From: a virus
DNA: 63,801 bases
IMG/VR virus record: IMGVR_UViG_3300032236_000737
Span: 1 to 63,801 of that record
Strand: one strand, 5' to 3'
Positions 1 through 63,801 of the stretch are shown in pieces (the first letter of the stretch is position 1; every line of letters begins with the position of its first letter). The notes under the pieces are model-generated. The model had not been told where the DNA came from and made no database searches. It was given only the letters and a program-made list of their open reading frames with translations. Both the position numbers and the translations under genes were made by a program.

Positions 1-1
1 A

Positions 2-1012
2 AAGGCAGGACACGATGTTCAAGTTATATGTGGGCCTACGGATATTCCTACAGCCACTACTCCTGGTGCTTTTCTTAATTTTGGTGGCACCAATATATAC
101 AAGTCTGTACAAGTTGAGCAAATGGGCCGTTTATTTTGTGACGGATCCGTTAAGCCCGGCGATCACTTTATCTTTACTGATGCTTGGCACCCTGGCATAA
201 TTAATTTAAAATACATGAGTGAGTTACTGAATATTCCAGTAACTACACATGGTTTATGGCATGCTGGCAGTTATGATCCACAAGACTTTTTAGGAAGACT
301 AGTCGGAGATAAGCCTTGGGTCAGGCATGCGGAGAAAAGTTTTTATAACTGTTTCGATCACAACTACTTTGCTACAGACTTTCACATTCGTATGTTTTAC
401 GAAAACTTGATCAAACCAGATCCAGATCGCAAAGCATCTATGTATAAGACTGTAATCGAAGATACCGTATTCAACAACAAAGTTGTACGTACAGGTTGGC
501 CTATGGAGTATATGGAAGATACATTACTAATGTATAAGAATATGCCCAAGCGTGATCTTATTTTATTCCCGCATCGCATCGCACCTGAAAAGCAAGTTGA
601 AATTTTTAGAGACTTGGCTAGACATTTACCACAGTATGAGTTTGTAGTGTGTCAGGATCAACAGCTAACAAAAAATGAATATCATAATTTATTAGGCGAA
701 GCAAAGATTGTGTTTAGTGCTAACTTACAAGAAACTTTAGGCATTAGTTGCTATGAAGGTGCGGTAGTTGACGCTATTCCTATGGTTCCGGATAGATTAA
801 GTTATACAGAAATGTATTACGATACATTCAAGTATCCAAGCGAATGGACTGAGAGCTATGAAGTTTATGATTCGACCAGGCCTGCTATTTGTAATAAAAT
901 AATACAATACATGGATCATTACGAACAATTTATACCGCAAGTTCGAAAACAAGCAAAGGATTTACATGACTACTTCTTTAGCGCCAGAGGATTACTTGAC
1001 AACCTTAAATAG
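2..1012 (+). CDS. Glycosyltransferase-like protein (5' end cut off by the window)
   Basis: The frame is open from base 2 to the stop, so the true start lies upstream. The first ATG inside the window (122) is not a convincing start, because the 40 codons before it read as ordinary protein. The chain looks like the nucleotide-sugar half of a GT-B glycosyltransferase: an 'LILFPHRIAPEKQ' segment, then 'QYEFVVC', then 'ETLGISCYEGAVV', which resembles the E-x7-E region that binds the donor sugar in GT4 enzymes. The donor and acceptor cannot be told from sequence. The family call is by motif feel only. The last 47 bases overlap the next gene. Confidence 0.6.
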   Translation, partial: KAGHDVQVICGPTDIPTATTPGAFLNFGGTNIYKSVQVEQMGRLFCDGSVKPGDHFIFTDAWHPGIINLKYMSELLNIPVTTHGLWHAGSYDPQDFLGRLVGDKPWVRHAEKSFYNCFDHNYFATDFHIRMFYENLIKPDPDRKASMYKTVIEDTVFNNKVVRTGWPMEYMEDTLLMYKNMPKRDLILFPHRIAPEKQVEIFRDLARHLPQYEFVVCQDQQLTKNEYHNLLGEAKIVFSANLQETLGISCYEGAVVDAIPMVPDRLSYTEMYYDTFKYPSEWTESYEVYDSTRPAICNKIIQYMDHYEQFIPQVRKQAKDLHDYFFSARGLLDNLK

Positions 1013-1352
1013 TTCTGGAACAGATACTATTACTATTTCTAATGGTAGTACTAGTTACTATAATATCGGCGGCACTAGTTCTAGTCCTACGTTTACTTTA
1101 AACAATACCGGAACTATTTCTGTCGGTTCTATTGGTGCTACTATTAGTACCATTAATGTTACAGGTGCAGGGTCTGGTTGGACTTGGCAAGATCCTGTAG
1201 AATTTGTAGATTCGTTTCCAGATTTTAATCGTATTCAAAAAATGTGCGAGGAATATCCAGGTTTAAAAATAGCATACGAAAAATTTGTAACAACATATAA
1301 ACTAGTGAAAGACCACTATGACACTCCAGAAGATCAGAGACCAATTTCTTAA
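966..1352 (+). CDS. Small two-part structural-like protein, unknown function
   Basis: A 128-residue protein whose ATG follows AAAGGA by five bases and overlaps the end of the glycosyltransferase gene. Residues 1-70 are rich in Ser, Thr, Gly and Asn and look beta-structured, like a piece of phage fibre. Residues 75-125 are charged and helical ('YPGLKIAYEKF'). The gene at 1787-2182 has the same plan, with 'HPKLKALYEEY' in the helical part. I know such helical tails from small conserved T4-like phage proteins, but no function. A virion or fibre-accessory role is a guess. Confidence 0.6.
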   Translation: MTTSLAPEDYLTTLNSSGTDTITISNGSTSYYNIGGTSSSPTFTLNNTGTISVGSIGATISTINVTGAGSGWTWQDPVEFVDSFPDFNRIQKMCEEYPGLKIAYEKFVTTYKLVKDHYDTPEDQRPIS

Positions 1353-1815
1353 TTGGCTAGAACGCAACGACCGTAAACGTGTTATTATGGATCGTGTTGA
1401 AAACGAACCATATCTAGAACGCTATTACATCTTTTTAAAAGATCGTAAGAGTTTTCCGTTTAATGTATTCTTACATAAGTTCCTAAAGGGAGATCCAGAC
1501 GATGTTCATGATCACCCATGGCCTTATGCTACATTAATTTTAAAAGGAGGCTACTACGAATGGGTGCCTGTCTTTAATACACTAGGTGAAAAAATTAATG
1601 AAATTCGATATTGGCGTGGCCCGGGGCATTTCCGTATTTGTAAACCAACGAGCTATCATCGAATTGAACTAGCAGAAGGTGTAACAGCTTGGACATTGTT
1701 CATGCCTGGTCCTCAAACTCGTGAATGGGGTTTCCTTGTAAAGAACAAATGGATTCACAACGACAATTACTTAACTAGTAGAAAGAATGGCGTATTTTCC
1801 AACATCAACAGGTAA
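1318..1815 (+). CDS. Cupin-fold protein
   Basis: The 165-residue protein carries a recognisable cupin core. 'DDVHDHPWPYATLILKGGYYEW' (about residues 61-82) gives the H-x-H plus downstream Glu of cupin motif 1, and 'SYHRIELAEG' near residue 121 gives the His of motif 2. These residues usually hold a metal ion. Cupins of this size include epimerases, dioxygenases and non-catalytic sugar binders, and nothing here picks between them. The gene overlaps both neighbours and sits between two small structural-like genes. The cupin call is good; substrate unknown. Confidence 0.7.
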   Translation: MTLQKIRDQFLNWLERNDRKRVIMDRVENEPYLERYYIFLKDRKSFPFNVFLHKFLKGDPDDVHDHPWPYATLILKGGYYEWVPVFNTLGEKINEIRYWRGPGHFRICKPTSYHRIELAEGVTAWTLFMPGPQTREWGFLVKNKWIHNDNYLTSRKNGVFSNINR

Positions 1816-2182
1816 TGCAGGTCAAGTATTAACAGTATCCGGTGCTAACGGATCAAGTTATGCAACAACAACTGCATGGGCAAATCCAAATACCAATTTT
1901 AATGATGGTACTAATGCTGTGATGACTATTCCCCACGGTGGTAAAACTGTGGAAATAGCCAAAGCGGCAACATTAGATGTTAAAGGTACTGTAAAAATAA
2001 ACGGAGTTGACTTGGAAGAACGGTTAACCACAATCGAAACACTCTTGCAAATTCCAACAAGAGATGTTACAATGGAAGCTAAACATCCAAAGCTCAAAGC
2101 ATTATATGAAGAATATATGCATGAATTGGAAAAATATAAAACATGGCATCGAATTAAAGGAGATAATGATGGAACTACATGA
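1787..2182 (+). CDS. Small two-part structural-like protein, unknown function
   Basis: A 131-residue protein with the same architecture as the product of 966-1352. The N-terminal half is Gly/Thr/Asn-rich and reads like a tail-fibre tip ('GNAGQVLTVSGANG'). A short 'KINGVDLEERLTTIE' segment follows, then a charged helical end ('HPKLKALYEEYMHELEKYK'). The start ATG overlaps the cupin gene by 29 bases. The VDLEERL segment is common in the trimerising parts of fibres. Likely a minor virion or fibre-associated protein, but this is inference. Confidence 0.55.
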   Translation: MAYFPTSTGNAGQVLTVSGANGSSYATTTAWANPNTNFNDGTNAVMTIPHGGKTVEIAKAATLDVKGTVKINGVDLEERLTTIETLLQIPTRDVTMEAKHPKLKALYEEYMHELEKYKTWHRIKGDNDGTT

Positions 2183-2399
2183 ATCAATTAAAGATACCTA
2201 TAAAGAAATGGTTATCAAAGAACACGCAGGCTTTAGACTTACTCTAAAGAAACACGAAGTACTAAGCCCTAAAGGTTTGTTTAGTGTTGACATGGTTCAA
2301 GAGTCGTTAAAAGACGGCGAAGTAGTTGACTCACAAACTTATAATTTCTTTATGACTAAAGAAGAAATGCAAACTCTAGCATACGGTTTAACTGCATGA
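2169..2399 (+). CDS. Conserved phage protein of unknown function
   Basis: I start this 76-residue protein at ATG 2169 because AGGAG lies six bases before it; ATG 2166 directly upstream is the alternative. Longer versions that begin further upstream would only overlap the previous gene. It is a small mixed alpha/beta protein with no motif I recognise. Its stop overlaps the start of the phosphoribosyltransferase gene (ATGA), so the two are probably translated together. Confidence 0.6.
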   Translation: MELHESIKDTYKEMVIKEHAGFRLTLKKHEVLSPKGLFSVDMVQESLKDGEVVDSQTYNFFMTKEEMQTLAYGLTA

Positions 2400-2884
2400 A
2401 GAAAGTTTACTACAGTTGGAAAGATGTTCAAGGTGCTTGTCTAGAAATCGCTAGACAAATTAACACCGGCGACTGGCGTCCAGATTACATTGTAGGCATT
2501 ACCCGTGGCGGATTAGTACCTGCTGTACTGTTAAGTCAGTATTTAGGTATTCCTATGAAATCGTTAGATGTTAGTTTACGAGATGGCGGCGATACTGTAA
2601 GTAACTGTGGTATGGCCGATGACGCTTATGAAGGCAAGAAGATCCTTGTTGTTGATGACATTAACGATCAAGGATCGACTATTGCATGGATTAAAAAGGA
2701 TTGGCGGGATATTTGTCATCCTAGTGCAATTCGCTGGGATACTACATTCCACTATAATGTAAGATTTGCTACGCTTACAAGCAATCTTGCTAGCAAAGAA
2801 ATTGTTGACTATTCCGTATGGGAAGTTAACAAAGCAGAAGAAGATTGCTGGTTAGTTTATCCTTGGGAGGATTTTTGGTTATGA
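2396..2884 (+). CDS. Phosphoribosyltransferase
   Basis: A 162-residue type I phosphoribosyltransferase. The PRPP-binding loop is clear at residues 83-95 ('ILVVDDINDQGST', two acidic residues then a Gly-Ser-Thr turn), and 'GITRGGLVPA' at 34-43 is the upstream PRPP loop. Such enzymes join a base to PRPP to make a nucleotide. The shape is closest to xanthine/hypoxanthine-guanine enzymes, but the base cannot be assigned. In this phage it may serve purine salvage, or a modified base given the nearby folE and queE; the latter is speculation. Confidence 0.8.
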   Translation: MKKVYYSWKDVQGACLEIARQINTGDWRPDYIVGITRGGLVPAVLLSQYLGIPMKSLDVSLRDGGDTVSNCGMADDAYEGKKILVVDDINDQGSTIAWIKKDWRDICHPSAIRWDTTFHYNVRFATLTSNLASKEIVDYSVWEVNKAEEDCWLVYPWEDFWL

Positions 2885-3078
2885 CATCGGCATTGATTAA
2901 ACTTATTTTAGGAATTACACTAATTGTAATTGCAGTAGTACTCGGTCCTATTGTTGGTATTTGGAGTTTGAATACATTGTTTCCAGTGTTGCATATTCCG
3001 TATACTTTAGAAACATGGGCGGCTTACTTTTTATTGCTAGGCAGTATTACTGGATTACGATTTGGTTCTAGAAAATGA
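2881..3078 (+). CDS. Small membrane protein
   Basis: A 65-residue protein beginning at ATG 2881, inside the ATGA junction with the phosphoribosyltransferase gene. Two hydrophobic stretches (about residues 5-28 and 42-58) should span the membrane. They are joined by a short loop with 'PVLHIPYTLETW', and the tail is basic. Similar two-helix proteins are common in T4-like phages without a known role. An effect on the host membrane is possible but not shown. Confidence 0.6.
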   Translation: MTSALIKLILGITLIVIAVVLGPIVGIWSLNTLFPVLHIPYTLETWAAYFLLLGSITGLRFGSRK

Positions 3079-3242
3079 CATTAACTGTAAAAGAGATTAA
3101 CGAAAAAATTGAACAAGTTCAGCGAGATCTCGAAAAAGTTCGAGGGCAACCGGACGGTTCTCGTAAAGCAGAAATGCTGGAACAGTATATCGATTATTTA
3201 AAAGACGAGCTGAAAGAGGCATCACGTGGTAACAGAACTTGA
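3075..3242 (+). CDS. Small coiled-coil protein
   Basis: A 55-residue reading frame from ATG 3075 to TGA 3240-3242, overlapping its upstream neighbour by four bases (ATGA). Almost the whole chain is charged and helical (Glu, Lys, Gln, Leu), as in a short coiled coil. Support comes from the coupling with both neighbours and the continuous operon layout. No function is recognisable. Confidence 0.5.
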   Translation: MTLTVKEINEKIEQVQRDLEKVRGQPDGSRKAEMLEQYIDYLKDELKEASRGNRT

Positions 3243-3609
3243 AAAGGCACTTAATGACAAAACCGCACCTTGGACCGAAATTGAATATCGAACAAAAGAC
3301 TTCTGGGTTTTCAGAGATGCATATCCAGTTACCGAAGGGCATTTGCTTTTTGTGCCTACCTTCAAAAAATCTGAAAACTTATATGAGTGCTTCAGAGCCG
3401 CTTACAAATTCGGATATGAAGGTGTCGAATCGGAAAAATGGGAAGGCTTTAACATCGGACAAAATGTCGGCGAAGTTGCTGGTCAGACAGTAATGTATCC
3501 GCATGTTCATATGATACCCCGCAGGAATGGAGATATGGAAGATCCAAGAGGCGGGGTTCGTCATGTTATACCAGAAAAAGGAAATTATAAAAATGACTTG
3601 GGAAAATAG
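3226..3609 (+). CDS. HIT-family (histidine triad) protein
   Basis: A 127-residue protein that would start with GTG 3226, 17 bases inside the previous gene. The HIT signature is at residues 86-99 ('GQTVMYPHVHMIPR'). The middle and last His of the triad are present (93 and 95), while the first is Tyr. In the family the middle His attacks the phosphate of nucleotide conjugates such as adenylated compounds. The catalytic residue is therefore kept, and hydrolase or transferase activity on nucleotides is plausible. It sits among other small nucleotide enzymes. Confidence 0.75.
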   Translation: MVTELEKALNDKTAPWTEIEYRTKDFWVFRDAYPVTEGHLLFVPTFKKSENLYECFRAAYKFGYEGVESEKWEGFNIGQNVGEVAGQTVMYPHVHMIPRRNGDMEDPRGGVRHVIPEKGNYKNDLGK

Positions 3610-3832
3610 AATTAAACATCTTGAAGAAGGTCATACTGCACTTGATAAACAAATCGATAACTTAGAAAAGAACGGTTTGTATGAAGATTTGCATTTAGAA
3701 GAATTAAAAAAGAAACGCTTGCATCTTAAAGACCAAATTGAGAAGTTAAAACGAGAACACGATTTAGCTGAATATCAAAAGCAAGCTCAAGATTTATGGT
3801 CAGATTCCTGTACTACACCTCGGGCCAAATGA
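3593..3832 (+). CDS. DUF465/YdcH-like helical protein
   Basis: A 79-residue, almost wholly helical protein. The pattern 'LEEGHTALDKQIDNLEKNG' followed by 'LHLEELKKKRLHLKDQIEKL' matches the DUF465 (YdcH) layout of two antiparallel helices. I chose ATG 3593, preceded by AAAGGAAA; an in-frame ATG at 3527 lies deep in the HIT gene. The function of DUF465 proteins is not known. The stop is shared with the next start (ATGA). Confidence 0.6.
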   Translation: MTWENRIKHLEEGHTALDKQIDNLEKNGLYEDLHLEELKKKRLHLKDQIEKLKREHDLAEYQKQAQDLWSDSCTTPRAK

Positions 3833-4074
3833 AAAAACATCATAAAGTAGGCACGCTTGAAGCCAAAGAAGAAGGCCGTGTACATGTTGTAAGATTGCAC
3901 TGGGATGGTCAAGGACAGTTTTGGTGGAACGAAGCGTGTGCCGATGTTCTCGAAGTTTTTGGATTACCCGGTGAAAGATTTACAAGTCATCCAACAATGG
4001 ATGCAATGGATTTTCATTTTAAATCAAAAAAGGATGCAGAGTTATGCAAAATACTTCTTTCAGAGAAGCTTTAG
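3829..4074 (+). CDS. Conserved phage protein of unknown function
   Basis: An 81-residue protein starting at ATG 3829 in an ATGA junction; ATG 3796 would add 11 residues and cannot be excluded. It is a compact alpha/beta protein rich in Trp and His ('HWDGQGQFWWNEACADVLEVFGLPG'). The Gly/Trp-rich block looks like a ligand- or protein-binding surface. I do not recognise a family with a known function. Confidence 0.55.
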   Translation: MKKHHKVGTLEAKEEGRVHVVRLHWDGQGQFWWNEACADVLEVFGLPGERFTSHPTMDAMDFHFKSKKDAELCKILLSEKL

Positions 4075-4262
4075 ACTTTTATTCAGTACTTGTATTGGGA
4101 ATTATCGGATTTGTGTTTGCCATTTATTGGAACTACTCACATCCTCACATGGTTGTTAGATACGATTGCTCAATTGCAGAAATAAGCCCGGACTATCCGC
4201 CAGCAGTTAAAGAAGGATGTCGCAAACTTCGAGCAGAAAATATCTTGCAAAAACCTAAATAA
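4044..4262 (+). CDS. Small single-pass membrane protein
   Basis: A 72-residue protein with one hydrophobic segment at about residues 11-31, followed by a polar domain with two Cys (near 42 and 59). The layout suggests an N-terminal anchor with the C-terminal part outside the membrane, where the Cys pair could form a disulfide. It overlaps the end of the previous gene by 31 bases. Function unknown. Confidence 0.5.
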   Translation: MQNTSFREALDFYSVLVLGIIGFVFAIYWNYSHPHMVVRYDCSIAEISPDYPPAVKEGCRKLRAENILQKPK

Positions 4263-4273
4263 ACCTATATAAT
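4245..4273 (+). promoter_or_regulatory. Sigma70-like promoter for folE
   Basis: TTGCAA at 4245-4250 and TATAAT at 4268-4273 are separated by exactly 17 bases. The expected start of transcription is near 4280, just before the TAGGAG ribosome-binding site at 4281-4286. The -35 box matches consensus at four of six positions and the -10 box at all six. Confidence 0.6.
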
Positions 4274-4291
4274 ATAAACATAGGAGTAATA

Positions 4292-5020
4292 ATGACTGAA
4301 TCCAGAACATATAATATAGACGCAGACGAAGGCAGACCGTTGCACGTAGCCATTCGTGAGCAAATGAAAAAACAAGGTCAACGCTTTTGGGCTGGTGACA
4401 ATATCAGTGAATACATTGATGAAGAACAAAAAGAAGTATTAATCGAAGAAGCAACTAAGGCTTTTGAAAAAGTATTAGACGCTCTATTGATTGATAGAGA
4501 AACAGATCCAAACTCGCATGGTACTGCGAAGCGTCTTGCTAAAATGTACTTTAACGAAATAATGAGTGGAAGATATGAACCAGCACCAGACGCAACCGCA
4601 TTTCCAAACGACAGTTCAGATCGCTATGAAGGCATGCTCGTGGTTCGTAGTGAGTTGCGTTCTATGTGCAGTCATCATCACCAGCCTGTTACCGGTGTTG
4701 CTTATATTGGTATCATTGCGGCTGAAAAGCTCATCGGACTTAGCAAATACACACGCATCGCACAGTGGTGTGCTAGACGAGGTACTCTCCAGGAGGAACT
4801 TTGTAATGACATTGCTAGGGAGATCCAAAAAGCAACAGGCGCAACAGACTTAGGCGTGTACATTCAAGCTACACACGGTTGTTGTGAGAATCGCGGCATT
4901 ATGGCTAAAAGCAGTCTTACACAGACTACAGTTTTGCGTGGCGCATTTAATACAGATATGGGCACAAAGAAAGAGTTCTTTGACAATATTAAACTACAAC
5001 AAGATTGGGCATCAAAGTAA
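4292..5020 (+). CDS. folE: GTP cyclohydrolase I
   Basis: A 242-residue FolE. It opens the ring of GTP to give 7,8-dihydroneopterin triphosphate, the shared first step to folate and to 7-deazaguanine (queuosine) bases. The active-site block 'SMCSHHHQPVTG' holds the zinc-binding Cys and the catalytic His. 'GLSKYTRIAQW' and 'QEEL' follow, and the second zinc Cys is in 'HGCCENRG'. The N-terminal ~50 residues are charged and phage-like. The gene has its own promoter and ribosome site (TAGGAG). With queE downstream it probably feeds a deazaguanine pathway rather than folate, which is inference. Confidence 0.9.
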   Translation: MTESRTYNIDADEGRPLHVAIREQMKKQGQRFWAGDNISEYIDEEQKEVLIEEATKAFEKVLDALLIDRETDPNSHGTAKRLAKMYFNEIMSGRYEPAPDATAFPNDSSDRYEGMLVVRSELRSMCSHHHQPVTGVAYIGIIAAEKLIGLSKYTRIAQWCARRGTLQEELCNDIAREIQKATGATDLGVYIQATHGCCENRGIMAKSSLTQTTVLRGAFNTDMGTKKEFFDNIKLQQDWASK

Positions 5021-5367
5021 TGAAGTTGCAAATACCAGCAGAAGGCATTATGAAAACAAATGACTGGGGAGACAGTAAAGTCTACCGAGTTACTTGTAGC
5101 TGTGGTGCTTCCGACCACGATCATCATGTGTGGGTAGAGGCAGACGAAAGCGATGTAAGTGTTACTATCTATACAACTGTACATAGTAACTGGTGGAGTA
5201 AAACTCGGTGGCATGCCATTTGGACATTGCTGACTAAGGGTTACATCGATACTGAATCTACCGTTATCATGCGTAAACAACAAGCATATAACTATGCTCA
5301 AACTTTGCTGAGTGCTGTCAAAGATGTAGAGGATTTTAGAGATGCAAAACGCAAAACAAATATTTGA
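5020..5367 (+). CDS. Conserved phage protein with Cys/His cluster
   Basis: A 115-residue protein starting at ATG 5020 in a TAATG junction with folE. The segment 'VTCSCGASDHDHHVWVE' has two Cys and three His close together and could bind a metal. The rest is beta-rich, then helical. I have seen similar sequences in T4-like phages next to queuosine-type genes but know no function. The coupling to folE suggests a related job. Confidence 0.55.
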   Translation: MKLQIPAEGIMKTNDWGDSKVYRVTCSCGASDHDHHVWVEADESDVSVTIYTTVHSNWWSKTRWHAIWTLLTKGYIDTESTVIMRKQQAYNYAQTLLSAVKDVEDFRDAKRKTNI

Positions 5368-5566
5368 TGACACAATGCATCGAATTAAGAATATGCAACT
5401 TTTCGAAATTAAACGAGAAGTAGGTCAGGGATGGTTGCCACAAGGCACTATCCCTTTCGACGTTACAGCCAAAAACGGTGTTGCTACATTTAAAGTATAC
5501 GCTGAGTTTTTACAAGATGCAGAAGATCAAGTATCACAATTTTTAGAACGAGACGACAATGAGTAA
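5342..5566 (+). CDS. Small conserved phage protein
   Basis: A 74-residue protein that overlaps its upstream neighbour by 26 bases and queE by eight bases. It has an N-terminal helix, a short beta region ('IPFDVTAKNGVATFKVYAEF') and an acidic end. No motif or family is recognisable. Its place between folE and queE is the only clue to its role. Confidence 0.5.
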   Translation: MQNAKQIFDDTMHRIKNMQLFEIKREVGQGWLPQGTIPFDVTAKNGVATFKVYAEFLQDAEDQVSQFLERDDNE

Positions 5567-6410
5567 ATTAAAAGTAGCAGAATTATTTTATAGCATACAA
5601 GGTGAAGGACGCTTTATGGGTGTGCCTTCTGTTTTCTTGCGTACATTTGGATGTAATTTTAAATGTGCAGGATTTGGTATGCCACGCGGAGAACTTAGCA
5701 ACGAAGTAGAAGACATTGCTCAAGTTGTTCATATGTTCAATAAGTATGAAGACTTGCCACTAGTTAGCACAGGTTGCGATAGCTATGCTAGTTGGGATCC
5801 ACGTTTTAAAGATTTAAGCCCAATGCTTACTACAGATGCTATTGTAGAACGTATTATGGAAATTCTTCCATATAAATCATGGCACGATGAGCATTTAGTT
5901 ATTACAGGCGGAGAACCTTTGCTAGGATGGCAACGTGCTTATCCAGATTTGCTCTCGCATGAATATATGAAGCCATTAAAAGAAATTACATTTGAAACTA
6001 ATGGTACTCAAAAGCTAACCGAAGAGTTTAAAGATTATTTGTTAGACTGGACAGGTTCTGGTGCTTTCAATAGAGGCCTTACATTTAGCGTCAGTGCTAA
6101 GTTAAGTTGTAGTGGAGAAAAGAGAGAAGAAGCAATTCGTCCAGATATTGTATGCGAATATCAAGAGCTTGGTTATACATATTTGAAATTTGTAGTTGCT
6201 ACTGAAGATGATGCATACGAAGCATTAGAAGTATCAGACATTTATAGACTTGCTGGTTTCGAAGGTCCTATATACTTGATGCCAGTAGGCGGTGTTGAAA
6301 GTGTTTACACATTAAATAACCGTCGTGTAGCAGAACTAGCAATGAAGGCAGGCTTGCGTTACAGCGATAGATTGCAAGTACCTTTATTTAAAAATGAATG
6401 GGGAACCTAA
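5559..6410 (+). CDS. queE: 7-carboxy-7-deazaguanine synthase-like radical SAM protein
   Basis: A 283-residue QueE homologue. QueE uses S-adenosylmethionine and an iron-sulfur cluster to contract carboxytetrahydropterin to CDG, a precursor of preQ0. Seen here are the QueE opening 'AELFYSIQGEGRFMGVPSVFLRTFGCN', the 'TGGEPLLG' SAM motif and 'TFETNGTQ'. The cluster site is odd: 'CNFKCAGF' gives C-x3-C but Phe at the third Cys position. A further Cys occurs about 43 residues later ('STGCDSY') and may complete it. QueD and QueC are not in this window. Likely route: a deazaguanine base for phage DNA or host tRNA. Confidence 0.8.
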   Translation: MSKLKVAELFYSIQGEGRFMGVPSVFLRTFGCNFKCAGFGMPRGELSNEVEDIAQVVHMFNKYEDLPLVSTGCDSYASWDPRFKDLSPMLTTDAIVERIMEILPYKSWHDEHLVITGGEPLLGWQRAYPDLLSHEYMKPLKEITFETNGTQKLTEEFKDYLLDWTGSGAFNRGLTFSVSAKLSCSGEKREEAIRPDIVCEYQELGYTYLKFVVATEDDAYEALEVSDIYRLAGFEGPIYLMPVGGVESVYTLNNRRVAELAMKAGLRYSDRLQVPLFKNEWGT

Positions 6411-6649
6411 TGTCTGCTCCACTACCTATTCCAGAAACAGTTGAAATTTATATGTTGCTACGGCAGTCGGGCATGTCTTTTAATAGCCCGGCAGTTGTTA
6501 CAACTAATTATTCTATGGGTAGTGGATTCTTTGCTACTAGGAAAGAAGCAGAACATCATAGAACTTTAGAAATCTTAAAAGACGAAAAGGCACTATTTCA
6601 TATTTTTGAATTGACTGTGCCTAATCCAGCATACAAAGGAGAAAAATAA
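6410..6649 (+). CDS. Small conserved phage protein
   Basis: A 79-residue protein starting at ATG 6410, which shares its first base with the queE stop (TAATG). It is a small alpha/beta protein with 'GFFATRKEAEHHRTLEIL', a pattern seen in short T4-like phage proteins of unknown function. A start at 6398 inside queE is possible but has no reason to be preferred. Confidence 0.55.
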   Translation: MSAPLPIPETVEIYMLLRQSGMSFNSPAVVTTNYSMGSGFFATRKEAEHHRTLEILKDEKALFHIFELTVPNPAYKGEK

Positions 6650-6804
6650 TGTTTTTTACATTTTGTTTTATTGTAGGTTGGGCATTGATTATAATGCTTG
6701 TTCTAAATTGGTTCCGAAAAATGCCGCCTAGTGCGTGTACCGGACATTGTAGACAAGGTAGAGATTGTACTTGTATGGAAGAGAAAAATGAAAAAACTAA
6801 TTAA
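6649..6804 (+). CDS. 51-residue membrane protein with Cys-rich tail
   Basis: The ATG at 6649 shares a base with the preceding stop (TAATG) and is preceded by AAAGGAG. One hydrophobic helix covers residues 2-21. The tail has four Cys in 11 residues ('CTGHCRQGRDCTC' is C-x3-C-x5-C-x-C), able to form disulfides or bind a metal. Tight coupling on both sides supports it as a real gene. The function is unknown. Confidence 0.55.
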   Translation: MFFTFCFIVGWALIIMLVLNWFRKMPPSACTGHCRQGRDCTCMEEKNEKTN

Positions 6805-7243
6805 AAAAATATTTGGCATAGATAAAATCGAAGCCCAAAAAGACCAGGCACTTGCCGAAGCGGCGGTTGCTGAGAAATTGGCTAAACAAAAACTCCAAGA
6901 AGTAACCGAAGCCGAGAAAGCCGCAGAACTTGCTAAAATGGGTCCAAAAGAACGTGCTACTGCCAAAGGTGAAGCATGGGTAGGCGTTTTGGATACTAAA
7001 GTTAATCCAGAAAATGTAAGGAACGGCTTCTTTGAGCTTGACTGGAACGCAGAGTTTGTAGTACAATTGAAGCAAGCTGGATACGGTTTTGATGGCGATC
7101 CAGAAGAGGAAATAGTAGACCGTTGGTTTAGAGATTTAGCCGCAAATATGCTGGCTGAAGATGGACAAGATCTAAATCGAAACAATACTATGGGTTTTAT
7201 TAACATAAGCAAGATAGGTAACGGCAAAGCCGAAGTACAATGA
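6788..7243 (+). CDS. Conserved phage protein with N-terminal coiled coil
   Basis: A 151-residue protein. I start it at ATG 6788, because the stretch upstream in this frame only overlaps the previous small gene. Residues 1-50 form a Lys/Ala/Glu-rich helix. The rest ('GEAWVGVLDTKVN', 'NGFFELDWNAEFV', 'DPEEEIVDRWFRDL') is a compact domain I recall from T4-like phages without function. The stop overlaps the flap nuclease start (ATGA). Confidence 0.6.
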   Translation: MKKLIKKIFGIDKIEAQKDQALAEAAVAEKLAKQKLQEVTEAEKAAELAKMGPKERATAKGEAWVGVLDTKVNPENVRNGFFELDWNAEFVVQLKQAGYGFDGDPEEEIVDRWFRDLAANMLAEDGQDLNRNNTMGFINISKIGNGKAEVQ

Positions 7244-8241
7244 CATATATTATAGTCGATACAGCTAATACATTCTTTCGTGCTAGACACGTAGTTCAAG
7301 GGTCAGCTGATATTAAACTTGGCATGGCATTTCATATTACTTTTAATAGTATTAAAAAGGCATGGCAAGACTTTGGCGGCAGTCATGTAGTGTTCTGCCT
7401 CGAAGGTCGCTCGTGGCGTAAGGATTTCTATACACCGTATAAAGCAAATAGAGCCGAAACTCGTGCGGCTATGACTGTTCGAGAACAAGAAGAAGATAAA
7501 TTGTTCTGGGAAGCATTTGACGAGTTTAAAAAATTTATTACAGAAAAGACTAACTGTACAATTTTACAACATCCACGGTTAGAAGCAGATGATTTAATTG
7601 CTGGATGGGTACAAAGTCATCTGGATGCAAAACATGTTATCATTTCAACAGACGGTGATTTCGCACAACTAATTAGCCCTACGGTTAGCCAATATAATGG
7701 TGTAGGTGATTTACATATTACACACGAAGGAATCTTTGATGCCAAAGGTAAACCCGTTAAAGACAAAAAAACAGGCGAGCCAAAACCAGCACAAGACCCG
7801 GAGTGGATGCTATTCGAGAAATGTATGCGTGGTGATACCAGTGATAATGTCTTCTCGGCGTATCCAGGTGTGCGTACTAAAGGTTCTAAAAACAAAGTTG
7901 GTCTTACTGAAGCGTTCGAAGACCGTAAATCCAAAGGATTTGCGTGGAACAATCTCATGCTTCAGAGGTGGACCGACCATAACGGCGTCGAACACAGAGT
8001 CTTAGAAGACTATCAACGTAACGTACAACTATGTGACTTAACAGCACAACCCGATGATATTAAACAATGTATTCGTGAAACTATTGAAGCAAATGCAGTA
8101 CCAAAAGATATTACTCAAGTAGGTATTCGTATGCTTAAATTCTGCAACACATGGGACATGAAAAAGATTGCAGACAACATACAAACGTATGCTGAGCCGT
8201 TCCAAGCAAAGTATCCAGAAAAATTAACCGAGGAGATTTAA
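7240..8241 (+). CDS. rnh: 5'-3' flap exonuclease (T4 RNase H type)
   Basis: A 333-residue member of the FEN1/T4 RNase H family, which removes RNA primers and 5' flaps during lagging-strand synthesis. The metal-binding acidic residues are visible in order: 'IVDTANTFFRA' near residue 7, 'EADDLIAG' near 116, 'STDGDFAQL' near 134 and 'GDTSDNV' near 201. The size fits the T4 protein (305 residues). An insert of charged repeats lies around 170-185. Confidence 0.85.
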   Translation: MTYIIVDTANTFFRARHVVQGSADIKLGMAFHITFNSIKKAWQDFGGSHVVFCLEGRSWRKDFYTPYKANRAETRAAMTVREQEEDKLFWEAFDEFKKFITEKTNCTILQHPRLEADDLIAGWVQSHLDAKHVIISTDGDFAQLISPTVSQYNGVGDLHITHEGIFDAKGKPVKDKKTGEPKPAQDPEWMLFEKCMRGDTSDNVFSAYPGVRTKGSKNKVGLTEAFEDRKSKGFAWNNLMLQRWTDHNGVEHRVLEDYQRNVQLCDLTAQPDDIKQCIRETIEANAVPKDITQVGIRMLKFCNTWDMKKIADNIQTYAEPFQAKYPEKLTEEI

Positions 8242-8242
8242 A

Positions 8243-8437
8243 ATGAGTGCAATTTCAGACAAACTAGTAAAAGTAAATGAAAACTTTACAATCAACCGTT
8301 ACGACAACGGCTTTATGATTGAAGTAGGCGGGCGTGACGACAATGACGATTGGAAAAGTGCCAAAGTTATTGTTAGTACAGAAGACGAACTAATCGACGC
8401 TATTAAAGAAGCATTGTCTTTGCCAGTGGCAGAGTAA
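8243..8437 (+). CDS. Small conserved phage protein
   Basis: A 64-residue protein one base after the flap nuclease gene, with AGGAG before its ATG. It folds as a small beta sheet plus helix by eye ('NFTINRYDNGFMIEVGGRD', 'TEDELIDAIKEAL'). Proteins of this pattern are frequent in T4-like phages, but their function is unknown. Confidence 0.55.
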   Translation: MSAISDKLVKVNENFTINRYDNGFMIEVGGRDDNDDWKSAKVIVSTEDELIDAIKEALSLPVAE

Positions 8438-8447
8438 GGAGATAAAC

Positions 8448-8951
8448 ATGGCAACATGGACCGTTAGCACACATTATAAAAAATCTTGCCAAGAAGTTGA
8501 ATTTTGGGTTCGACGTGAAGGCGAAGGAAAACTTATCGTTACTAACGGTTTCCGTTATGGCGAGTGGACTGTAGAAACTACAGACGACAATCCTCCAGAA
8601 TTTGAATTTACAGAAGTTCCAGGCGGTGATGGCAAGAAAGATAGCATCAATATGCTAGATTGCGAAGTTAATAACATTGAAAGTGTCGAGCTTGTTGAAA
8701 TGTTTGACGGCGGTTGCTGGTACGATATCGAGTTTGAAGATCTTACCGAAGAAGAGGAAGAAGAGATTCAAGAGTTTATCGACGAAAACAGTGTTTACGA
8801 ACTAGAAGATCGTGACGAAGATAGCTGGTACCAAGACGAAACCGAATGGTGGATTTGGGGTCCAATTGAAATTAAAAACGAAGACGGCGAAACTGTACGT
8901 ATTATCTGTGCAGATGCAGACGGCAATGTAGTTGACTTTAAGGAAGACTAA
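8448..8951 (+). CDS. Very acidic phage protein, first of a tandem pair
   Basis: A 167-residue, strongly acidic protein with runs of Glu and Asp and many Trp. The core 'CWYDIEFEDLTEEEEEEIQEF', followed by a Trp-rich block and 'IICADADGNVV', is matched in the next gene by 'CWFEFSDDITEEEQEHIKK' and 'SLCADDGEII'. The two are paralogues made by duplication. The charge could mimic DNA or bind basic host proteins, but there is no direct evidence. AAGGAG precedes the ATG. Confidence 0.6.
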   Translation: MATWTVSTHYKKSCQEVEFWVRREGEGKLIVTNGFRYGEWTVETTDDNPPEFEFTEVPGGDGKKDSINMLDCEVNNIESVELVEMFDGGCWYDIEFEDLTEEEEEEIQEFIDENSVYELEDRDEDSWYQDETEWWIWGPIEIKNEDGETVRIICADADGNVVDFKED

Positions 8952-9505
8952 TGCCCGTCTATCTAATCAAACCCTTGCATAAGAAAAGCATTTGCTGGCA
9001 TATTGAAATGTTCCGGGAAAATGCAGACGGTACAATTAGCTGGGTCAATGTCGATGATCACTATCGTTGGGGGCAAGGGTTTGTTGAAGAAGACATGGAT
9101 TGTAATTTGCCTTTAGAAGGCGATATACAAGCCCATGCCCGTACAGACTGTGGCTGGGGAGCAGAGCTAGATGACCAACATGCTTGTTGGTTTGAATTTA
9201 GTGATGATATTACTGAAGAAGAACAAGAGCATATTAAAAAATGCTACTTAGAAAGTGATCCGGACGATGAAGACGGTCGTGGAGGTGCCGCTTGGCTATT
9301 TGACGGCGCTCATGATTGGCAAGTTGAAGATGATTACTTGATAATAGATGCTCCTTATCAAGTTAGTCTGTGTGCAGATGACGGCGAGATTATTACAGAA
9401 AATGTTAAACTCCGCACCCGTGAGGAATTAGTAGAAGCCGCACGTAAATGGCAGGAAGAAAATAAAAGTAATAACTGGCCATTTGGTCCGGAAAATGCGG
9501 AATAA
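8951..9505 (+). CDS. Very acidic phage protein, second of a tandem pair
   Basis: A 184-residue acidic protein starting on the last base of the previous gene's stop (TAATG). It shares the 'W-x-E-F-x-D-(L/I)-T-E-E-E' core and the Trp/Asp-rich tail with its neighbour, and adds an N-terminal stretch with 'ICWHIEMFREN' and a helical C-terminus. Function unknown. A UUCG hairpin follows it. Confidence 0.6.
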   Translation: MPVYLIKPLHKKSICWHIEMFRENADGTISWVNVDDHYRWGQGFVEEDMDCNLPLEGDIQAHARTDCGWGAELDDQHACWFEFSDDITEEEQEHIKKCYLESDPDDEDGRGGAAWLFDGAHDWQVEDDYLIIDAPYQVSLCADDGEIITENVKLRTREELVEAARKWQEENKSNNWPFGPENAE

Positions 9506-9513
9506 ATACATAC

Positions 9514-9543
9514 ATTACTCAAGTGCCTTCGGGGCTGAGTAAT
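9514..9543 (+). promoter_or_regulatory. Intercistronic UUCG-type hairpin
   Basis: ATTACTCA (9514-9521) pairs perfectly with TGAGTAAT (9536-9543). Inside, GCC pairs with GGC around a TTCGG turn, with AGT bulged. No run of T follows, so it looks like an mRNA stability or processing element, similar to the C(UUCG)G hairpins between T4 genes, rather than a terminator. Confidence 0.6.
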
Positions 9544-9559
9544 ATCAAGGAGAAAAAAT

Positions 9560-10039
9560 ATGACAGAAATACACGCCAAGCCTATTGTGGATGGTAAATT
9601 TTGGATTGTAGAACAGGACGGTGAAAAAGTCGCTACTCTACAAAAGAAAGAAAACAACAAGTTTATTCTCAGTAGCACCACTGGGGAAGTAATGTTTAAC
9701 AAAAAGGACGACCTTACTAAGCAATTTGGTAAAGGATTTTTCCTTAACAGCCTTAAAGTCAAAGTTACACAAGACGATCCACACGAATGTCATGGATTTG
9801 CAACTAGTGTAAAACCATACAATGCAATGTATGACGTAAGACGCAAACTTCCATTGTTTACAAAAAGCAATCAAAGTAAAAGTTTGTATTGTGCAGGGTA
9901 TTATATTATTAAATTCAACAAAGGTTGGGTTAAGAGCTTTTGCCCTAAAGTAATTACGTTAGAACGCAATGAGTATCGCGGACCGTTTAAGACTGAGTTT
10001 GAAATGAAACAGGTACTTGCTAATGCAAAATCAGATTAA
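9560..10039 (+). CDS. Conserved phage protein of unknown function
   Basis: A 159-residue basic protein with AAGGAG before its ATG. The first 50 residues look like a beta domain ('GKFWIVEQDGEKVATLQKKEN'), the second half has four Cys and many Lys. I recall similar proteins in T4-like phages of aquatic bacteria, none with a known role. It follows the UUCG hairpin, which may set its expression apart from the acidic pair. Confidence 0.55.
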   Translation: MTEIHAKPIVDGKFWIVEQDGEKVATLQKKENNKFILSSTTGEVMFNKKDDLTKQFGKGFFLNSLKVKVTQDDPHECHGFATSVKPYNAMYDVRRKLPLFTKSNQSKSLYCAGYYIIKFNKGWVKSFCPKVITLERNEYRGPFKTEFEMKQVLANAKSD

Positions 10040-10268
10040 TCTAACACCTATTACACAATACTCGCAACTGCTAAAAGCGGCCGAGCTTGCACAACAGAAA
10101 GAGGTTAAAATACCTATTCAGCAGGCTCGACTGCTTAGTCTTGCTTTATTGGAAATACAAGATAAGTTAATACAAGACTACGAGAGTATGTATAATCAAC
10201 TTAAACAAACTGTTGAAACAGAGGTTGTTACAGTTGAATTAGACGGCGGAACGTTTGACGACAAATAA
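10023..10268 (+). CDS. Small helical phage protein
   Basis: An 81-residue protein that I start at ATG 10023 rather than at the TTG two codons upstream. It overlaps the previous gene by 17 bases. It is mostly helical, with 'QQARLLSLALLEIQDKLIQDYESMY' and an acidic end. No family is recognised. Confidence 0.5.
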   Translation: MQNQINLTPITQYSQLLKAAELAQQKEVKIPIQQARLLSLALLEIQDKLIQDYESMYNQLKQTVETEVVTVELDGGTFDDK

Positions 10269-10277
10269 GCTAAATAT

Positions 10278-10302
10278 ATGCGTACTTTATTCGGATACGC
10301 AT
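10278..10302 (+). promoter_or_regulatory. Hairpin directly before a start codon
   Basis: ATGCGTA (10278-10284) pairs with TACGCAT (10296-10302) around an 11-base loop. The hairpin ends two bases before ATG 10304 and occupies the place where a ribosome-binding site would be. No Shine-Dalgarno sequence is visible for that gene, so the hairpin may limit its translation. Confidence 0.5.
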
Positions 10303-10303
10303 C

Positions 10304-10588
10304 ATGTCAAGACCAAAGCCAAAAATACTGTTAGAAAGCATTAATAAAAAAACGTACAAAGCCGAGCAAATTTTAGAAGCGGAAGCCATTTGGGCTGTGT
10401 TTTATAAAAATGAGCCGTTTAATCTAAAAAGCTTCAATAGTCTAACCTCATACCCTGGTCCTAAATACAAGAAAGTTTCATTTAGTAATCCTGGCCATGC
10501 TCATAATTTGGCTAAGAAATTAAATCAAACTTTCAATACAGACGACTTTCAAGTTGTGATGTTAACGCAAGGCACTATTATAAAATGA
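10304..10588 (+). CDS. Conserved phage protein of unknown function
   Basis: A 94-residue basic protein. 'ILEAEAIWAVFYKNEPFNLKS' and 'YPGPKYKKVSFSNPGHAHNLAKKLN' form a pattern I recall as conserved in T4-like phages, with no function. It has no clear ribosome-binding site, and a hairpin lies just before its ATG. The stop overlaps the next start (ATGA). Confidence 0.6.
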   Translation: MSRPKPKILLESINKKTYKAEQILEAEAIWAVFYKNEPFNLKSFNSLTSYPGPKYKKVSFSNPGHAHNLAKKLNQTFNTDDFQVVMLTQGTIIK

Positions 10589-10992
10589 TAACACGCGATG
10601 CCCTTACTAAGATTTTTTTACAGCAATGGGGCAAAACTATAGACGATGCAAATGTTAAAATATTTGGTCGTAAATGGTGGCAAAGTACTAGAGCAGGTAA
10701 ACAAACTAACTTCCGTCTAAGCGAAGAAGGTTATGAATTTTTGGTTAGTGAATTGGAATTAAAAGAGTACGAGATTCCATTTACCGAACCGATTGAACTA
10801 AGTCCCCAAACTATTATATTTTTGGAAAGGTATGTGGATTGTCCATATTACTTAACTCCAATGTCAATTACAGTATTCTCAGAACGCAAAGGTTTTGAGC
10901 TAATGTTGTTTTCGGACGACATTAGAAAATTTGGTTTAATTAAAGCTATGAATGAGCGAGAAAAAGAACTCGCAAGCACAGATAACAGTTGA
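10585..10992 (+). CDS. Conserved phage protein of unknown function
   Basis: A 135-residue alpha/beta protein coupled to the previous gene by ATGA. It contains 'WGKTIDDANVKIFGRKWWQST', a beta-rich centre, and 'PYYLTPMSITVFSERKGFELMLFSDDI'. No catalytic motif is visible. Its stop codon lies within the -35 box of the promoter for the downstream ATPase gene. Confidence 0.55.
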   Translation: MITRDALTKIFLQQWGKTIDDANVKIFGRKWWQSTRAGKQTNFRLSEEGYEFLVSELELKEYEIPFTEPIELSPQTIIFLERYVDCPYYLTPMSITVFSERKGFELMLFSDDIRKFGLIKAMNEREKELASTDNS

Positions 10993-11017
10993 CATAGACC
11001 TTTATTTCCTATACAAT
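10989..11017 (+). promoter_or_regulatory. Sigma70-like promoter for the MoxR-type ATPase gene
   Basis: TTGACA (10989-10994) and TACAAT (11012-11017) are 17 bases apart. The -35 box is a perfect match and the -10 box matches at five of six positions. Transcription would start near 11024, leaving a leader of about 45 bases with AGGAAG before ATG 11071. Confidence 0.7.
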
Positions 11018-11070
11018 ACATACTTACACAGCGTTATTCTAAATAACATTTTTTTAAGATAGGAAGTAAC

Positions 11071-12159
11071 ATGCCAGAAATTGTCAGTCGTACAGTAGGC
11101 CCTAATGGCGCCAAAAAAGCTCTTCGCAAAGCATTTAAAAATAAGCGTCCAATTTTCCTTTGGGGCCCTCCAGGTATTGGCAAATCAGACATTATTAAAC
11201 AGTTGGGTACAGAATCCGAAGCTCACGTAATTGATGTACGTTTGAGCTTGTGGGAACCTACTGACATTAAAGGTATTCCATATTTCGATTCCAACGACGG
11301 CACAATGCGTTGGGCACCTCCAAGCGAATTGCCTAGCCAAGAGCTAGCAAATCAGCATAATCAAATCATCCTGTTCTTGGACGAAATGAACTCTGCGGCT
11401 CCTGCTGTACAAGCGGCCGCTTATCAACTTATTCTTAACCGCCGTGTAGGTACATATCACTTGCCAGACAATGTCGTGCTAGTTGCGGCTGGTAACCGTG
11501 AGACTGACAAAGGTGTTACATTCCGTATGCCTGCTCCGTTGGCTAACCGTTTTGTTCACTTGGAAATGCAAGTTGACTGGGACGACTACTTTGAATGGGC
11601 TGTTGACAACAAAGTACACCAAGACGTTATTGGTTTCTTGTCATTCAGTAAAAAGTCGCTTTACGACTTTGATCCAAAGAGCTCAAGCCGTGCGTTTGCT
11701 ACTCCACGTTCTTGGTCATTTGTAAGCGAATTGCTTACAGACAACGATGTGGATACAGACACACTAACTGATTTGGTTTCAGGCTCAGTTGGTGAAGGTT
11801 TGGCAGTTAGCTTTATGGCACACCGTAAAGTTGCATCAAAGATGCCTAACCCAAGCGATATTTTGAGTGGCAAAGTTAAAAAGATGGACTCAAAAGAAAT
11901 TTCAGCTATGTACTCACTTACTATTAGTTTGTGCTACGAGTTGAAGGATGCTTGCGACAAACACGCTAAAAACTGGAATGACCAAGTTAACTACTTCTTC
12001 GAATTTATGATGAATAACTTCGAAACAGAATTGGTTATTATGGGTACTAAGGTTGCGTTGAGTCAATACAAGTTGCCATTGGATCCAGACGAAATTAAGT
12101 GTTTCGACGACTTCCATAGCAAGTACGGTAAGTACATTAGCGCCGCAACTGAAAAGTAA
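11071..12159 (+). CDS. MoxR-type AAA+ ATPase
   Basis: A 362-residue AAA+ protein. Walker A is 'GPPGIGKS' at residues 32-39 and Walker B is 'ILFLDEMN' near residue 100. Sensor 1 ('AAGN') and the 'LANRF' arginine-finger region follow. This is the MoxR subgroup, whose members act as chaperones for VWA-domain partners. The next gene encodes exactly such a partner (metallopeptidase plus VWA-like domain), so the two probably form one ATP-driven complex. The target is unknown. The gene has its own promoter, and a UUCG hairpin follows its stop. Confidence 0.85.
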   Translation: MPEIVSRTVGPNGAKKALRKAFKNKRPIFLWGPPGIGKSDIIKQLGTESEAHVIDVRLSLWEPTDIKGIPYFDSNDGTMRWAPPSELPSQELANQHNQIILFLDEMNSAAPAVQAAAYQLILNRRVGTYHLPDNVVLVAAGNRETDKGVTFRMPAPLANRFVHLEMQVDWDDYFEWAVDNKVHQDVIGFLSFSKKSLYDFDPKSSSRAFATPRSWSFVSELLTDNDVDTDTLTDLVSGSVGEGLAVSFMAHRKVASKMPNPSDILSGKVKKMDSKEISAMYSLTISLCYELKDACDKHAKNWNDQVNYFFEFMMNNFETELVIMGTKVALSQYKLPLDPDEIKCFDDFHSKYGKYISAATEK

Positions 12160-12175
12160 TTCGGTTTAAGGCTAT

Positions 12176-12204
12176 TTGACACCACCTTCGGGTGGTGTTA
12201 TAAT
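12176..12204 (+). promoter_or_regulatory. Consensus sigma70-like promoter for the VWA/metallopeptidase gene
   Basis: TTGACA (12176-12181), 17 bases, TATAAT (12199-12204): both boxes are perfect. The start of transcription should be near 12211, followed by AAAGGAG at 12218-12224 and GTG 12230. Most of the -35 box and all of the spacer are also a hairpin, listed separately. Confidence 0.85.
12179..12198 (+). promoter_or_regulatory. C(UUCG)G hairpin inside a promoter spacer
   Basis: ACACCACC (12179-12186) pairs perfectly with GGTGGTGT (12191-12198) around TTCG, giving an 8-bp stem with the very stable UUCG tetraloop. It starts 20 bases after the ATPase stop codon. The bases that follow are TATAATATA rather than a T run, so it is a poor intrinsic terminator but a good RNA 3' end or stability element for the upstream mRNA. 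Confidence 0.8.
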
Positions 12205-12229
12205 ATATACATATAGTAAAGGAGCTTCT

Positions 12230-13417
12230 GTGGCACATACCGATCCAATTATTGACAAAATCATCGTAGCCCGTGTGGGTCTACTACTTCGCCATCCTTT
12301 CTTTGGTAACATGGCTACACGCCTAAAAATTGAAGAAGGTTCAGAATGGATGGGCACCGCGGCAACAGACGGTCGCACCATTTTCTTTAATCGCAAATTT
12401 TTCGAACCACTTACAATTAAACAAGTAGAGTTCGTTATTGCTCACGAAATTTTGCACAATGTTTTCGATCATATGAGTCGTCGTGAACAACGCAATCCGC
12501 GTATTTTTAACATTGCCGCTGACTATTGCGTTAACGGACAAATTGTGCGCGATCGTATTGGTGATCACAATATCGAAGGCATTACAATCTTCCATGACCA
12601 AAAGTACTACGGTATGGGTGCTGAAGAAATCTATGATAAGATTTTTGACGAAATGGACGAAGAGGAACTTAACCAGTTGGGTCAACTATTGGACGACCAC
12701 ATTGACTGGGGTGAAGATGGTAAGGGCAATGGTCAGCCAAAATACTCTAAAGAAGAACTAAAACAAATTCGTGACGAAATTCGCGAAGCTACTATGCAAG
12801 CCGCTCAAGCGGCGGGTGCGGGTAATACACCTGCTAGTGTACAGCGTATGATTAAGGACTTAACAGAGCCTAAGATGAACTGGCGTGAAATCTTGCGTCA
12901 GCAAATCCAAAGCACTATTAAGAACGACTTTACATTCATTCGTCCTAACCGCAAGGGCTGGCACATGAATGCAATTTTGCCAGGTCAACAGTTTCAAGAA
13001 ACTATCGACATTTGCGTTTCAATCGACATGTCAGGTTCCATTGGTGACGAACAAGCAAAAGATTTCTTAACAGAGATTAAAGGCATTATGCAAGAGTACC
13101 GAGACTTTAAAATTAAAGTATGGTGCTTTGATACTAAAGTTTACAATGAACAAGACTTCGACGGCTACAGCATGGACGAGTTTGACAACTACCAACCAAT
13201 GGGCGGTGGTGGTACTGAGTTTGATGCTAACTGGGAATACATGAAGGAAAATGATATTCAACCTAAAAAGTTTATCATGTTCACCGACGGTTATCCTTGG
13301 GGCAGTTGGGGTGATGAAAACTACTGTGATACAGTATTCATTATTCACGGTAATGATAAAATTGTTCCTCCATTTGGAGAGTACGCATATTACGAAGCTA
13401 TCAAGGAACACGCTTAA
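12230..13417 (+). CDS. Putative metallopeptidase with VWA-like domain
   Basis: A 395-residue protein that starts with GTG 12230, six bases after AAAGGAG. An upstream in-frame TTG at 12176 belongs to the promoter and is rejected. The zinc-peptidase helix 'HEILHNVFDH' (HExxH) is at about residue 72. The VWA-like part starts near 260 with the MIDAS motif 'DMSGS' (about 266-270), followed by 'FTDGYPWG' near 351. This is the DUF2201-type peptidase/VWA layout. It is the expected partner of the MoxR-type ATPase just upstream. Whether it cleaves protein is not known. Confidence 0.8.
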   Translation: MAHTDPIIDKIIVARVGLLLRHPFFGNMATRLKIEEGSEWMGTAATDGRTIFFNRKFFEPLTIKQVEFVIAHEILHNVFDHMSRREQRNPRIFNIAADYCVNGQIVRDRIGDHNIEGITIFHDQKYYGMGAEEIYDKIFDEMDEEELNQLGQLLDDHIDWGEDGKGNGQPKYSKEELKQIRDEIREATMQAAQAAGAGNTPASVQRMIKDLTEPKMNWREILRQQIQSTIKNDFTFIRPNRKGWHMNAILPGQQFQETIDICVSIDMSGSIGDEQAKDFLTEIKGIMQEYRDFKIKVWCFDTKVYNEQDFDGYSMDEFDNYQPMGGGGTEFDANWEYMKENDIQPKKFIMFTDGYPWGSWGDENYCDTVFIIHGNDKIVPPFGEYAYYEAIKEHA

Positions 13418-13704
13418 TGGCATTAAAGAACGGCAAACCCAATCCTTTAGATTATTACAACCTACGTAGGGTCGAGTTTGCCTGCCCGCATTTTAAATAT
13501 ACAAGTATTGACAAATACAACCCAACTGTAGTCAAATCCGTCGATGCTTGGATACGCAAGAATCTAAATAATAGGTATTATGTAGGACAGGGAATTACCT
13601 TAGATAATACCAACACCTTAGTGTATAACACCCGTATTGGTTTCGAATCCGAGAAGGAACTAAGTTTTTTCACGATTGCCTGTCCTCTATTACAGACTAG
13701 ATAA
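13417..13704 (+). CDS. Small conserved phage protein
   Basis: A 95-residue protein starting on the last base of the VWA gene stop (TAATG). It is a mixed alpha/beta protein with 'YNLRRVEFACPHFKYTSID' and 'VDAWIRKNLNNRYYVGQGI'. No motif is recognised. Coupling suggests it is made together with the VWA protein. Confidence 0.55.
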   Translation: MALKNGKPNPLDYYNLRRVEFACPHFKYTSIDKYNPTVVKSVDAWIRKNLNNRYYVGQGITLDNTNTLVYNTRIGFESEKELSFFTIACPLLQTR

Positions 13705-13730
13705 TTATATTAGTACTTTAAGGAGACACT

Positions 13731-13982
13731 ATGACTGATACCGTACAGCAAAATACAGGAGCCGAATCTGCACCAGATGCGGCACAACAAAACAACGAAT
13801 TGACCATCAACGATTTACAATCATTAAAAGTAATCATTGATATTGCTAGCTCACGTGGCGCATTTAAGCCTAACGAAATGGTAGCAGTTGGTCAAGCATA
13901 CAATAAGCTAGATGCATTCTTAGCTAACATTGCAAAACAAGCAGAAGCACAAAAAGCAGCCGCAGGCGCAACAGGAGCTTAA
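13731..13982 (+). CDS. Small conserved phage protein
   Basis: An 83-residue protein with AAGGAG before its ATG. The core 'LTINDLQSLKVIIDIASSRGAFKPNEMVAVGQAYNKL' is familiar from many T4-like phages of aquatic hosts as a short protein of unknown function. The ends are rich in Ala, Gln and Thr and probably disordered. Confidence 0.65.
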   Translation: MTDTVQQNTGAESAPDAAQQNNELTINDLQSLKVIIDIASSRGAFKPNEMVAVGQAYNKLDAFLANIAKQAEAQKAAAGATGA

Positions 13983-13983
13983 T

Positions 13984-14595
13984 ATGGCCGAATTAAAACA
14001 TGTGGCCCGTGTTAAGGCTACTAACAAAAAATGTGTAGTAGTTTATCGCACGTTGCCAGGTGATGCACATCATTGCCTAATTGTACCAACAGAAAATATG
14101 CCAGACATCTATCACGATGCTCTTATTAATCTAGTAGAAAGTGGCTCTGGTCAAGATGCATATGAATTTGCAGACGCATTAGACCGCACTCAATTTCCGG
14201 ATGGTAGCAACATGCTCCGCTGGCTACATGGAAACGGTCGCTTAATTAAAGCTCAAACTGGCGAAATTGAAATGACTCCAACCACTGCTTACAGCATTTT
14301 ATTGTCTGAATTAAATCAGATTATTGCTGAACAGCGCGGAGTTGCAGTTGACGATTTGTCTATCAAATCAAATACTCCAGAAAAATCAGAAGCTCGTCCA
14401 CTAAGCGAAATGGATAAAGAAACTGCTACAGTTACACAAGAAGTTGCAACTCCAGCAATCGCTACTCCAACATCGTTTGATAGCCCAGAAGCTGAAGCAA
14501 AGTACTATCGCAGTCAAGCAGATAAACTTAGCAAGGAAGCGGCTAACTTCCGCCGTAAAGCAGAGGAATTGGCTCCGACCAAGAAGAAAGAATAG
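13984..14595 (+). CDS. Conserved phage protein with disordered C-terminal part
   Basis: A 203-residue protein starting at ATG 13984, after AGGAG, one base past the previous stop. Residues 1-120 make a compact domain ('RVKATNKKCVVVYRTLPGDAHHCLIVP', 'YHDALINLVES'). Residues 125-203 are rich in Glu, Ala, Thr and Lys and end in a helix. I recall the N-terminal domain from T4-like phages, function unknown. Confidence 0.6.
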   Translation: MAELKHVARVKATNKKCVVVYRTLPGDAHHCLIVPTENMPDIYHDALINLVESGSGQDAYEFADALDRTQFPDGSNMLRWLHGNGRLIKAQTGEIEMTPTTAYSILLSELNQIIAEQRGVAVDDLSIKSNTPEKSEARPLSEMDKETATVTQEVATPAIATPTSFDSPEAEAKYYRSQADKLSKEAANFRRKAEELAPTKKKE

Positions 14596-14915
14596 TGACT
14601 AACTCGGGAAGACATCTTCCCAAGGAAGTCATTGAGCATTGGCCAGAGGTATTCGAAGATGTACGGTTAAATTCTGTACCCATGGAATATCTTAATACCG
14701 TACTGATCAATTTTAAAGATGGCAAGACTTGGGAAATCAAAATAACACAGCAGACAAAGCGTAATGGATGGGGTGCCTTTGAACGAAGTTTGTCAGAACT
14801 TTGTAAAAATTACGAAACTAAGATTAGTGATATTGATTTTAAACTAGATACACATAAAGTTAAAAAAGATATAGAACGAAGTACACAAAAATTTTTAAAG
14901 AAAAAGAAGTTATAA
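14595..14915 (+). CDS. Conserved phage protein of unknown function
   Basis: A 106-residue protein that begins with GTG sharing the last base of the previous TAG stop (TAGTG). 'DGKTWEIKI' and 'ERSLSELCKNYETKISDIDFKLD' are followed by a very basic end ('TQKFLKKKKL'). It may bind nucleic acid through that tail. It directly precedes thyX without a gap. Confidence 0.55.
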   Translation: MTNSGRHLPKEVIEHWPEVFEDVRLNSVPMEYLNTVLINFKDGKTWEIKITQQTKRNGWGAFERSLSELCKNYETKISDIDFKLDTHKVKKDIERSTQKFLKKKKL

Positions 14916-15605
14916 ATGAATGTCAAATTACTCAGTTACAGCCAGCCAACAGAAGAATTTGCTAATATGGGCATTGATGATGCGCAGGAACTTATTGCGT
15001 ACTGTGCCCGTGTGTCCAATCCTTCCAATCAGCTTAACACCGAAACAAGCGAAAAACTCATCAAGTACTTGGTCAAACACCAACACTGGTCACCACTCGA
15101 AATGGTGTCAGCTTGCTTGGAAATTACGACAACAAGAGATATTGCAAGACAAATCTTGCGACATAGAAGCTTCTCCTTTCAAGAGTTTTCCCAACGTTAC
15201 GCTGACCCAACGGCAGAGCTCGATGATGCGTTTACTTTACGAGAAGCAAGATTCCAGGACACTAAAAATAGACAGAATAGCGTAGAGTTTGATCAGTCTG
15301 ACGAAGCGCAACGCCTATTAGCAATCGAATGGGAACGTGCTCAGAAGCGTGTACTATTTGCAGTTAAACAAGAATATCAATGGGCTATTAAGAACGGTAT
15401 TGCTAAAGAACAAGCTCGTGCTGTATTGCCCGAAGGTCTTACTGTAAGCCGTTTATATATGAATGGAACTCTACGTAGTTGGGTTCACTTTATTGAATTA
15501 CGTAGTGCTAATGGTACGCAAAAAGAACATCAGCAAATTGCTATTGCTTGTGCAAAGGTGATATCTGAGATTTTTCCTTTAGCCAGCGATCTTGTAGCCA
15601 AGTAA
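14916..15605 (+). CDS. thyX: Flavin-dependent thymidylate synthase
   Basis: A 229-residue ThyX. It methylates dUMP to dTMP using methylenetetrahydrofolate, FAD and NADPH, and supplies thymidine for phage DNA. The family signature RHRx7S is exact: Arg-His-Arg at residues 82-84 and Ser at 92. 'EMVSACLEITTTRDIARQILRH' before it and the 'LRSWVHFIELR' segment near 185-195 also fit. Length matches the family. It is the last gene of the rightward block, and its 3' end overlaps the convergent glycosyltransferase gene by 65 bases. Confidence 0.93.
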   Translation: MNVKLLSYSQPTEEFANMGIDDAQELIAYCARVSNPSNQLNTETSEKLIKYLVKHQHWSPLEMVSACLEITTTRDIARQILRHRSFSFQEFSQRYADPTAELDDAFTLREARFQDTKNRQNSVEFDQSDEAQRLLAIEWERAQKRVLFAVKQEYQWAIKNGIAKEQARAVLPEGLTVSRLYMNGTLRSWVHFIELRSANGTQKEHQQIAIACAKVISEIFPLASDLVAK

Positions 15606-16233
15606 AATCATTTATTTTAGACAATGCCTCCGGATTGGAGGCATTTTTTTCTCCGTATACTTTTCCCTCGATTGCACCCATATATGCATATCCGCCAAAC
15701 GGAACATTATTATTTAACTGACACCAAAAATAAAGTCTAGACAAAGACTCTTCATTATTTGTTACAGCTAGTTTACAGCACTCTCTAAAAGAACTTCTCC
15801 ATGTACTATATGCATCAGTATTGAATGCCGTGATATTGCTAACTTCATCTATTACTTTAAAACTTTCACTAATGTTTGTAGTCATATCTATCGAAGATGT
15901 ATCCATATTCATAGTAAGATGTTTTGGCAACAATTTAACTCCGCCGTATCCATAAGTTAAGTTATTAACAGGATTACGGCTTTGCCAAACATGTACAGTT
16001 TCTAAATCCCATTCGGGCACTTGATAATCAAAGTTAAAAGAATCTAGTATAACAGCATCTGCATCGACTACCCAAAACATTTTAGTAAATGCTTTTTTGG
16101 CGGCAGCTATGTGTGCTTGATGTATGCCTTTTACTCCGCTTATACGTTTAGCAAGAGGAAATCTTTCTTTTAACTTAGCAAAGTTTTCATCTGCATACGG
16201 TTCTTTGTAACTAATGAATACAATATCGTACAT
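15541..16233 (-). CDS. Glycosyltransferase-like protein (pair A)
   Basis: A 230-residue protein with a GT-A-like start ('DIVFISYKEPYADENFAKL') and a DxD-type metal site 'VVDADA' at residues 57-59. The next gene upstream encodes a close relative with the same opening ('DIIFLSYDEPNAEKNY') and 'RISGVKG/RVHGVKG'. Both share 'DFTWL/DFDWL' near the end, so the C-terminus here is genuine although it runs into thyX. Sugar and acceptor are unknown. It is the last gene of a five-gene operon. Confidence 0.65.
   Translation of the reverse strand: MYDIVFISYKEPYADENFAKLKERFPLAKRISGVKGIHQAHIAAAKKAFTKMFWVVDADAVILDSFNFDYQVPEWDLETVHVWQSRNPVNNLTYGYGGVKLLPKHLTMNMDTSSIDMTTNISESFKVIDEVSNITAFNTDAYSTWRSSFRECCKLAVTNNEESLSRLYFWCQLNNNVPFGGYAYMGAIEGKVYGEKNASNPEALSKINDFTWLQDRWLKEKSQISPLHKQ
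15623..15650 (+). terminator. Rho-independent terminator after thyX
   Basis: AATGCCTCC (15623-15631) and GGAGGCATT (15637-15645) form a perfect 9-bp stem around GGATT, followed by T to 15650. It works only for rightward transcripts, as the opposite strand has no T run after the stem. It lies inside the coding region of the convergent minus-strand gene. Confidence 0.9.
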
Positions 16234-17129
16234 TATCGTTTTGTTCTTCTGGGCAAGTTATGATAAACAGTTTTAAAAAACTTACTTCCGGCGCCGTCTA
16301 AATTAGCAATTTCTAAATCGCATTTATCTCTCAGTTCTTTTCCAAGGAAATTAATATAATCTGATTGTGTTGCAGTTGCGGCATTTTTATGTCTTGTTTC
16401 CCAGTAATTAGTTAACCAGTCAAAGTCTCGAACGTTACTATAATCCCAATCAGTACACATAGTCATATAACATCCTTCTCTTGCACCAAGTATACTGAAT
16501 ATGCCGTTTTCTACATCTGTACCGACACTAGACCAAATTAGCAATCTGTTATAATTTTGCCACCATATGTCTTTTAAATCTTTTGCCTTAGCACCTTGTA
16601 CTAAACACATCTTTACACCTTCGCGGAATCCTGCTCGCCATGCCTGGTGCGGAGTAGCGTTGGTAAAGCTCTCGCTGTAGCATTCATTAAATTGATAATA
16701 TCTTTCGTCAAAACAAAATTCAACACGCCCTTTATCATCAGTAGGATCCGAGTTTTCATGAGTTTTCATTTCGTTAACAAATTTACGTGTCCATAATTTT
16801 AAACCGCCGTTGCCGTACTTTAACCCGTTGATGTGTACATTGCCACACCAACTAAACACATTTTCTTCTGTAAATTTAACACCGTCTAGTTCTATTTCAA
16901 CTTCTAAATATTTAGGATCAATGATATTGTCGCCGTCTACAGTGGTAAAATATTCGGTTTCACTGAGTGCGGCGCAGGCTTTGTGTGCGGCATCACTACC
17001 CTTAACTCCGTGTACACGTTTTGCCCAAGGCACTTTTGTTAATAAGTCTGCATAATTCTTTTCAGCATTGGGTTCGTCATAGCTGAGAAAAATAATATCT
17101 TGTTCTATTACCTTTATAATGTTACTCAT
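16233..17129 (-). CDS. Glycosyltransferase-like protein (pair A)
   Basis: A 298-residue paralogue of the downstream gene, longer by about 70 residues. The metal-binding DGD lies at 65-67 ('TTVDGDNII'), and 'GLKYGNGGLKLWTRKF' matches 'LTYGYGGVKLLPKHL' in its neighbour. Its stop and the next start share one base (TAATG). The pair arose by tandem duplication. Targets could be phage DNA bases, virion proteins or host glycans. Confidence 0.65.
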   Translation of the reverse strand: MSNIIKVIEQDIIFLSYDEPNAEKNYADLLTKVPWAKRVHGVKGSDAAHKACAALSETEYFTTVDGDNIIDPKYLEVEIELDGVKFTEENVFSWCGNVHINGLKYGNGGLKLWTRKFVNEMKTHENSDPTDDKGRVEFCFDERYYQFNECYSESFTNATPHQAWRAGFREGVKMCLVQGAKAKDLKDIWWQNYNRLLIWSSVGTDVENGIFSILGAREGCYMTMCTDWDYSNVRDFDWLTNYWETRHKNAATATQSDYINFLGKELRDKCDLEIANLDGAGSKFFKTVYHNLPRRTKR

Positions 17130-17748
17130 TCACTTTCCTTAATCCGTAGCTTTCTAAAACTAATTTAGTTGCTACACTAATCTTATCTATTTGAGATTCT
17201 ATCTCAGATTCAAACGGAAATCCGACACAATAGTTTTTAATTATTTGCTCTGAATCTATTACTATAGTTCTAATTAAAAAATCATAATCGCTTTCTAAAA
17301 TAATAAAAAATAATAATTTAGATTCCGATGCTCGATGTCCTAATCTAACTTTTGCATCAGGTGTTAAAAAGAAGTTCCATTCTTTTTTAACACTATTCCA
17401 TTCTACTACTAAATCTGTGTTTTTAGTCGGTACATCTGACACTAACTCTAACATTGTATTTTTAAAATAATACGCATGTTCTAGTTTAGGCATTAGTTTT
17501 AAAGTTGTTTTTTCTTCTTCTTTAACTAGCCCTAGTAAATAATCACTAAAACGTTCTCTGCCAGATACTAATCTTTCATATGTTTCAAAATCTACTTCGA
17601 CAAAATCTGTAAACTGCGAATTAGGTTCATTTGTAACAGACAATAACACTTTAGATATTTTATCATAATATGCAAAATATGTGCCAGTCAACACAGGAGC
17701 AGGAGGAACAAATTTTGATAGATCATTTTCTCTTTCAAACTCTTCCAT
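17122..17748 (-). CDS. Unknown protein in glycosyltransferase operon
   Basis: A 208-residue protein lying between the two glycosyltransferase pairs and overlapping both neighbours (ATGAGTAA junction downstream). It is an alpha/beta protein without a DxD motif or membrane helix. 'FAYYDKISKVLLSVTNEPNSQF' near the start resembles short phage fibre-associated domains only vaguely. It may be an accessory subunit of the neighbouring enzymes. Confidence 0.5.
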   Translation of the reverse strand: MEEFERENDLSKFVPPAPVLTGTYFAYYDKISKVLLSVTNEPNSQFTDFVEVDFETYERLVSGRERFSDYLLGLVKEEEKTTLKLMPKLEHAYYFKNTMLELVSDVPTKNTDLVVEWNSVKKEWNFFLTPDAKVRLGHRASESKLLFFIILESDYDFLIRTIVIDSEQIIKNYCVGFPFESEIESQIDKISVATKLVLESYGLRKVNE

Positions 17749-18589
17749 TTACTAGTTCCTCCAATGTTGCTAGCAACCTGTTGTTTACAAAGTCTTTTTC
17801 TACATAATGAAAAACTTTACCTTGTTTAATATTACCTACGACAAACTCGCCTTTTTTGTTTAAGACATAATTTACAAAGTTTCTCCAACTAACAGGTGCA
17901 GTTGTCCAGTTTTGTATTCCAGGTTTCATATGCACAAATGTCATAGGGTTAACTGAATCATTTACAATATCATCCATTCCAGAAATTTCAACAGCAATAG
18001 CTGTAGCTAGATCCATACTGATCCAATTTTGTGGCTCGTTAGGAGCAAACGTTCCTCGACAATATTCCCAATTATTAATTACAAATTCTAATACTTTATA
18101 AAAGTCGTGGGCGGCTGGACGTTTTTTAAAGTAGTGTAATGCAAAATAAGGATTAGTTAAGTTGTTGGCTATAAATGTTTTTCTATGTACAGTATCTGCT
18201 ACTACGGTTTCTAATTTATAATTAATGATTCTCGAGCAGAACTTGATATCAAAATTACTGCAATAGTCCCACCATAATTTAATATCTTCTAACAGCAACA
18301 TGTCTGCATCCAATACTATTGTTTCTTCGTATGGACTGGCATGGTATAACTTCCATCTATTTTCTGCTTTTAACGGACTATCTTCAACTTCTTTAAACCA
18401 AGGAATAGGAATAATATGATCAAATATATCTCTATATTCTTCAGGAACTTCGCTATTTGTTACTAAAGAAATATTATCAATCTTTTGACTATACTTAATG
18501 CTCAAAGCTAATGCGTATGCTTGTTTAATATAATCAACATCTGTGTTTTGTGCAAAAACTAAAAATCCTTTAGACACCTGAACCTCCAT
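17735..18589 (-). CDS. Glycosyltransferase-like protein (pair B)
   Basis: A 284-residue GT-A fold protein reminiscent of GT8 enzymes. 'GFLVFAQNTDVDYIKQAYALALSI' is the nucleotide-sugar binding start, and 'IVLDADMLLL' (DAD at 94-96) is the metal site. 'NPMTFVHMKPGIQNW' near residue 213 could supply the C-terminal His. It is paralogous to the next gene upstream, which opens with 'AVIFAHNNTNIDYTKLAVFAA'. Donor and acceptor unknown. Confidence 0.7.
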   Translation of the reverse strand: MEVQVSKGFLVFAQNTDVDYIKQAYALALSIKYSQKIDNISLVTNSEVPEEYRDIFDHIIPIPWFKEVEDSPLKAENRWKLYHASPYEETIVLDADMLLLEDIKLWWDYCSNFDIKFCSRIINYKLETVVADTVHRKTFIANNLTNPYFALHYFKKRPAAHDFYKVLEFVINNWEYCRGTFAPNEPQNWISMDLATAIAVEISGMDDIVNDSVNPMTFVHMKPGIQNWTTAPVSWRNFVNYVLNKKGEFVVGNIKQGKVFHYVEKDFVNNRLLATLEELVNGRV

Positions 18590-19418
18590 CTATAAAGCGA
18601 CTAAGACTCATCTTATTCATAACGTGTACGTCTAACCCTGACGTTTTTGCTAAAACATACTCTCCAAGAAAATTTTTCTTTTGTGTTAGAACTTTTACTT
18701 TATCTTCTTTGATTTCTACTAGTACATCGGTATCAGTACAGTATGTCATAGTACCAGGTAATTCAGTTGCAAATTCACCATCTGTTTTGCCGTTCATAAT
18801 ATGAATAGCAATACTAAAAGCAAAATCGTTTCTGTATATAGGGCTATCAATATTATACAATAATCTAAAATACGCCCAGTTAGATTTAATGTAAAACACA
18901 AGATCAAAGAAAGACTGTGTTATTGTATTTTTCTGAAATATAAAAACCGTAGCCCAATAAAAAGGAATACTATATTGATTTATTCTTTTAAATTCTTCAG
19001 AATCTCTATCAACTGCTAAATCAAAACTGTTTTTGTAGATTTGAAAATCGTAAGTATTATCTAAAGCAGATTTTAAAATTGAAGAATTAATAATATAATC
19101 ACTGTCAATTACTAACGTGCGGTCATAAGGAGTTAAATTATAAATTTGACTACGAGACGAATTTTTCCATTCAAGCGGTTTACTTGTTATACTACCGTCA
19201 TAAAAGTTTTTACGTTGAGCGGAATTGATTGCTGGAATTTCTATAATAGAATCAAAACCATGATCAGGATAGTTTTCCTCTAACCAGTCTTTGTTGTCTG
19301 TGACTAAACTTACTGGAATGTCTAAATACTTTTTTATCCGAGAAGCGGCAAACACCGCTAATTTTGTATAGTCAATGTTAGTGTTGTTATGAGCAAAAAT
19401 TACTGCGCCAGTTGTCAT
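18570..19418 (-). CDS. Glycosyltransferase-like protein (pair B)
   Basis: A 282-residue relative of the downstream gene, overlapping it by 20 bases. The metal site is 'LVIDSDYII' (DSD at 105-107), and 'LTPYDRTLVIDSDY' aligns with 'ASPYEETIVLDADM' in the neighbour. Two tandem pairs in one operon suggest stepwise addition of sugars. It is translationally coupled to the small gene upstream. Confidence 0.7.
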   Translation of the reverse strand: MTTGAVIFAHNNTNIDYTKLAVFAASRIKKYLDIPVSLVTDNKDWLEENYPDHGFDSIIEIPAINSAQRKNFYDGSITSKPLEWKNSSRSQIYNLTPYDRTLVIDSDYIINSSILKSALDNTYDFQIYKNSFDLAVDRDSEEFKRINQYSIPFYWATVFIFQKNTITQSFFDLVFYIKSNWAYFRLLYNIDSPIYRNDFAFSIAIHIMNGKTDGEFATELPGTMTYCTDTDVLVEIKEDKVKVLTQKKNFLGEYVLAKTSGLDVHVMNKMSLSRFIDGGSGV

Positions 19419-19765
19419 AGCTCAACAATATCAGAAATCTTTCGTTTGCTTTTAATTTCAGCATACTTGGCGGCATAAGCATTTGTTGACTCGAAATAAA
19501 TTAATGTTATATTGTCAAAAAACTTCTGGACATCATTAATAATCACTGGGAAGTTATTTGTATCAAGAAATGCCACATCTTCAGTGTGTCCGATGTCTAA
19601 TACAGTTTTGGTGAAGTTAATTAGCTCTGGACTAATTTTAAACGTAGCACCGTTTAAGTAATACACTAATTTTTGGTTGTATTCTTCTAGTATAATTCTG
19701 CGCTGGTTAGACAATGTTGCCATGTAATTAGCAACTGCCATCGCTTTTTCAATTCTTTCATCCAT
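19415..19765 (-). CDS. Small helical protein, first gene of the glycosyltransferase operon
   Basis: A 116-residue protein with CGGAG before its ATG. The first 30 residues and the last 35 are helical and charged, and the centre is beta-like. No family is recognised. It is the promoter-proximal gene of the five-gene minus-strand operon, with a leader of about 14 bases from the predicted start of transcription. Confidence 0.5.
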   Translation of the reverse strand: MDERIEKAMAVANYMATLSNQRRIILEEYNQKLVYYLNGATFKISPELINFTKTVLDIGHTEDVAFLDTNNFPVIINDVQKFFDNITLIYFESTNAYAAKYAEIKSKRKISDIVEL

Positions 19766-19785
19766 AGATAACTCCGTAGTATATA

Positions 19786-19814
19786 ATAATACACTACTTT
19801 AATTATCTTGTAAA
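19786..19814 (-). promoter_or_regulatory. Sigma70-like promoter of the glycosyltransferase operon
   Basis: Read on the minus strand: TTTACA (19814-19809), 17 bases, TATTAT (19791-19786). Each box matches consensus at five of six positions. It separates this operon from the late structural genes upstream, so the enzymes are probably made early. Confidence 0.6.
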
Positions 19815-19831
19815 GAGATTAGGGGAGTTAA

Positions 19832-20728
19832 TTAAGGCCCAGTACTTGTTGTAGTTGGGAGATATCCAGATACAGATACATTGCCGCCAGTAGCGTAATA
19901 GCCCTGCACAGTACTTGTTAGAGTACCTTCAACACTTTCGTCAATTCCAAATCCGCCAGGAGCTGATAAATCCTGGAATTGAATACTGAATGTAATGATA
20001 GCGCCAGTGCCGTCTACTTTAGCATAAATGTCGTATTGGTTTGGACTGTAAGTAGGTGAACTTGTTGATTTTGTAAAAATTGTTTGATAGCCAGTGTTTA
20101 ACTGATAAAAGCCAATACTACCAGCCGCACTACCTGAACCTGAACATACTGTACTATTCAAGTTCATAGTAATAGTTCCCATGTTTTGCAACAACGTTGC
20201 CCAGTCGTTACTCTTTTGGTAGCTACCGTCATTAGGGAAATTTCCGTTGCTAGCACTAAATTGAACTTGTCCGCCAGCATTAAAATAATAACGTGCGGCA
20301 TTGTAGTTAGGAAATTGAAGTGTTACAGTATGTGTAATTGTTCCGTTCCAAGCTGTAGAACGTGAACTAGAACTAAATGTAGTTAATGTTGCTTGACCAG
20401 ATGGAGGAGCGGCATTGACGTTTGCGGCAATTAACTGTGCGTAATTATAGTAAGCCGCACGATCGTATTCTCTAACTAGTGTATTAGTATTAATAGGCGT
20501 TAAATTTCCGCCTTCATTTGCACCAGTTTGGTGTGTGCGGGCGGCTAGTAAGTCATTACGTAGTGCTACCCAGTCGCTAGCAACAATTTTTCCGCCAACA
20601 GAAACTTGTCCGCTGGTTACAGTTTGTCCGTAGCCAACTGATCCAGATCCTACACCTAAAATATTAGAGATAGTTGCCTGAATTGAATTAAAATCACTAG
20701 CACGAATCGGGGTACCTTGTCCAGCCAT
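19832..20728 (-). CDS. Putative virion structural protein
   Basis: A 298-residue protein rich in Gly, Ser, Thr, Asn and Gln, typical of fibre or baseplate-surface proteins. The N-terminus 'GTPIRASDFNSIQATISNILG' and 'ASDWVALRNDLLAARTHQTG' looks like a virion-binding domain repeated twice. The C-terminal half is beta-rich. A TGTAAATA element at 20750-20757 on the same strand, 22 bases before the ATG, may be a weak late promoter. It is the last gene of the leftward tail block. Confidence 0.6.
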   Translation of the reverse strand: MAGQGTPIRASDFNSIQATISNILGVGSGSVGYGQTVTSGQVSVGGKIVASDWVALRNDLLAARTHQTGANEGGNLTPINTNTLVREYDRAAYYNYAQLIAANVNAAPPSGQATLTTFSSSSRSTAWNGTITHTVTLQFPNYNAARYYFNAGGQVQFSASNGNFPNDGSYQKSNDWATLLQNMGTITMNLNSTVCSGSGSAAGSIGFYQLNTGYQTIFTKSTSSPTYSPNQYDIYAKVDGTGAIITFSIQFQDLSAPGGFGIDESVEGTLTSTVQGYYATGGNVSVSGYLPTTTSTGP

Positions 20729-20752
20729 CTTTTATCCTTTATAACTGCTTAT

Positions 20753-22228
20753 TTACAGAATTATACATTCAACAAGTTTAACACCTGAATCATCATTACT
20801 TTCTAGTGCTATACCAAATTGTCTAGAACCGCATGTTTCTACATCAGTTCTGGCATAGCCGTTACCTGTGGAGACTAGCATGTCGCCTTTGCTTACTGAG
20901 CCTATAACTTTAACTGGAACACGTCCCTTTAGTGCTATATAGGTTCCGCCTTCTAATTCGCTGTTCATCATGTAACCTGGAGCAGTACTTACTACACCAA
21001 TTGCATTATCGCCAAACCCGGCTGCTGTTACTTCTTTTTCTCCGCCTACACAAACTACTGTACCTGGCTCGTACTCTTGATCTGCAAGATATTTCTCTGC
21101 CAAGTCAGCGTAGTAACTTGTTGTACTTGCACCGTTGAAAATAGTTGCGTTTACGTTACCGCTACCATCACGAACAACTACTGTATTTGGGCTAGTACTT
21201 GCACTAGGAGTAATAACAGAGTTATTAAACACTAAACCTGTTGCGCTTGTAGCATTACCGTTAAATGTAGTTGCCCAAACGTTTAACCATTGATAATTTT
21301 GATTACCTAAATTACTTGTTGCTGTTGTTCCTGGTAATACATCTGCTCCAACTAATTGCATTGGAGTAACTGTACTAGAACTTACTGTTGTTTGGAAAAC
21401 AATAGTGTTGTTTGATTGATTTTGAATTGTTGGTGTACTACTGTTGTTATTGAATACACGCAAACGTGCAACTGGATTACCAACTGTATAACCAACGTCA
21501 GCAAAGTTAACCACTGTACTGAATGCCGCAGAACCTGCTTGGACAAAGTTGTTAGCAGGCAAACCGCCTAAACGATCCGAGTTAGTTGCAGTACCCCAGA
21601 ATCTGTGAGCACTTGTAGTAACTCCCGGAGTACTGTTGTTGTTAGTGTAGCATAGTGTTACACCTTGTTGAATCTGTGTAAAACCTGTGATTGGATTTAC
21701 AGTATTATCTAGTGTAAATGCGCTGTCTGGACTAATGATAAAGATAACCTGTCCATTATCAACAGCTTCAATAACAGTATGACTTGTACCAAATGTATCT
21801 TTTACACTTGTACTTAACATTTCTGTTGTGCTAGATCCAGCAACTGCTTGTGGTCCAATTAGTGTAAATGTGCTTCCGCTCCAAGCAAAAAGCTGTTTTG
21901 TTTCAGTATCAAACCAGAAATCACCAATAGTAAGTCCACTAGGTGCAGTTGGTCCGATTTCTGCGCCGCCAGTTGTGCGGAATTTGCTACCATCCCAGAA
22001 CTTTAATTTACTAGTTCCGCTATCGTACCAAATCTGTCCAGTTTGTGGGCTAGATGGCGGTGTCGAATTTGCAAAGTTTTCTAGCAAATATACGAAATTT
22101 TCGTTCTGAATTTGCCCGTAACCAGCGTAATTTTTACCCACTAATTTTATGTTAGTGCTTGCATCAACGGTGCCATCTGCAACTGTTGTTAATAGCGATC
22201 CATTAAAGTGATTGATAGTATATGCCAT
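20753..22228 (-). CDS. Tail fibre protein (shared N-terminal module, paralogue 1)
   Basis: A 491-residue fibre. Residues 1-110 form the module shared with the next two genes: 'VGKNYAGYGQIQNENFVYLLENFAN' then 'GQIWYDSGTSKLKFWDGSKF'. The middle is Asn/Thr/Ser-rich beta structure. The C-terminal ~110 residues start with 'YADLAEKYLADQEYEPGTVV', a domain found at the end of many phage fibres. The shared module probably docks on the baseplate, while the tip meets the host surface. A late-promoter motif lies 23 bases upstream of the ATG. Confidence 0.75.
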   Translation of the reverse strand: MAYTINHFNGSLLTTVADGTVDASTNIKLVGKNYAGYGQIQNENFVYLLENFANSTPPSSPQTGQIWYDSGTSKLKFWDGSKFRTTGGAEIGPTAPSGLTIGDFWFDTETKQLFAWSGSTFTLIGPQAVAGSSTTEMLSTSVKDTFGTSHTVIEAVDNGQVIFIISPDSAFTLDNTVNPITGFTQIQQGVTLCYTNNNSTPGVTTSAHRFWGTATNSDRLGGLPANNFVQAGSAAFSTVVNFADVGYTVGNPVARLRVFNNNSSTPTIQNQSNNTIVFQTTVSSSTVTPMQLVGADVLPGTTATSNLGNQNYQWLNVWATTFNGNATSATGLVFNNSVITPSASTSPNTVVVRDGSGNVNATIFNGASTTSYYADLAEKYLADQEYEPGTVVCVGGEKEVTAAGFGDNAIGVVSTAPGYMMNSELEGGTYIALKGRVPVKVIGSVSKGDMLVSTGNGYARTDVETCGSRQFGIALESNDDSGVKLVECIIL

Positions 22229-22251
22229 CTCATCCTGTTCCTTATTCTTGA

Positions 22252-22260
22252 GTATTTATC
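22252..22260 (-). promoter_or_regulatory. Late-promoter motif before the 491-residue fibre gene
   Basis: GATAAATAC reads on the minus strand from 22260 to 22252, 23 bases before the ATG at 22228. It matches the T4 late promoter (TATAAATA) at seven of eight positions and leaves room for AGGA just before the start. Confidence 0.6.
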
Positions 22261-22276
22261 ATTATTTTGGCTCTTA

Positions 22277-23467
22277 TTACCAAGTGGTTAAGGCCGCTCT
22301 TTTCCAGGTATTTGTAGCAGTACACACATAGATGTAACTGCTATCCCAAGCGATTTGCCCCTGGGCGCCTGTACTTGAGCTAGTTGCAGGAGTATAGCTA
22401 GATGTTACTTTTAACGCTGTTCCGGTTACCGCTGCCCCAGATGTAATCGCTCCTGTTGCTTGAATTGTAGTGCCTGCTGTGATAGAAGTGCCTGCTGTAA
22501 TTGACGTTGTAGCCGCTACTGAAGTACTACTATGGATTCCTCCCACTACATCAAGCGAATATTGTGGGTTGTTTGTAAAGATACCAACAGATTTACTACT
22601 GGCGTTGACAAATATTGCAGGACTTTGTCCTGATTGACTTAGTGTAGCTATTGCAAAGTTTTGGTTTGCAATGTTTGATTTAATCTGGAATAAGGTAGAA
22701 CTAATATCAATTTCATTATTTGATAATGATCCTAAAATTAACGGTGTATTATCTTGAATTGTTAGAGATCCAACAATTGTCTGAGACGATGAAACTGTTT
22801 GAATAAAGTTATCAGCAGTATGAGCTATACCGGCGGCATCTAATAATTGTTTAGCGGTTAATACTGGAACATCAAATTGTATACCGCTTACATTGGCAGC
22901 ATTAAATCCTGCAACAATGTCTCCAGAAAAACCAGTAATATCAGTACCTGGAGTGAATGCTTTATTACTAAAGATTCCAAGCAAGGTTCCGCCTACATAT
23001 AGATATACAATAGTATGACTTATCTTGTTAGTATCGATAATATCTTCTACAATAAATCCGCTTTGTCCTTGAGTTGAAGTATATAACGGGCCTGCTAAAA
23101 TATTAGATACACCATCGTTAAAATATAACTGACTAGTAGCACTATTAATCCAAATATCACCAGTAGTTAAGCTACTAGGAACTGTTGCTCCAATTAGTGT
23201 TCCGCCTGTTACTTTAAATTGTATGCCATCGTATACTTTTAATCTGTTTTGTGTAGTGTCAAACCATAACTGACCTATAACTGGCTTGTTTGGTTGGCTA
23301 GTGTTAGCAAAATTTTCCAGTATATGTACAAAGTTATCGTTAACAAATACACCGTAACCGGTAGCATTCTTTCCTATCAGTGTTAAATCTGTAGATGTTT
23401 GATCAATTGTACCGTCAACAATTTCTGTTAACGTGCTTCCATTAGTTAATTGTATAGAATAACTCAT
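22277..23467 (-). CDS. Tail fibre protein (shared N-terminal module, paralogue 2)
   Basis: A 396-residue fibre with the same first 110 residues by pattern ('IGKNATGYGVFVNDNFVHILENFAN', 'GQLWFDTTQNRLKVYDGIQF'). The shaft has a repeated Thr/Ala/Ile pattern near residues 315-360 ('TSITAGTSITAGTTIQATG'), and the short tip ends in 'GQIAWDSSYIYVCTATNTW'. Its start overlaps the stop of the upstream paralogue by one base (TAATG). Likely a second receptor-binding or accessory fibre. Confidence 0.7.
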   Translation of the reverse strand: MSYSIQLTNGSTLTEIVDGTIDQTSTDLTLIGKNATGYGVFVNDNFVHILENFANTSQPNKPVIGQLWFDTTQNRLKVYDGIQFKVTGGTLIGATVPSSLTTGDIWINSATSQLYFNDGVSNILAGPLYTSTQGQSGFIVEDIIDTNKISHTIVYLYVGGTLLGIFSNKAFTPGTDITGFSGDIVAGFNAANVSGIQFDVPVLTAKQLLDAAGIAHTADNFIQTVSSSQTIVGSLTIQDNTPLILGSLSNNEIDISSTLFQIKSNIANQNFAIATLSQSGQSPAIFVNASSKSVGIFTNNPQYSLDVVGGIHSSTSVAATTSITAGTSITAGTTIQATGAITSGAAVTGTALKVTSSYTPATSSSTGAQGQIAWDSSYIYVCTATNTWKRAALTTW

Positions 23468-25857
23468 TATATGACACCAGTGTAAATTATGTAGTTAACA
23501 GTTGTGTATGGTTGCAATACTGTGAAAGGTGTTGCAAGAGAAGATCCAATAACACCGCCACTGTCTGCAAGACCGTAACCCTGTCCGCCTTGCGATTCTA
23601 CTGTTAAACCTCGACCAGTTGATACATTTCTGTATGGGTCAGTTGCTGGGTTTGGTTCACCAACTGCAAAATACTGAGCATTACCATCGTTGAGACTGTG
23701 TTTGTGGTCTGGCAAGTTAGACTGTTGTAATGTAACTGTCTGGCTACCACCAGTTCCGCCAATAGTATCAGCTGTTACTTCACTAATACGGTTAGCTGTG
23801 CCGCCACCTGCGTTAATTAATATTCCAGAACCGTCTGCTGCCGGTACTGTTAGTCCGTTATTCATATTATCTGCACCTAGAGGAATACGACCTCTAAAGT
23901 CAGGTAATGCAAATGTACTTAAACCAACAAGTAATATTGCGGCCTTGTAAGTATAACCAATAACTGCAAATAGTTGTGGATAAGAGCTAATTTTAACTTC
24001 GCTTCCATCGCATAACAAATAACCAGTAGGAACAGTTGCTTTAGATCCTGCAAACGGAAATAGTGCGCCAACTGGCATAGTAGCAACGTGTTTTAGTAAA
24101 GTTTGTTTTGTCATCTTTACTAACTGACTGCTAGATGCTTGATACACTAATAACTGGTCGTTTAAAGCAGAATCAGCTACTTCGTTCTTACCAGTAATAA
24201 TACCTTGGTTAATACTTGTGTTAAATGTTACCGTTCCAGTTGCTGTTTGTCCGTCAAACACAACTCCAGGACTTGTAACGTCTCCTGTTAATAAGAATGT
24301 AGTAGCCGATTGTAACTTTGCGGCGGCGCCAGTAATGCTACCAGTCAAACTACCAGTAAATGTTCCGCTAAAATTACCTTGGAATGCTTGTGCATAGACA
24401 TTTCTAAATGGTCTAGTGCTAGTTCCAATGTCATATAAGTTTGCGGCACTATCTGTGCCTGGCTGTATAACACTAGCCGCTACTGGATTGCTATTTGAAT
24501 CCAAATAATTAATGTAAATTTGTCCGTATGTTGTAACATCATCTCCGAAAGAAGATTTTTTACTTACAGATAATCCACCAGCAGTTTGAATACTTGCACC
24601 ACCTGGATCGAACGGACTAATACTAGATGCACCAACATCCGATGTACCAGTAATTATAATTCTTCCTGGAACTGGGGATGCCGGGACACTACCAACATAC
24701 AATAAAGTAACTGTTCCGTTAGTTGCAGAACCTGATGTATGTATAGGTGCAACTGTTCCTGAAACACCTGCTACTGTTACTTGATAGTAAAAGTTATTAT
24801 AAATTATGTAAATTGAAGCGGCATATGATGTATTTGCAGTCCAAGTAATTGCATGAGTACTTGGGTCGTCCTTAACTGTTACACCACCAATAACATCTAA
24901 TGTAGAAACTGGGTTGGCATTGTTAGCTCCAATGCCTAATTTAGCATCTGCACTAAGATGCATAGCTGTAATAACTGTTCCAGAGTTGTTAGTAGCAAAT
25001 TCTACACTGTTTCCACTATTTTTAGAATACAATACAGTAGCATTTGCAGTAATACCAATGTTAAAACCTAAACTTGCACCAAGTGTAATACCACCATCGT
25101 TACGAACGTTAATTGGATAGTTGGCAATTGTTGTTGTATCACCGCGCAAAAAGTTTGCGGCAGCTACCGTACTATTTCCAACTAACAACGCATCTGCTTG
25201 TTGAGCCGTGCCCCATATTCTTGACAAGCTAGTAGAGCTTGTACTGTCAGTAGTACTTAAATTAATACCCTGATTGATTGCTTGAAAGCCGTCTATTGCG
25301 GCTTTTGGAGTAAATGTATCTTTGCTAATAATTGCAATTCTAAAACTAGTTGTAGTATTACTACTGCTACTTGCATAGAATGTTACTACGTTGTGAGAAA
25401 TGTTAGCAGTATCTACAATAGTTTCAATAATAGGACCTGTTTGCAAGCCTGCACTAAATTGCGGACCTACTAAAATCCAGGCACTACCTGAATACAAGTA
25501 CAATTGACTAGTATTTGTGTTAACCCACAGGTCGCCAGATGTGGCGGCTGCTGGTGCAGTTCCCGATTTCTTTAAGCTACCAGCTGGATTCCAAGATGAA
25601 CCGTCGTAAACTTTTAATAAATTTACACCAGCGGCTGTGTCAAACCATAGCTGACCTTGTACTGGATTTGTTGGTGCTGTATCATTAGCAAAATTTTCTA
25701 ATAAATGTAAGAAATCGTTAGCAATAATTGGAGCATAGCCAGCATAATTTTTACCTACAAATTTAAGACTTGTAGTTTGATCAATAACACCATCTGGTAC
25801 TACGATGGGTGGTTTGTCTGGGTTATTAGTTTGAGTGAACGTTACTTGATAAGACAT
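23467..25857 (-). CDS. Tail fibre with phage tail collar domain (shared module, paralogue 3)
   Basis: A 796-residue fibre, the longest of three with the shared N-terminal module ('GKNYAGYAPIIANDFLHLLENFAN', 'GQLWFDTAAGVNLLKVYDG'). The C-terminal ~200 residues are a tail collar domain like that of T4 gp12: 'VPTGYLLCDGSEV', 'YPQLFAVIGYTY', 'FALPDFRGRIPLG', then 'SNLPDHKHSL'. The last could bind metal through His, as in gp12. Role: trimeric short fibre or adhesin at the baseplate rim. Confidence 0.8.
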   Translation of the reverse strand: MSYQVTFTQTNNPDKPPIVVPDGVIDQTTSLKFVGKNYAGYAPIIANDFLHLLENFANDTAPTNPVQGQLWFDTAAGVNLLKVYDGSSWNPAGSLKKSGTAPAAATSGDLWVNTNTSQLYLYSGSAWILVGPQFSAGLQTGPIIETIVDTANISHNVVTFYASSSSNTTTSFRIAIISKDTFTPKAAIDGFQAINQGINLSTTDSTSSTSLSRIWGTAQQADALLVGNSTVAAANFLRGDTTTIANYPINVRNDGGITLGASLGFNIGITANATVLYSKNSGNSVEFATNNSGTVITAMHLSADAKLGIGANNANPVSTLDVIGGVTVKDDPSTHAITWTANTSYAASIYIIYNNFYYQVTVAGVSGTVAPIHTSGSATNGTVTLLYVGSVPASPVPGRIIITGTSDVGASSISPFDPGGASIQTAGGLSVSKKSSFGDDVTTYGQIYINYLDSNSNPVAASVIQPGTDSAANLYDIGTSTRPFRNVYAQAFQGNFSGTFTGSLTGSITGAAAKLQSATTFLLTGDVTSPGVVFDGQTATGTVTFNTSINQGIITGKNEVADSALNDQLLVYQASSSQLVKMTKQTLLKHVATMPVGALFPFAGSKATVPTGYLLCDGSEVKISSYPQLFAVIGYTYKAAILLVGLSTFALPDFRGRIPLGADNMNNGLTVPAADGSGILINAGGGTANRISEVTADTIGGTGGSQTVTLQQSNLPDHKHSLNDGNAQYFAVGEPNPATDPYRNVSTGRGLTVESQGGQGYGLADSGGVIGSSLATPFTVLQPYTTVNYIIYTGVI

Positions 25858-25860
25858 CTA

Positions 25861-26469
25861 TTATACTCCTACCAGACCAGTTAAACTCTGAATACGCACT
25901 GTATAATCAATTTGAATTAAACGATTCAAACTTTTTAATACAGGATGGAATACAACGTGTGTTAATAGTAAACTGTTTCCGTTTGCGTTATAGCTTTGTA
26001 GCCCTAACTCGTCAAACACAAAGTCGCTATTAGTGGAACTTACTGTATCAAATGCGCTTTGAGTGCCAGGTTCGCCGTAATCTAATAAGCAAGTAACAAA
26101 CAAATCAGTATAGTTTGTTCCGGTAACGTGTCTAGTTTCAATAAAGTTCCTGCTTGGATCGGTATTATTACTAGAGTTCTGATTAACTACCTTAGCATAA
26201 GTCTGGTTGTATAAACTAGCATTAGTTCCGCTAGTATTAGGTGTCAAATATGTAATGATACCAGTTGGATCAATGCTAGTTCCGCCGTTGCCAAACCCCA
26301 TTTGGTATACAAATCCGTTACCACTATCTGCTAGACTTTCTGCAAGAGCTATACTGATGTTTTCGTAGTGAATAGCATTGCGTTTATCAATGAAAATTTC
26401 TTTAGAAACTGGGTCATGGATCTTAATATGACCCTCAATATGAATTCCCGTTAAGTCTTTAGTCTGCAT
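25861..26469 (-). CDS. Conserved baseplate-region structural protein
   Basis: A 202-residue protein between the giant protein and the fibres. 'GHIKIHDPVSKEIFIDKRNAIHYENISIALAESLA' and 'YQMGFGNGGTSIDPTGIITYLTPN' are patterns I recall from T4-like phages of aquatic hosts at the same place. It probably joins fibres to the baseplate, by position only. A late-promoter motif lies 20 bases before its ATG. Confidence 0.6.
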   Translation of the reverse strand: MQTKDLTGIHIEGHIKIHDPVSKEIFIDKRNAIHYENISIALAESLADSGNGFVYQMGFGNGGTSIDPTGIITYLTPNTSGTNASLYNQTYAKVVNQNSSNNTDPSRNFIETRHVTGTNYTDLFVTCLLDYGEPGTQSAFDTVSSTNSDFVFDELGLQSYNANGNSLLLTHVVFHPVLKSLNRLIQIDYTVRIQSLTGLVGV

Positions 26470-26489
26470 ATCAATCTCTCTTTATCTTA

Positions 26490-26497
26490 TATTTATC
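26490..26497 (-). promoter_or_regulatory. Late-promoter motif before the 202-residue structural gene
   Basis: GATAAATA reads on the minus strand from 26497 to 26490, 20 bases before the ATG at 26469. It lies in the short gap after the giant gene, so the fibre genes can be transcribed apart from it. Confidence 0.6.
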
Positions 26498-26529
26498 CAG
26501 TATCATTATCTGCTAGTTTAATAATTCTA

Positions 26530-29500
26530 TCATTTGTATTCGCTGTACCAAATACCGGGCTGTGATCTTATGAAATCACCAATCTTTCCTGTATCGTACA
26601 GTACATTTGTAGTATTGTCCCAAGCTACACCGGTATTTTTAACTACTGTAATATGAGTTCCAAAACTCAACAAGTTAGTTAATGTAAGAGCGGCTGTAGT
26701 TCCGTCAACTGTAAAATCTTGACTGAACTCAACATCGCCTTCGGGGCTAGCTGGTGCATTATTAATGTTAAATGCGCTGTATCCAACTTTCTTCAAGCGG
26801 CGATTTCCAATAAAGAAATTCCATACGCTATTAGAAGCAACTCCATTTGCGATTGCAGTTGTTGTGCCGTCTGCATTTAATGTTACAGTTGTTACTGTAT
26901 TGTAGAATGTACTTCCGCTAATATGGTTAGTCAAGCATCTGTAAGTATACACACCTACATTAACTATAGATCCAACTGTATAGACTGCACCTGGTTCCCA
27001 TACTGCTCCGTCATTATACCCACCAACAAACACTTCAATCTCGTTAACAGATGCTGGGACAAAATCTAAATTAACAGTACTTGTTCCATCACTTATAATC
27101 TGCTGTACAATTTGTGTATCGTTATATGGAATTGTTTCACTAGTTCCAATATCTTGTACTAATGTACCAGCAACGTTTAAGTTATAAACACCAGTACCAA
27201 GAGTGCCGCGGCGTAGTTGACTCAAAGTATTGCCTACTAGTGAGAAATATTCAATTCGTTCGCCACGAATTTCAACAACACCGGGTCTGTTAATTCTAGG
27301 ATTTGGTAAATCAAATGCAGATGCATTTGTTACTACAATACTAGTATCATTCCAATGTAAATCTTGTGCAAGAGTTGTTTGCTTTGCTTGGCTTAAACGC
27401 TTATAACTTACACGGTTGAGCATATCTTTAAACTGCATATACGCAATTCCAGATTTTAATATATTACTACCAAATGTGATTAGTGTAATTTTATCTGTGT
27501 TGATACACGGTGCGGCTAATGTAATACTTTGATAGTCTGCATTTAGTTTATAATCTACTACTGGTGTTAACAATCTGTTATTCTTAACAACCCATACATA
27601 GTAATCGTTTATAACTGGACGATCTAATACGACAATTCCTCCAAGAATATTTTCATAGTAGTAATAATCGGCAGAGTTAGGTACAAGAGATGCAGTACTT
27701 GAAGCGTTTACTGTTGTTCTTTCAATATCTAAAAACTCGTGTTGATAAGATCCAATCACTTGTACTACATGAGTATTGTCATATGCTTGTGCAAATGTAA
27801 TCTGATTAGTTATAGGATTAAATGTATATCCATTGTTTGCAATTATACTTACAATCAATGTTTCGCCTTTGTACTTAGTGTACACAGCTTTATTAATTTT
27901 AACTGTAATTCCGCCAAGATCAACAATAAAATCAATACCTTGAGTTAATTGAACACTGCCAACATACACAAATAATGTACTAAAATCAACGCTATAAGGA
28001 ACAAACTTTGTTGGGTCAATAGTATAATTTAATCTGTTGCTACCGATTGTAAAATATGTATTAACTGGAGCTTGTAAAATAGTCTGGTCTACTCGAACAA
28101 TCATGTTTGACTCATTTGGTAACGAGGTTCCAATCTTGTTTCTTAAAGTATATGTTCTAGCACCGTTAGTTGCAACTGTTTCTACATTAGTAATAGCATA
28201 AGTAGGTTCAGATCCTGCAACAATAATAAAATTAATTATGTCTCCAGCTTTAGGAGCAACACCAAATCTAAATCCAATAGCATTTGAATATGAGTAAGAA
28301 GTATCAGTTTTAAACAACTGAGGACTTGCAACTATACCATCTACATAAATTAATGTTGTCACAGGAGATACCCATGTTGCATTAGTAACAAACTCACGAG
28401 TTGTTCCGTCGCCAACAAAATGGTCAATATCAATAATGTTTGTGCCATTAAATCCAATACTAAACAAACTAACTTCAGAATTTGCATCTGGAGCAAAATG
28501 GAATACAATAGAATTAGTATTGTAATCAACATCGTAATCCGTATTAATTGTTTTTATATTATTATTAACCTTAACAATAACTGCGCCCGGGCCGTTTGGA
28601 GTCTGACTTAACAAGAATGCTGTAGTTGTGCCGTCTGCTAGATAGTTGTCCACTTTAATCATTCCAGATCCGCTAGTTGGTTTATCGTAAACCTTAATAG
28701 CCAATGTGTCAATAACTTGACCTGGTACAACTTCTTCAGGTGCAACATTAGTTGTTGGGGTAACAAATCCGTCACCGTCAATAATAATGTCATCTGCTGC
28801 CAATCCAGTTGCTGTAGCAAACACTCCGTTTAAAGAACTAGTGTCGCCACCACTAAGAGCAGTATCATAATCTTGACTTTGCGGAGCAATTGAGCCATCG
28901 CTAGTTGTTTGTCTAATAATGAATTCATCTCCTTTAGACACTACGAATACGTTGGCAGATGCATTTGAACCTTCATCTACTTTGTCAAGAACACCAAACA
29001 CAGTACTTGCTGAGCCGCCATCGTCTACTTCGATATCAATTGTAGAATCAGCTTGGCCACCATCAACTAGTGTGTACGGTTGTGGAATACTAAATGTTTT
29101 AGATGTTACACCAACTCCGTCACCAGTACCATCCGATAGGAATGTGTTTACAATCGCGGTTGGATTCATTACTGGGGTCAATGTTGATGTATTTGACAAG
29201 ATTGCATTAGCAACTGTTTGTAGCCCGCTAGTTGCTCCGCTTATACTAGGATTAACTATATTTGCGTTTGGATAGAACGAGCTACTAATAATTGTAGAAA
29301 TAGTTGCAATGTTATCAGATATCGATGTACCTGCGACGGCGCCGCCAGTTAACCCAGAAATAGTAGTTTGGAAGAAGTGTGTTTGCAATCTAGTAAACTG
29401 AGTGTTGGTAATAATTTTTTGCGCCATTGTATTCAAGTATCCAAAGATACCAGACCAGTATGCACTTGGTTGAATGAACGGGATACTATTATTATAGATC

Positions 29501-32500
29501 CAATACTGCTTTGCAGAATAAACAGACTCTTTATTTCCACCATACATTAAGTCGTAACACAAACTCAATACAATATATTGTATTCTTGTTTGGAAATCAG
29601 TATGATTGTACGTCACACTTGGATAGTGGTTAGTAATATACTGCATCAACTCAGCTTGGATAAACGAAATATTATCATTTAACAATGTTGCGGCACTAAT
29701 TTGACCTTGTGATGTTCCAGGCAATGATCCAAATACTGGCTGAGGAATAATTCCACCGCCAATAATTGTTGTTATAACATCTGTGTTAGTGTCAATTACT
29801 GCTTCTGCGCCTGCATTATTAACAACTGCGGGTAATACACTAATATTTTCAATTAAACTATTAATAGAATAATTAGTTTCGCTTACCTTATATCCATATG
29901 TTGTAATATGATTTAATATTGCGATGCCGGCTAATATGCTCTGATAGTTAGAACTAAACGCGGCATCGTAAGCAGTTGCTTCTATCAATTGTGTAAAGAA
30001 CGGAGCAATGTTATAATTTGGATCATCAAGTCTAACTGGATTTAAAGATCCAATAATATTAATAGTTGTTCCAGCAATGATTCCACTATTTGCTAAACTA
30101 GGTAATGTAATTAAACCAGTCTGGCCTATAACAACATCCGTTGGTTGAACTAACTTTCTTGTAAATGTTAGGTAAACTTCGTCTGGCAAATCATTATAAA
30201 GGATCGTGCCTATCTGTACTTGTGTCGACGATAATCCTAATGTTGTGTTTGGACCAACTGCTGTTACTTTTGTATCTAACGCAATTAATGTCAACGCTGT
30301 ATCAGTTGTACTGATTACATCACCAACTCGAATTCCAGCTAAACTAGTTACTGTTAGCTTAGTCGATCCTGCTGTACTAATCCCTACTGTTTTTACAGTA
30401 TGAGAAATTGTAACATACGGGTTATAGTCTTGAATATTATATTGATATTCTGTTGCAACACCGTCTGACACATAAGAATCTACACTATTAGATATCTTGT
30501 AAATGTTTAATTGTGTTCCAGCTGTAGGTGTGTATGGTAATGTAAAATCGTGTGTGTTTGCATCAACCACAACATTATAATCAGTATAAGTCGAGTCGTA
30601 AGTGTCCCACTTATCTGAATAGAAAGGAACACTATCCCAACCTTGAGATATTTCAAAACCTAATCCGTTAACTATTACACCGCCGTAGTCAATGCCAGTC
30701 ATCAACTGAGCAAGATCTTTACCTAGTTCTCCTGTAGAAGAATTATAGTAATATTGAATTCTATCAGTTGCGCCTAATAGCGATTCGTCAAGGATATAAG
30801 TTACAACAATTTTTGCTCCTTTAACTGGAGCTGTTGTAAATGTAATCTTTCCAGAGTATGTTGTATAACCTTTAACTTTGCTAGGTACAATACTTAAAGT
30901 ATAAGTATCGCGCAATGCAGAGATTCCATTAATAGTAACTGTGCTCTTACCAATTCTATTATCAGGGCCCCATATTAAAGGAAACTGTAGTCTTGAACCG
31001 CTTCCAGTAAATGTTTCAACCTTTTGTATTTGTGTTATATAATATTTTTGATCTATTCTATCAAATTTAATTCCAACATAATTAGATCTAACAACACTTT
31101 CTCCAATAACTGCAACTGCTGTTGCTGGAGTGCCAGTTGGCAGTATTCCGCCTTTAATTGTGACTGTAGGAGCAGATAGGTATCCCGAACCTGGTGTTAA
31201 TAACACTATTCGGTTTACTTTTTCGTTACTAATAAATGCTCTAGCTGTTGCGCCTGATCCACTATTACCTGCAATAATAACCTGAGGTTCTGTAACGTAG
31301 CCGTTGCCACCATCTATTAGTTTTAATTCAGTAATTGTAAATCCAACATTGTCTAGCCAGAATTTCCAAGGATAAGTTTCTATAGCAGTATCTTGTGCAA
31401 CAACTTTTCCGTTTTCTACATGGACTTCTATCAAAGATATTTTATTATTTTCGTAGATAGGTTGTAAGTCAAAGTCTGTAATAGGAAGATGTGCAGGATC
31501 AATACTGTCGTAGTTACTAATGTACTCGCGTACTTTAGTTTTATAAGGTTTAACTTCGTTTACGTAATCTTCAAAGTTTGCTAAGTTATCAGGCTTGTAT
31601 GTTACAGGCTGATCTAAGCTGCCAATATTGTGTTGTGCTTTTACAAAACTAGTTTTAAAGATCCAATCAACATAAGGTTGCTCACTATGTATATAATGAA
31701 CACTACCAAAGAATAAATCTAAATAGGATCCGTTTAACTCGCCTACAAATATATCATTCTTCAAACTGTCTAAAATAATTCTTAATTCAGTTGCCGCAAC
31801 CAAGTCGTACGATGCAGAATCGTAAATATTATTATCAAAACCTAGTCCAGTGTCAGCAGAATTATACAACGATGAACTTAATTGTATTGTTCCGTTTTGT
31901 AATCCTACAACTGAATAACTTTGTGTCCAGTCAACACTAGTTGAATTTGAATATCTACTTAACAATACCCATCCGCCAGAGTTACTATTTCGAACTTTGA
32001 CAGTTGCACCAATATTTGGTGTAAGGCTGTTTAGGTCTGCAAGCGTTGCGACAGAAAAATCAGCTATTGAAAACTGACTGTATCCTGTAGCATACCAGTC
32101 TGCATAATTCCAATAATTTCTTACATCGTAAGATTGTGTTCTCGATAGTGTCCAGTACCCCGGAGTTACTGTGCCGTTAGTTGCGACTACAGGAGGAATC
32201 CATGTGTAGATACTCCAGTTATTGTTGGCATTTGTATCACTTCTTACTAAGGCGCTATAGTTTCTAATAACCATTACAGTATTATCATCGTAACCTTCTC
32301 CAGTGGCTACTACTTTAGCACCAGTAATCTGTCCTTTAGAATTAATAGTTGTTTGTACTATTGCACCAGAACCAGAACCAATTACTTCAATGTATGGAGC
32401 AACTGCATATCCCTTACCTAACAATGGATTTCCAGTGCTATCTGTGTTAATTATAATTCCAACAATCTTGCCGTCTGCAATAGAAGGACTGATACTTGGT

Positions 32501-35500
32501 TTTGCAAAGTTACCAACGTTTGCATAATCTAGTTCTGCATAAGTGTCAAATGCAACATCATACAATCCAGTTGTAACTGCTGGAGCAACGTCGTAGCTTT
32601 CTAAATTCTTAAGATTATTATTTTCAACTACTTGATTAACTATTAATAATTGATTTGCTTGTTCTACAAATTCTTTTAACGCTTCGAATCTGTTTACAAA
32701 CATTCCCTGGCGAGGGCGGTTTTCAATACCGTAGCGAATCTTAGGAGGTAGTGCAGGATCAGGAACAGGACGTCCAACTGAATCTTTACCACATAAACTG
32801 TCAATCCATTTTTGTTCAATAGGTAATGGAATGTAAGTTGTTGGATCATTGCTTACAAGTGTCCAGTGACCGTGTACGTTCTGATCAGTCTTCTTACCAA
32901 TCCAATATTCTATACTTAATACAACTTCATCGCTTTTTAAATATTGCTTTGCATTGACTAAACTTAAACTATTAGGACCAGTTAATGCAAGATAAGCGTA
33001 TGCTTGTCCACGAGGATTTGCAATTAAATTTGCAACATCTTGCGCGGCTAAGTTTCTTCCTGGAGCTGACGGGATAAATTTCTTGTTTTTAACCCAGAAA
33101 TAATATGTGTTTTTAAACTGCTGTGTGGCTGTGTTAAATGTTTGTTTAACACTATATATTGCATTTCCATATAAGCTAGTACCGCTAATACCCATAGCTG
33201 TTCCAGTTGGAGTATCTGCCAGGCTATCCCACTGACTTGGAAGTTGATTATATTTTACCCACTCATACACATCAATACTTGCACCCGGTGCAAGTGTATT
33301 CCAGTTAGTATTTTTATAAACAGGATTATTTTCGTATGCATTTAAAAATTTAGCAGTTCTTAAATCCCACCATAGCTGACCAACTTGGTCGTCTTTCCAT
33401 GCTGTTCCAGAATTAACATTAACAGTAGTATCGCCAACACTATATGTTGCAGGATCGTAGAAAGCTTTGAATTTAATTTCTTCATCTGCTGGACCAGCAA
33501 TCTTACCTTGCGCTGGATCGATGACATCCAAATATGTAACTAAGGTTCCTAACTTTCTGTTGTATAGGAATGCTTTTTTAATTTTCTTAACATCTGGTTT
33601 GTCAATTTCACTATGTATCATAGTCCAAGATGTTTGTCCTGGACGTTTGCCATAGTCATATACTCTACCAGACTGCATTCCTTGATCTGTTCCAAACGGT
33701 GCACCGATTAAAATATGGTTTGCACCAACAGCAAATCCTGTACCGTATCCGTCTAGCACACCAGATTCACTTGTAACTATTGCGGCGGTGCCAGTACCTG
33801 ACCCGTCACCGGTAGCAACAAATGTAACACCAATAGCATTAACACTTGCACCTATTCTTGTAAAATCAGTAGTACCTAATGTAAGAATAGAATATGTATC
33901 TCCAACAACAAACTCGCCTGCTGTAGTTACTGGATTGGCTTTACTTAAACTTTCACTAAACACCCAGTTGTTAGCATACTTGTCATAGATATCAATTCTT
34001 CCGCTATTAGTTTGACGTACAGTAAATGGTGTAGAATTTTTATCAAATGTTGTTCCATTCTTATCAAATGTAGTTGTAATAAATGTATCGCCGTACTGAC
34101 TGAAGATTGCCAATGTTTCATAGTTATTCATAAAGGCAATTTTTCTACCAAAGTGTCCGTTAGTCTCTGGCTGATGTGGAACTATTGCTTGATAGAAGCT
34201 GTATGTTCCATTATTGTTTTGATAAACCGACACCTGTCCTTGTTGTTTAATCTGTGCTGTACTTACAGTATCATCAGATATAGCAATATAAGACCCATCG
34301 TCTGATATTGCCAATTGTATATCGTAATCAACGCCTTCTAGCAACTGAGTTAATTCAAAACCGGCTAAACTATTACCAGTAACTGTTCCAGCATGTGTCT
34401 GTGGGCCTAGTGCAGAACTTGCATAGCTAACGCTATTATTTGTCACGGCAGTTACAACAAAAGAACCATTAAACGAACTAGGAGTTACTCCAGTAACTGT
34501 AATTGTATCACCTATAGCGAACGGCACTAGATTACGATTTGTAAATGTTATAGTTGCCGTTGTGCCAGTGCCGCTTGCACCAGTTGTTGCAATTACAAGA
34601 TTATTAGATGCTTTGAATATTGCAACAATCGCGGTAGTTATAGTACTCGCGGCGCTAATTGCTAAAGTAGAATTGTCGTTGCTTATTGCTAGACTATAAC
34701 CAAAATTCATACCTTCTATAGTGCCAGTATATACTTCAGACCAATCATATCCCCATCCAATTACTGCAAATTCAATAATACCAGACGGAGTTGAATCTGG
34801 TGTGCCACTTAGTTGTAGTGTTGTAGAATTTATTACTGCGGTTACTGTTTGTCCACTAGTAAATCCAGCACCTAAAACATACATACCTTCTCTAATGCCA
34901 GTTGTACTAGTAACACGCAATGTTGATTCACTACTTCCAACTGGGTTATAAGCAGATTGTGCCTGTACAATCGTAGAATATTTCAACTTGTAAACTCTAC
35001 CAGTGCTGTTACCGTAACCAGGAGCAGAAACATATATGACGTCATTACCGAACGCAAAACTTGCACCAAAGTTCTCGTTTGAATCAGGTATTGGGCTAGT
35101 AATAGTATCTACTAATGCATAAATGTTGTTTGAATCTTTTTTGTACAAACTAACAACACCTTGACCAGCATATCCAGTTTGTGTAGATTGGAATGTCCAC
35201 TGTCCAGATCCGCTATCAGGAGTATCAGGAGCTTGTTGAGTTCCGGACATTATTCCGCTTGCTGTTGTTAATGGGACAGTTAGCGGGCTTCCTCGAAGCG
35301 CAGTAACAGTAAAGCGTGTGCCATCTATAATTGTTGCTACATAATAAATTACACCAGAAACAATTCCACCAAACACAGCTCCATCAAAAATAATTTCATA
35401 TCCTGCGCCTAGTACACTAGTATCTTCGGTTGTTAAGTAATATGTTCCAGAAGCAGTATTTGTAACTGTAATTGTGACTCGGCCGTACAATTTTGTAGCG

Positions 35501-38500
35501 GCTTTATATACTTTACTCTTATAAACAACTAATGCCCCAACAGGATAGATTGCTGTTGATTGCCATGTACCGTAACTGTTTACTGGAACATAATATATAG
35601 TTTCCCAATAAGATGGATTGGTCGAAGGTACAGTTCGTACAGGAACAACAACTGCCGCTTTATAGTAAGAAATAATTCCTGAATTGTCGTCGGTAATACT
35701 TACGATTGCGCCAGGACCGTAGACTGTATTTGGATCATATTCGCCAATATAGTTAGTTACTGCATACCCGGCTTGCGAACTTCCAGTAATCATATACTGG
35801 CCGTCTGGAGAAATTGCAATACTTGATGCAATTATATTTCCAGGATTAGGGTTTGTTGTTACATTGTATGTTGTTCTAGAGTTTGTAGAAGTAGCGACCT
35901 GACTAATAGTCACGCTGACTCCAACATTAACAGATGTTACTAATGTATCTAATGGGATTCCTTGCCCGGTGATAATACCGCCCACCATGCCTGAAGATGC
36001 TCCAGCCATTGCAACTGTGTTACTACCAAGCACAGTACTAGCAGTTACCAAATAAACAGAATTTGTAGCAATGAACGGTGGTTCAATAATTTGTCTTTGT
36101 ACCCAAGGTAATGCTACGCTAGACTTATCATAGGTGGTAAGTTGGCCGAAACCAGAACCGACTGCTGCCATTGTTCCAAATCTGTTGATTGCAATTACAT
36201 TTCCAAATTCTAATCCAGCCTGCGGAGCAGAATTATTTAAATATGAGGCATTATAAACTGGGGTGTATTGCCATGTAGCCCATTTGCCGTTACCTTGATT
36301 GTCTGTCCATACCAATTCGCCTGGATTTAATCTAGTTGTAAGGATTGTATCAAGAGAATCAATGCTAGATGCACGTTGACTTACTAATGAATAAACTACC
36401 AATTGATTAGATTGAGTGAACGGGCTTGGGAATGATTTTAATGTAGCACTAACTGTGAATGTGTTTAATACCACACTAGTAACTTGATAAAATCCTTGGA
36501 TTGCAGAAACTTGAGATAGTCCTATCCAGTCTCCAACTTTTAACGAAGTTAAATTTGTAGTAGTAAGAGATAATGTATTAGTACTGCTGTTATAGGAAAC
36601 ATCGGTGATAGCAATTTGTATGTCAGTAAATCTATAAACATTCCAACTTGGTCCATCAAACGATACTGAAATGTACGCACCCTCATTGAATGTGGTAATA
36701 TCTTGATTAGTTAATTCAGACAAGTAACCTAATGAAACAAAAACATCTGACGCATTTGCATAACCAGCACTACGTAAATAAGAATTATACGTGTCTAGCA
36801 ATGGCCAAGGTTGGCTGTTGTATCCAAGTGGTTTTAGATATACATCGTTCTTTGTTTGTTGAATTATAAATGTTTCATCTAAACTAGTATCATGCAAATT
36901 TCTTAACTCAATCCCTTGTGGATTAGTTTTAAATTTTGATTCGTCTAAAATAAATTCAATATTTTCAAATGCTCGGGCGGCACCGTATTGTCCTACACGC
37001 AATGCCCATTCTTCATAGAAAGATAAACTTTCTAAATTATCAGAACTTAATACATTGAATAATTTATTCAAGACATTCTGTGTACCCTTTTCTCGGATCA
37101 TGCCTTGATAGAATTTAAATTCAGTAACATTATCTTGGATAATGTTGTCAAGATATTGACGTTTCTGATAACCAATTAGGTGATGAGACATTGTTTGCTG
37201 TCCGCTATCAAAATTATCGCTATCTAAACTGTAGAAATCTTCAAACTGACTTGCTTTGTACGACCAGTTTGGTAATAACTGAGGAGTAGGCTTGTGTGTT
37301 AGTTGGGTCCACGCTGTCGGATCAAATGTGCTTGTTCCGACTAATGCGGTTAATGCACTGTAATAAAATCCTTGATAGTTTACAATGTCACCCAACGCAT
37401 AATCTTTCCAAGATTGCCATTCTTGAATTATTGCTTGGTCAAATATAAATCCTGGAATATCTAGGCCGCCGTACCATTCAACGCTAACATGCCCTGAAAC
37501 TTTAATTCTTTCTTGTCTATATCCGCTTTCAGGATTATAAATTACATCGTTAAAAATAGTATTATTACTTAATGTAATAACTTGTTCATGTTGTATTAGA
37601 TAAAAACTTGCTCCGTAAATACCGTCAGCTGTTCGAGGGCTATACGTAACTTCGTTTCCATTTCTATAACTATCTAAAAATTGTGGAGCAAATGGTGTTC
37701 CGTCAACTTTAAATATTTCATATTCGTAAAATTGATTTTTAATATCATCTACTACTTCTAAAGTTGTTGTAAATGTTAATTTACTTGCAGATGGACTTAA
37801 ACTAATTACGCTGTTTCCAACATTACTTAGACCTTCAAGTAATGTATATTTTGTTTCATCAAATACAGATGCTGGTTGCAAATTATATAAGGCGCTATAA
37901 TAAGAACTGTTATATCTAACTATAGTTCCGTACGGTACTGGAGTATTTGGAGCCCAATCACTCCACTTGTCAGCATTAGGCGACCAGTTTTGTGTAGTCC
38001 AGAATAAAAATTCTTTAGCACTAGTTTCCCAGTTAGCAACATGTGAAAGATTTACGTTAAAGTTTTCAAATACAAATCCTTGATCTGTTAGCCAAGCGCC
38101 GTATCCAAGTAAAAAATCAACTACATCTTGTGCTGTCCTAAATTCTGTTCCGTAAGGAACTGTAATAGGTTCAGTATTGTCCCATCGTGTTCTAATTGTT
38201 GCTGTTGCTCCACCAATTACAGGTAGTCCACCTAACAAGGTAAACATATTAGTGTCAAATGTTGCTCCGGCTGTAACAGTACTTAAAGCTCGATAGTAAG
38301 ATCTGTTATAGTGAACTATGCTACTTGCAACATATAATTGTCCTGGTGTCCATTCAGTGTAGACTTCACTAACCCCGCCAACGGTGATTGTTGCACCAGA
38401 TTGTGTGTAAGGATAATACTTAAAGTATGGCTGAGTACGACTATAGCCTTTGACTTCAAATCCGTTTGGCATTTTAGTAATAATAACGCCGCTGTAAGTT

Positions 38501-41500
38501 ATTTTCTTAGTTGGACTAGAAGTGTTTAAAATTATATTATAGTTTTCTTGAGGAACAAATACATTACCTTTACTTAACGGAGTTTTAGAATCTAATAAAA
38601 GATTCATTTGATCTTTGCTGGTAAAAGCGCCAACACGATAAGATAATTGAGCTGACATAGTTTGCATGTCAGTAGTATATCGTTTGTATGATTTTACATT
38701 ATTACTAAAAATAAAATTTAAAATTTGATCAACAATATAGTTAACAACACCAGCAGTTTGAACTCGTGTTGTACTTGAATAGATGCTTGGTAATACAACA
38801 TCCATTGGGCGAATTCTCAAGTTAGTATCTTTATAAACTAATTGTCCTGCTAGGTTTCTCACTATTCTAGATCTGTCTAATAACAAACCTATAGTTCTAG
38901 CCGGTGTTAATAAAATACTAGCAAGTATTACTCCAAATGGGTAATGACTACTACGGCGCCATGCGGCTTCAACTGGGCTGACATCTCCAAAAACAAATCC
39001 GTTATCTACATTTTGAGTGATAGGGCCGTACGCTAGTCCTGATTCTAATGGGCTTTTTAACATACCATTTCCGTCTACTGGAATATGTTGCATTAAAAAT
39101 GGTTTAGCATACTTGCTTAACTTAACTGCTGGCTTGCCTGGTTCTTTTACTAATCCGTCTGCAATGTCTTGCCACATTGGAAGGTTATCACCAGTGTACG
39201 GTGCAGGACCGTACAAGCCTTGCCACCATGAAGGCTCTAAACTAAAACCTAACATTTCCCAAGGAGTTAAATTTGGTCTATCTGTATCTAGTAAGTAGCG
39301 ATAGATTCCTCTCCAATATCCTGGAACAGGGTTTCCGTCTGGGTCTGCTGTTTGTGAATAGTTATATGTAAATGTATTATTAAGACTATAGCTTAACGGT
39401 TTAGTAAAATCACGACCAGATAATGTAGTCCATTTATAAAAACTAGGAGCTAGTACTGCGTTAAACTCTGCTAAACTATAATCATTAGTTTTGTTATAGG
39501 TTGGAATAACGTCTGCAATATCAAAAATAGTAGCATCATATTTTACTTTGATATTATTAAAGATACGTTTTTCTAATTCTAGAATTAGTGCATCTCTGTA
39601 ATCACCATATGCTAATACTTGGCTTCCATCGTGACCTTGTATCATCACTCTAGGTGTTAAGTATGTGGTATCTGTATAAATTTTTGGTGCATACGCAGGC
39701 CACATACCGTACTTGGTAGGTGTTGCTGGAACAAAACAGCCGTCAGTACTATCGTACTCAACAGTTGTAATAGTATCCCCAGTATGCATATCTACACGAT
39801 CATCAATGATTACAAATCCCTGATTGTTAAATGTGTAGTCGTGTCCGTGGACTAATTGTACTCCATTTAAATAAATGCCAACTGCTTTGTTAGAAAGAGA
39901 ATCTAATGTGAATACTGCACTTAACGGATATTGTTTTATTCTACTATCTACAACTGATAAATCAGTATTGACACTAGCACCGTAAGGAATCATATCACTA
40001 AAGTAATAAGGTGCAGTAGTTGGACGATCCTTGTTTATTTTTTGCATTATTAAATTGACAATTGTAACTGGATCTCCGTCAATACCTAAGTTACTAGCAA
40101 TTTTAATAAAATTTCTTTTAAAGTTATTATAATCGTCTCTACTTTGTTCTAAAGAACGAACAATATTATTTGCTTCAGATGTAATATGATATATTGCAGT
40201 GCTTAAAGGTCCGCTATGTTGGACAAACTTTGTTCCGTACTGTGTAACATTTCCTAAATCTCGTAAATTTCCAGGACCTGGAAAAGTACCAACAAACGTT
40301 GTTAAATTATCTACAATAGAGTTTACATGGTCGGTAACTTCACCCAATGTAAAGTCTCCCATGATATTGTTTAAAGGATTATTTTGTAAATTCAATGGAA
40401 TTTCGTAATAACCATTGTCATTAATTGGCTGAGCGGCAAACGCTCTAATAGTAACAACATCACTAGTTCCAACTGGGGTGTTTAAAGATACATATTTGTA
40501 ATATGATCCATCATTTAATGTCCATAGTGTTGGGTCTAGACGAATTCCGTTAATATAAACTTTTACAACTAAGTCGTCAAGATTTGTAATATCATCAAAA
40601 ATATCAACATTGAAGTTATTAGTTAATCCTGAATTTTTGTAAATTCTGATCGCGGCTTGTGTATTTGGTGCAGTACATACTTGCCAACCGTTTTTATAAA
40701 TTAATTTACCAGCATAGTTTTGACTTACAAGATAACCTACATTAATATTTTGTGTAAGAACTAGAGTAGATTCTTTATACTGGAAGCTGTCTGTAGCAAG
40801 TGTAAAATTGAAAACAATGTCTCCAATATTGCTAATATTTCTATAGCTTAACGGGAATCCTAGTCGACCATCGGCTACACCTGAACCAACTTTATAAGAG
40901 AATAAGGTTGTTCCTTTAAAAGTAGAACCGTTATACACAGAATTATCACTATAACTAACGCCATTGGCATCGACAATATCAAATAAAGGTGCTTGATTAA
41001 TTGTAGTTTTTTGTTGTCCTAGTACCCAAGAGCTTCCGTCATAGTAAAAACTCTTTCCTTGATACTTTACTCCAGACTTAACTAATGTCACTTGATTTAA
41101 CACAGGATCAAGAACTTCAGCCAAGTGAATCTGACGACTACCTGAACTTAGGTGCAACACATCTAAGAATTGAACTTCAAATACTTTATTTCTTACTAGT
41201 CTATCTTTATCTGCTGTAAAGATAATACGTTGCCCTTGCGCTAAATTAACGCCGTCTACATTATAACCAGACTTTCCTTCAATGTCTGTAAATGCATCTT
41301 TTGTAAAATCATCAACAATATCAATATCTGTAATAGCAGTTGTACCTGAATTAGCTAATTTTAAATTTGCTTCAAATTCAATAATAGGTCTTACTGCTCT
41401 AGCGGTTTGATCAATACTTGCAACATTTCCGTTGAAGGCGGCACTAGCTGTAATAACATCTTTATGGAACCAGCGATTGTATCGACTCCAGTTGTTATAA

Positions 41501-42636
41501 TCATTACTTGCACGATTAATTAAAATGTAGTCTGCTAATCCTGCAAACCCAGTAGCATCACTGAATGGATTATTATCAAACTTATCACTGTCAAACGGAA
41601 TTGTTTGCTCTGAGGTATAAGAGTTAATAACTTCCAATGTAGTTGTTGATATCAATTTGATAGAAACACCGACGCCTTCAACATAATACTCGCCAAGTGC
41701 ATATTCAGCAGGTGTTACATTTCCTACAAATGCAACTTTCATGCCGTTACTAAGTTGAGTTCCGTCAGGTAACTTGTAGTGTTTTTTTCCTAACAAATCG
41801 TGAGTAACATCAATATAAGAATCATCTACAATAGATAATACTTCAATTACTCCGCCTAAGTTAATATCGGATTCGCTCTGATAGTACAAAATTGTAGGAG
41901 CATCTAGAGGAACTGTAAAAGTTAATGTTCCAGTTTCAATCCCATAGCCACTGATAAAATCATTTACATATCTGTCAGATTTACCGACACTTCTAGCTGT
42001 CTTGATACTGAATGGATTTCCAGGGCTGTTAATTTCAAAATTATAAGTTTGCCCTCTATAAAATTTCAATACAGGATTACGTGTAAATCCGTTAGGAGTA
42101 AACAAATACTCGTTATTATTAAGTTCAGATTCAATAGTTACAGTGTATGTACTTTCAATTGCTTTAACTTGACCAGGAACTTTAATAGTCTCAGGGCCGT
42201 ACGGTAACCAGTAATAATTTTGAAAGTTGACAAATTTATCCCAATCAATATGCGGATCCCAAGAATAAAATTCTTGTTTGTTTAGTCGTGCATGGTTTTT
42301 AGTATTGCCACCAAATACACTAATTTGATTTATATAATCAATATAATCTTTAAAGAAGGTTGTGTTGCCTAGGCTATCTTCAATTGTGATACTAGGTTCA
42401 AACTGATAGTTTTGTCTTACTGCATCTGGTGCTTTTAAGTAAACATCAGAACCTGTGGCACTTTTTGCATTTTCACGACCAATATACCCGTTAACTTTTT
42501 TTACTGTTCCGGGCTGAAACAACTGATCAACAGTTGCTTGTAAGAATTTTTTATTGGCACTTGTTTGATAAAATGTTGGTAAAAGATTTACACTTAATCC
42601 TACATTGCCTTTCTTTGCGTCTTGACTATTAGCCAT
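26530..42636 (-). CDS. Giant modular baseplate/adhesin protein (5,368 residues)
   Basis: One uninterrupted frame of 16.1 kb, a quarter of the window, directly after gene 6 with an 8-base overlap, the position of T4 gene 7. The N-terminus ('VGLSVNLLPTFYQT', 'YYWLPYGPETI') looks like a wedge or tail-surface protein. By position I can pick out modules (residues approximate): six short carbohydrate-binding-like motifs near 1430, 1570, 1740, 2300, 2360 and 5220; a set of FG-GAP-like propeller blades at 2140-2990 ('FGxSLAIS...G.V.VY'); 'GxGYxxxPxV.I' repeats near 3410 and 3780-3830; and helical segments around 4220-4450. Likely roles are wedge scaffold plus host-surface binding, but no part shows an enzyme motif. 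Confidence 0.75.
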   Translation of the reverse strand: MANSQDAKKGNVGLSVNLLPTFYQTSANKKFLQATVDQLFQPGTVKKVNGYIGRENAKSATGSDVYLKAPDAVRQNYQFEPSITIEDSLGNTTFFKDYIDYINQISVFGGNTKNHARLNKQEFYSWDPHIDWDKFVNFQNYYWLPYGPETIKVPGQVKAIESTYTVTIESELNNNEYLFTPNGFTRNPVLKFYRGQTYNFEINSPGNPFSIKTARSVGKSDRYVNDFISGYGIETGTLTFTVPLDAPTILYYQSESDINLGGVIEVLSIVDDSYIDVTHDLLGKKHYKLPDGTQLSNGMKVAFVGNVTPAEYALGEYYVEGVGVSIKLISTTTLEVINSYTSEQTIPFDSDKFDNNPFSDATGFAGLADYILINRASNDYNNWSRYNRWFHKDVITASAAFNGNVASIDQTARAVRPIIEFEANLKLANSGTTAITDIDIVDDFTKDAFTDIEGKSGYNVDGVNLAQGQRIIFTADKDRLVRNKVFEVQFLDVLHLSSGSRQIHLAEVLDPVLNQVTLVKSGVKYQGKSFYYDGSSWVLGQQKTTINQAPLFDIVDANGVSYSDNSVYNGSTFKGTTLFSYKVGSGVADGRLGFPLSYRNISNIGDIVFNFTLATDSFQYKESTLVLTQNINVGYLVSQNYAGKLIYKNGWQVCTAPNTQAAIRIYKNSGLTNNFNVDIFDDITNLDDLVVKVYINGIRLDPTLWTLNDGSYYKYVSLNTPVGTSDVVTIRAFAAQPINDNGYYEIPLNLQNNPLNNIMGDFTLGEVTDHVNSIVDNLTTFVGTFPGPGNLRDLGNVTQYGTKFVQHSGPLSTAIYHITSEANNIVRSLEQSRDDYNNFKRNFIKIASNLGIDGDPVTIVNLIMQKINKDRPTTAPYYFSDMIPYGASVNTDLSVVDSRIKQYPLSAVFTLDSLSNKAVGIYLNGVQLVHGHDYTFNNQGFVIIDDRVDMHTGDTITTVEYDSTDGCFVPATPTKYGMWPAYAPKIYTDTTYLTPRVMIQGHDGSQVLAYGDYRDALILELEKRIFNNIKVKYDATIFDIADVIPTYNKTNDYSLAEFNAVLAPSFYKWTTLSGRDFTKPLSYSLNNTFTYNYSQTADPDGNPVPGYWRGIYRYLLDTDRPNLTPWEMLGFSLEPSWWQGLYGPAPYTGDNLPMWQDIADGLVKEPGKPAVKLSKYAKPFLMQHIPVDGNGMLKSPLESGLAYGPITQNVDNGFVFGDVSPVEAAWRRSSHYPFGVILASILLTPARTIGLLLDRSRIVRNLAGQLVYKDTNLRIRPMDVVLPSIYSSTTRVQTAGVVNYIVDQILNFIFSNNVKSYKRYTTDMQTMSAQLSYRVGAFTSKDQMNLLLDSKTPLSKGNVFVPQENYNIILNTSSPTKKITYSGVIITKMPNGFEVKGYSRTQPYFKYYPYTQSGATITVGGVSEVYTEWTPGQLYVASSIVHYNRSYYRALSTVTAGATFDTNMFTLLGGLPVIGGATATIRTRWDNTEPITVPYGTEFRTAQDVVDFLLGYGAWLTDQGFVFENFNVNLSHVANWETSAKEFLFWTTQNWSPNADKWSDWAPNTPVPYGTIVRYNSSYYSALYNLQPASVFDETKYTLLEGLSNVGNSVISLSPSASKLTFTTTLEVVDDIKNQFYEYEIFKVDGTPFAPQFLDSYRNGNEVTYSPRTADGIYGASFYLIQHEQVITLSNNTIFNDVIYNPESGYRQERIKVSGHVSVEWYGGLDIPGFIFDQAIIQEWQSWKDYALGDIVNYQGFYYSALTALVGTSTFDPTAWTQLTHKPTPQLLPNWSYKASQFEDFYSLDSDNFDSGQQTMSHHLIGYQKRQYLDNIIQDNVTEFKFYQGMIREKGTQNVLNKLFNVLSSDNLESLSFYEEWALRVGQYGAARAFENIEFILDESKFKTNPQGIELRNLHDTSLDETFIIQQTKNDVYLKPLGYNSQPWPLLDTYNSYLRSAGYANASDVFVSLGYLSELTNQDITTFNEGAYISVSFDGPSWNVYRFTDIQIAITDVSYNSSTNTLSLTTTNLTSLKVGDWIGLSQVSAIQGFYQVTSVVLNTFTVSATLKSFPSPFTQSNQLVVYSLVSQRASSIDSLDTILTTRLNPGELVWTDNQGNGKWATWQYTPVYNASYLNNSAPQAGLEFGNVIAINRFGTMAAVGSGFGQLTTYDKSSVALPWVQRQIIEPPFIATNSVYLVTASTVLGSNTVAMAGASSGMVGGIITGQGIPLDTLVTSVNVGVSVTISQVATSTNSRTTYNVTTNPNPGNIIASSIAISPDGQYMITGSSQAGYAVTNYIGEYDPNTVYGPGAIVSITDDNSGIISYYKAAVVVPVRTVPSTNPSYWETIYYVPVNSYGTWQSTAIYPVGALVVYKSKVYKAATKLYGRVTITVTNTASGTYYLTTEDTSVLGAGYEIIFDGAVFGGIVSGVIYYVATIIDGTRFTVTALRGSPLTVPLTTASGIMSGTQQAPDTPDSGSGQWTFQSTQTGYAGQGVVSLYKKDSNNIYALVDTITSPIPDSNENFGASFAFGNDVIYVSAPGYGNSTGRVYKLKYSTIVQAQSAYNPVGSSESTLRVTSTTGIREGMYVLGAGFTSGQTVTAVINSTTLQLSGTPDSTPSGIIEFAVIGWGYDWSEVYTGTIEGMNFGYSLAISNDNSTLAISAASTITTAIVAIFKASNNLVIATTGASGTGTTATITFTNRNLVPFAIGDTITVTGVTPSSFNGSFVVTAVTNNSVSYASSALGPQTHAGTVTGNSLAGFELTQLLEGVDYDIQLAISDDGSYIAISDDTVSTAQIKQQGQVSVYQNNNGTYSFYQAIVPHQPETNGHFGRKIAFMNNYETLAIFSQYGDTFITTTFDKNGTTFDKNSTPFTVRQTNSGRIDIYDKYANNWVFSESLSKANPVTTAGEFVVGDTYSILTLGTTDFTRIGASVNAIGVTFVATGDGSGTGTAAIVTSESGVLDGYGTGFAVGANHILIGAPFGTDQGMQSGRVYDYGKRPGQTSWTMIHSEIDKPDVKKIKKAFLYNRKLGTLVTYLDVIDPAQGKIAGPADEEIKFKAFYDPATYSVGDTTVNVNSGTAWKDDQVGQLWWDLRTAKFLNAYENNPVYKNTNWNTLAPGASIDVYEWVKYNQLPSQWDSLADTPTGTAMGISGTSLYGNAIYSVKQTFNTATQQFKNTYYFWVKNKKFIPSAPGRNLAAQDVANLIANPRGQAYAYLALTGPNSLSLVNAKQYLKSDEVVLSIEYWIGKKTDQNVHGHWTLVSNDPTTYIPLPIEQKWIDSLCGKDSVGRPVPDPALPPKIRYGIENRPRQGMFVNRFEALKEFVEQANQLLIVNQVVENNNLKNLESYDVAPAVTTGLYDVAFDTYAELDYANVGNFAKPSISPSIADGKIVGIIINTDSTGNPLLGKGYAVAPYIEVIGSGSGAIVQTTINSKGQITGAKVVATGEGYDDNTVMVIRNYSALVRSDTNANNNWSIYTWIPPVVATNGTVTPGYWTLSRTQSYDVRNYWNYADWYATGYSQFSIADFSVATLADLNSLTPNIGATVKVRNSNSGGWVLLSRYSNSTSVDWTQSYSVVGLQNGTIQLSSSLYNSADTGLGFDNNIYDSASYDLVAATELRIILDSLKNDIFVGELNGSYLDLFFGSVHYIHSEQPYVDWIFKTSFVKAQHNIGSLDQPVTYKPDNLANFEDYVNEVKPYKTKVREYISNYDSIDPAHLPITDFDLQPIYENNKISLIEVHVENGKVVAQDTAIETYPWKFWLDNVGFTITELKLIDGGNGYVTEPQVIIAGNSGSGATARAFISNEKVNRIVLLTPGSGYLSAPTVTIKGGILPTGTPATAVAVIGESVVRSNYVGIKFDRIDQKYYITQIQKVETFTGSGSRLQFPLIWGPDNRIGKSTVTINGISALRDTYTLSIVPSKVKGYTTYSGKITFTTAPVKGAKIVVTYILDESLLGATDRIQYYYNSSTGELGKDLAQLMTGIDYGGVIVNGLGFEISQGWDSVPFYSDKWDTYDSTYTDYNVVVDANTHDFTLPYTPTAGTQLNIYKISNSVDSYVSDGVATEYQYNIQDYNPYVTISHTVKTVGISTAGSTKLTVTSLAGIRVGDVISTTDTALTLIALDTKVTAVGPNTTLGLSSTQVQIGTILYNDLPDEVYLTFTRKLVQPTDVVIGQTGLITLPSLANSGIIAGTTINIIGSLNPVRLDDPNYNIAPFFTQLIEATAYDAAFSSNYQSILAGIAILNHITTYGYKVSETNYSINSLIENISVLPAVVNNAGAEAVIDTNTDVITTIIGGGIIPQPVFGSLPGTSQGQISAATLLNDNISFIQAELMQYITNHYPSVTYNHTDFQTRIQYIVLSLCYDLMYGGNKESVYSAKQYWIYNNSIPFIQPSAYWSGIFGYLNTMAQKIITNTQFTRLQTHFFQTTISGLTGGAVAGTSISDNIATISTIISSSFYPNANIVNPSISGATSGLQTVANAILSNTSTLTPVMNPTAIVNTFLSDGTGDGVGVTSKTFSIPQPYTLVDGGQADSTIDIEVDDGGSASTVFGVLDKVDEGSNASANVFVVSKGDEFIIRQTTSDGSIAPQSQDYDTALSGGDTSSLNGVFATATGLAADDIIIDGDGFVTPTTNVAPEEVVPGQVIDTLAIKVYDKPTSGSGMIKVDNYLADGTTTAFLLSQTPNGPGAVIVKVNNNIKTINTDYDVDYNTNSIVFHFAPDANSEVSLFSIGFNGTNIIDIDHFVGDGTTREFVTNATWVSPVTTLIYVDGIVASPQLFKTDTSYSYSNAIGFRFGVAPKAGDIINFIIVAGSEPTYAITNVETVATNGARTYTLRNKIGTSLPNESNMIVRVDQTILQAPVNTYFTIGSNRLNYTIDPTKFVPYSVDFSTLFVYVGSVQLTQGIDFIVDLGGITVKINKAVYTKYKGETLIVSIIANNGYTFNPITNQITFAQAYDNTHVVQVIGSYQHEFLDIERTTVNASSTASLVPNSADYYYYENILGGIVVLDRPVINDYYVWVVKNNRLLTPVVDYKLNADYQSITLAAPCINTDKITLITFGSNILKSGIAYMQFKDMLNRVSYKRLSQAKQTTLAQDLHWNDTSIVVTNASAFDLPNPRINRPGVVEIRGERIEYFSLVGNTLSQLRRGTLGTGVYNLNVAGTLVQDIGTSETIPYNDTQIVQQIISDGTSTVNLDFVPASVNEIEVFVGGYNDGAVWEPGAVYTVGSIVNVGVYTYRCLTNHISGSTFYNTVTTVTLNADGTTTAIANGVASNSVWNFFIGNRRLKKVGYSAFNINNAPASPEGDVEFSQDFTVDGTTAALTLTNLLSFGTHITVVKNTGVAWDNTTNVLYDTGKIGDFIRSQPGIWYSEYK

Positions 42637-45600
42637 TAGTTACCCCAAAAGTTGCGCTGGTTATATTTTGACTTGTTACTAGTGAGTTCAGAGCTTGCCC
42701 TGTTACTGTTTTAATATTATCCGATGTTAGTCCTGCAACAATATTAATATCCGATGCAGTTGCACAACTAACAAATATACGGTCGCTTGGACATTGTATT
42801 TCAAATAAACTTCCAAAGTATTGAGAACCTTGTTTTGGCACAATTACAAAGTTTGTAATATCTGGTGCAAGTTGTGTCATCACATAGGTCGATAATTCTG
42901 TAAAGTAGAATGTGTCTCCAAAATTCCAATTTTCAAGTGCAAAGAATCGATTAAATGCTGTAATAATTCTTGCAATTATATCATTATCACTTGCAGTACT
43001 ACTTGGATTTCTTACCACATTAAATGTTGCTTGTAAATTAAGATCTGCTTGGCTACCAAACAATAAAATATAGCTCACTGGATGATAGATAATTTCGTCT
43101 GAAATAGACTTAATTAAATTTAAATCGCTTCCTAATAAACTGTTTAGTTCATTACTACTTGGCGGCATTGGCTTGCTAATATTAGCACCACTTAACCATT
43201 GTCTAAATTGTGTATCGTATGCTGTAGTTAAAATAAAGATGTCCATGATGTTACTTGCACCTGGATCAATTCTAGAATTATAATCAGCATTATGTGTATA
43301 CTGGAATTTTAAGTTATCTCTACCAACATAAACTTTATAGTCTAACGTTGGATTTAATGTACTAGTAGCGGCATTGTATTTTTTAACAACTTGTTTGTCT
43401 GTAAAATAAAAATACTGACCATCTTTGTATTGAGTAAGAGCACCAACGTTTCCTTGTGTGTTTAAAATAATCACAAGAGATTGGTCGTTTGGTACATAAC
43501 GATAGTCTTCTTGGCCTTCAGTTATTAGATAACGTTCTTGAATTATGTATTTTTCTAAAGCGTTTGTACCAGGAGCAACAATATCTAAAAATAACTGTGG
43601 GTTATCAACAATGCCGTTATTTTCACTATCAGCAAAAGCTACAACAATTTTTGTTGGATCAATATACCCGTCTTGGCCAGTATATTCTGCAATAATTTGC
43701 CAAGGCAAATCAACTGTAAATGGTTGTGTGCTGTCTGGTTTTGTATTAATACTTAGAATTTTTAAACTATCTAATATAGTATTACTTGAAACTATGTCGT
43801 AAACTTTCTGTGTACTATCAAAATAGAAAGTCACTTCTTGATCACTTTCAAAAATATAACGTAGTAAACGAGAACTTACTGTATAGTATTCGTTGTTAGT
43901 AGTGAATAGTAACAACCAACTAGAGTCTTGTTGGGTGTTGGTAACATCGCCTTGATTACCAAGACTGAATGCACTTGATGTATTCAAATTAGTTTCAAAT
44001 ACTATTTGCCATGTTTGTGTTGTAGCATCATAACGCAAACCAAATGGTTTATTGTTGAATATTAAATCAATCATTGTAGTTACAATAGACGGTTGTATTG
44101 TAACATTTAATTGTGGAATGATTTGACTAATAATTGCACCAGTAGGAATTACATGGTTTAATGTTACTGCTCCAAATCCTGTTGATAACTTTCCATTACC
44201 GCTAGCTGTTCCGTCTGTAGTAATTGATACAACTTGTGCCCATACATAAGATACAGCACCTGCCGCAGTAGCATCTCCAGTTAACAACATATTTTTGTCA
44301 GTTGTGTCAAAATATTTTCCTGGGGGTGCAACAAACTTTACTAACGCACCAGTAGTAAAATATTTTAAGTCTGTACTTGTATAAGATCCAAGTTTATAAG
44401 GCACTGCGTCTGTTGATGATCCAACATAACCAGTACTACTATTACTGTCACTGGTTACATTATACCATGCAATGTTTAAACTTTCTGTAATGTAGTTAAT
44501 ATAATTTGCATAATAGAAATTTCGCAAATCAGGTGTGTTTAAAATTGGAAATATAGTATTATAAACGATTCCTTCAATATCTGTTTTTGTTAGATATGAA
44601 AAATTCAAAGTTGATACATATGGCTCTTGATAGATAATACCGTCATCTGCAAATAAATTTGTAGTACTGTATTTTCCTGTTGGGTCAACTAAATCAAAAT
44701 AACGACTAATACCACTGCTTGTTCTATTAACAGATTTAACTTTTGCAACTTTTTGTGTAACTGACAACGGACTAATGTTGTAGTCTTCGCCAGTAACCAT
44801 TCTGTTTTGTGTATAATAAGTTTGCGGAGCATTTGCTTTGATGCTTGCATTTGTTTCTGTTCCAGAACTGTTTGATACACTACTGACAAGGCCAAGACTA
44901 ACTGTTAGAGTTTCAGTTTGTCCTTGGTTGCTTGTATAAGGAATAGTGATTAAAACATTTAAAATGTCCGATGCATTGATAGTATAAGACAAGTTATTAC
45001 TTGTTCTATAATAAACTCTAAAATTACCTAGTGGTAATTGTCCAAACACACCGTCTGCAAAACTTAAAGTGATTGCATCGCCTGCGCGGGTTACAACATT
45101 ATAAATGGTTTTAATTTTGTTGTTTAAATTATTGTAAATTATATTGTTGCCTGTAAGTGCCGGTACTTGAGTCCATAGTGTACTTTCAAGTCCTGACTTT
45201 TGATCAATAGAATATAACCATACATCTGTGTTGTTGATGTTTTGTGTGTTAACATCAATAGTTTCATTCTTTGTAGGCTGTGTAACTACAAATGTTCCTT
45301 GATTTAATACACCTTGTGTAAAGTGAAAGAAGAAACCTGTGTTAGCACTGCCTGCTCCAAATCCGTCATCACGATATACACAAGCAATCTTATTAGAAAT
45401 TTTTGGAGGTTCTTCGTAGATAAAAGTTTTTCCAGCAAACGTAGTGCTAGTAACTTCAAAATTCATGCTTCGTCCAGCAACAGTCTTAGTGAATCCGTAT
45501 GTAGGAACGTTCGTATTGGCTCCGTTAAATCTGTATTGTCCTGTGTTGATTCCGTAAATGCTTGCTTGATCGATTGGATTTCCAAACTGATTTGTAGTTA

Positions 45601-46093
45601 ACAATGCCGCATTTATCACTTTAATAAACTGATCGTACCAGTTAGCATTACTCGGGTCATTCCAAGTAATATATTGTCCTGATAAGTTAATACCATTGCT
45701 ATCAAGTACTGTTTCTGTTGTACTAATAGTATTAATTTTTAGTAGTCCTGTGGCGGCTACGTTTCTACTAGGATTATAACCAATCATACGTGCTAAACGC
45801 AACACGCTATCGCGACGTTCTGCTAGTTCTAAGAAGTTTTCACGAGCATTTAAGTCAACGCGGAAGGCAATGCTTTGTCCGATAAACGCAATAATATCAA
45901 TTAATGCCAAGTATTCTGAGCTTTCAATGTAATCATTAAAATCTTCAGGGAAATTTGTACGGATATAATCAATCATTGTACGGCGAAGATTCTCAAAGTC
46001 ATAACTTTGGAAGTCGGCGTTCTTAAATGATTGATAAATTTTCTGCCAGTCTTCGCTCACTAGCAGGTTGTTTAGTCTATCCGTTGAGCTCAT
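42629..46093 (-). CDS. 6: Baseplate wedge protein gp6
   Basis: A 1,154-residue gp6 (baseplate J-like). The N-terminal block is typical: 'FKNADFQSYDFENLRRTMIDYIRTNFPEDFNDYIESSEYLALIDIIAFIGQ', then 'DLNARENFLELAERRDSVLRLARMIGY'. In T4, gp6 dimers form the inner ring that ties wedges together around the hub. It is much longer than T4 gp6 (660 residues), mainly by beta-rich inserts in the middle. A late-promoter motif lies 17 bases upstream, and AGGA precedes the ATG. The giant gene follows in the same transcript. Confidence 0.88.
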   Translation of the reverse strand: MSSTDRLNNLLVSEDWQKIYQSFKNADFQSYDFENLRRTMIDYIRTNFPEDFNDYIESSEYLALIDIIAFIGQSIAFRVDLNARENFLELAERRDSVLRLARMIGYNPSRNVAATGLLKINTISTTETVLDSNGINLSGQYITWNDPSNANWYDQFIKVINAALLTTNQFGNPIDQASIYGINTGQYRFNGANTNVPTYGFTKTVAGRSMNFEVTSTTFAGKTFIYEEPPKISNKIACVYRDDGFGAGSANTGFFFHFTQGVLNQGTFVVTQPTKNETIDVNTQNINNTDVWLYSIDQKSGLESTLWTQVPALTGNNIIYNNLNNKIKTIYNVVTRAGDAITLSFADGVFGQLPLGNFRVYYRTSNNLSYTINASDILNVLITIPYTSNQGQTETLTVSLGLVSSVSNSSGTETNASIKANAPQTYYTQNRMVTGEDYNISPLSVTQKVAKVKSVNRTSSGISRYFDLVDPTGKYSTTNLFADDGIIYQEPYVSTLNFSYLTKTDIEGIVYNTIFPILNTPDLRNFYYANYINYITESLNIAWYNVTSDSNSSTGYVGSSTDAVPYKLGSYTSTDLKYFTTGALVKFVAPPGKYFDTTDKNMLLTGDATAAGAVSYVWAQVVSITTDGTASGNGKLSTGFGAVTLNHVIPTGAIISQIIPQLNVTIQPSIVTTMIDLIFNNKPFGLRYDATTQTWQIVFETNLNTSSAFSLGNQGDVTNTQQDSSWLLLFTTNNEYYTVSSRLLRYIFESDQEVTFYFDSTQKVYDIVSSNTILDSLKILSINTKPDSTQPFTVDLPWQIIAEYTGQDGYIDPTKIVVAFADSENNGIVDNPQLFLDIVAPGTNALEKYIIQERYLITEGQEDYRYVPNDQSLVIILNTQGNVGALTQYKDGQYFYFTDKQVVKKYNAATSTLNPTLDYKVYVGRDNLKFQYTHNADYNSRIDPGASNIMDIFILTTAYDTQFRQWLSGANISKPMPPSSNELNSLLGSDLNLIKSISDEIIYHPVSYILLFGSQADLNLQATFNVVRNPSSTASDNDIIARIITAFNRFFALENWNFGDTFYFTELSTYVMTQLAPDITNFVIVPKQGSQYFGSLFEIQCPSDRIFVSCATASDINIVAGLTSDNIKTVTGQALNSLVTSQNITSATFGVTNG

Positions 46094-46110
46094 AATATGT
46101 CCTAATAAGT

Positions 46111-46119
46111 GTATTTATT
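46111..46119 (-). promoter_or_regulatory. Late-promoter motif before gene 6
   Basis: AATAAATAC reads on the minus strand from 46119 to 46111, 17 bases before the ATG of gene 6. Transcription from here would cover gene 6 and the giant gene, about 19.5 kb. Confidence 0.6.
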
Positions 46120-46140
46120 GAAATAAATTATGTGCGTAGT

Positions 46141-46578
46141 TTATTGTACAAGTAATCCGTTGGCTTGATCGAACTTTAATTGGATAGTTTCTTGCAAGTT
46201 ATATTGCGTATATTTCAATGTGTATTGTATTTGTAACCCAGTATCGTAGGGTAATACTACAACATTTCCGGCTTGAACTCGTGGGTCAAAATTGATTATT
46301 TCATTAACATTTTGTAATATTAAATCCTTAATTGTTTCAGTTAAAGGCTCGTATAGCAAGTCCCAGATGATGGTTCCAAATGTAGGATTCATCAGTCTTT
46401 CGCCCTGACGTACATAAAAGTGATTCAGTAAATCCTGCTTGATTAAATCAAAATCATACAATGCAAAGTTTTCGGTGTTTGTACTTACGGTACTGAAACC
46501 TTTGTAAGTTTTAGGTGGAGCTACAGAAGTACCGCCAATTGCCGGTAATGTGATTTTGTTATATAAATTAGAAGCCAT
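46141..46578 (-). CDS. 25: Baseplate wedge protein gp25
   Basis: A 145-residue gp25 of the GPW/gp25 family, the wedge piece that contacts the sheath. 'DFDLIKQDLLNHFYVRQGERLMNPTFGTIIWDLLYEPL' is the family core, and 'INFDPRVQ' corresponds to the conserved 'EPR' turn with Asp in place of Glu. Length is close to T4 gp25 (132). It overlaps the end of gene 5 by one base. Confidence 0.88.
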   Translation of the reverse strand: MASNLYNKITLPAIGGTSVAPPKTYKGFSTVSTNTENFALYDFDLIKQDLLNHFYVRQGERLMNPTFGTIIWDLLYEPLTETIKDLILQNVNEIINFDPRVQAGNVVVLPYDTGLQIQYTLKYTQYNLQETIQLKFDQANGLLVQ

Positions 46579-47933
46579 TAACTTCCTCCTTGTACTTTGT
46601 TAAAAGTATCTGTTGTCGTTGTGTACATTCCAAAGGCAGCTGGGGGCGCTGGTGGAGTAACTTTTGCGGCTGCTTTTGTCTTTGCTGGTGTAGATGCTGT
46701 AGGATCTAAATTTTCGTGTCCTGCCCATGGTTCTGTTTGTGGAACTCTATTTGCCTTATTAGCTTTAGTTGCGGCAGGGCCATTCATATCAATTTTTCCA
46801 GCAGTTTCATAATGGTGTGCGCTATTAATATTAGTGTTCTTAGTTGCTGTCATATTAGCATTACCAGTAGCATTTAAATTAATGTCACCAGTTGCTGTTA
46901 AATTAATATCCCTATCAGATGTGATATTAAAATCATTTGCAGTATGCATACTAATACTGTCTTGTGCATAGATATCAATTTTGCCGTTACTAGTTAATTC
47001 TATCCAGGCTGTTCCACGACTGTTAGTAATGTAAATTAAATCTTCACTATTGTGTAAAAGAATTTGGTGTCCGGTACGTGTGCGAATGCGGAATAATTCA
47101 TTATGAGGAATATCAGGTTTACCTGAATAATCACCTTGCTCTACTGCCGCATATTCTGGAGGACCTTCTCCTGCTTTAGTTTTTCTTAAAAACTTATCAT
47201 CGCCGTCATCCATTACAAATGTAGTTCCACCTAATCGGCTAACAGGTGCATTAGGAATTAAATGTTCAATTTTTCCAACAGGTCCTTGTTTTGCACCAGG
47301 ACGTTTATCTAATGGCCCCGGAGTACTAATACCAAATACCATGCTAGGTGTTTCTCTACGAGCACTACTTGTAGTAATGCCGCGGATGTCGTCTTTAATT
47401 AACCCTTGAGCATTTAAAACATCTGCTAAAGGATGTGTTGGTTTTTTAATCTGCGTTGCATCTGATGGAGTATCATTAACTTGTTTGTTATATTCTGCAA
47501 CTGGTGCTCTTGTATAAGTGCCTTCAACATTATTCTGTGTAGCCGCAATACCTGGCAACATAAAATTCATGTTTTCATCTTGTACACACCCCATCCAGTA
47601 TCCTTGACGAGGATCTCCATCAATAAAAAATACAATTACAGTGGTACCAGGATCTGGTGGAATCATCCACATACCATAACTTTTTTGTGTGTTGTTATAG
47701 TCGTTTGGATCTTGAGAAACATGTTTAACACCGGTGACTCCGTAAAACGGACTCATGTATTTTACTTGATGCAGTTGGCTTTCAACACCGTCGCCACCTG
47801 CCGGTCTTAAAATTTCAACTTCTAAAATTCCCATGTAAGTAGGATCTAGATGACTTACTACTCGTGCTAAAAACGGTCCCGGTTTTTGTTCTGAATCTTG
47901 CGCCGGTGCATAATCATAATTCTTATCTGACAT
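46578..47933 (-). CDS. 5: Baseplate hub spike gp5-like, without lysozyme domain
   Basis: A 451-residue protein starting at ATG 47933 (TAATG junction). Residues 15-130 are the gp5 OB-fold ('FLARVVSHLDPTYMGILEVEIL', 'YGMWMIPPDPGTTVIVFFIDGDPRQGYWMG'). The C-terminal third is a needle-like beta-prism: 'HQILLHNSEDLIYITNSRGTAWIEL' and short repeats such as 'INLTATGDINLNATGNANMTA'. No T4-lysozyme-type catalytic segment lies between them, unlike T4 gp5 (575 residues). It forms the trimeric puncturing spike. Confidence 0.82.
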   Translation of the reverse strand: MSDKNYDYAPAQDSEQKPGPFLARVVSHLDPTYMGILEVEILRPAGGDGVESQLHQVKYMSPFYGVTGVKHVSQDPNDYNNTQKSYGMWMIPPDPGTTVIVFFIDGDPRQGYWMGCVQDENMNFMLPGIAATQNNVEGTYTRAPVAEYNKQVNDTPSDATQIKKPTHPLADVLNAQGLIKDDIRGITTSSARRETPSMVFGISTPGPLDKRPGAKQGPVGKIEHLIPNAPVSRLGGTTFVMDDGDDKFLRKTKAGEGPPEYAAVEQGDYSGKPDIPHNELFRIRTRTGHQILLHNSEDLIYITNSRGTAWIELTSNGKIDIYAQDSISMHTANDFNITSDRDINLTATGDINLNATGNANMTATKNTNINSAHHYETAGKIDMNGPAATKANKANRVPQTEPWAGHENLDPTASTPAKTKAAAKVTPPAPPAAFGMYTTTTDTFNKVQGGS

Positions 47934-50233
47934 TAGCCTTCTCCCCATCCATTGTTAGAAATTGGAGGAGGTGCTTTAGGACCTTCACCGTCTGGGTTGT
48001 TTGGATCAACTTTAGTAGCTGTTGTATTAAACGGTGTTCCTGTTTTAGACAATTCTTGTCCGGGACGTCTAAATCCAATTAAATTTTGTGTAAACTTGCC
48101 TTGTTTAAAATGGCTTTCCACATTATTAATACAGTATAAACCGCTGAATGCCATCACTGGTGCTGTTGGTGTTCCGCCAAAGTTATATAAACCTGTAGTT
48201 TGATTAATATCAATAGGTGTTCTAAAATTAACAACAATGTCTACTTCACCATTTTGATAATTCATACTACCATCTGCATTGAGATTGCTATATTGACTTG
48301 GAGGTGAAGTATAATTTCCAGCACCGCTTTGCATAATAAAGTACGGGTCGCCTATAATTTCCATATTAAGTTGTAACATATCAGTGCCGCCATTGATGGC
48401 ATCATGCCATACGCGAGCCGCACGAGTTTTCTGATCTTCAGTTCCGCCGCCACCTTTGCCGTCAGTTGCCTGATTTGTTCCAGAGTATTTGTTTGTCGTA
48501 GGATTTGTTCCAGCTTTACCAGTAGGAGCATTACCGTCTGCTAGAGGTACAGAAGTAGCGACTGTCTTTTCTTTTGTGCCGCCTTGAGCTGCCTCAAGTT
48601 TTTGTCCCTGAGTATTAGCTAAACTACCAGCAGGCAATGTTGTACTAAAACTTGCGTTATATTCTATATCAAATTTTATCACATCAATGTTTTTACCAGT
48701 ATAGATATAATTGTATTCTTTAACTGCCTGCGCTTTTAATAATTCAAATCCAGGTGCTTTAGTATTTGGCGGCATTATCTTACTAGTGTGTGCTTCAAAA
48801 GGAATAACTCTATAGATAATTAATTTAGGCTTCTTACCTGTATTCTTTTCAATTTCACCAATATTATAAACTTGAGTATCAACAGTCCACCACTGGCGCA
48901 TACCAGTAGGTGTTACATTCTTTTCTTCCAATGCTTTTTCTGCATACTCGCTTTTTAGCATTACTTGATTAATGGAGTTTATTATGTCGCTATCTTGTGT
49001 AAATTTAAACTCACTAACTGTAGGATCAATTGTATTCTTTCCACGAACATATACTTTACCCTGAGGATCGTATTGTTTATTTTCTTGGCCGGTACTAGGA
49101 TCTCCTTTTTTCTTTTCATTAAATGCTAAAGATGATATTCCTAGTGGATTGCAATTTGCGGCAGATTGTACAAGTGTTTTATTTGTTGGACTTCTTGTAA
49201 GTCCTAATTTTGTAAACACAGACGACGCTGTAGGAGAGTCAGTAGCCTGTGTTGCGCCAGTTGTACTTTCAGGGGCTGTAGTATCTGTAGCAGGAGTTTG
49301 TCCAGAAGAAATATCTTTTGGAAACATTATTATAATTTCATCTGCTACTGTTACAATCTTATCTTGTTTCATTTTTTGCAATCGTTGATTGACTGCAACT
49401 TGCAAACTTTTATCTCCTGTTTGCAATACTTCCTGTACAGTAGAACCTTTTACTGATACATCTGTTTTTAAACTAGCATATTCTGTAGTATGAGCTTGTC
49501 CGCCTTGAACAAATGCTTCAACATTGTACACAGATCCTTTTTCATTAACTTTCATTGTTAAATTTTGAAATTTAAAAACTAGTTTACGTGTAGTATTAGG
49601 AATATTTGCCATTGCACCAGTTTCTGTGTTGCCCCTAAATTCAATAGTCAGCAAGTATGGAGCATCACGCCAGTTCTTATGTCCTGTTTGATCTGCGGCT
49701 TGTTGGCAAGCAATGTAAAATAAACCCATGCTGTAAGGTTCGGTGATATCAAATGTTATGTTTGTAACAGCTGAGTTTTTGCCTCCGTTACCACTTAAGA
49801 CTCCTTTAACTTCTAAGTTGTCTATAAAAAAATCAAACTTTCCGTAAGGAGTGTTTACTCTATTATTTGGGTCTGCGTTTGCAGATTTACAAATTAACAA
49901 GTACTGTGATGTACTCATGTACAATGAAGGATTTTTTAATTGTTCGTCAGTTAAACATCCAATGCCTAAAACGTAGTCGTAGCTAGCATAAGAAAATAAC
50001 GGATTAGGCATTGGTAGTTTTACACCTGCAAGCGGTTTTATAAAACTAGAAATAGATTGAAAGATTCCAGATATTGAATCTCCAATTGCGCCTAACGCAC
50101 TTGCAGGACCTTGAGATATAAAATTGCTTACGCTAGTACTAGCATTAGATATTGTATTGCCAAGAGACTGTGCGCCGGCTTGAACACTGGCTGTTGCTGA
50201 ATCTACTAAACCTGGTAATCCGTCGAGACTCAT
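47933..50233 (-). CDS. Baseplate hub-associated structural protein
   Basis: A 766-residue protein directly upstream of gene 5. 'YVLGIGCLTDEQLKNPSLYM', 'FFIDNLEVKGVLSGNGG' and 'VTNITFDITEPYSMGLF' are followed by a low-complexity linker (about 300-345), and a C-terminal part with 'FSGLYCINNVESHFKQGKFTQNLIGFRRPGQ', a turn often seen at the end of hub or tail-associated proteins. It could fill the role of T4 gp27, binding the gp5 trimer, but I cannot show homology. Confidence 0.6.
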   Translation of the reverse strand: MSLDGLPGLVDSATASVQAGAQSLGNTISNASTSVSNFISQGPASALGAIGDSISGIFQSISSFIKPLAGVKLPMPNPLFSYASYDYVLGIGCLTDEQLKNPSLYMSTSQYLLICKSANADPNNRVNTPYGKFDFFIDNLEVKGVLSGNGGKNSAVTNITFDITEPYSMGLFYIACQQAADQTGHKNWRDAPYLLTIEFRGNTETGAMANIPNTTRKLVFKFQNLTMKVNEKGSVYNVEAFVQGGQAHTTEYASLKTDVSVKGSTVQEVLQTGDKSLQVAVNQRLQKMKQDKIVTVADEIIIMFPKDISSGQTPATDTTAPESTTGATQATDSPTASSVFTKLGLTRSPTNKTLVQSAANCNPLGISSLAFNEKKKGDPSTGQENKQYDPQGKVYVRGKNTIDPTVSEFKFTQDSDIINSINQVMLKSEYAEKALEEKNVTPTGMRQWWTVDTQVYNIGEIEKNTGKKPKLIIYRVIPFEAHTSKIMPPNTKAPGFELLKAQAVKEYNYIYTGKNIDVIKFDIEYNASFSTTLPAGSLANTQGQKLEAAQGGTKEKTVATSVPLADGNAPTGKAGTNPTTNKYSGTNQATDGKGGGGTEDQKTRAARVWHDAINGGTDMLQLNMEIIGDPYFIMQSGAGNYTSPPSQYSNLNADGSMNYQNGEVDIVVNFRTPIDINQTTGLYNFGGTPTAPVMAFSGLYCINNVESHFKQGKFTQNLIGFRRPGQELSKTGTPFNTTATKVDPNNPDGEGPKAPPPISNNGWGEG

Positions 50234-50234
50234 C

Positions 50235-50537
50235 TTATAATCCTAATACTGCTGTTAATCCTGATCCTTTTGGTATGTATATTTGTTTACCTGGAATAAA
50301 ATCAAGGATAGGATCATGTAATACATCAAGGTTACGTTGAATGAAAACCCACCATAGACTTGCTTGACCATAAAGGTCAAATGCTAATAAATCAGGTCGG
50401 TATCTATATTGTGGTTGTATAGTATACAAAAAATCATCTTGAGCAGAAGCAACTGGACGAATCGTTAAAACGTCTAAGTAATTATTAGTTACTGGAGTTG
50501 TATACCAAGGACTGGTATTAGAGTAATTCGCTGCCAT
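50235..50537 (-). CDS. 53: Baseplate wedge protein gp53
   Basis: A 100-residue gp53 starting at ATG 50537, two bases after the previous stop; a longer frame upstream would overlap the neighbouring gene and has no support. The family core is clear: 'NYLDVLTIRPV', 'YRYRPDLLAFDLYGQASLWWVFIQRNLDVLHDPILDFIPGKQIYIP'. The last part is the LysM-like fold of gp53. It is shorter than T4 gp53 (196). It helps close the inner baseplate ring. Confidence 0.85.
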   Translation of the reverse strand: MAANYSNTSPWYTTPVTNNYLDVLTIRPVASAQDDFLYTIQPQYRYRPDLLAFDLYGQASLWWVFIQRNLDVLHDPILDFIPGKQIYIPKGSGLTAVLGL

Positions 50538-50538
50538 A

Positions 50539-51534
50539 TTAGATATATCCAAAACTATTGTTAAGATAACCACCTTGAACAAATCTATCAAGACTAAAGT
50601 TCTTAACACTATTTCTACTGTACATTGGAACTAGTGTAACTGTAAAACTACTTTTTGTTGGAACGTGTGCAACACCACCGCTTGTTGTTCCTCCTAAGCC
50701 AAATGATCCAGCTAAAGAAGCAACCTGGCCGATACCGCCTGCTAAACTACTTACCGTATCTGTGATACCGCTAAGGCCAGGAATGGCTCCGCCTAAACTA
50801 CTTGCTAAACCGCCTACTGCATCTGCAACACCTGCGGCTGCTCCTGCGGCACTACCTACAACATTAACGCCAATGTAATCACAAGTTGCATCTAACTGTG
50901 TTGAAAAACTTGTAACTGCTACTGGGACATTTTTAAAAACATAATTTCCATAACCATTTAACATGACAATAGGAGGCGGATTGCCGGCCTTTGGATCAGA
51001 TCCTGTGAACATTTTGGTTAAGCTTCGTAAATAGTGTACCGCGGCAATCCAGTATAATCCTTGTGTAGGATCTTCAACGTTCATAGGAGCTGTGATAGTA
51101 ATTTCGCCTGGATCACTATTTTGAAATGCTCTAAATGTATGATTAGAATGCGTTACAGGAATAGTAGTATATGTTGCCTTGCTAGAAATATTAATTTGAG
51201 GAGTGTACGGAAAAATTAAACCACCGGCATCTTTTAATGGAGCAAGTACTGGGCTATTTCTAAAACTTGGCCATGTTGGAAGACTTAATCTAACACGCCA
51301 ATCATTTGCATTAGCATCACCGCCAAAGCTAGCAACTGCGCTAGTAATGTCTCCAATTGCTTCACCAGCCGCTGGTAAATCAATACTACGGATTGCGCTC
51401 ATTACGCCTCCGCTAGCATACCCAGCACTAAGAGCACTGGATAAATTGCCTGCAATATTAACTGCGCTTGCGGCTGCTCCAATCGCGTTTTGTGAGCTGG
51501 TAACTGTTTGTATCAAATTGTCGCCGAATGCCAT
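50539..51534 (-). CDS. Tail tube / baseplate structural protein
   Basis: A 331-residue protein and the first gene of the minus-strand baseplate operon. 'DWRVRLSLP', 'APLKDAGGLIFPYTPQINISSKATYTTIPVTHSNHTFRAFQNSD', 'IAAVHYLRSLTKMF' and 'PPPIVMLNGYGNYVFKNVPVAV' form a pattern I know from T4-like phages of aquatic hosts. It probably corresponds to a tube cap or initiator such as gp48 or gp54. Gly/Ala/Ser-rich linkers fill 15-75 and 230-290. A late-promoter motif lies 22 bases upstream. Confidence 0.65.
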   Translation of the reverse strand: MAFGDNLIQTVTSSQNAIGAAASAVNIAGNLSSALSAGYASGGVMSAIRSIDLPAAGEAIGDITSAVASFGGDANANDWRVRLSLPTWPSFRNSPVLAPLKDAGGLIFPYTPQINISSKATYTTIPVTHSNHTFRAFQNSDPGEITITAPMNVEDPTQGLYWIAAVHYLRSLTKMFTGSDPKAGNPPPIVMLNGYGNYVFKNVPVAVTSFSTQLDATCDYIGVNVVGSAAGAAAGVADAVGGLASSLGGAIPGLSGITDTVSSLAGGIGQVASLAGSFGLGGTTSGGVAHVPTKSSFTVTLVPMYSRNSVKNFSLDRFVQGGYLNNSFGYI

Positions 51535-51556
51535 AATAATATTCCTTTTGGTGTAT

Positions 51557-51564
51557 TATTTATT
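51557..51564 (-). promoter_or_regulatory. Late-promoter motif for the baseplate operon
   Basis: AATAAATA reads on the minus strand from 51564 to 51557, 22 bases before ATG 51534. Its outer base is also the first base of the -35 box of the rightward gene 55 promoter. Confidence 0.55.
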
Positions 51565-51592
51565 TGACTTTATTAACTGCGTAGTTTATAAT
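51564..51592 (+). promoter_or_regulatory. Sigma70-like promoter for gene 55
   Basis: TTGACT (51564-51569), 17 bases, TATAAT (51587-51592). The -35 box matches at five of six positions and the -10 box is perfect. Transcription would start near 51599, twenty bases before ATG 51619. Confidence 0.75.
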
Positions 51593-51618
51593 TAACCTAT
51601 CATAGGACTGAGAACAGG

Positions 51619-52449
51619 ATGACAGCAAAAGTTAACTACCTAAACAACAAGGATATGTTGTTAGAAATACACAAATCAAAAAGCTCATATTGCGTTTTTA
51701 CCAAACCAGAATATCACCAATATGACATTATTTTGCCAAGTTTAGACAAAATAAACATACGTAGTGTAGCCGAAGCTAAAAGGAATCGTGCGAAAAGAAT
51801 AGGAGATTTGGACTATCAAACTCGCAAAAAAGCCGGCGAAAAAGTCAAACAAGCAGACTGCGAAGTGGACTATAAAAAGATTGCTAAGACAGATTTAGTC
51901 TTTAGAATCATGACGTTTGATCATATTCCGCTTAATAACACACGTAAAAAGAATCCTAAAAGCGTAGCAGATCATCGCGATAAAGTAAACTTTCCACCGT
52001 TCCAACATTGGAAGTTTGACGAAAACGATGAACTAATATGTGTCGGAAAATCACACTGGAAGGGCGATTTAGAAAAGGGCAAGTTCGATAAGGATGCTGG
52101 CCAAATAACTAACACCTTAGCTAGGATGATGTTAAAATTATGTGAGCGTTACGCTACTCGCGGTAACGTTCGTGGCTACACATATAACGATGAAATGAAG
52201 GGACAAGCTATTCTACAGTTGACACAAATTGGCTTACAATTTGACGAAAGCAAGTCGGATAATCCGTTTGCTTATTTTACTGCGGCTGTAACTAATAGCT
52301 TTGTTCGTGTTATTAATATCGAAAAACGTAACCAGAATATTCGCGATGATATTTTAGAAATGAACGGCATGAACCCAAGTTATAGTCGTACTGGCGCTGG
52401 AGAACACGCCGCGGCTATGAAACGATATGAAGGCGATTCTAGTGAGTAA
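51619..52449 (+). CDS. 55: Late-transcription sigma factor gp55
   Basis: A 276-residue homologue of T4 gp55, the small sigma-like factor that directs host RNA polymerase to TATAAATA late promoters. The strongest match is the sigma region 2-like helix 'DNPFAYFTAAVTNSFVRVINIEKRNQNIRDDIL' (about 213-245). 'ITNTLARMMLKLCERYATRGNVRGYTYNDEMKGQAILQL' lies before it. It is longer than T4 gp55 (185) by an N-terminal basic domain of about 90 residues. Its partner gp33 and the clamp gp45 are not in this window. Confidence 0.85.
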   Translation: MTAKVNYLNNKDMLLEIHKSKSSYCVFTKPEYHQYDIILPSLDKINIRSVAEAKRNRAKRIGDLDYQTRKKAGEKVKQADCEVDYKKIAKTDLVFRIMTFDHIPLNNTRKKNPKSVADHRDKVNFPPFQHWKFDENDELICVGKSHWKGDLEKGKFDKDAGQITNTLARMMLKLCERYATRGNVRGYTYNDEMKGQAILQLTQIGLQFDESKSDNPFAYFTAAVTNSFVRVINIEKRNQNIRDDILEMNGMNPSYSRTGAGEHAAAMKRYEGDSSE

Positions 52450-53455
52450 TTTATTTAAAAAAGCGGCATGTTTTACAGACATACACTTTGGACTTAAATC
52501 CAATAGTAGTGTACACAACCAAGACTGTGAAGCATTTGTAGATTGGTATATTGCAAAAGCTAAGGAGGAAGGTTGTGATACTGGGATTTTTCTGGGCGAT
52601 TGGCATCACAATCGTAATAGTCTTAACATTACTACTATGGACTACTCACTTCGAGCATTGGAGAAACTTGGACAAGCATTTGATAACTTTTATTTCTTTC
52701 CTGGCAATCACGACCTTTATTATAAAGATAAACGGGATATCCACTCAGTCGAGTTTGGCAAATATATTCCCGGAGTCACAGTGGTACATGAACCGACTAC
52801 CGTTGGGAACGTTACACTCTGTCCGTGGCTTGTCGGCGACGAATGGAAGTCATTAAAAGACTCTAAAAGCAAGTATATCTTTGGGCATTTTGAACTTCCA
52901 TTGTTCTATATGAACGCTATGGTACAGATGCCAGACCATGGTGAATTACAAGCGGCTGACTTGAAAGGCCCCGAGTATGTATTCAGTGGGCACTTCCATA
53001 AACGTCAGCAACAAGGCAACGTTGTTTATATTGGAAATGCATTTCCACACAACTATGCAGACACTTGGGACGATGAGCGTGGCATGATGGTATTAGAGTG
53101 GGGTGGTAAACCTGAGTACTTTAGCTGGGACAATCAACCCACATTCCGCACACTGAAATTAAGTGAATTGATCGACGGTGCAGACGAAATCATTAAACCT
53201 AAACAGCATCTACGTGTAACTTTAGACATTGATATTACCTACGAAGAAGCTAGTTTTATTAAAGAAAAGTTCATGGCGGACTACGACATTCGCGAGCTTA
53301 CTTTAATTGCAGAAAAGAAAGAAATAGAGATTAACACTAACATTGACATCCAAGCATTTGAAAGTGTGGATCAAATTGTTAGCAGTCAAATCATTAATAT
53401 CGACAGTGATACTTACGACAAAAACACACTGTTGAGCATTTATAATAGCCTATGA
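52442..53455 (+). CDS. 47: Recombination endonuclease subunit gp47 (Mre11/SbcD-like)
   Basis: A 337-residue metallophosphoesterase. The metal-binding motifs are all present: 'FTDIHFG', 'GDWHHNR', 'PGNHDL', 'GHFELP' and 'SGHFHKRQ'. With gp46 it forms the nuclease that resects DNA ends for recombination-driven replication. I place the start at GTG 52442, eight bases after AAGG and overlapping the gp55 stop; ATG 52427 would add five residues. It overlaps gene 46 by four bases. Confidence 0.9.
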   Translation: MSNLFKKAACFTDIHFGLKSNSSVHNQDCEAFVDWYIAKAKEEGCDTGIFLGDWHHNRNSLNITTMDYSLRALEKLGQAFDNFYFFPGNHDLYYKDKRDIHSVEFGKYIPGVTVVHEPTTVGNVTLCPWLVGDEWKSLKDSKSKYIFGHFELPLFYMNAMVQMPDHGELQAADLKGPEYVFSGHFHKRQQQGNVVYIGNAFPHNYADTWDDERGMMVLEWGGKPEYFSWDNQPTFRTLKLSELIDGADEIIKPKQHLRVTLDIDITYEEASFIKEKFMADYDIRELTLIAEKKEIEINTNIDIQAFESVDQIVSSQIINIDSDTYDKNTLLSIYNSL

Positions 53456-55230
53456 TAAAATTAAAAGAACTTACCGTTAAGAATTTCATGAGTGTGGGCA
53501 ACCAGACTCAAGCTGTAAATTTTGCCCAGCAAAACTTAACTTTAGTCTTGGGAGAAAACTTAGACCAAGGTGGAGATGACAGCGGAAGTCGTAACGGAAC
53601 AGGTAAAACTACCATTGTAAATGCCTTGAGTTATGCGTTGTTTGGTAATGCTTTAACTAACATTAAAAAAGATAATCTTATCAACAAAATTAACAACAAG
53701 GGTATGTTAGTCACGCTTGCGTTTGAAAAAGATGGTACAGATTATCGCATTGAACGTGGTAGAAAACCCAATGTTTTACAGTTTTTTGTCAACGACCAAG
53801 AACAAGAAACAGCTGAAACAGATGATGCACAAGGTGACGTCAGAGAGACACAAAAAGACTTAGATGACTTGCTGGGCATGAGCCATGATATGTTCAAGCA
53901 CGTGGTTGCTTTGAACACTTATACCGAGCCTTTCTTGAGTATGCGGGCTAATGATCAGCGGGTAATCATTGAACAATTACTAGGTATTACATTGCTATCT
54001 GAGAAAGCAGAAACTCTAAAAGAAATGATTAGATTGACCAAAGATCAAATCACACAAGAGTCTGCTAATATCGAAGCAACTAAGAAAAGTAACGAAAAAA
54101 TACAGTCTAGCATTGAAGGATTGTTCACAAGACAAAAGGCTTGGAATAATCAGCATACCCAAGAAGTTGAAAAAATTGCCCGTGCTATTGTAGAATTAGA
54201 AAGCGTAGATATCGAAGCTGAGCTTGCGAAGCACACGGAGCTGAAAGCGTATTTAGACAAATCAGCGAAGCTGAAAAGCCTAGAAAAGGAACGTGCTACT
54301 TTAGATAGCGCGATAGCGCAAGCGGAGCGAAGCGTCACGAAGTATGATCGCGAGCTCGGCTTATTGGCAAATAAGACTTGTCATGCCTGTGAGCAAGAAT
54401 TACACGATCATAAGCATGAAGAAATGACTGCTGTCGCACAAACACACCTCGATGAGGCCAGAAAATATCACGATAAGGTCCAACAAGATTCTGCAAAAAT
54501 TCAAGCAGAAATTCTAGCTCTTGGCGAAATCAATGGGCGACCTAACACATATTATGACACAGTGGAAGAGGCCTTTAAACATCAAAATAACTTAAAAACT
54601 CTGGAAAATCAGCTGACTATTAAAGCTGGTGAGACAGATCCTTACCAAGAGCAAATTGACGAATTGACCGATACTGCACTACAAGAAATCACTTGGGACA
54701 AGGTCAATCAACTTAATACTATCAAGGATCATCAGGAGTTTTTGCTTAAATTGCTAACGTCAAAAGACAGCTTTATACGTAAAAAGATCATAGATCAAAA
54801 CCTAGCGTACTTGAACAATCGTCTAACTTATTATCTTGACAAAATGGGCTTGCCGCATACTGTCTTGTTTAAGAATGACTTGACTGTGGAAATTACACAG
54901 CTAGGGCAAGACTTAGATTTTGACAATTTAAGTCGAGGAGAACGTAATCGTTTAATCTTGTCGCTGTCGTGGGCATTCCGCGATGTGTGGGAAAGTTTGT
55001 ATCATCCTATCAACTTGTTGTTTGTGGACGAGCTAATTGACAACGGCTTGGATGCGGCTGGAGTCGAGGGCGCACTGGCAGTATTAAAGAAAATGTCGCG
55101 TGAACGCAAGAAGAATATTTTCCTTATTTCACACAAGGACGAACTAATCGGACGTGTGAACAATGTACTTAAAGTTGTTAAGGAAAACGGCTTCACGTCG
55201 TATGCTAACGACTTGGAAATCAATGAGTAA
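53452..55230 (+). CDS. 46: Recombination endonuclease subunit gp46 (Rad50/SbcC-like)
   Basis: A 592-residue SMC-like ATPase. Walker A 'GSRNGTGKTT' is at 45-54. Two coiled-coil arms flank the zinc hook 'CHAC' (Cys 310 and 313). The ABC signature 'LSRGERNR' is near 493 and Walker B 'LLFVDELID' near 522, with an 'ISHKDE' His switch. It pairs with gp47. The stretch 54205-54360, in the arm just before the hook, has more G+C and three copies of GCGAAGC, unlike the rest of the gene. Confidence 0.92.
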   Translation: MIKLKELTVKNFMSVGNQTQAVNFAQQNLTLVLGENLDQGGDDSGSRNGTGKTTIVNALSYALFGNALTNIKKDNLINKINNKGMLVTLAFEKDGTDYRIERGRKPNVLQFFVNDQEQETAETDDAQGDVRETQKDLDDLLGMSHDMFKHVVALNTYTEPFLSMRANDQRVIIEQLLGITLLSEKAETLKEMIRLTKDQITQESANIEATKKSNEKIQSSIEGLFTRQKAWNNQHTQEVEKIARAIVELESVDIEAELAKHTELKAYLDKSAKLKSLEKERATLDSAIAQAERSVTKYDRELGLLANKTCHACEQELHDHKHEEMTAVAQTHLDEARKYHDKVQQDSAKIQAEILALGEINGRPNTYYDTVEEAFKHQNNLKTLENQLTIKAGETDPYQEQIDELTDTALQEITWDKVNQLNTIKDHQEFLLKLLTSKDSFIRKKIIDQNLAYLNNRLTYYLDKMGLPHTVLFKNDLTVEITQLGQDLDFDNLSRGERNRLILSLSWAFRDVWESLYHPINLLFVDELIDNGLDAAGVEGALAVLKKMSRERKKNIFLISHKDELIGRVNNVLKVVKENGFTSYANDLEINE

Positions 55231-55501
55231 ACACGTTGAGCCAAGTCCATACCAAAATGAAGAGTCGCATGAACGACTCATGGCGGCGTTTAAAGAATAT
55301 TTTAAGGCTAATCAAGATTGGCAGGCAAAAGGCACACGTAGGGCAGGCGAAAATATGCGCTATTGGTTGGCGCAAATAAGAATTATAGCAAAGGATCGTA
55401 GGGCACACGTACAGCAATATCGTGTGTGGCTGGACAAGGACAAGGCAGCTCGTAAGGCAAACCAAAAAGGCTCATCGGAGGACTCGGCAGACACTAATTA
55501 G
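55223..55501 (+). CDS. Small basic conserved phage protein
   Basis: A 92-residue protein starting at ATG 55223, overlapping the gene 46 stop (ATGAGTAA). The core 'KGTRRAGENMRYWLAQIRIIAKDRRAHVQQYR' is a basic helix pattern frequent in short T4-like phage proteins. The basic charge suggests nucleic-acid binding, which is not shown. Its place after the recombination genes fits a replication-related role. Confidence 0.55.
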   Translation: MSKHVEPSPYQNEESHERLMAAFKEYFKANQDWQAKGTRRAGENMRYWLAQIRIIAKDRRAHVQQYRVWLDKDKAARKANQKGSSEDSADTN

Positions 55502-55504
55502 TGT

Positions 55505-55930
55505 ATGTCTTGGTACTACGAAAATCAAATTGTTGAAGAACTTCCGGAAGATTGTGTTGGGTTTGTATACATTATAACAAACACATTATCCGGGCGTATG
55601 TACATAGGCAAAAAACTAGCAAAATTTTCTAAGACTACCTATAAAGTAGTCAAATTAAAAAACGGCACAAAGAAGAAAAAGAAAATCCGTGGTAAGATTG
55701 ACAGCGATTGGCGCACCTATTATGGTAGTAGCCCAGAGCTTACAAAAGATATCACGCAGTTAGGTCAAGAAAACTTTCGCAGGGAAATACTATTTTACTG
55801 TAAATCCAAGGCAGAAACGTCATATATAGAGGCTCGTGAACAATTCAGCCGTCGTGTGCTGGAATCAAATGACTATTATAACGGTCATATTCAAGTGCGT
55901 GTACACGGTTCACATATACTCAAATCATAA
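55505..55930 (+). CDS. GIY-YIG family nuclease
   Basis: A 141-residue protein with the GIY-YIG fold. 'GFVYI' (19-23) and 'YIGKK' (33-37) replace the name motif, 'DWRTYYGSSPEL' follows, and 'ETSYIEAREQF' brings the catalytic Glu near 109. A Lys-rich insert (50-64) probably contacts DNA. The family includes homing nucleases and repair enzymes. There is no second DNA-binding domain, so a homing role is not assured. The structured non-coding region follows directly. Confidence 0.75.
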   Translation: MSWYYENQIVEELPEDCVGFVYIITNTLSGRMYIGKKLAKFSKTTYKVVKLKNGTKKKKKIRGKIDSDWRTYYGSSPELTKDITQLGQENFRREILFYCKSKAETSYIEAREQFSRRVLESNDYYNGHIQVRVHGSHILKS

Positions 55931-55934
55931 TAAT

Positions 55935-56412
55935 TTAGGCTCGTTACATCACCAAATAAGCCCGCACTGGCGTTGATATAGTGTCCGTAATCCGTTCTGA
56001 TGTGTGACGGTAAGGTAGTTCTGCTTGGTGACAGAGTTATAAATCACTATCCTTAACAGGACGCGGATGAGATATGCCATAACTCATTTGATTTATAAGG
56101 AGTAATCGCTGGCTAAAAGAGGGGTAGTGGCCCCACGTTTACAAATATGTTAGCGTATATTTGTAAGCCGCCGTCATATAAAGACAGCATGAGCAGGTAC
56201 CGGATGACCGCCTGTGTTTTAGTGCTAACGCTAAGTGATATTGTTCGACTCAGATAATGTCCAAAAAATACTTTGCCCTGCCTGGGCAAAGTGTGACTGA
56301 ACGATCTAGATAATATCTTTAACGCTTCGCGTTTAATTAACTACTAACTACTCTTTAATAGAACTTGAATAGTTCGAGCGAAAGCGATGAACAGAAGAAC
56401 GCAAGTTCTTCT
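55935..56412 (+). ncRNA. Candidate large structured RNA in a gene-free region
   Basis: No convincing reading frame fills these ~480 bases, in a genome where genes otherwise overlap. Perfect stems seen: 55949-55955 with 56025-56031 (7 bp); 56037-56046 with 56089-56098 (10 bp) enclosing 56066-56071 with 56083-56088; 56139-56148 with 56157-56166 (10 bp); 56270-56278 with 56284-56292 (9 bp); 56361-56365 with 56371-56375; and 56393-56400 with 56405-56412 around a GCAA tetraloop. The loop TTAGCGT (56150-56156) is complementary to ACGCTAA (56228-56234), a likely pseudoknot. The strand is inferred from the flanking genes. The exact ends and the family are unknown. Confidence 0.6.
56393..56412 (+). 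other. GNRA-tetraloop hairpin at the 3' end of the structured region
   Basis: AGAAGAAC (56393-56400) pairs with GTTCTTCT (56405-56412) around GCAA, followed by TTAAAG. The T run is too short for a strong terminator, but the hairpin could define the 3' end of the RNA. Confidence 0.6.
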
Positions 56413-56422
56413 TTAAAGTAAC

Positions 56423-56430
56423 GATAAATA
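56423..56430 (+). promoter_or_regulatory. Late-promoter motif right before the hydrophobic-protein gene
   Basis: GATAAATA ends five bases before ATG 56436. If it works as in T4, transcription would start at or just after the ATG, giving a leaderless message. It may instead serve an internal start or be fortuitous. Confidence 0.4.
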
Positions 56431-56435
56431 TCTTT

Positions 56436-57335
56436 ATGAAACTTCACGAATTACTTGATAATGACTCCTTACGAACTAATGAAGGACTAGCATCTTGGTT
56501 AGTTAAAACAGGTGCTAAGATGGGAGGCAAAGCTGCCGTTAAAGCTGGACTTAAAGGGTCTGCTCCTGCTGCCGAGAAAGTGGCTACAAAAGTTGCAAAG
56601 TCTGGTGTAGTAGACAAAGGATTTAAAGCCATATTTAAAGTAGGCGAAATCGTCAAGTGGCTGGTAAGCATTGGATTTGGTTATAGTGTAGCCAAACCAG
56701 TTTATGACTACTATACAAATGTTAGCAAAGCTGAAGACAACTACAAAGCAGGTGCTACTAGCCAAGAAGAATATCAATATATCCGTCAGCAACTGATGGG
56801 TCTTATGTTGACCAAGATTGCTGTCTTATTAGAAGGTGCGGCATTTTTAGGATCTATTGGTCTAGTTGCTAAAATCTTGGGCATTTTTAAATTTATTCCG
56901 GGAGTTGGATTAATTTTAAGAACAGTCTTGGCTATGGATACTGCGGCCGCTGCCGCATTCTTAGTAGCACTTAACAGTGAGTTTGGTCGCAAGTGGATTA
57001 CTAAAATTGCTTTCTTCCATCTAAGTGAAATTTTCCCTAGTTTGAAAGGCAGTCAATGGGATTTAGATATTGCAGATGTACTAGGTGCTGGCGGTGTTTG
57101 GATTACAGACGAATTTAAAAAGTTAATTGGTAAAGAAGATCCGGCAGATGCTCCTATTCAAGGAAATACTCCTGCTCAACAAGCTGGAAGAACTCCAGAC
57201 GACAAAGCTACTGATACTGCTCAAAAACAACATGCTGACCAGCAGACTAAAGACACAGATGAATGGGAACAAATTGCCCCAGGACGTGAGCAAAATAAAC
57301 GTACGGGTGTTATCCGTATGAATGACAAATATTAA
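56436..57335 (+). CDS. Hydrophobic late protein of unknown function
   Basis: A 299-residue protein. The N-terminus 'MKLHELLDND' resembles the start of other late phage proteins. Hydrophobic segments lie at about 72-92 and 112-176, the latter long enough for two or three membrane helices ('IAVLLEGAAFLGSIGLVAKILGIF'). The last 70 residues are Gln/Thr/Asp-rich and probably disordered. No Shine-Dalgarno site is visible. It could be a membrane-active virion protein or an injected protein; I do not recognise a family. Its stop overlaps the convergent stop in TTAA. Confidence 0.5.
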   Translation: MKLHELLDNDSLRTNEGLASWLVKTGAKMGGKAAVKAGLKGSAPAAEKVATKVAKSGVVDKGFKAIFKVGEIVKWLVSIGFGYSVAKPVYDYYTNVSKAEDNYKAGATSQEEYQYIRQQLMGLMLTKIAVLLEGAAFLGSIGLVAKILGIFKFIPGVGLILRTVLAMDTAAAAAFLVALNSEFGRKWITKIAFFHLSEIFPSLKGSQWDLDIADVLGAGGVWITDEFKKLIGKEDPADAPIQGNTPAQQAGRTPDDKATDTAQKQHADQQTKDTDEWEQIAPGREQNKRTGVIRMNDKY

Positions 57336-57568
57336 ATCAACGGCATTCCGCTGTTTTTAGTATTTTCAAAGTTGTCATTAACTATTTCATAAAAGATTGC
57401 ACGATCTTCGTGTGAGTAACGATCTAATAAATCGTTAACTGTAACGCCGCCTCGCATGTACCAACTGATTCTGTACAACTCTAATTTAAAATCTTTTACG
57501 TATTTTTCAAGCCTAATCAAGTCTTCTTGAATTTCCTGGGCGGATAGTCCGATTAGGCTTGTCCGAAA
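57332..57568 (-). CDS. -1 frameshift extension of gp26
   Basis: This frame has no usable start of its own. Before it comes a TAA and no ATG or GTG; the only candidate, TTG at 57520, lies partly in an RNA stem. It is reached by a -1 slip at 57565-57571 and adds about 78 residues to gp26 ('RTSLIGLSAQEIQEDLIRLEKY', then 'ELYRISWYMRGGVTVNDLL'), making a product near 349 residues. The helical, charged content fits a tail-assembly chaperone extension that would contact the tape measure protein, encoded divergently next door. It may correspond to T4 gp51 by position. Confidence 0.65.
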   Translation of the reverse strand, partial: FRTSLIGLSAQEIQEDLIRLEKYVKDFKLELYRISWYMRGGVTVNDLLDRYSHEDRAIFYEIVNDNFENTKNSGMPLI

Positions 57569-57571
57569 AAA
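57508..57571 (-). promoter_or_regulatory. Programmed -1 frameshift signal
   Basis: On the minus strand the heptamer T TTT TTC (57571-57565) stands in the gp26 frame as the canonical X XXY YYZ slippery site. Three bases later CAAGCCTAATC (57561-57551) pairs perfectly with GATTAGGCTTG (57518-57508), an 11-bp stem with a 32-base loop. The gp26 stop codon lies within the 5' arm. The spacer is shorter than the usual 5-9 bases unless the foot of the stem opens. Confidence 0.75.
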
Positions 57572-58380
57572 CTTGTTTGATCCATAGTTATAGTAAGTTC
57601 GTCTTTACCTTGACACTCATCACATTCTATAGGGAATGTAGGAATCATCCAAGCATCGCGATTCTTTTCAAACTGTTCTTTAATGCGAGCAAATATTTCT
57701 CTATCGCAATTTTCCAACCATTCATTGATATAAGCACGTTCAGTTACATTTACTTTATCAGTTTGTACACTATCAATGCTTAGACTGTACAGCTCATTTT
57801 GCATACGACCCAAATCGTCAAACAATGAATTTAGAATCTTTTGTTGCTCTTCTTCGTTTTCAATACGATTAGCTTGTGATAATTTTTGTTGTAATTGAAA
57901 GTTCTTTAACCCAAACTCGTTGCTTTGTGAATAAGTCAACGGTTTCATATTGATTACTAAATCGTCTAATACTAGTTTGTTATTAAAGTGAGCAGTAGTA
58001 AAGTGTTCAATCAAACGATTTAAATCGACATTATATTCTCCAAGATTTCCGCAATGGGGGCAAGTTTTTTCCACGCCCATGTCTGCACCAAATGTAGCAA
58101 TACGTATAGCTGTGAACATTAAGTCAGTGTCCAGAACACTTAACTCTGCGGCATTCTTAATACTAGGACAGCAACTTTCGATAACACGAATATTGCTTTC
58201 ACCGGTTAGTAATGCATCTGGAGTCTTCATGATAATTTCATCCATGCCAGTCATACCGTATACTGGAATGCTATTAACGTCTCCTTGTATAGTTCCTGGC
58301 TTGCTGTAGACGCCTTGACTAGGTAGTTTTACAAAGATTTTAGGTTGTCTAAAGTGTTGTGCTAATGGATTATTTGCCAT
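57553..58380 (-). CDS. 26: Baseplate hub protein gp26
   Basis: A 275-residue member of the T4 baseplate (gp26) family. Seen: the start 'NPLAQHFRQPKIFVKLPSQGVY', 'VYGMTGMDEIIMKTPDALLTGES', a zinc-ribbon-like pair 'CPHCGN' (about 107) and 'CDECQG' (about 257), and 'LDTDLMFTAIRIATFG'. T4 gp26 is 208 residues and takes part in hub assembly. The gene ends in a slippery heptamer that leads to an extended form. A perfect late-promoter motif lies 30 bases upstream. Confidence 0.82.
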   Translation of the reverse strand: MANNPLAQHFRQPKIFVKLPSQGVYSKPGTIQGDVNSIPVYGMTGMDEIIMKTPDALLTGESNIRVIESCCPSIKNAAELSVLDTDLMFTAIRIATFGADMGVEKTCPHCGNLGEYNVDLNRLIEHFTTAHFNNKLVLDDLVINMKPLTYSQSNEFGLKNFQLQQKLSQANRIENEEEQQKILNSLFDDLGRMQNELYSLSIDSVQTDKVNVTERAYINEWLENCDREIFARIKEQFEKNRDAWMIPTFPIECDECQGKDELTITMDQTSFFGQA

Positions 58381-58391
58381 TTTTGGCTCCT

Positions 58392-58399
58392 GATAAATA
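58392..58399 (+). promoter_or_regulatory. Late-promoter motif for the tape measure and head operon
   Basis: GATAAATA, 43 bases before ATG 58442. It is paired with a divergent motif 10 bases away for gene 26, so the two late transcripts start from one short region. Confidence 0.5.
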
Positions 58400-58409
58400 T
58401 AATATGTAG

Positions 58410-58417
58410 TATTTATA
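58410..58417 (-). promoter_or_regulatory. Late-promoter motif for gene 26
   Basis: TATAAATA, identical to the T4 late consensus, reads on the minus strand from 58417 to 58410, 30 bases before ATG 58380. GGAG follows at a good distance from the start. Confidence 0.65.
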
Positions 58418-58441
58418 TACGCACTTTTCTGGTGGAAAATA

Positions 58442-60667
58442 ATGGCAAAACTTGATGCAGAAGATTATGAAGGTATAGCGAAAGCGTTATCTACACAAGG
58501 CCGCTTTGGCGGAAATTCCGCACCTCCTCCTCCTTCTAGTGGCAGTAGTGGCGGGTCTGGAATAATTGATAATGCCATATCTGGAATAGGCAAACTTGGC
58601 TCAGGCAGTTATAACACTGCCGCGGCTTTACAAGATACTGCTGGTATTATTTCAAAAGTTTCACCTACACTAGGATCAGCACTAGGCGGAATAGCTAAAG
58701 GTGCTACTGATACCAATGAGATGATTCGCAGTACCGGCAAGGCTGGTGTTAATTTTGGTAATGATATAGGTCAAGCTAGAGAAAGTATCACTGGCGCTCG
58801 TATGGACTTGGGTCAGTTTAACAACATGGTCCGTAAAAATAGTACAGACTTTGCTGGTTTAGGACAAGGTGTTGATCAAGGTACAAAGAATCAGCTAAAA
58901 TTAAATCAAGCTGTTATTGAACAAGCAGATATTCAAGGTAGTTTAGCAGAAAAATTAATGCAAAGCGGTGTAACTGCTGATGATTTTAGTACAGCTACTA
59001 GATTAGTTACACTAAACAGTCGTGCAGGCATGTTACAAGATAAAGAACGTGCGGCCCGTGCAACTCAGAGTGCTATTGAACTTGCCGATGAGATGGACAA
59101 GTTAGCTAAGATTACTGGTAAGAGCAAAGAGCAACAAGCTAACGACTTAGAAAAACAAATGCGTAAAGCAGACGTTCAGGCAACATTGTTGCAAATGGAC
59201 GATCAGCAACAACAAAACTATAAGAAAGCACAATTAACATTTGGTACATTGGGTGAAGGTGTACAAGACTTAGCAAGTGAAATTGTAACAGGCGGTGTTC
59301 GTACTAAAGAAGGTGCGGCGGCCATGAGTGCATTAGGGCCAGCTGGTAAAGAATTTGAACAAGCATTGAAACAACAAATGGCTGCTCGTACTCCAGCAGA
59401 GAAAGCGGCCGCTGAAGCACAGATGAACCTTGCTAAACAGCACATTAGTGAATATCAAGCTAGTAAGGAATATAGAGATAAACTTGCATATGACCGTAGT
59501 GCAAGTGGTGATGCCGCTAGAAAAATGTTCACCGAGAACAAAGAAATGCAAGGCAAGTTGCAAACAGCTGGGTTAATTGAAAAAGAAACAGGTAAACCAG
59601 CAACTAGTGAACAAGTTATTGCTACACAACAACGAGCCGCAGACAGACAAACTAAAGGTCAAGATGTAGACACTGGTAAAGATTTAAAAGGCGCGGGCAC
59701 AGGCCGTGCAATTAACCAAGCAGACTTTGAATTAGGATCGGTTAGTGCAGGTTTAAACACTGGATTTAGAAAAATTAACGATGCGATTGCTCCTACACCT
59801 GAAGCACTTGAAAAAATGACACAAAAAGCCAGAGAGTTTGGCTTAGGAACTCAAGCGGGTGTTGCTGGAAAAATAGATCAAGGTGCAACTGCCGCACAGA
59901 ACTTTGTAGGAGTCAGACCACAAAATACACAAAGTGGTACTTTTAATCCTGAAACAGGAGAAGTAAAGAAAGTATCCCGTGAGTTTGGTAGTCCAGGTGT
60001 TGATCAATTCCTAAAAGGCGGATCCTTTGGCGGAATGTTTGAACAGTTTGGCAAAGGAACTCCAGCAGTACTACACGGCGAAGAGATGGTTGCTACTAAA
60101 AATCAAATGACTCAAATGCTAGGCAATATGTCTAAAGGTATGCCTGGTATTGGAGGAAGCTTCAATGCCAGTGATATGATGAAAGGAATGGAAGGCGCCC
60201 AAAGTTTAACTAAAGCCGATCAAGCTGGTATGCGAGAAGCATTGAGCAAAATGGGCGACAAAGAACGTTTGTCTATGATGCAAACTGGAGATTTAAATTC
60301 TCCAATGATGCAAGAACTGAAAAAGATGATGGGTGAAGGTGCATTCCAAGGCCCGATGCCAAGTCTTAGTGGCAAAAATGCTATGCCTGGAATTCCAAAA
60401 ATTCCAGAAATACCAAAAATTACTCCACCTTCTATTACACCTCCACCTCCACCAGCACCTACTGCCGCACCAAAACAAGAAGATGCAGGTAATATTCAAA
60501 AGAAAGCCGCACCAGCAACAGCAGATGTAACCATGAAAGACCTGAAAGACCAGCTTGTTCACTTAAATAGAAGTATAGAGAAGCTAGTTAGCCATAGTGC
60601 CGATACAGCAGATGCCGCGCATAAGCAGGTTAAAGCAACTAAGAGCATGAGTGGAAACAGGCTTTAA
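58442..60667 (+). CDS. Tail tape measure-like protein
   Basis: A 741-residue, largely helical protein rich in Ala, Gln, Lys and Gly. Long heptad-like stretches cover about 150-370. The C-terminal 'GTPAVLHGEEMVATKNQM' is a hallmark found near the end of many tape measure proteins. A Pro-rich linker (about 650-680) and a final helix follow. It would set tail length and sit inside the tube, like T4 gp29 (590 residues). It lies next to gp26 and its frameshifted extension, as expected of a chaperone client. Assignment by pattern and position. Confidence 0.65.
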   Translation: MAKLDAEDYEGIAKALSTQGRFGGNSAPPPPSSGSSGGSGIIDNAISGIGKLGSGSYNTAAALQDTAGIISKVSPTLGSALGGIAKGATDTNEMIRSTGKAGVNFGNDIGQARESITGARMDLGQFNNMVRKNSTDFAGLGQGVDQGTKNQLKLNQAVIEQADIQGSLAEKLMQSGVTADDFSTATRLVTLNSRAGMLQDKERAARATQSAIELADEMDKLAKITGKSKEQQANDLEKQMRKADVQATLLQMDDQQQQNYKKAQLTFGTLGEGVQDLASEIVTGGVRTKEGAAAMSALGPAGKEFEQALKQQMAARTPAEKAAAEAQMNLAKQHISEYQASKEYRDKLAYDRSASGDAARKMFTENKEMQGKLQTAGLIEKETGKPATSEQVIATQQRAADRQTKGQDVDTGKDLKGAGTGRAINQADFELGSVSAGLNTGFRKINDAIAPTPEALEKMTQKAREFGLGTQAGVAGKIDQGATAAQNFVGVRPQNTQSGTFNPETGEVKKVSREFGSPGVDQFLKGGSFGGMFEQFGKGTPAVLHGEEMVATKNQMTQMLGNMSKGMPGIGGSFNASDMMKGMEGAQSLTKADQAGMREALSKMGDKERLSMMQTGDLNSPMMQELKKMMGEGAFQGPMPSLSGKNAMPGIPKIPEIPKITPPSITPPPPPAPTAAPKQEDAGNIQKKAAPATADVTMKDLKDQLVHLNRSIEKLVSHSADTADAAHKQVKATKSMSGNRL

Positions 60668-60679
60668 GGATAAAATTGA

Positions 60680-62425
60680 ATGAGTTGGAAAAAATACTTT
60701 ACACCAGTACCAGTAAACGGCGATAGTCTTGGACCAATTAATGGTCTAAACAGTGGCAATCGTCCAGGGCCTGCACGTAGCAACTATAGTTCTTATCTTC
60801 CAGATGTTTATTCTGGTAGCCCAAACCGTGTAGAACGCTATCAGCAATACGAAGTAATGGATAGCGATCCTGAAGTCAATGCGGCTTTGGATATTTTAGC
60901 AGAATTCTGCACACAAAAACTTAAAGATAGCAATGTTCCATTCGAAGTTAAGTGGCGCCACAAAGCTACTAACGTAGAAATACGTGTTTTAAGTGAATAC
61001 TTACAACAATGGTGTAAGTTACAACAGTTTGATACAAAGATTTTTCGCATTGTCCGCAATACATTTAAGTATGGCGATGCGTTTTTTATTCGCGACCCAG
61101 AGAATCAAAAGTGGAGTTGGGTTGAACCTAGCAATTTAATTAAAGTAATCGTTAACGAAAGCGAAGGCAAAAAGCCAGAACAGTATGTTGTTAAAGATTT
61201 AGCACCTAATTTTGAAAATTTAGTTGCTACAATGATTACTCCTAACATGAATCCGCGCCAAGGTGGCAATGGTCCTACACCGGCTGCTGGCTTTATTGGT
61301 AGTGGCGGCGGTGCAAAAGGAGGTGGTGCTGGTAGTACTGCTGGTGGAAGCAATCGTTTTGGCATACAATATAAAGAAAACGCTATCGATGCCAAGCATA
61401 TGGTACACTTGTCTTTGTCAGAAGGCCTAGATCAGAACTATCCTTTTGGTAATTCATTGCTTGAAAACATCTTTAAAGTATACAAACAGAAGGAATTGCT
61501 AGAAGATGCTATCCTTATCTATCGTATACAACGTGCTCCAGAACGTAGAGTGTTCCATATTGACGTTGGAAACATGCCAAGTCACTTGGCAATGGCATTC
61601 GTTGAGCGTGTTAAGAACGAAATTCACCAAAGACGTATACCTAGTCAAACAGGTGGCGGGCAAAACGTAATTGACTCTGCATATAATCCATTGTCAATCA
61701 ATGAAGATTACTTCTTTCCTAAGACAGCAGATGGTAAAGGATCGGATGTTACCATGCTTGAAGGCGGTAAGAACATTGGTGAAATTGATGACTTGAAGTA
61801 CTTTACTAACAAATTGTTCCGCGGTTTACGTATTCCCAGTAGCTATTTGCCTACAGGACAAGACGATTCACAGTCAAACTTCAACGACGGACGTGTAGGT
61901 ACTGCTTATATTCAAGAATTACGATTTAACAAGTACTGTGAACGCTTGCAATCGCTGTTAACCGCGGTGTTTGATGAAGAATTTAAGATGTTTATGCATA
62001 GTAAAGGCATGAACATTGACAGTAATTTGTTTGAATTAAAGTTCAATCCACCATTAAACTTTGCAAGTAGTAAGCAAGCCGCTATTGATGCAGAGAGAAT
62101 CAACACATTTAACACCGTACAAGCTATTCCGTTTGTGTCAAAACGCTTTGCAATGAAGCGTTTCTTAGGATTAACCGCAGAAGAAGTTGCAGAAAACGAA
62201 CGCATGTGGGCAGAAGAGAACGGTAAAGGCCAGCCAACTACTACAGATGCCGCTGGAGAATTACGTTCAGCAGGTTTAAGTGCAAGTGGTATTGAAGGAG
62301 ACATGGGCGCCGCTGGTGATATGGACGCTCCTGAAGACATGCAAGGAGAGAATCCTGCCGATACTGGAGCAGGCGCCGCAGCCGCAACACAACCTGGTGC
62401 ACCTACTCCACCGCCTGCCGCATAA
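60680..62425 (+). CDS. 20: Portal vertex protein gp20
   Basis: A 581-residue T4-type portal, a dodecameric ring at the head vertex through which DNA is packaged and leaves. Family blocks: 'NRVERYQQYEVMDSDPEVNAALDILAEFCTQ', 'FRIVRNTFKYGDAFFIRDPE', 'ILIYRIQRAPERRVFHIDVGNMP', 'GSDVTMLEGGKNIGEIDDLKYFTNKLFRGLRIPSSYL' and 'FVSKRFAMKRFLGLTAEEV'. A Gly-rich insert lies at about 195-225, and the tail is Ala/Pro/Gly-rich. T4 gp20 has 524 residues. AAGGA precedes the ATG. Confidence 0.95.
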   Translation: MSWKKYFTPVPVNGDSLGPINGLNSGNRPGPARSNYSSYLPDVYSGSPNRVERYQQYEVMDSDPEVNAALDILAEFCTQKLKDSNVPFEVKWRHKATNVEIRVLSEYLQQWCKLQQFDTKIFRIVRNTFKYGDAFFIRDPENQKWSWVEPSNLIKVIVNESEGKKPEQYVVKDLAPNFENLVATMITPNMNPRQGGNGPTPAAGFIGSGGGAKGGGAGSTAGGSNRFGIQYKENAIDAKHMVHLSLSEGLDQNYPFGNSLLENIFKVYKQKELLEDAILIYRIQRAPERRVFHIDVGNMPSHLAMAFVERVKNEIHQRRIPSQTGGGQNVIDSAYNPLSINEDYFFPKTADGKGSDVTMLEGGKNIGEIDDLKYFTNKLFRGLRIPSSYLPTGQDDSQSNFNDGRVGTAYIQELRFNKYCERLQSLLTAVFDEEFKMFMHSKGMNIDSNLFELKFNPPLNFASSKQAAIDAERINTFNTVQAIPFVSKRFAMKRFLGLTAEEVAENERMWAEENGKGQPTTTDAAGELRSAGLSASGIEGDMGAAGDMDAPEDMQGENPADTGAGAAAATQPGAPTPPPAA

Positions 62426-62428
62426 ATA
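62421..62428 (+). promoter_or_regulatory. Late-promoter-like motif at the end of gene 20
   Basis: CATAAATA overlaps the stop codon of gene 20 and ends four bases before ATG 62433. The spacing is nearly the same as at 56423-56430, so the same leaderless question arises. Confidence 0.35.
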
Positions 62429-62432
62429 CAAT

Positions 62433-62675
62433 ATGATTTTAAGAGAACTGTTTTACATTGATCCAGATACACGTCATGTGGCTAACGATCTTCGTTACGA
62501 GCCTAAGCGTGATGACACGGTTATGCATAGAGACGACACACGTAAGACACGTTTAACTCTTAGACAACTCAATGAATTACGCAAGAGTAGTGAAGCGCAC
62601 ATACTAGAGCAAGAGAATGAATTAGAATTTATTCACACAATGTACGCAACACCAGCTCCTGCACCAGCCGCATAA
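62433..62675 (+). CDS. Small head-region protein
   Basis: An 80-residue protein starting at ATG 62433, since frames that begin earlier only overlap gene 20. It is charged and helical ('RLTLRQLNELRKSSEAHILEQENELEFI') with an Ala/Pro end that echoes the gp20 tail ('PAPAPAA'). It sits between gp20 and the gp67-like gene, where T4 has its small prohead-core proteins, so a core or head-assembly role is likely but unproven. No ribosome-binding site is visible. Confidence 0.55.
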   Translation: MILRELFYIDPDTRHVANDLRYEPKRDDTVMHRDDTRKTRLTLRQLNELRKSSEAHILEQENELEFIHTMYATPAPAPAA

Positions 62676-62677
62676 TT

Positions 62678-62705
62678 AAAAAACTGTCAAAACTGGCCGT
62701 TTTTT
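62678..62705 (+). terminator. Weak terminator-like A/T hairpin
   Basis: AAAAAAC (62678-62684) can pair with GTTTTTT (62699-62705) around a 14-base loop. The stem is almost all A-T and the T run is inside the stem, so at best it would reduce read-through between the small gene and the gp67-like gene. Confidence 0.3.
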
Positions 62706-62735
62706 ACCTATATTACACTTGTTTTTTAACAAATG

Positions 62736-62743
62736 TGTAAATA
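62736..62743 (+). promoter_or_regulatory. Possible variant late-promoter motif before the gp67-like gene
   Basis: TGTAAATA, 38 bases before ATG 62782. The same variant occurs on the minus strand at 20750-20757, also a sensible distance before a structural gene. It differs from the T4 consensus at one position. Confidence 0.3.
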
Positions 62744-62781
62744 ATAAACAGCCTTGTAACTACAATCACAGGAGAAATAAC

Positions 62782-63648
62782 ATGACTGACCGCGCTCAAT
62801 TTGAAGCAATGTTGGAAGCACTGATCAATGATGATCAAGCCGCTGCCAAAGAAATTTTCCACAATATCGTTGTTGGAAAATCACGTGAAATTTACGAAGA
62901 ACTTTTAGAATCTGACTTCAGCAAGGATCAAGGTAATCCTTATGCAAGCGATGAAGAAAAAGTAGACGAAGACGAAACTATGGAAGAAGATGACATGGAA
63001 GAGTCTGAAGAAGAGGAAGAAGAGTCTGCTGGAGAAGATGAAGAAAGTGACGACGAAGAAGGTGACGACGCTGAAGGCGACGACGCTGAAGGCGACGACG
63101 CTGACGGAGAAGAAGATCCATTCGGCGGAGAAGAAGAAGGTGAAGGCGATATTGAAGATCGCGTAATGGATCTAGAAGATGCATTAGAAGACCTAAAAGC
63201 AGAATTTGAACAACTATTGTCACAAGAAGACGAAGAAGGTGGCCATGATATGGACGCTATTCACGCTGCCGGTGACGACATGGGTGGTGAACACGACATG
63301 GAAATGGAAACACCAATGATGGAATATGTAAACAAAGTTCCATTGCCAAAGCATGGTGACAACGGTGTTAACACTAAATCAGCAGTAGCTGGTAAGAATG
63401 ATATGGGCGGCACAACTGCAAATATCGCTAAGAGTTTCAGCACAACAAGTGGCGGAACACAAGGTGGTTTAGCAAAGCCAACAGCTGGTGATTTAACATC
63501 AGGTCTAGGTACAATTCAAAATCGTCCTGACTCAAAAGCTGGAAAGACAGGTTTCAAGAAACAAGAACCAGGTCATGGCCCAGAGAAAGCAGGTAAGAAA
63601 GAAGCTGGTGTAGATAAGAAATCACTTATCGGCACTAAGATTCGTTAA
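62782..63648 (+). CDS. 67: Acidic prohead core protein (gp67-like)
   Basis: A 288-residue protein starting at ATG 62782 with AGGAG before it. The first 45 residues ('FEAMLEALINDDQAAAKEIFHNIVVGKSREIYEELLES') have the same layout as the start of T4 gp67 ('LIEAIKSNDLVAARKLF'), followed by a long Glu/Asp run, again as in gp67. It is much larger than T4 gp67 (80 residues), adding a Met/Asp-rich centre and a Gly/Lys/Thr tail ending 'KKSLIGTKIR'. It probably forms part of the scaffold inside the prohead, to be cut by gp21 encoded next. Confidence 0.7.
   Translation: MTDRAQFEAMLEALINDDQAAAKEIFHNIVVGKSREIYEELLESDFSKDQGNPYASDEEKVDEDETMEEDDMEESEEEEEESAGEDEESDDEEGDDAEGDDAEGDDADGEEDPFGGEEEGEGDIEDRVMDLEDALEDLKAEFEQLLSQEDEEGGHDMDAIHAAGDDMGGEHDMEMETPMMEYVNKVPLPKHGDNGVNTKSAVAGKNDMGGTTANIAKSFSTTSGGTQGGLAKPTAGDLTSGLGTIQNRPDSKAGKTGFKKQEPGHGPEKAGKKEAGVDKKSLIGTKIR
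63058..63102 (+). repeat. 15-base tandem repeat (three units)
   Basis: Three adjacent copies of a 15-base unit (63058-63072, 63073-63087, 63088-63102), differing by one base in the first, encode Glu-Gly-Asp-Asp-Ala three times in the acidic part of the gp67-like protein. Unit number could vary by slippage without changing the frame. Confidence 0.9.
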
Positions 63649-63672
63649 TAACAACAGAGACTAAACTAAAAT

Positions 63673-63801
63673 ATGTCTTTATACCTCCGAGAGAATCTCA
63701 GTTTCAACGAAGCAAAAATGATCGTTGAGTCTGATGACAAAGATGGGAAAAGCCTATACATGTCCGGGATTTGCATCCAGGGCGGTATTCGCAACGCTAA
63801 C
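63673..63801 (+). CDS. 21: Prohead protease gp21 (start only, cut by the window)
   Basis: The frame runs open from ATG 63673 to the window end, 43 residues. 'KSLYMSGICIQGGIRNAN' matches the start of the gp21 protease domain in T4-like phages (the 'NxNxRxYP' region would follow). In T4, gp21 cuts the scaffold and the head proteins. Gene order gp20, small protein, gp67-like, gp21 supports the call. The catalytic residues lie outside the window. Confidence 0.8.
   Translation, partial: MSLYLRENLSFNEAKMIVESDDKDGKSLYMSGICIQGGIRNAN

Follow-up and report, generated by a model that had tools for sequence, protein, structure and literature searches.

What occupies the gap that follows a GIY-YIG nuclease gene in this viral genome? 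The window, by which we mean the whole 63,801-nt stretch of DNA analysed (IMG/VR record IMGVR_UViG_3300032236_000737), has an intergenic share of 3.2% by our own ORF set. The gap itself runs from the end of the GIY-YIG gene at 55930 to the start of the next plus-strand gene at 56436. A first-pass annotation had described it as free of genes and had proposed that it encodes a large structured phage RNA at 55935–56412. We asked how far such an RNA extends, whether it belongs to a known family and what sets it apart.

A known Rfam family is the first third of a larger phage RNA

The gap was confirmed as gene-free, with only short ORFs between 55930 and 56436. The single-strand fold of 55950–56420 reached −129.6 kcal/mol, compared with −113.0 ± 5.8 kcal/mol in 100 dinucleotide shuffles (z = −2.84), and none of the 100 shuffles reached as low an energy. 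Based on a conservation profile, 246 loci (202 distinct sequences) and pairing counts, the whole structured RNA was placed on the plus strand at 55955–56415 (~460 nt), almost the same interval as first proposed; its 5′ end is estimated from conservation and its 3′ end from the last conserved hairpin. Together with the strong covariation found among homologues (see below), these results bear out the proposal of a large structured RNA.

Using cmscan, we identified the first part of the RNA (domain A, 55959–56098, plus strand, helices P1–P6) as Polynucleobacter-1 (RF01718). The match scored 74.4 bits (gathering threshold 37), covered model positions 1–141 of 141, and was the sole Rfam family over its cut-off anywhere in the window. 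The earlier view that no family could be assigned thus fails for domain A, and it stands with respect to GOLLD, ROOL, the group I intron and tmRNA, all of which stayed below their Rfam cut-offs; the OLE model did not reach its cut-off in the window either, Rfam and ARAGORN gave no match to a group I or group II intron or a tmRNA there, and the window contains no tRNA. The conserved RNA is about three times as long as the RF01718 match, conservation in the alignment runs on to approximately 56415, and the parts beyond domain A comprise a domain with two pseudoknots, a 3′ domain and two 3′ hairpins. The RF01718 entry is therefore the first third (the first ~140 nt) of a larger conserved RNA in T4-like phages. 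A table in a 2010 survey lists Polynucleobacter-1 in Burkholderiales and in fresh water or estuary samples and marks it y, y and ?, in columns that we read as RNA, cis-regulatory and switch (PMC2864571). Whereas the catalogued motif stands alone, here it is the first domain of an RNA of ~460 nt that occupies a constant position in T4-like phages.

A profile search (~320 loci) found the RNA in 246 loci with 202 distinct sequences, and RF01718 was over its cut-off in all 22 related contigs, in exactly one copy each. The Polynucleobacter-1 core pattern matched at least 120 viral stretches, of which seven inspected ones (L023, L038, L043, L084, L090, L096 and L105) were chance matches and were left out of the counts. 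A further 82 pattern stretches in bacterial genomes look chance-like by their scatter. None of them was among the matches outside the core set in a profile search that included them, and they were not part of the search that gave the 246 loci. With the RNA as query, blastn gave no match in the phage collection and none in plasmids, and queries from L332 and L094 gave short chance matches only. A scan for an ACTACCC-form sequence variant found none.

The RNA body is supported by covariation

The structure was analysed in an alignment of 74 sequences, each less than 87% identical to the others. The structural model comprises 92 pairs, grouped into 23 helix pieces, and 89.6% of its 6601 cells were paired, compared with 75.4% when shuffled and 37.7–41.8% when partners were slid; the model was derived in part from the same 74 sequences. 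Changes on both sides occurred at 74 of the 92 pairs. Weak pieces were retained, namely two outer P4 pairs (20–23%), one P2 pair (50%) and P15. By a second statistic, whose tree-aware null was made by shuffling the substitutions over the branches, 13 column pairs were significant at E < 0.05; 10 of these are base pairs, located in both domains A and B and in the 3′ hairpins.

Domain B (56111–56236, plus strand) contains helices P7–P12 and two pseudoknots. In the first, PK1, a loop strand at 56150–56155 pairs with a downstream strand at 56229–56234. The first-pass annotation had noticed this complementarity with seven bases (56150–56156 with 56228–56234), and it was confirmed for the six pairs given here by two-sided changes at each of them, with 82–99% of the 74 sequences paired per position. 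In the second, PK2, the strand at 56173–56175 pairs with 56206–56208 and crosses P11 and P12. PK2 also carries two-sided changes; its pair 56175–56206 reads UA in 41 of the 74 sequences and CG in the other 33 (E = 0.038). These results show, by covariation, that domains A and B with their two pseudoknots form a conserved RNA body.

Further plus-strand hairpins follow domain B. P13 (56271–56291) had 82.1% of cells paired, with some rows misplaced by MAFFT, and P15 (56321–56333) was weak to moderate (51.9–84.6% of cells per helix piece). P16 (56372–56392) had 98.6% of inner and 70.6% of outer pairs formed, so the hairpin that had been described as closed by a GNRA tetraloop is real; its tetraloop, though, is often GAUA or GACA in relatives. 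P17 (56393–56412) was 94.3 and 98.6% paired and is accompanied by a short T-run, and its pairs 56396–56409 and 56399–56406 were significant under the tree-aware null. P17 is probably the 3′ end of the RNA or a terminator. On the minus strand, 56270–56292 reads as the P13 hairpin followed by a T-run, whose conservation is not clear by eye; this arrangement resembles an intrinsic terminator that would serve the convergent baseplate genes.

The gene on the 5′ side is constant, whereas the gene on the 3′ side varies

Family searches for identities and synteny across loci for order gave the arrangement late sigma factor, gp47, gp46, a small gene, SegE-type GIY-YIG, RNA, an optional late-type gene and convergent baseplate genes; the names gp46 and gp47 presume the T4 equivalence of SbcD/SbcC-like PHROGs. 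The start of gp47 overlaps with the sigma factor gene (51619–52449; phrog_12791, E = 3e-74), and a regulator of late transcription is thus a close neighbour of the RNA. The constant 5′ neighbour is the SegE-type GIY-YIG endonuclease gene (55505–55930, plus strand; Pfam PF19835, E = 2.4e-33). In PHROGs and many GenBank records this family goes by the name 'NAD synthetase', apparently an annotation error that has spread between records. Among the 220 loci with at least 700 nt of upstream sequence, the GIY-YIG gene lay within 150 nt 5′ of the RNA in 194 and 150–3000 nt away in 19, and it was absent in 7. The neighbours had been said to give no clue to function; the regular presence of the nuclease within 150 nt speaks against this, but RNA and nuclease are separable. 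Related nucleases also occur at other sites in seven named phage records, several of them beside nrd genes; none of these seven T4-like records matched RF01718, and the domain-B model gave no convincing match in them.

Alignment and synteny showed that the gene 3′ of the RNA differs among phages. In the window it is a late-type gene (56436–57335, plus strand) for which Pfam and PHROG searches returned no match. Many of these variable downstream genes, this one and its relatives included, begin with MKIYEII or similar, which resembles the capsid-targeting starts of T4 internal proteins. Ahead of the gene, at 56423–56430 on the plus strand, the sequence reads GATAAATA, which we take to be a T4-type late promoter-like box. 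A late-type box preceded an ORF in 53 of the 124 loci with a gap of at least 150 nt. Among 165 loci with the convergent genes in view, a plus-strand ORF of at least 80 aa lay between the RNA and the convergent genes in 88, the gap lacked such an ORF in 36, and in 41 a convergent gene lay within 150 nt after the RNA. Because of these 41 loci, the RNA is unlikely to be only a leader.

Domain B resembles the cow-rumen-2 RNA of rumen phages

At a permissive threshold, cow-rumen-2 (RF02947) matched the window at 56137–56234, spanning the PK1 pseudoknot already noticed, with 22.6 bits, below the cut-off of 66. When 23 contigs were searched, 20 had a match, each with one match just downstream of RF01718; 9 of the 23 came from a cow-rumen-2-like pattern, and of the other 14 (window included) 11 matched. 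The match beside RF01718 was the best of its contig in 17 contigs, and the cut-off was reached in none of the 23. In the reverse search with the domain-B model, 16 of 18 matches fell at the rumen site among 33 rumen loci (best E = 0.018), evidence that is weaker because the rumen loci were picked by the core pattern. Both RNAs have a UUAGC-type loop and, further downstream, a strand that is its complement (by eye in the rumen set), as well as a core of GCCGCC and GGAUGACC and a hairpin flanked by matched words. On these sequence grounds, domain B shares a homologous core with cow-rumen-2. The two types differ in that Polynucleobacter-1 was below its cut-off in all six rumen loci scanned with all of Rfam, and in that rumen phage contigs carry up to four copies, compared with one RF01718 copy. 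A divergent RNA on a 9-kb contig (L524, 8097–8154) combines freshwater and rumen features with a GGTACAGGATGACCGCC core and is a possible intermediate between the two types.

The same short word is presented twice and changes in both copies together

The three other significant column pairs join like letters at a constant spacing of 56 and do not represent base pairs: 56252/56308, 56258/56314 and 56247/56303. The first two lie inside two copies of the word AGATAAT on the plus strand, word 1 at 56252–56258 and word 2 at 56308–56314, and the third lies five bases 5′ of each word. P13 stands between the words. Word 1 equals word 2 in 72 of the 74 sequences, and these 72 contain 10 word types; the exceptions are L037 (six of seven letters) and L045 (the same word, one column off). 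The letters just before the words differ, CTC before word 1 and TCT before word 2 in 73 to 74 of the 74 rows.

Changes were then inferred on a tree built without the words. The whole word changed 32 times per copy; all 32 changes fell on shared branches and 30 were identical. At word position 1, each copy changed 22 times, and in all 22 cases the two copies shared both the branch and the new letter. For random column pairs, 16% of changes were shared on average (maximum 93%). In the larger set, a regular expression found exact word identity in 199 of 246 loci and six of seven letters in four more. The 43 loci without a match to the expression (among them L348, L385 and a few others without a word-pair call) are mostly contig-end cuts or belong to an L045-type clade with the word shifted by one base; L110, L356 and L379 were missed by the expression, and L110 has GGATGAA twice. 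The word pair of L354 differs by one base. These results demonstrate that the 3′ domain presents the same short word twice, flanking a hairpin, and that the word drifts, always in both copies together.

Several simple accounts of the words were dropped. Antiparallel or palindromic pairing between them was rejected since the first and seventh letters, judged by eye, vary independently of each other, a target-site duplication since duplication does not explain the concerted later changes, and a tiny ORF between the words since its frame is not conserved (by eye). A pattern R-NNN-R-A was seen in the word loops, and the idea that they are anticodon-like was also dropped.

Rumen RNAs were examined in 41 retained sequences, 31 with the anchoring motif and 26 distinct; the chance matches L525, L528 and L549 were dropped from the counts and L524 was set apart as divergent. 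In these 26, the longest common stretch between the segments on either side of the hairpin averaged 6.65, compared with 5.15 ± 0.22 when partners were swapped (0 of 300), a statistic that A-rich words could inflate. The words include ACAGAT, ACGGAATA, GCAGGT, CCAGAA, CCAAAAG and AGCAAAAG, and the match is imperfect in several (e.g. L535, L544 and L564). In three cow-rumen-2 RNAs (L329, L330 and L332), a word of 8–9 nt, CTTACTGTA, occurs twice, and an intervening TACAG could pair with either copy, an arrangement that may be a two-state switch. Two jumbo phage contigs (G024 and G025, 415–424 kb) have four cow-rumen-2 RNA copies each, several of which precede late-type genes, baseplate-like ones included. 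The G024 copies read ACAGAT three times and GCAGGT once; in G025 two copies read CCAGAA and ACAGAT, and for a third (388k) the automatic rule gives CCAATCGC, inspection by eye CCAAAAG. In this copy-level reading of 22 copies, the anchoring motif was missing from four and the core from one. Paralogues in one 424-kb phage contig thus carry differing words.

No complement of the word was found near the RNA or in shared phage genes

The complement of the word was not found within the RNA or its flanks, by either aligned or alignment-free search, and it was not enriched in the flanking 5–14 kb within loci (98 compared with 93 ± 8). No complement was shared among gene leaders in 83 gene clusters; a single cluster with three words in its leaders was rejected, as their positions were unrelated. 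Nor did 106 gene alignments from 18 contigs show one at orthologous coding positions, and the count in intergenic DNA (27 compared with 18.8 ± 4.2) was not significant. Among neighbouring proteins, no column tracked the word closely (MI at most 0.19 of 1 bit for GIY-YIG and at most 0.49 for the others), and GIY-YIG residues did not track word position 1. The tRNA content of the contigs gave no lead to a partner either; one RNA-bearing phage contig (G022) has an ARAGORN tRNA of suppressor type with anticodon cta. The contigs are mostly incomplete and some were present in part only, so these negative results are not proof that a partner is absent. The candidates left are a protein, a molecule of the host, a partner encoded elsewhere than in the conserved phage genes, or direct loop–loop recognition.

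Discussion

We see about an even chance that the locus encodes a trans-acting, stably folded phage RNA of ~460 nt with a duplicated recognition word for one partner. Such an RNA would probably form the 3′ end of the transcript of the recombination operon (gp47, gp46 and GIY-YIG) or start from another promoter, would end at the 3′ hairpins ahead of the late genes and would act in trans. Since the word changes freely and always in both copies together, each RNA may have a single partner that reads both copies. In the simplest case, this partner would be a nucleic acid that base-pairs with the word, with bivalent capture or bridging of one target species; different RNAs would then have different partners, and the outcome could be that of a decoy, a regulator or a scaffold. 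On the most economical reading, a stable RNA body carries a bivalent recognition element. Small RNAs with duplicated seeds and CsrB-type decoys also present repeated short loop motifs to one partner. In those RNAs, the motif is fixed by one host partner, whereas the word described here drifts with both copies staying equal.

A bolder version, to which we give tentative credence at best, is that these are a class of separately addressed phage RNAs that share the same body, each with its own duplicated word, read as a pair, for one specific partner. If this is true, jumbo rumen phages hold several such RNAs, whose differing words would let them serve as a few individually addressable adaptors. 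At its most extreme, this idea would have the two words recognise each other by identity rather than complementarity, a mode for which we know of no natural RNA precedent.

A cis-regulatory leader that controls the late gene after it is an unlikely alternative account, even though the 2010 table marks Polynucleobacter-1 as likely cis-regulatory (PMC2864571), the 88 loci with an intervening ORF have a gene to control and rumen copies likewise precede late-type genes. In 41 of the 165 loci there is nothing to lead, in the window the late promoter-like box comes after the RNA, such a box precedes an ORF in 53 of 124 loci, and the identity of the downstream gene varies.

Slightly less probable is a putative homo-oligomeric scaffold or cage, in which the words would be two equal docking points of a symmetric assembly. 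ROOL, GOLLD and OLE form homo-oligomeric assemblies, and ROOL and GOLLD are phage-encoded and of no known function, according to the accessible sections of one report (PMC12286853). All three are large, ornate and pseudoknotted like the RNA described here, which is also phage-encoded and has no visible protein partner. However, our RNA is shorter than ROOL and GOLLD and matches none of the three Rfam models, and those sections make no mention of a paired word. Nor does it lie near tRNA islands, as GOLLD and ROOL often do, since 18 of 20 contigs had no tRNA in the fetched parts. Moreover, complementary contacts alone would not be expected to hold two loops identical. Another large noncoding RNA of a lytic phage is the ORF-less RNA of ICP1, described as the most abundant phage transcript (PMC7567579); it is ~800 nt long and comes from a different phage, and we liken the two by description alone.

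We regard as improbable a cause at the level of DNA, in which some process acting on DNA would hold the words identical as sites of binding or recombination, with the RNA incidental there. The preservation of identity alone, not complementarity, fits such a process, as does the failure of the complement searches to find an RNA partner. On the other hand, the helices around the words covary as RNA, and simple gene conversion would homogenise the adjacent letters, so that the difference between CTC and TCT argues against it. Least likely of all is that the RNA is part of a GIY-YIG nuclease unit (a homing element or a guide-like RNA of the HEARO/OMEGA kind): the gene is adjacent in 194 of 220 loci and its identity to the window's copy is often above that of gp46 from the same locus, but it is absent in 7 loci and 150–3000 nt off in 19, its class differs from that of the guide-associated nucleases, related nuclease genes occur in T4-like phages with RF01718 in none of seven records, and its residues do not follow word position 1.

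Of this RNA, the first third was already in Rfam. In the open-access literature searched we found no paper that presents the complete RNA, treats the two Rfam families as one RNA or describes matched words. The word pair is possibly a new principle. Identity between distant loops through 32 inferred changes is not predicted by ordinary base pairing, by leader regulation or by simple conservation. A single larger RNA that recurs in phages now unites two orphan Rfam families, and function can therefore be approached through the whole RNA and its genetic context rather than through fragments. The matched words provide a directly testable handle on the function of this RNA, and the identity of their partner would probably explain it.

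Follow-up and report, generated by a model that had tools for sequence, protein, structure and literature searches.

The window analyzed here is the complete IMG/VR record IMGVR_UViG_3300032236_000737, a stretch of 63,801 bases of viral DNA that may be a fragment. The minus strand carries a gp26-like gene (57553..58380) encoding a protein of 275 aa, a putative short form of the TAC-N type. This protein matches the Pfam family PF12322 (T4_baseplate) with an E value of 3e-16 and 60.2 bits, where the curated cut-off is 24.5, and also matches phrog_150 (baseplate hub) with an E value of 9e-20. Its AlphaFold2 model has a pLDDT of 88. A Foldseek search of the model against the PDB, in which a fold shared with proteins such as HK97 gp13 was sought, gave no match at E ≤ 0.001, and PDB sequence searches with gp26 and with its extension gave no useful match. 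A second PF12322 gene, i.e., a gp51-like paralogue, is absent from the window, a record that may itself be a fragment.

The gp26 ORF ends, on the minus strand, with ATG GAT CAA ACA AGT TTT TTC GGA CAA GCC TAA. As the initial annotation had claimed, the heptamer T TTT TTC is present here (57571-57565; frame-0 codons AGT TTT TTC), and its register within the ORF (58380-57553) is that required for -1 slippage. The frame-0 stop codon TAA (57553..57555) is located 9 nt past the heptamer. The bare TTTTTTC string is not rare in the window, with 17 copies vs 27 expected. Among window ORFs of at least 100 aa, this is the sole case of an A/T-type slippery heptamer within the last 15 codons. Position and register, rather than the string as such, set the site apart.

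Downstream of the heptamer is a stem-loop (57508..57561, minus strand) with a loop of 32 nt. Its arms, CAAGCCTAATC (57561-57551) and GATTAGGCTTG (57518-57508), form a perfect 11-bp stem whose 5' arm includes the gp26 TAA, and the coordinates first assigned to it are exact. The spacer from the heptamer is 3 nt to the full stem and 6 nt to a conserved 10-bp core (57558-57549 with 57520-57511). The stem segment folds at -18.1 kcal/mol, with a z score of -3.1 vs dinucleotide shuffles. The arrangement described as a frameshift signal is thereby confirmed as real.

A ribosome that slipped by -1 on the heptamer would read RTSLIGLSAQEIQEDLIRLEKYVKDFKLELYRISWYMRGG...MPLI. This -1 extension (57332..57565, minus strand) has 77 residues beyond ...SFF (RTSLIGL...MPLI) and a stop ending at 57332, in agreement with the open frame of about 78 residues initially claimed. 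AlphaFold2 models the extension as a confident helical domain with a pLDDT of 91; the input alignments for both models were built from the window and the retrieved related loci. Compared with viral structure models, the extension model has weak matches, mostly to unnamed phage proteins.

Conservation of the heptamer and its candidate stimulators

The gp26 junction was compared across 176 sequences. These are composed of 14 cultured jumbo phages, 79 IMG/VR freshwater-type loci, 80 cyanophage or marine loci, Syn30, C48C1, and the window. Among cultured phages, the nearest relatives are jumbo phages, e.g., XaC1, RaK2, 121Q, PA5oct, and Atu_ph07. Loci were gathered by gp26 protein similarity and the heptamer was not used, so the conservation test is not circular. 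Separately, the uncultured 595-kb phage LR756511 (L022:3699-3926) has an in-frame TTTTTTC near the end of a PF12322 gene, and its -1 frame is open beyond the stop.

In all 176 junctions, gp26 has an in-frame TTTTTTC (173) or TTTTTTT (3) at its end, and the -1 frame beyond it is open; the sequences are related by descent and do not represent 176 independent events. Across the other 42,896 codon positions of these genes, TTTTTT is in frame at 11, and just 2 of 129 further Phe-Phe pairs are encoded by the slippery sequence. The second Phe codon of the site is TTC in 173/176 despite TTT making up 72% of the Phe codons in these genes, and the nucleotide sequence itself therefore appears to be selected. 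Conservation among relatives, which the initial annotation had proposed as a check, is the decisive evidence that this heptamer would serve as a frameshift site.

The downstream stem is conserved over a narrower range. In 36 close relatives, 98.3% of the cells of the 10-bp core are paired, and two-sided changes are observed in 14 cells at 3 pairs. The covariation score of the core is 0.321 vs 0.237 ± 0.012 for shuffles, and slid controls are far lower; since the 36 sequences are related, the shuffle count is not a probability. The mean folding z score is -3.1 in these 36 relatives, and -1.2 both in the jumbo phages and in the loci L068-L103. The stem is absent from L068-L103, most of the jumbo phages, and the cyanophages. 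Thus, the expectation that the stem is conserved holds in the closest clade, where compensatory changes are found, and not in more distant relatives. The stem as a universal element was rejected.

The cyanophages instead have a candidate upstream stimulator. The cyanophage and marine loci L104-L183 are enriched for a Shine-Dalgarno-like GAGG approximately 14 nt upstream of TTTTTTC. One of AGGA, GGAG, or GAGG is located within 20 nt upstream of the heptamer in 66/82 cyanophage loci vs 0/94 in the window's lineage. The Glu codon that forms the motif is GAG in 60/81 cyanophage loci vs a background of 21% in the same genes. Upstream Shine-Dalgarno-like elements are known stimulators of -1 slippage, as in dnaX. 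From sequence comparison, the stimulators appear to differ by lineage: the window's clade has the downstream stem, and the cyanophages have the Shine-Dalgarno-like motif on the upstream side.

Both the covarying RNA stem and the Shine-Dalgarno-like motif point to the ribosome. Slippage of the polymerase on the T run would also join the two frames, given that a six-T run is present in every relative and that one added T yields the same frame. However, six T is short for polymerase slippage. Seven T are avoided (3/176), and the invariant C at the seventh place would have no role during transcription. Transcriptional slippage is thus considered very improbable, and ribosomal slippage is the preferred reading of the site.

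The extension and its reading frame

The extension evolves as a protein, under purifying selection in the -1 frame. For the complete extensions of the freshwater clade, each of 77 codons, pN/pS is 0.38 in the -1 frame vs 0.92 and 1.48 in the other two frames. In codons 21-36, which are 5' of the first conserved Met, the value is 0.36.

The initial annotation held that the -1 frame has no ATG or GTG. In the window, neither codon is present in the 38 codons that begin with FF; over the whole frame the claim does not stand, as there are ATGs at 57346 and at 57457, the latter encoding the Met in WYMRGG. TTGs are located at 57520 and 57478. Among relatives, an early start is mostly absent. ATG and GTG are missing from codons 1-36 in 47/59 distinct freshwater sequences, 32/59 also lack TTG, and the -1 frame of PA5oct is without any start codon. 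Two jumbo phages, 121Q and Phosso, do have an ATG that overlaps the stop of gp26.

These starts bear on whether the second frame forms a small gene of its own, started independently or coupled at the gp26 stop (e.g., TTG 57520 or ATG 57457). Several jumbo-phage annotations list it as a separate hypothetical gene (121Q 595, GAP32_242, and XaC1_326), and the overlapping ATG in 121Q and Phosso would fit coupling. However, the starts are not conserved, and protein selection acts on codons located 5' of the first conserved Met. Coupling also leaves the invariant TTTTTTC unexplained. A separate gene is therefore an improbable account of the second frame. As for TTG 57520, the codon is CTG or CTA in close relatives, and an independent start at this position was rejected.

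Relation to T4 gp26 and gp51

T4 gp26 and T4 gp51 both match PF12322. The two proteins are related to each other with a BLAST E value of 2e-6 and a profile E value of 6e-16. The alignment of cyanophage gp26 plus its extension with T4 gp51 covers 242 columns, spans the frameshift junction, and has an E value of 1.9e-14. The cyanophage extension alone matches the C-terminus of gp51 with a probability of 94%. The end of T4 gp26 coincides with the end of cyanophage frame 0, and T4 gp26 has no extension. In addition, one PHROG family, phrog_634 ('baseplate hub assembly catalyst'), has matches in gp51 (residues 147-246) and in the Syn30 extension.

In the window's lineage, gp26 with its extension aligns with the cyanophage proteins over 282 columns at an E value of 5e-18. 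Direct comparison of the window extension with T4 gp51 gave nothing significant, so the tie of this lineage to gp51 runs via the cyanophage proteins. The initial annotation had proposed gp26 and its extension as the T4-type counterpart of the frameshifted tail assembly chaperones. Through the cyanophages this proposal holds, with gp51 matched end to end and T4 gp26 as its paralogue. On alignment evidence, T4 gp26 and gp51 are best read as paralogues of the short and long forms. Like those encoded at the window locus, the T4 proteins belong to PF12322 and comprise a short form and a long one bearing an extra C-terminal domain. T4 has two paralogous genes for them and uses no frameshift, whereas the window has a single gene with a -1 site and, downstream, a covarying stem.

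The cyanophages have gp26 and a short protein named 'gp51'. Sullivan 2010 (PMC3037559) described cyanophage gp51 as approximately 20% of the length of other gp51 proteins and similar to their C-terminus; the word 'frameshift' is absent from the text of that paper. Judging from the alignments, this short 'gp51' is the -1 extension. As in the window, an in-frame TTTTTTC is located just 5' of the gp26 stop and is followed by a -1 extension, in 82/82 loci. Unlike the window, the cyanophages have no conserved stem, are enriched for the upstream Shine-Dalgarno-like motif, and have a shorter extension of 59-68 aa.

Gene order and the proposed chaperone pair

The tail assembly chaperones G/GT of lambda and E/E+E' of P2 are produced by -1 slippage beside the tape measure gene. 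The window locus is similar in that -1 slippage close to where the first frame ends would yield a short protein and a minor longer one. The likeness seen is of layout rather than of sequence. The window gene is also divergent from its long neighbor, whereas in lambda and P2 the tape measure gene follows the chaperone gene directly and in the same orientation. In the TAC locus of the Pakpunavirus Adele (PMC12846349), TAC-N likewise ends in a poly-T -1 site, and the second frame is routinely annotated as a gene of its own. Adele differs in belonging to another phage family and in its slippery motif, GTTTTT (PMC12846349).

The neighbor (58442..60667, plus strand) encodes 741 aa and is a putative tape measure protein. 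It has no family match in Pfam or PHROG and no tblastn match. In most relatives, its counterparts start approximately 60 nt from gp26. Their lengths vary from 589 to 1566 aa, as expected of tape measures. Some counterparts contain an LLHKGEMVLTP-like motif, which we take to be one found at tape measure C-termini. Identification of the neighbor as the tape measure gene is plausible. In the window, this gene is itself beside the portal gene, and the gp26 gene is divergent from it rather than placed between tail tube and tape measure genes. In SP-15, LIS04, and Mel-JY01, the homologous gene has the tail tube gene on one side and, on the other, a very long tail gene that in LIS04 is annotated as the tape measure.

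Our main reading is that the locus encodes a lambda G/GT-type two-product tail assembly chaperone made by -1 frameshifting, to which we assign a probability of about 0.88 on comparative grounds. Slippage at the site is supported by the universal heptamer, the usual lack of an early start, and the covariation of the stem in the closest clade. Points against it are the absence of the stem in distant relatives and the 3-nt spacer to the full stem, which is short. From the conserved features we infer that frameshifting occurs, that it is a minority event, and that the products act as a chaperone in binding the tape measure and tube. Most ribosomes would terminate at 57553 and release gp26 of 275 aa. 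In a minority, tRNA-Phe on TTT and TTC would slip by -1 on T TTT TTC, aided in the window's lineage by the stem-loop 3-6 nt downstream. These ribosomes would then read TTT TTT CGG and continue into the 77-residue helical domain, generating a gp26-extension protein of 349 aa. As with lambda G/GT, the predicted partner of the short form is the tape measure protein, and the predicted task of the minor long form is to bring in tail tube subunits. T4 produces the corresponding pair from the paralogous genes 26 (short) and 51 (long).

The frameshift may instead be real and its products involved in baseplate hub assembly only, with no tape measure chaperone of the lambda type. T4 gp26 and gp51 are listed among the hub assembly chaperones (PMC3004832), and the tape measure identity of the neighbor is putative. 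However, the position observed in SP-15, LIS04, and Mel-JY01 is the classic one for a chaperone gene, and Vladimirov 2022, as cited by others, names the T4-like pair tail assembly chaperones. The T4 tape measure gp29 is a component of the hub itself (PMC3004832), and the hub and tape measure roles therefore overlap. A role limited to the hub is judged unlikely, and a two-product tail assembly chaperone is favored.

G-T frameshifting was described as widely conserved 'except T4' (Atkins 2016; PMC5009743). As cited in PMC10885494 and PMC12846349, Vladimirov, Gautam and Davidson 2022 (Virology 566:9-15) treat gp26/gp51 as T4-like tail assembly chaperones. PRFect cites that work for the statement that some T4-like phages have one gene for the short product and another for the fused long product, and the Adele paper (PMC12846349) cites it for poly-T -1 signals in T4-like TAC-N genes. 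The novelty here is modest because the core idea of G/GT-type chaperones in T4-like phages is, by these citations, already published. The fused layout is thus informative, as initially claimed, and by the same citations not new in principle. The present analysis adds the jumbo and freshwater lineage, stimulators specific to each lineage, and, for distant relatives, a +1/-2 arrangement.

In SP-15, LIS04, GXN1, Mel-JY01, LR756508, and the Streptomyces phage LuckySocke, the extension follows the short gene in the +1 (equivalently, -2) frame. The gp26-like genes of this group end at L018:3753, L019:3717, L020:3714, L023:3729, L195:2723, and L196:2696, and the slip sites were inspected by eye. LuckySocke has CTC TGA at its stop, which resembles the RF2 site. 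The extensions of the Gram-positive phages have a modest match to the extension profile of the window's lineage (probability 80%). The three Thornevirus-type phages of this group share CCCGATT just 5' of the stop.

Tentatively, and at somewhat less than even odds, one chaperone family may have kept a two-product output while switching how the products are made. Production would be by -1 slippage on an invariant TTTTTTC with interchangeable stimulators, the stem in the window's clade and the Shine-Dalgarno-like motif in cyanophages. It would be by +1 or -2 slippage in phages of the SP-15, Mel-JY01, and LuckySocke types, and by the duplicated genes 26 and 51 in T4. Inside a single family, a swap of stimulators and a change of direction would, if true, be new.

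Of the jumbo-phage annotations examined, those of 121Q (L003:3837-4046) and GAP32 (L010:3867-4043) split the extension off as a hypothetical gene, and those of RaK2 and PA5oct (L004, L006) omit it. A probable core tail-assembly protein is consequently wrongly annotated in these phages and the others examined, its long form being missed or split. The family also provides a natural comparison, since the same two proteins would come from -1 slippage, from apparent +1/-2 slippage, or from a separate gene for each. The cost and control of recoding would thus be directly testable, with T4 genetics included.
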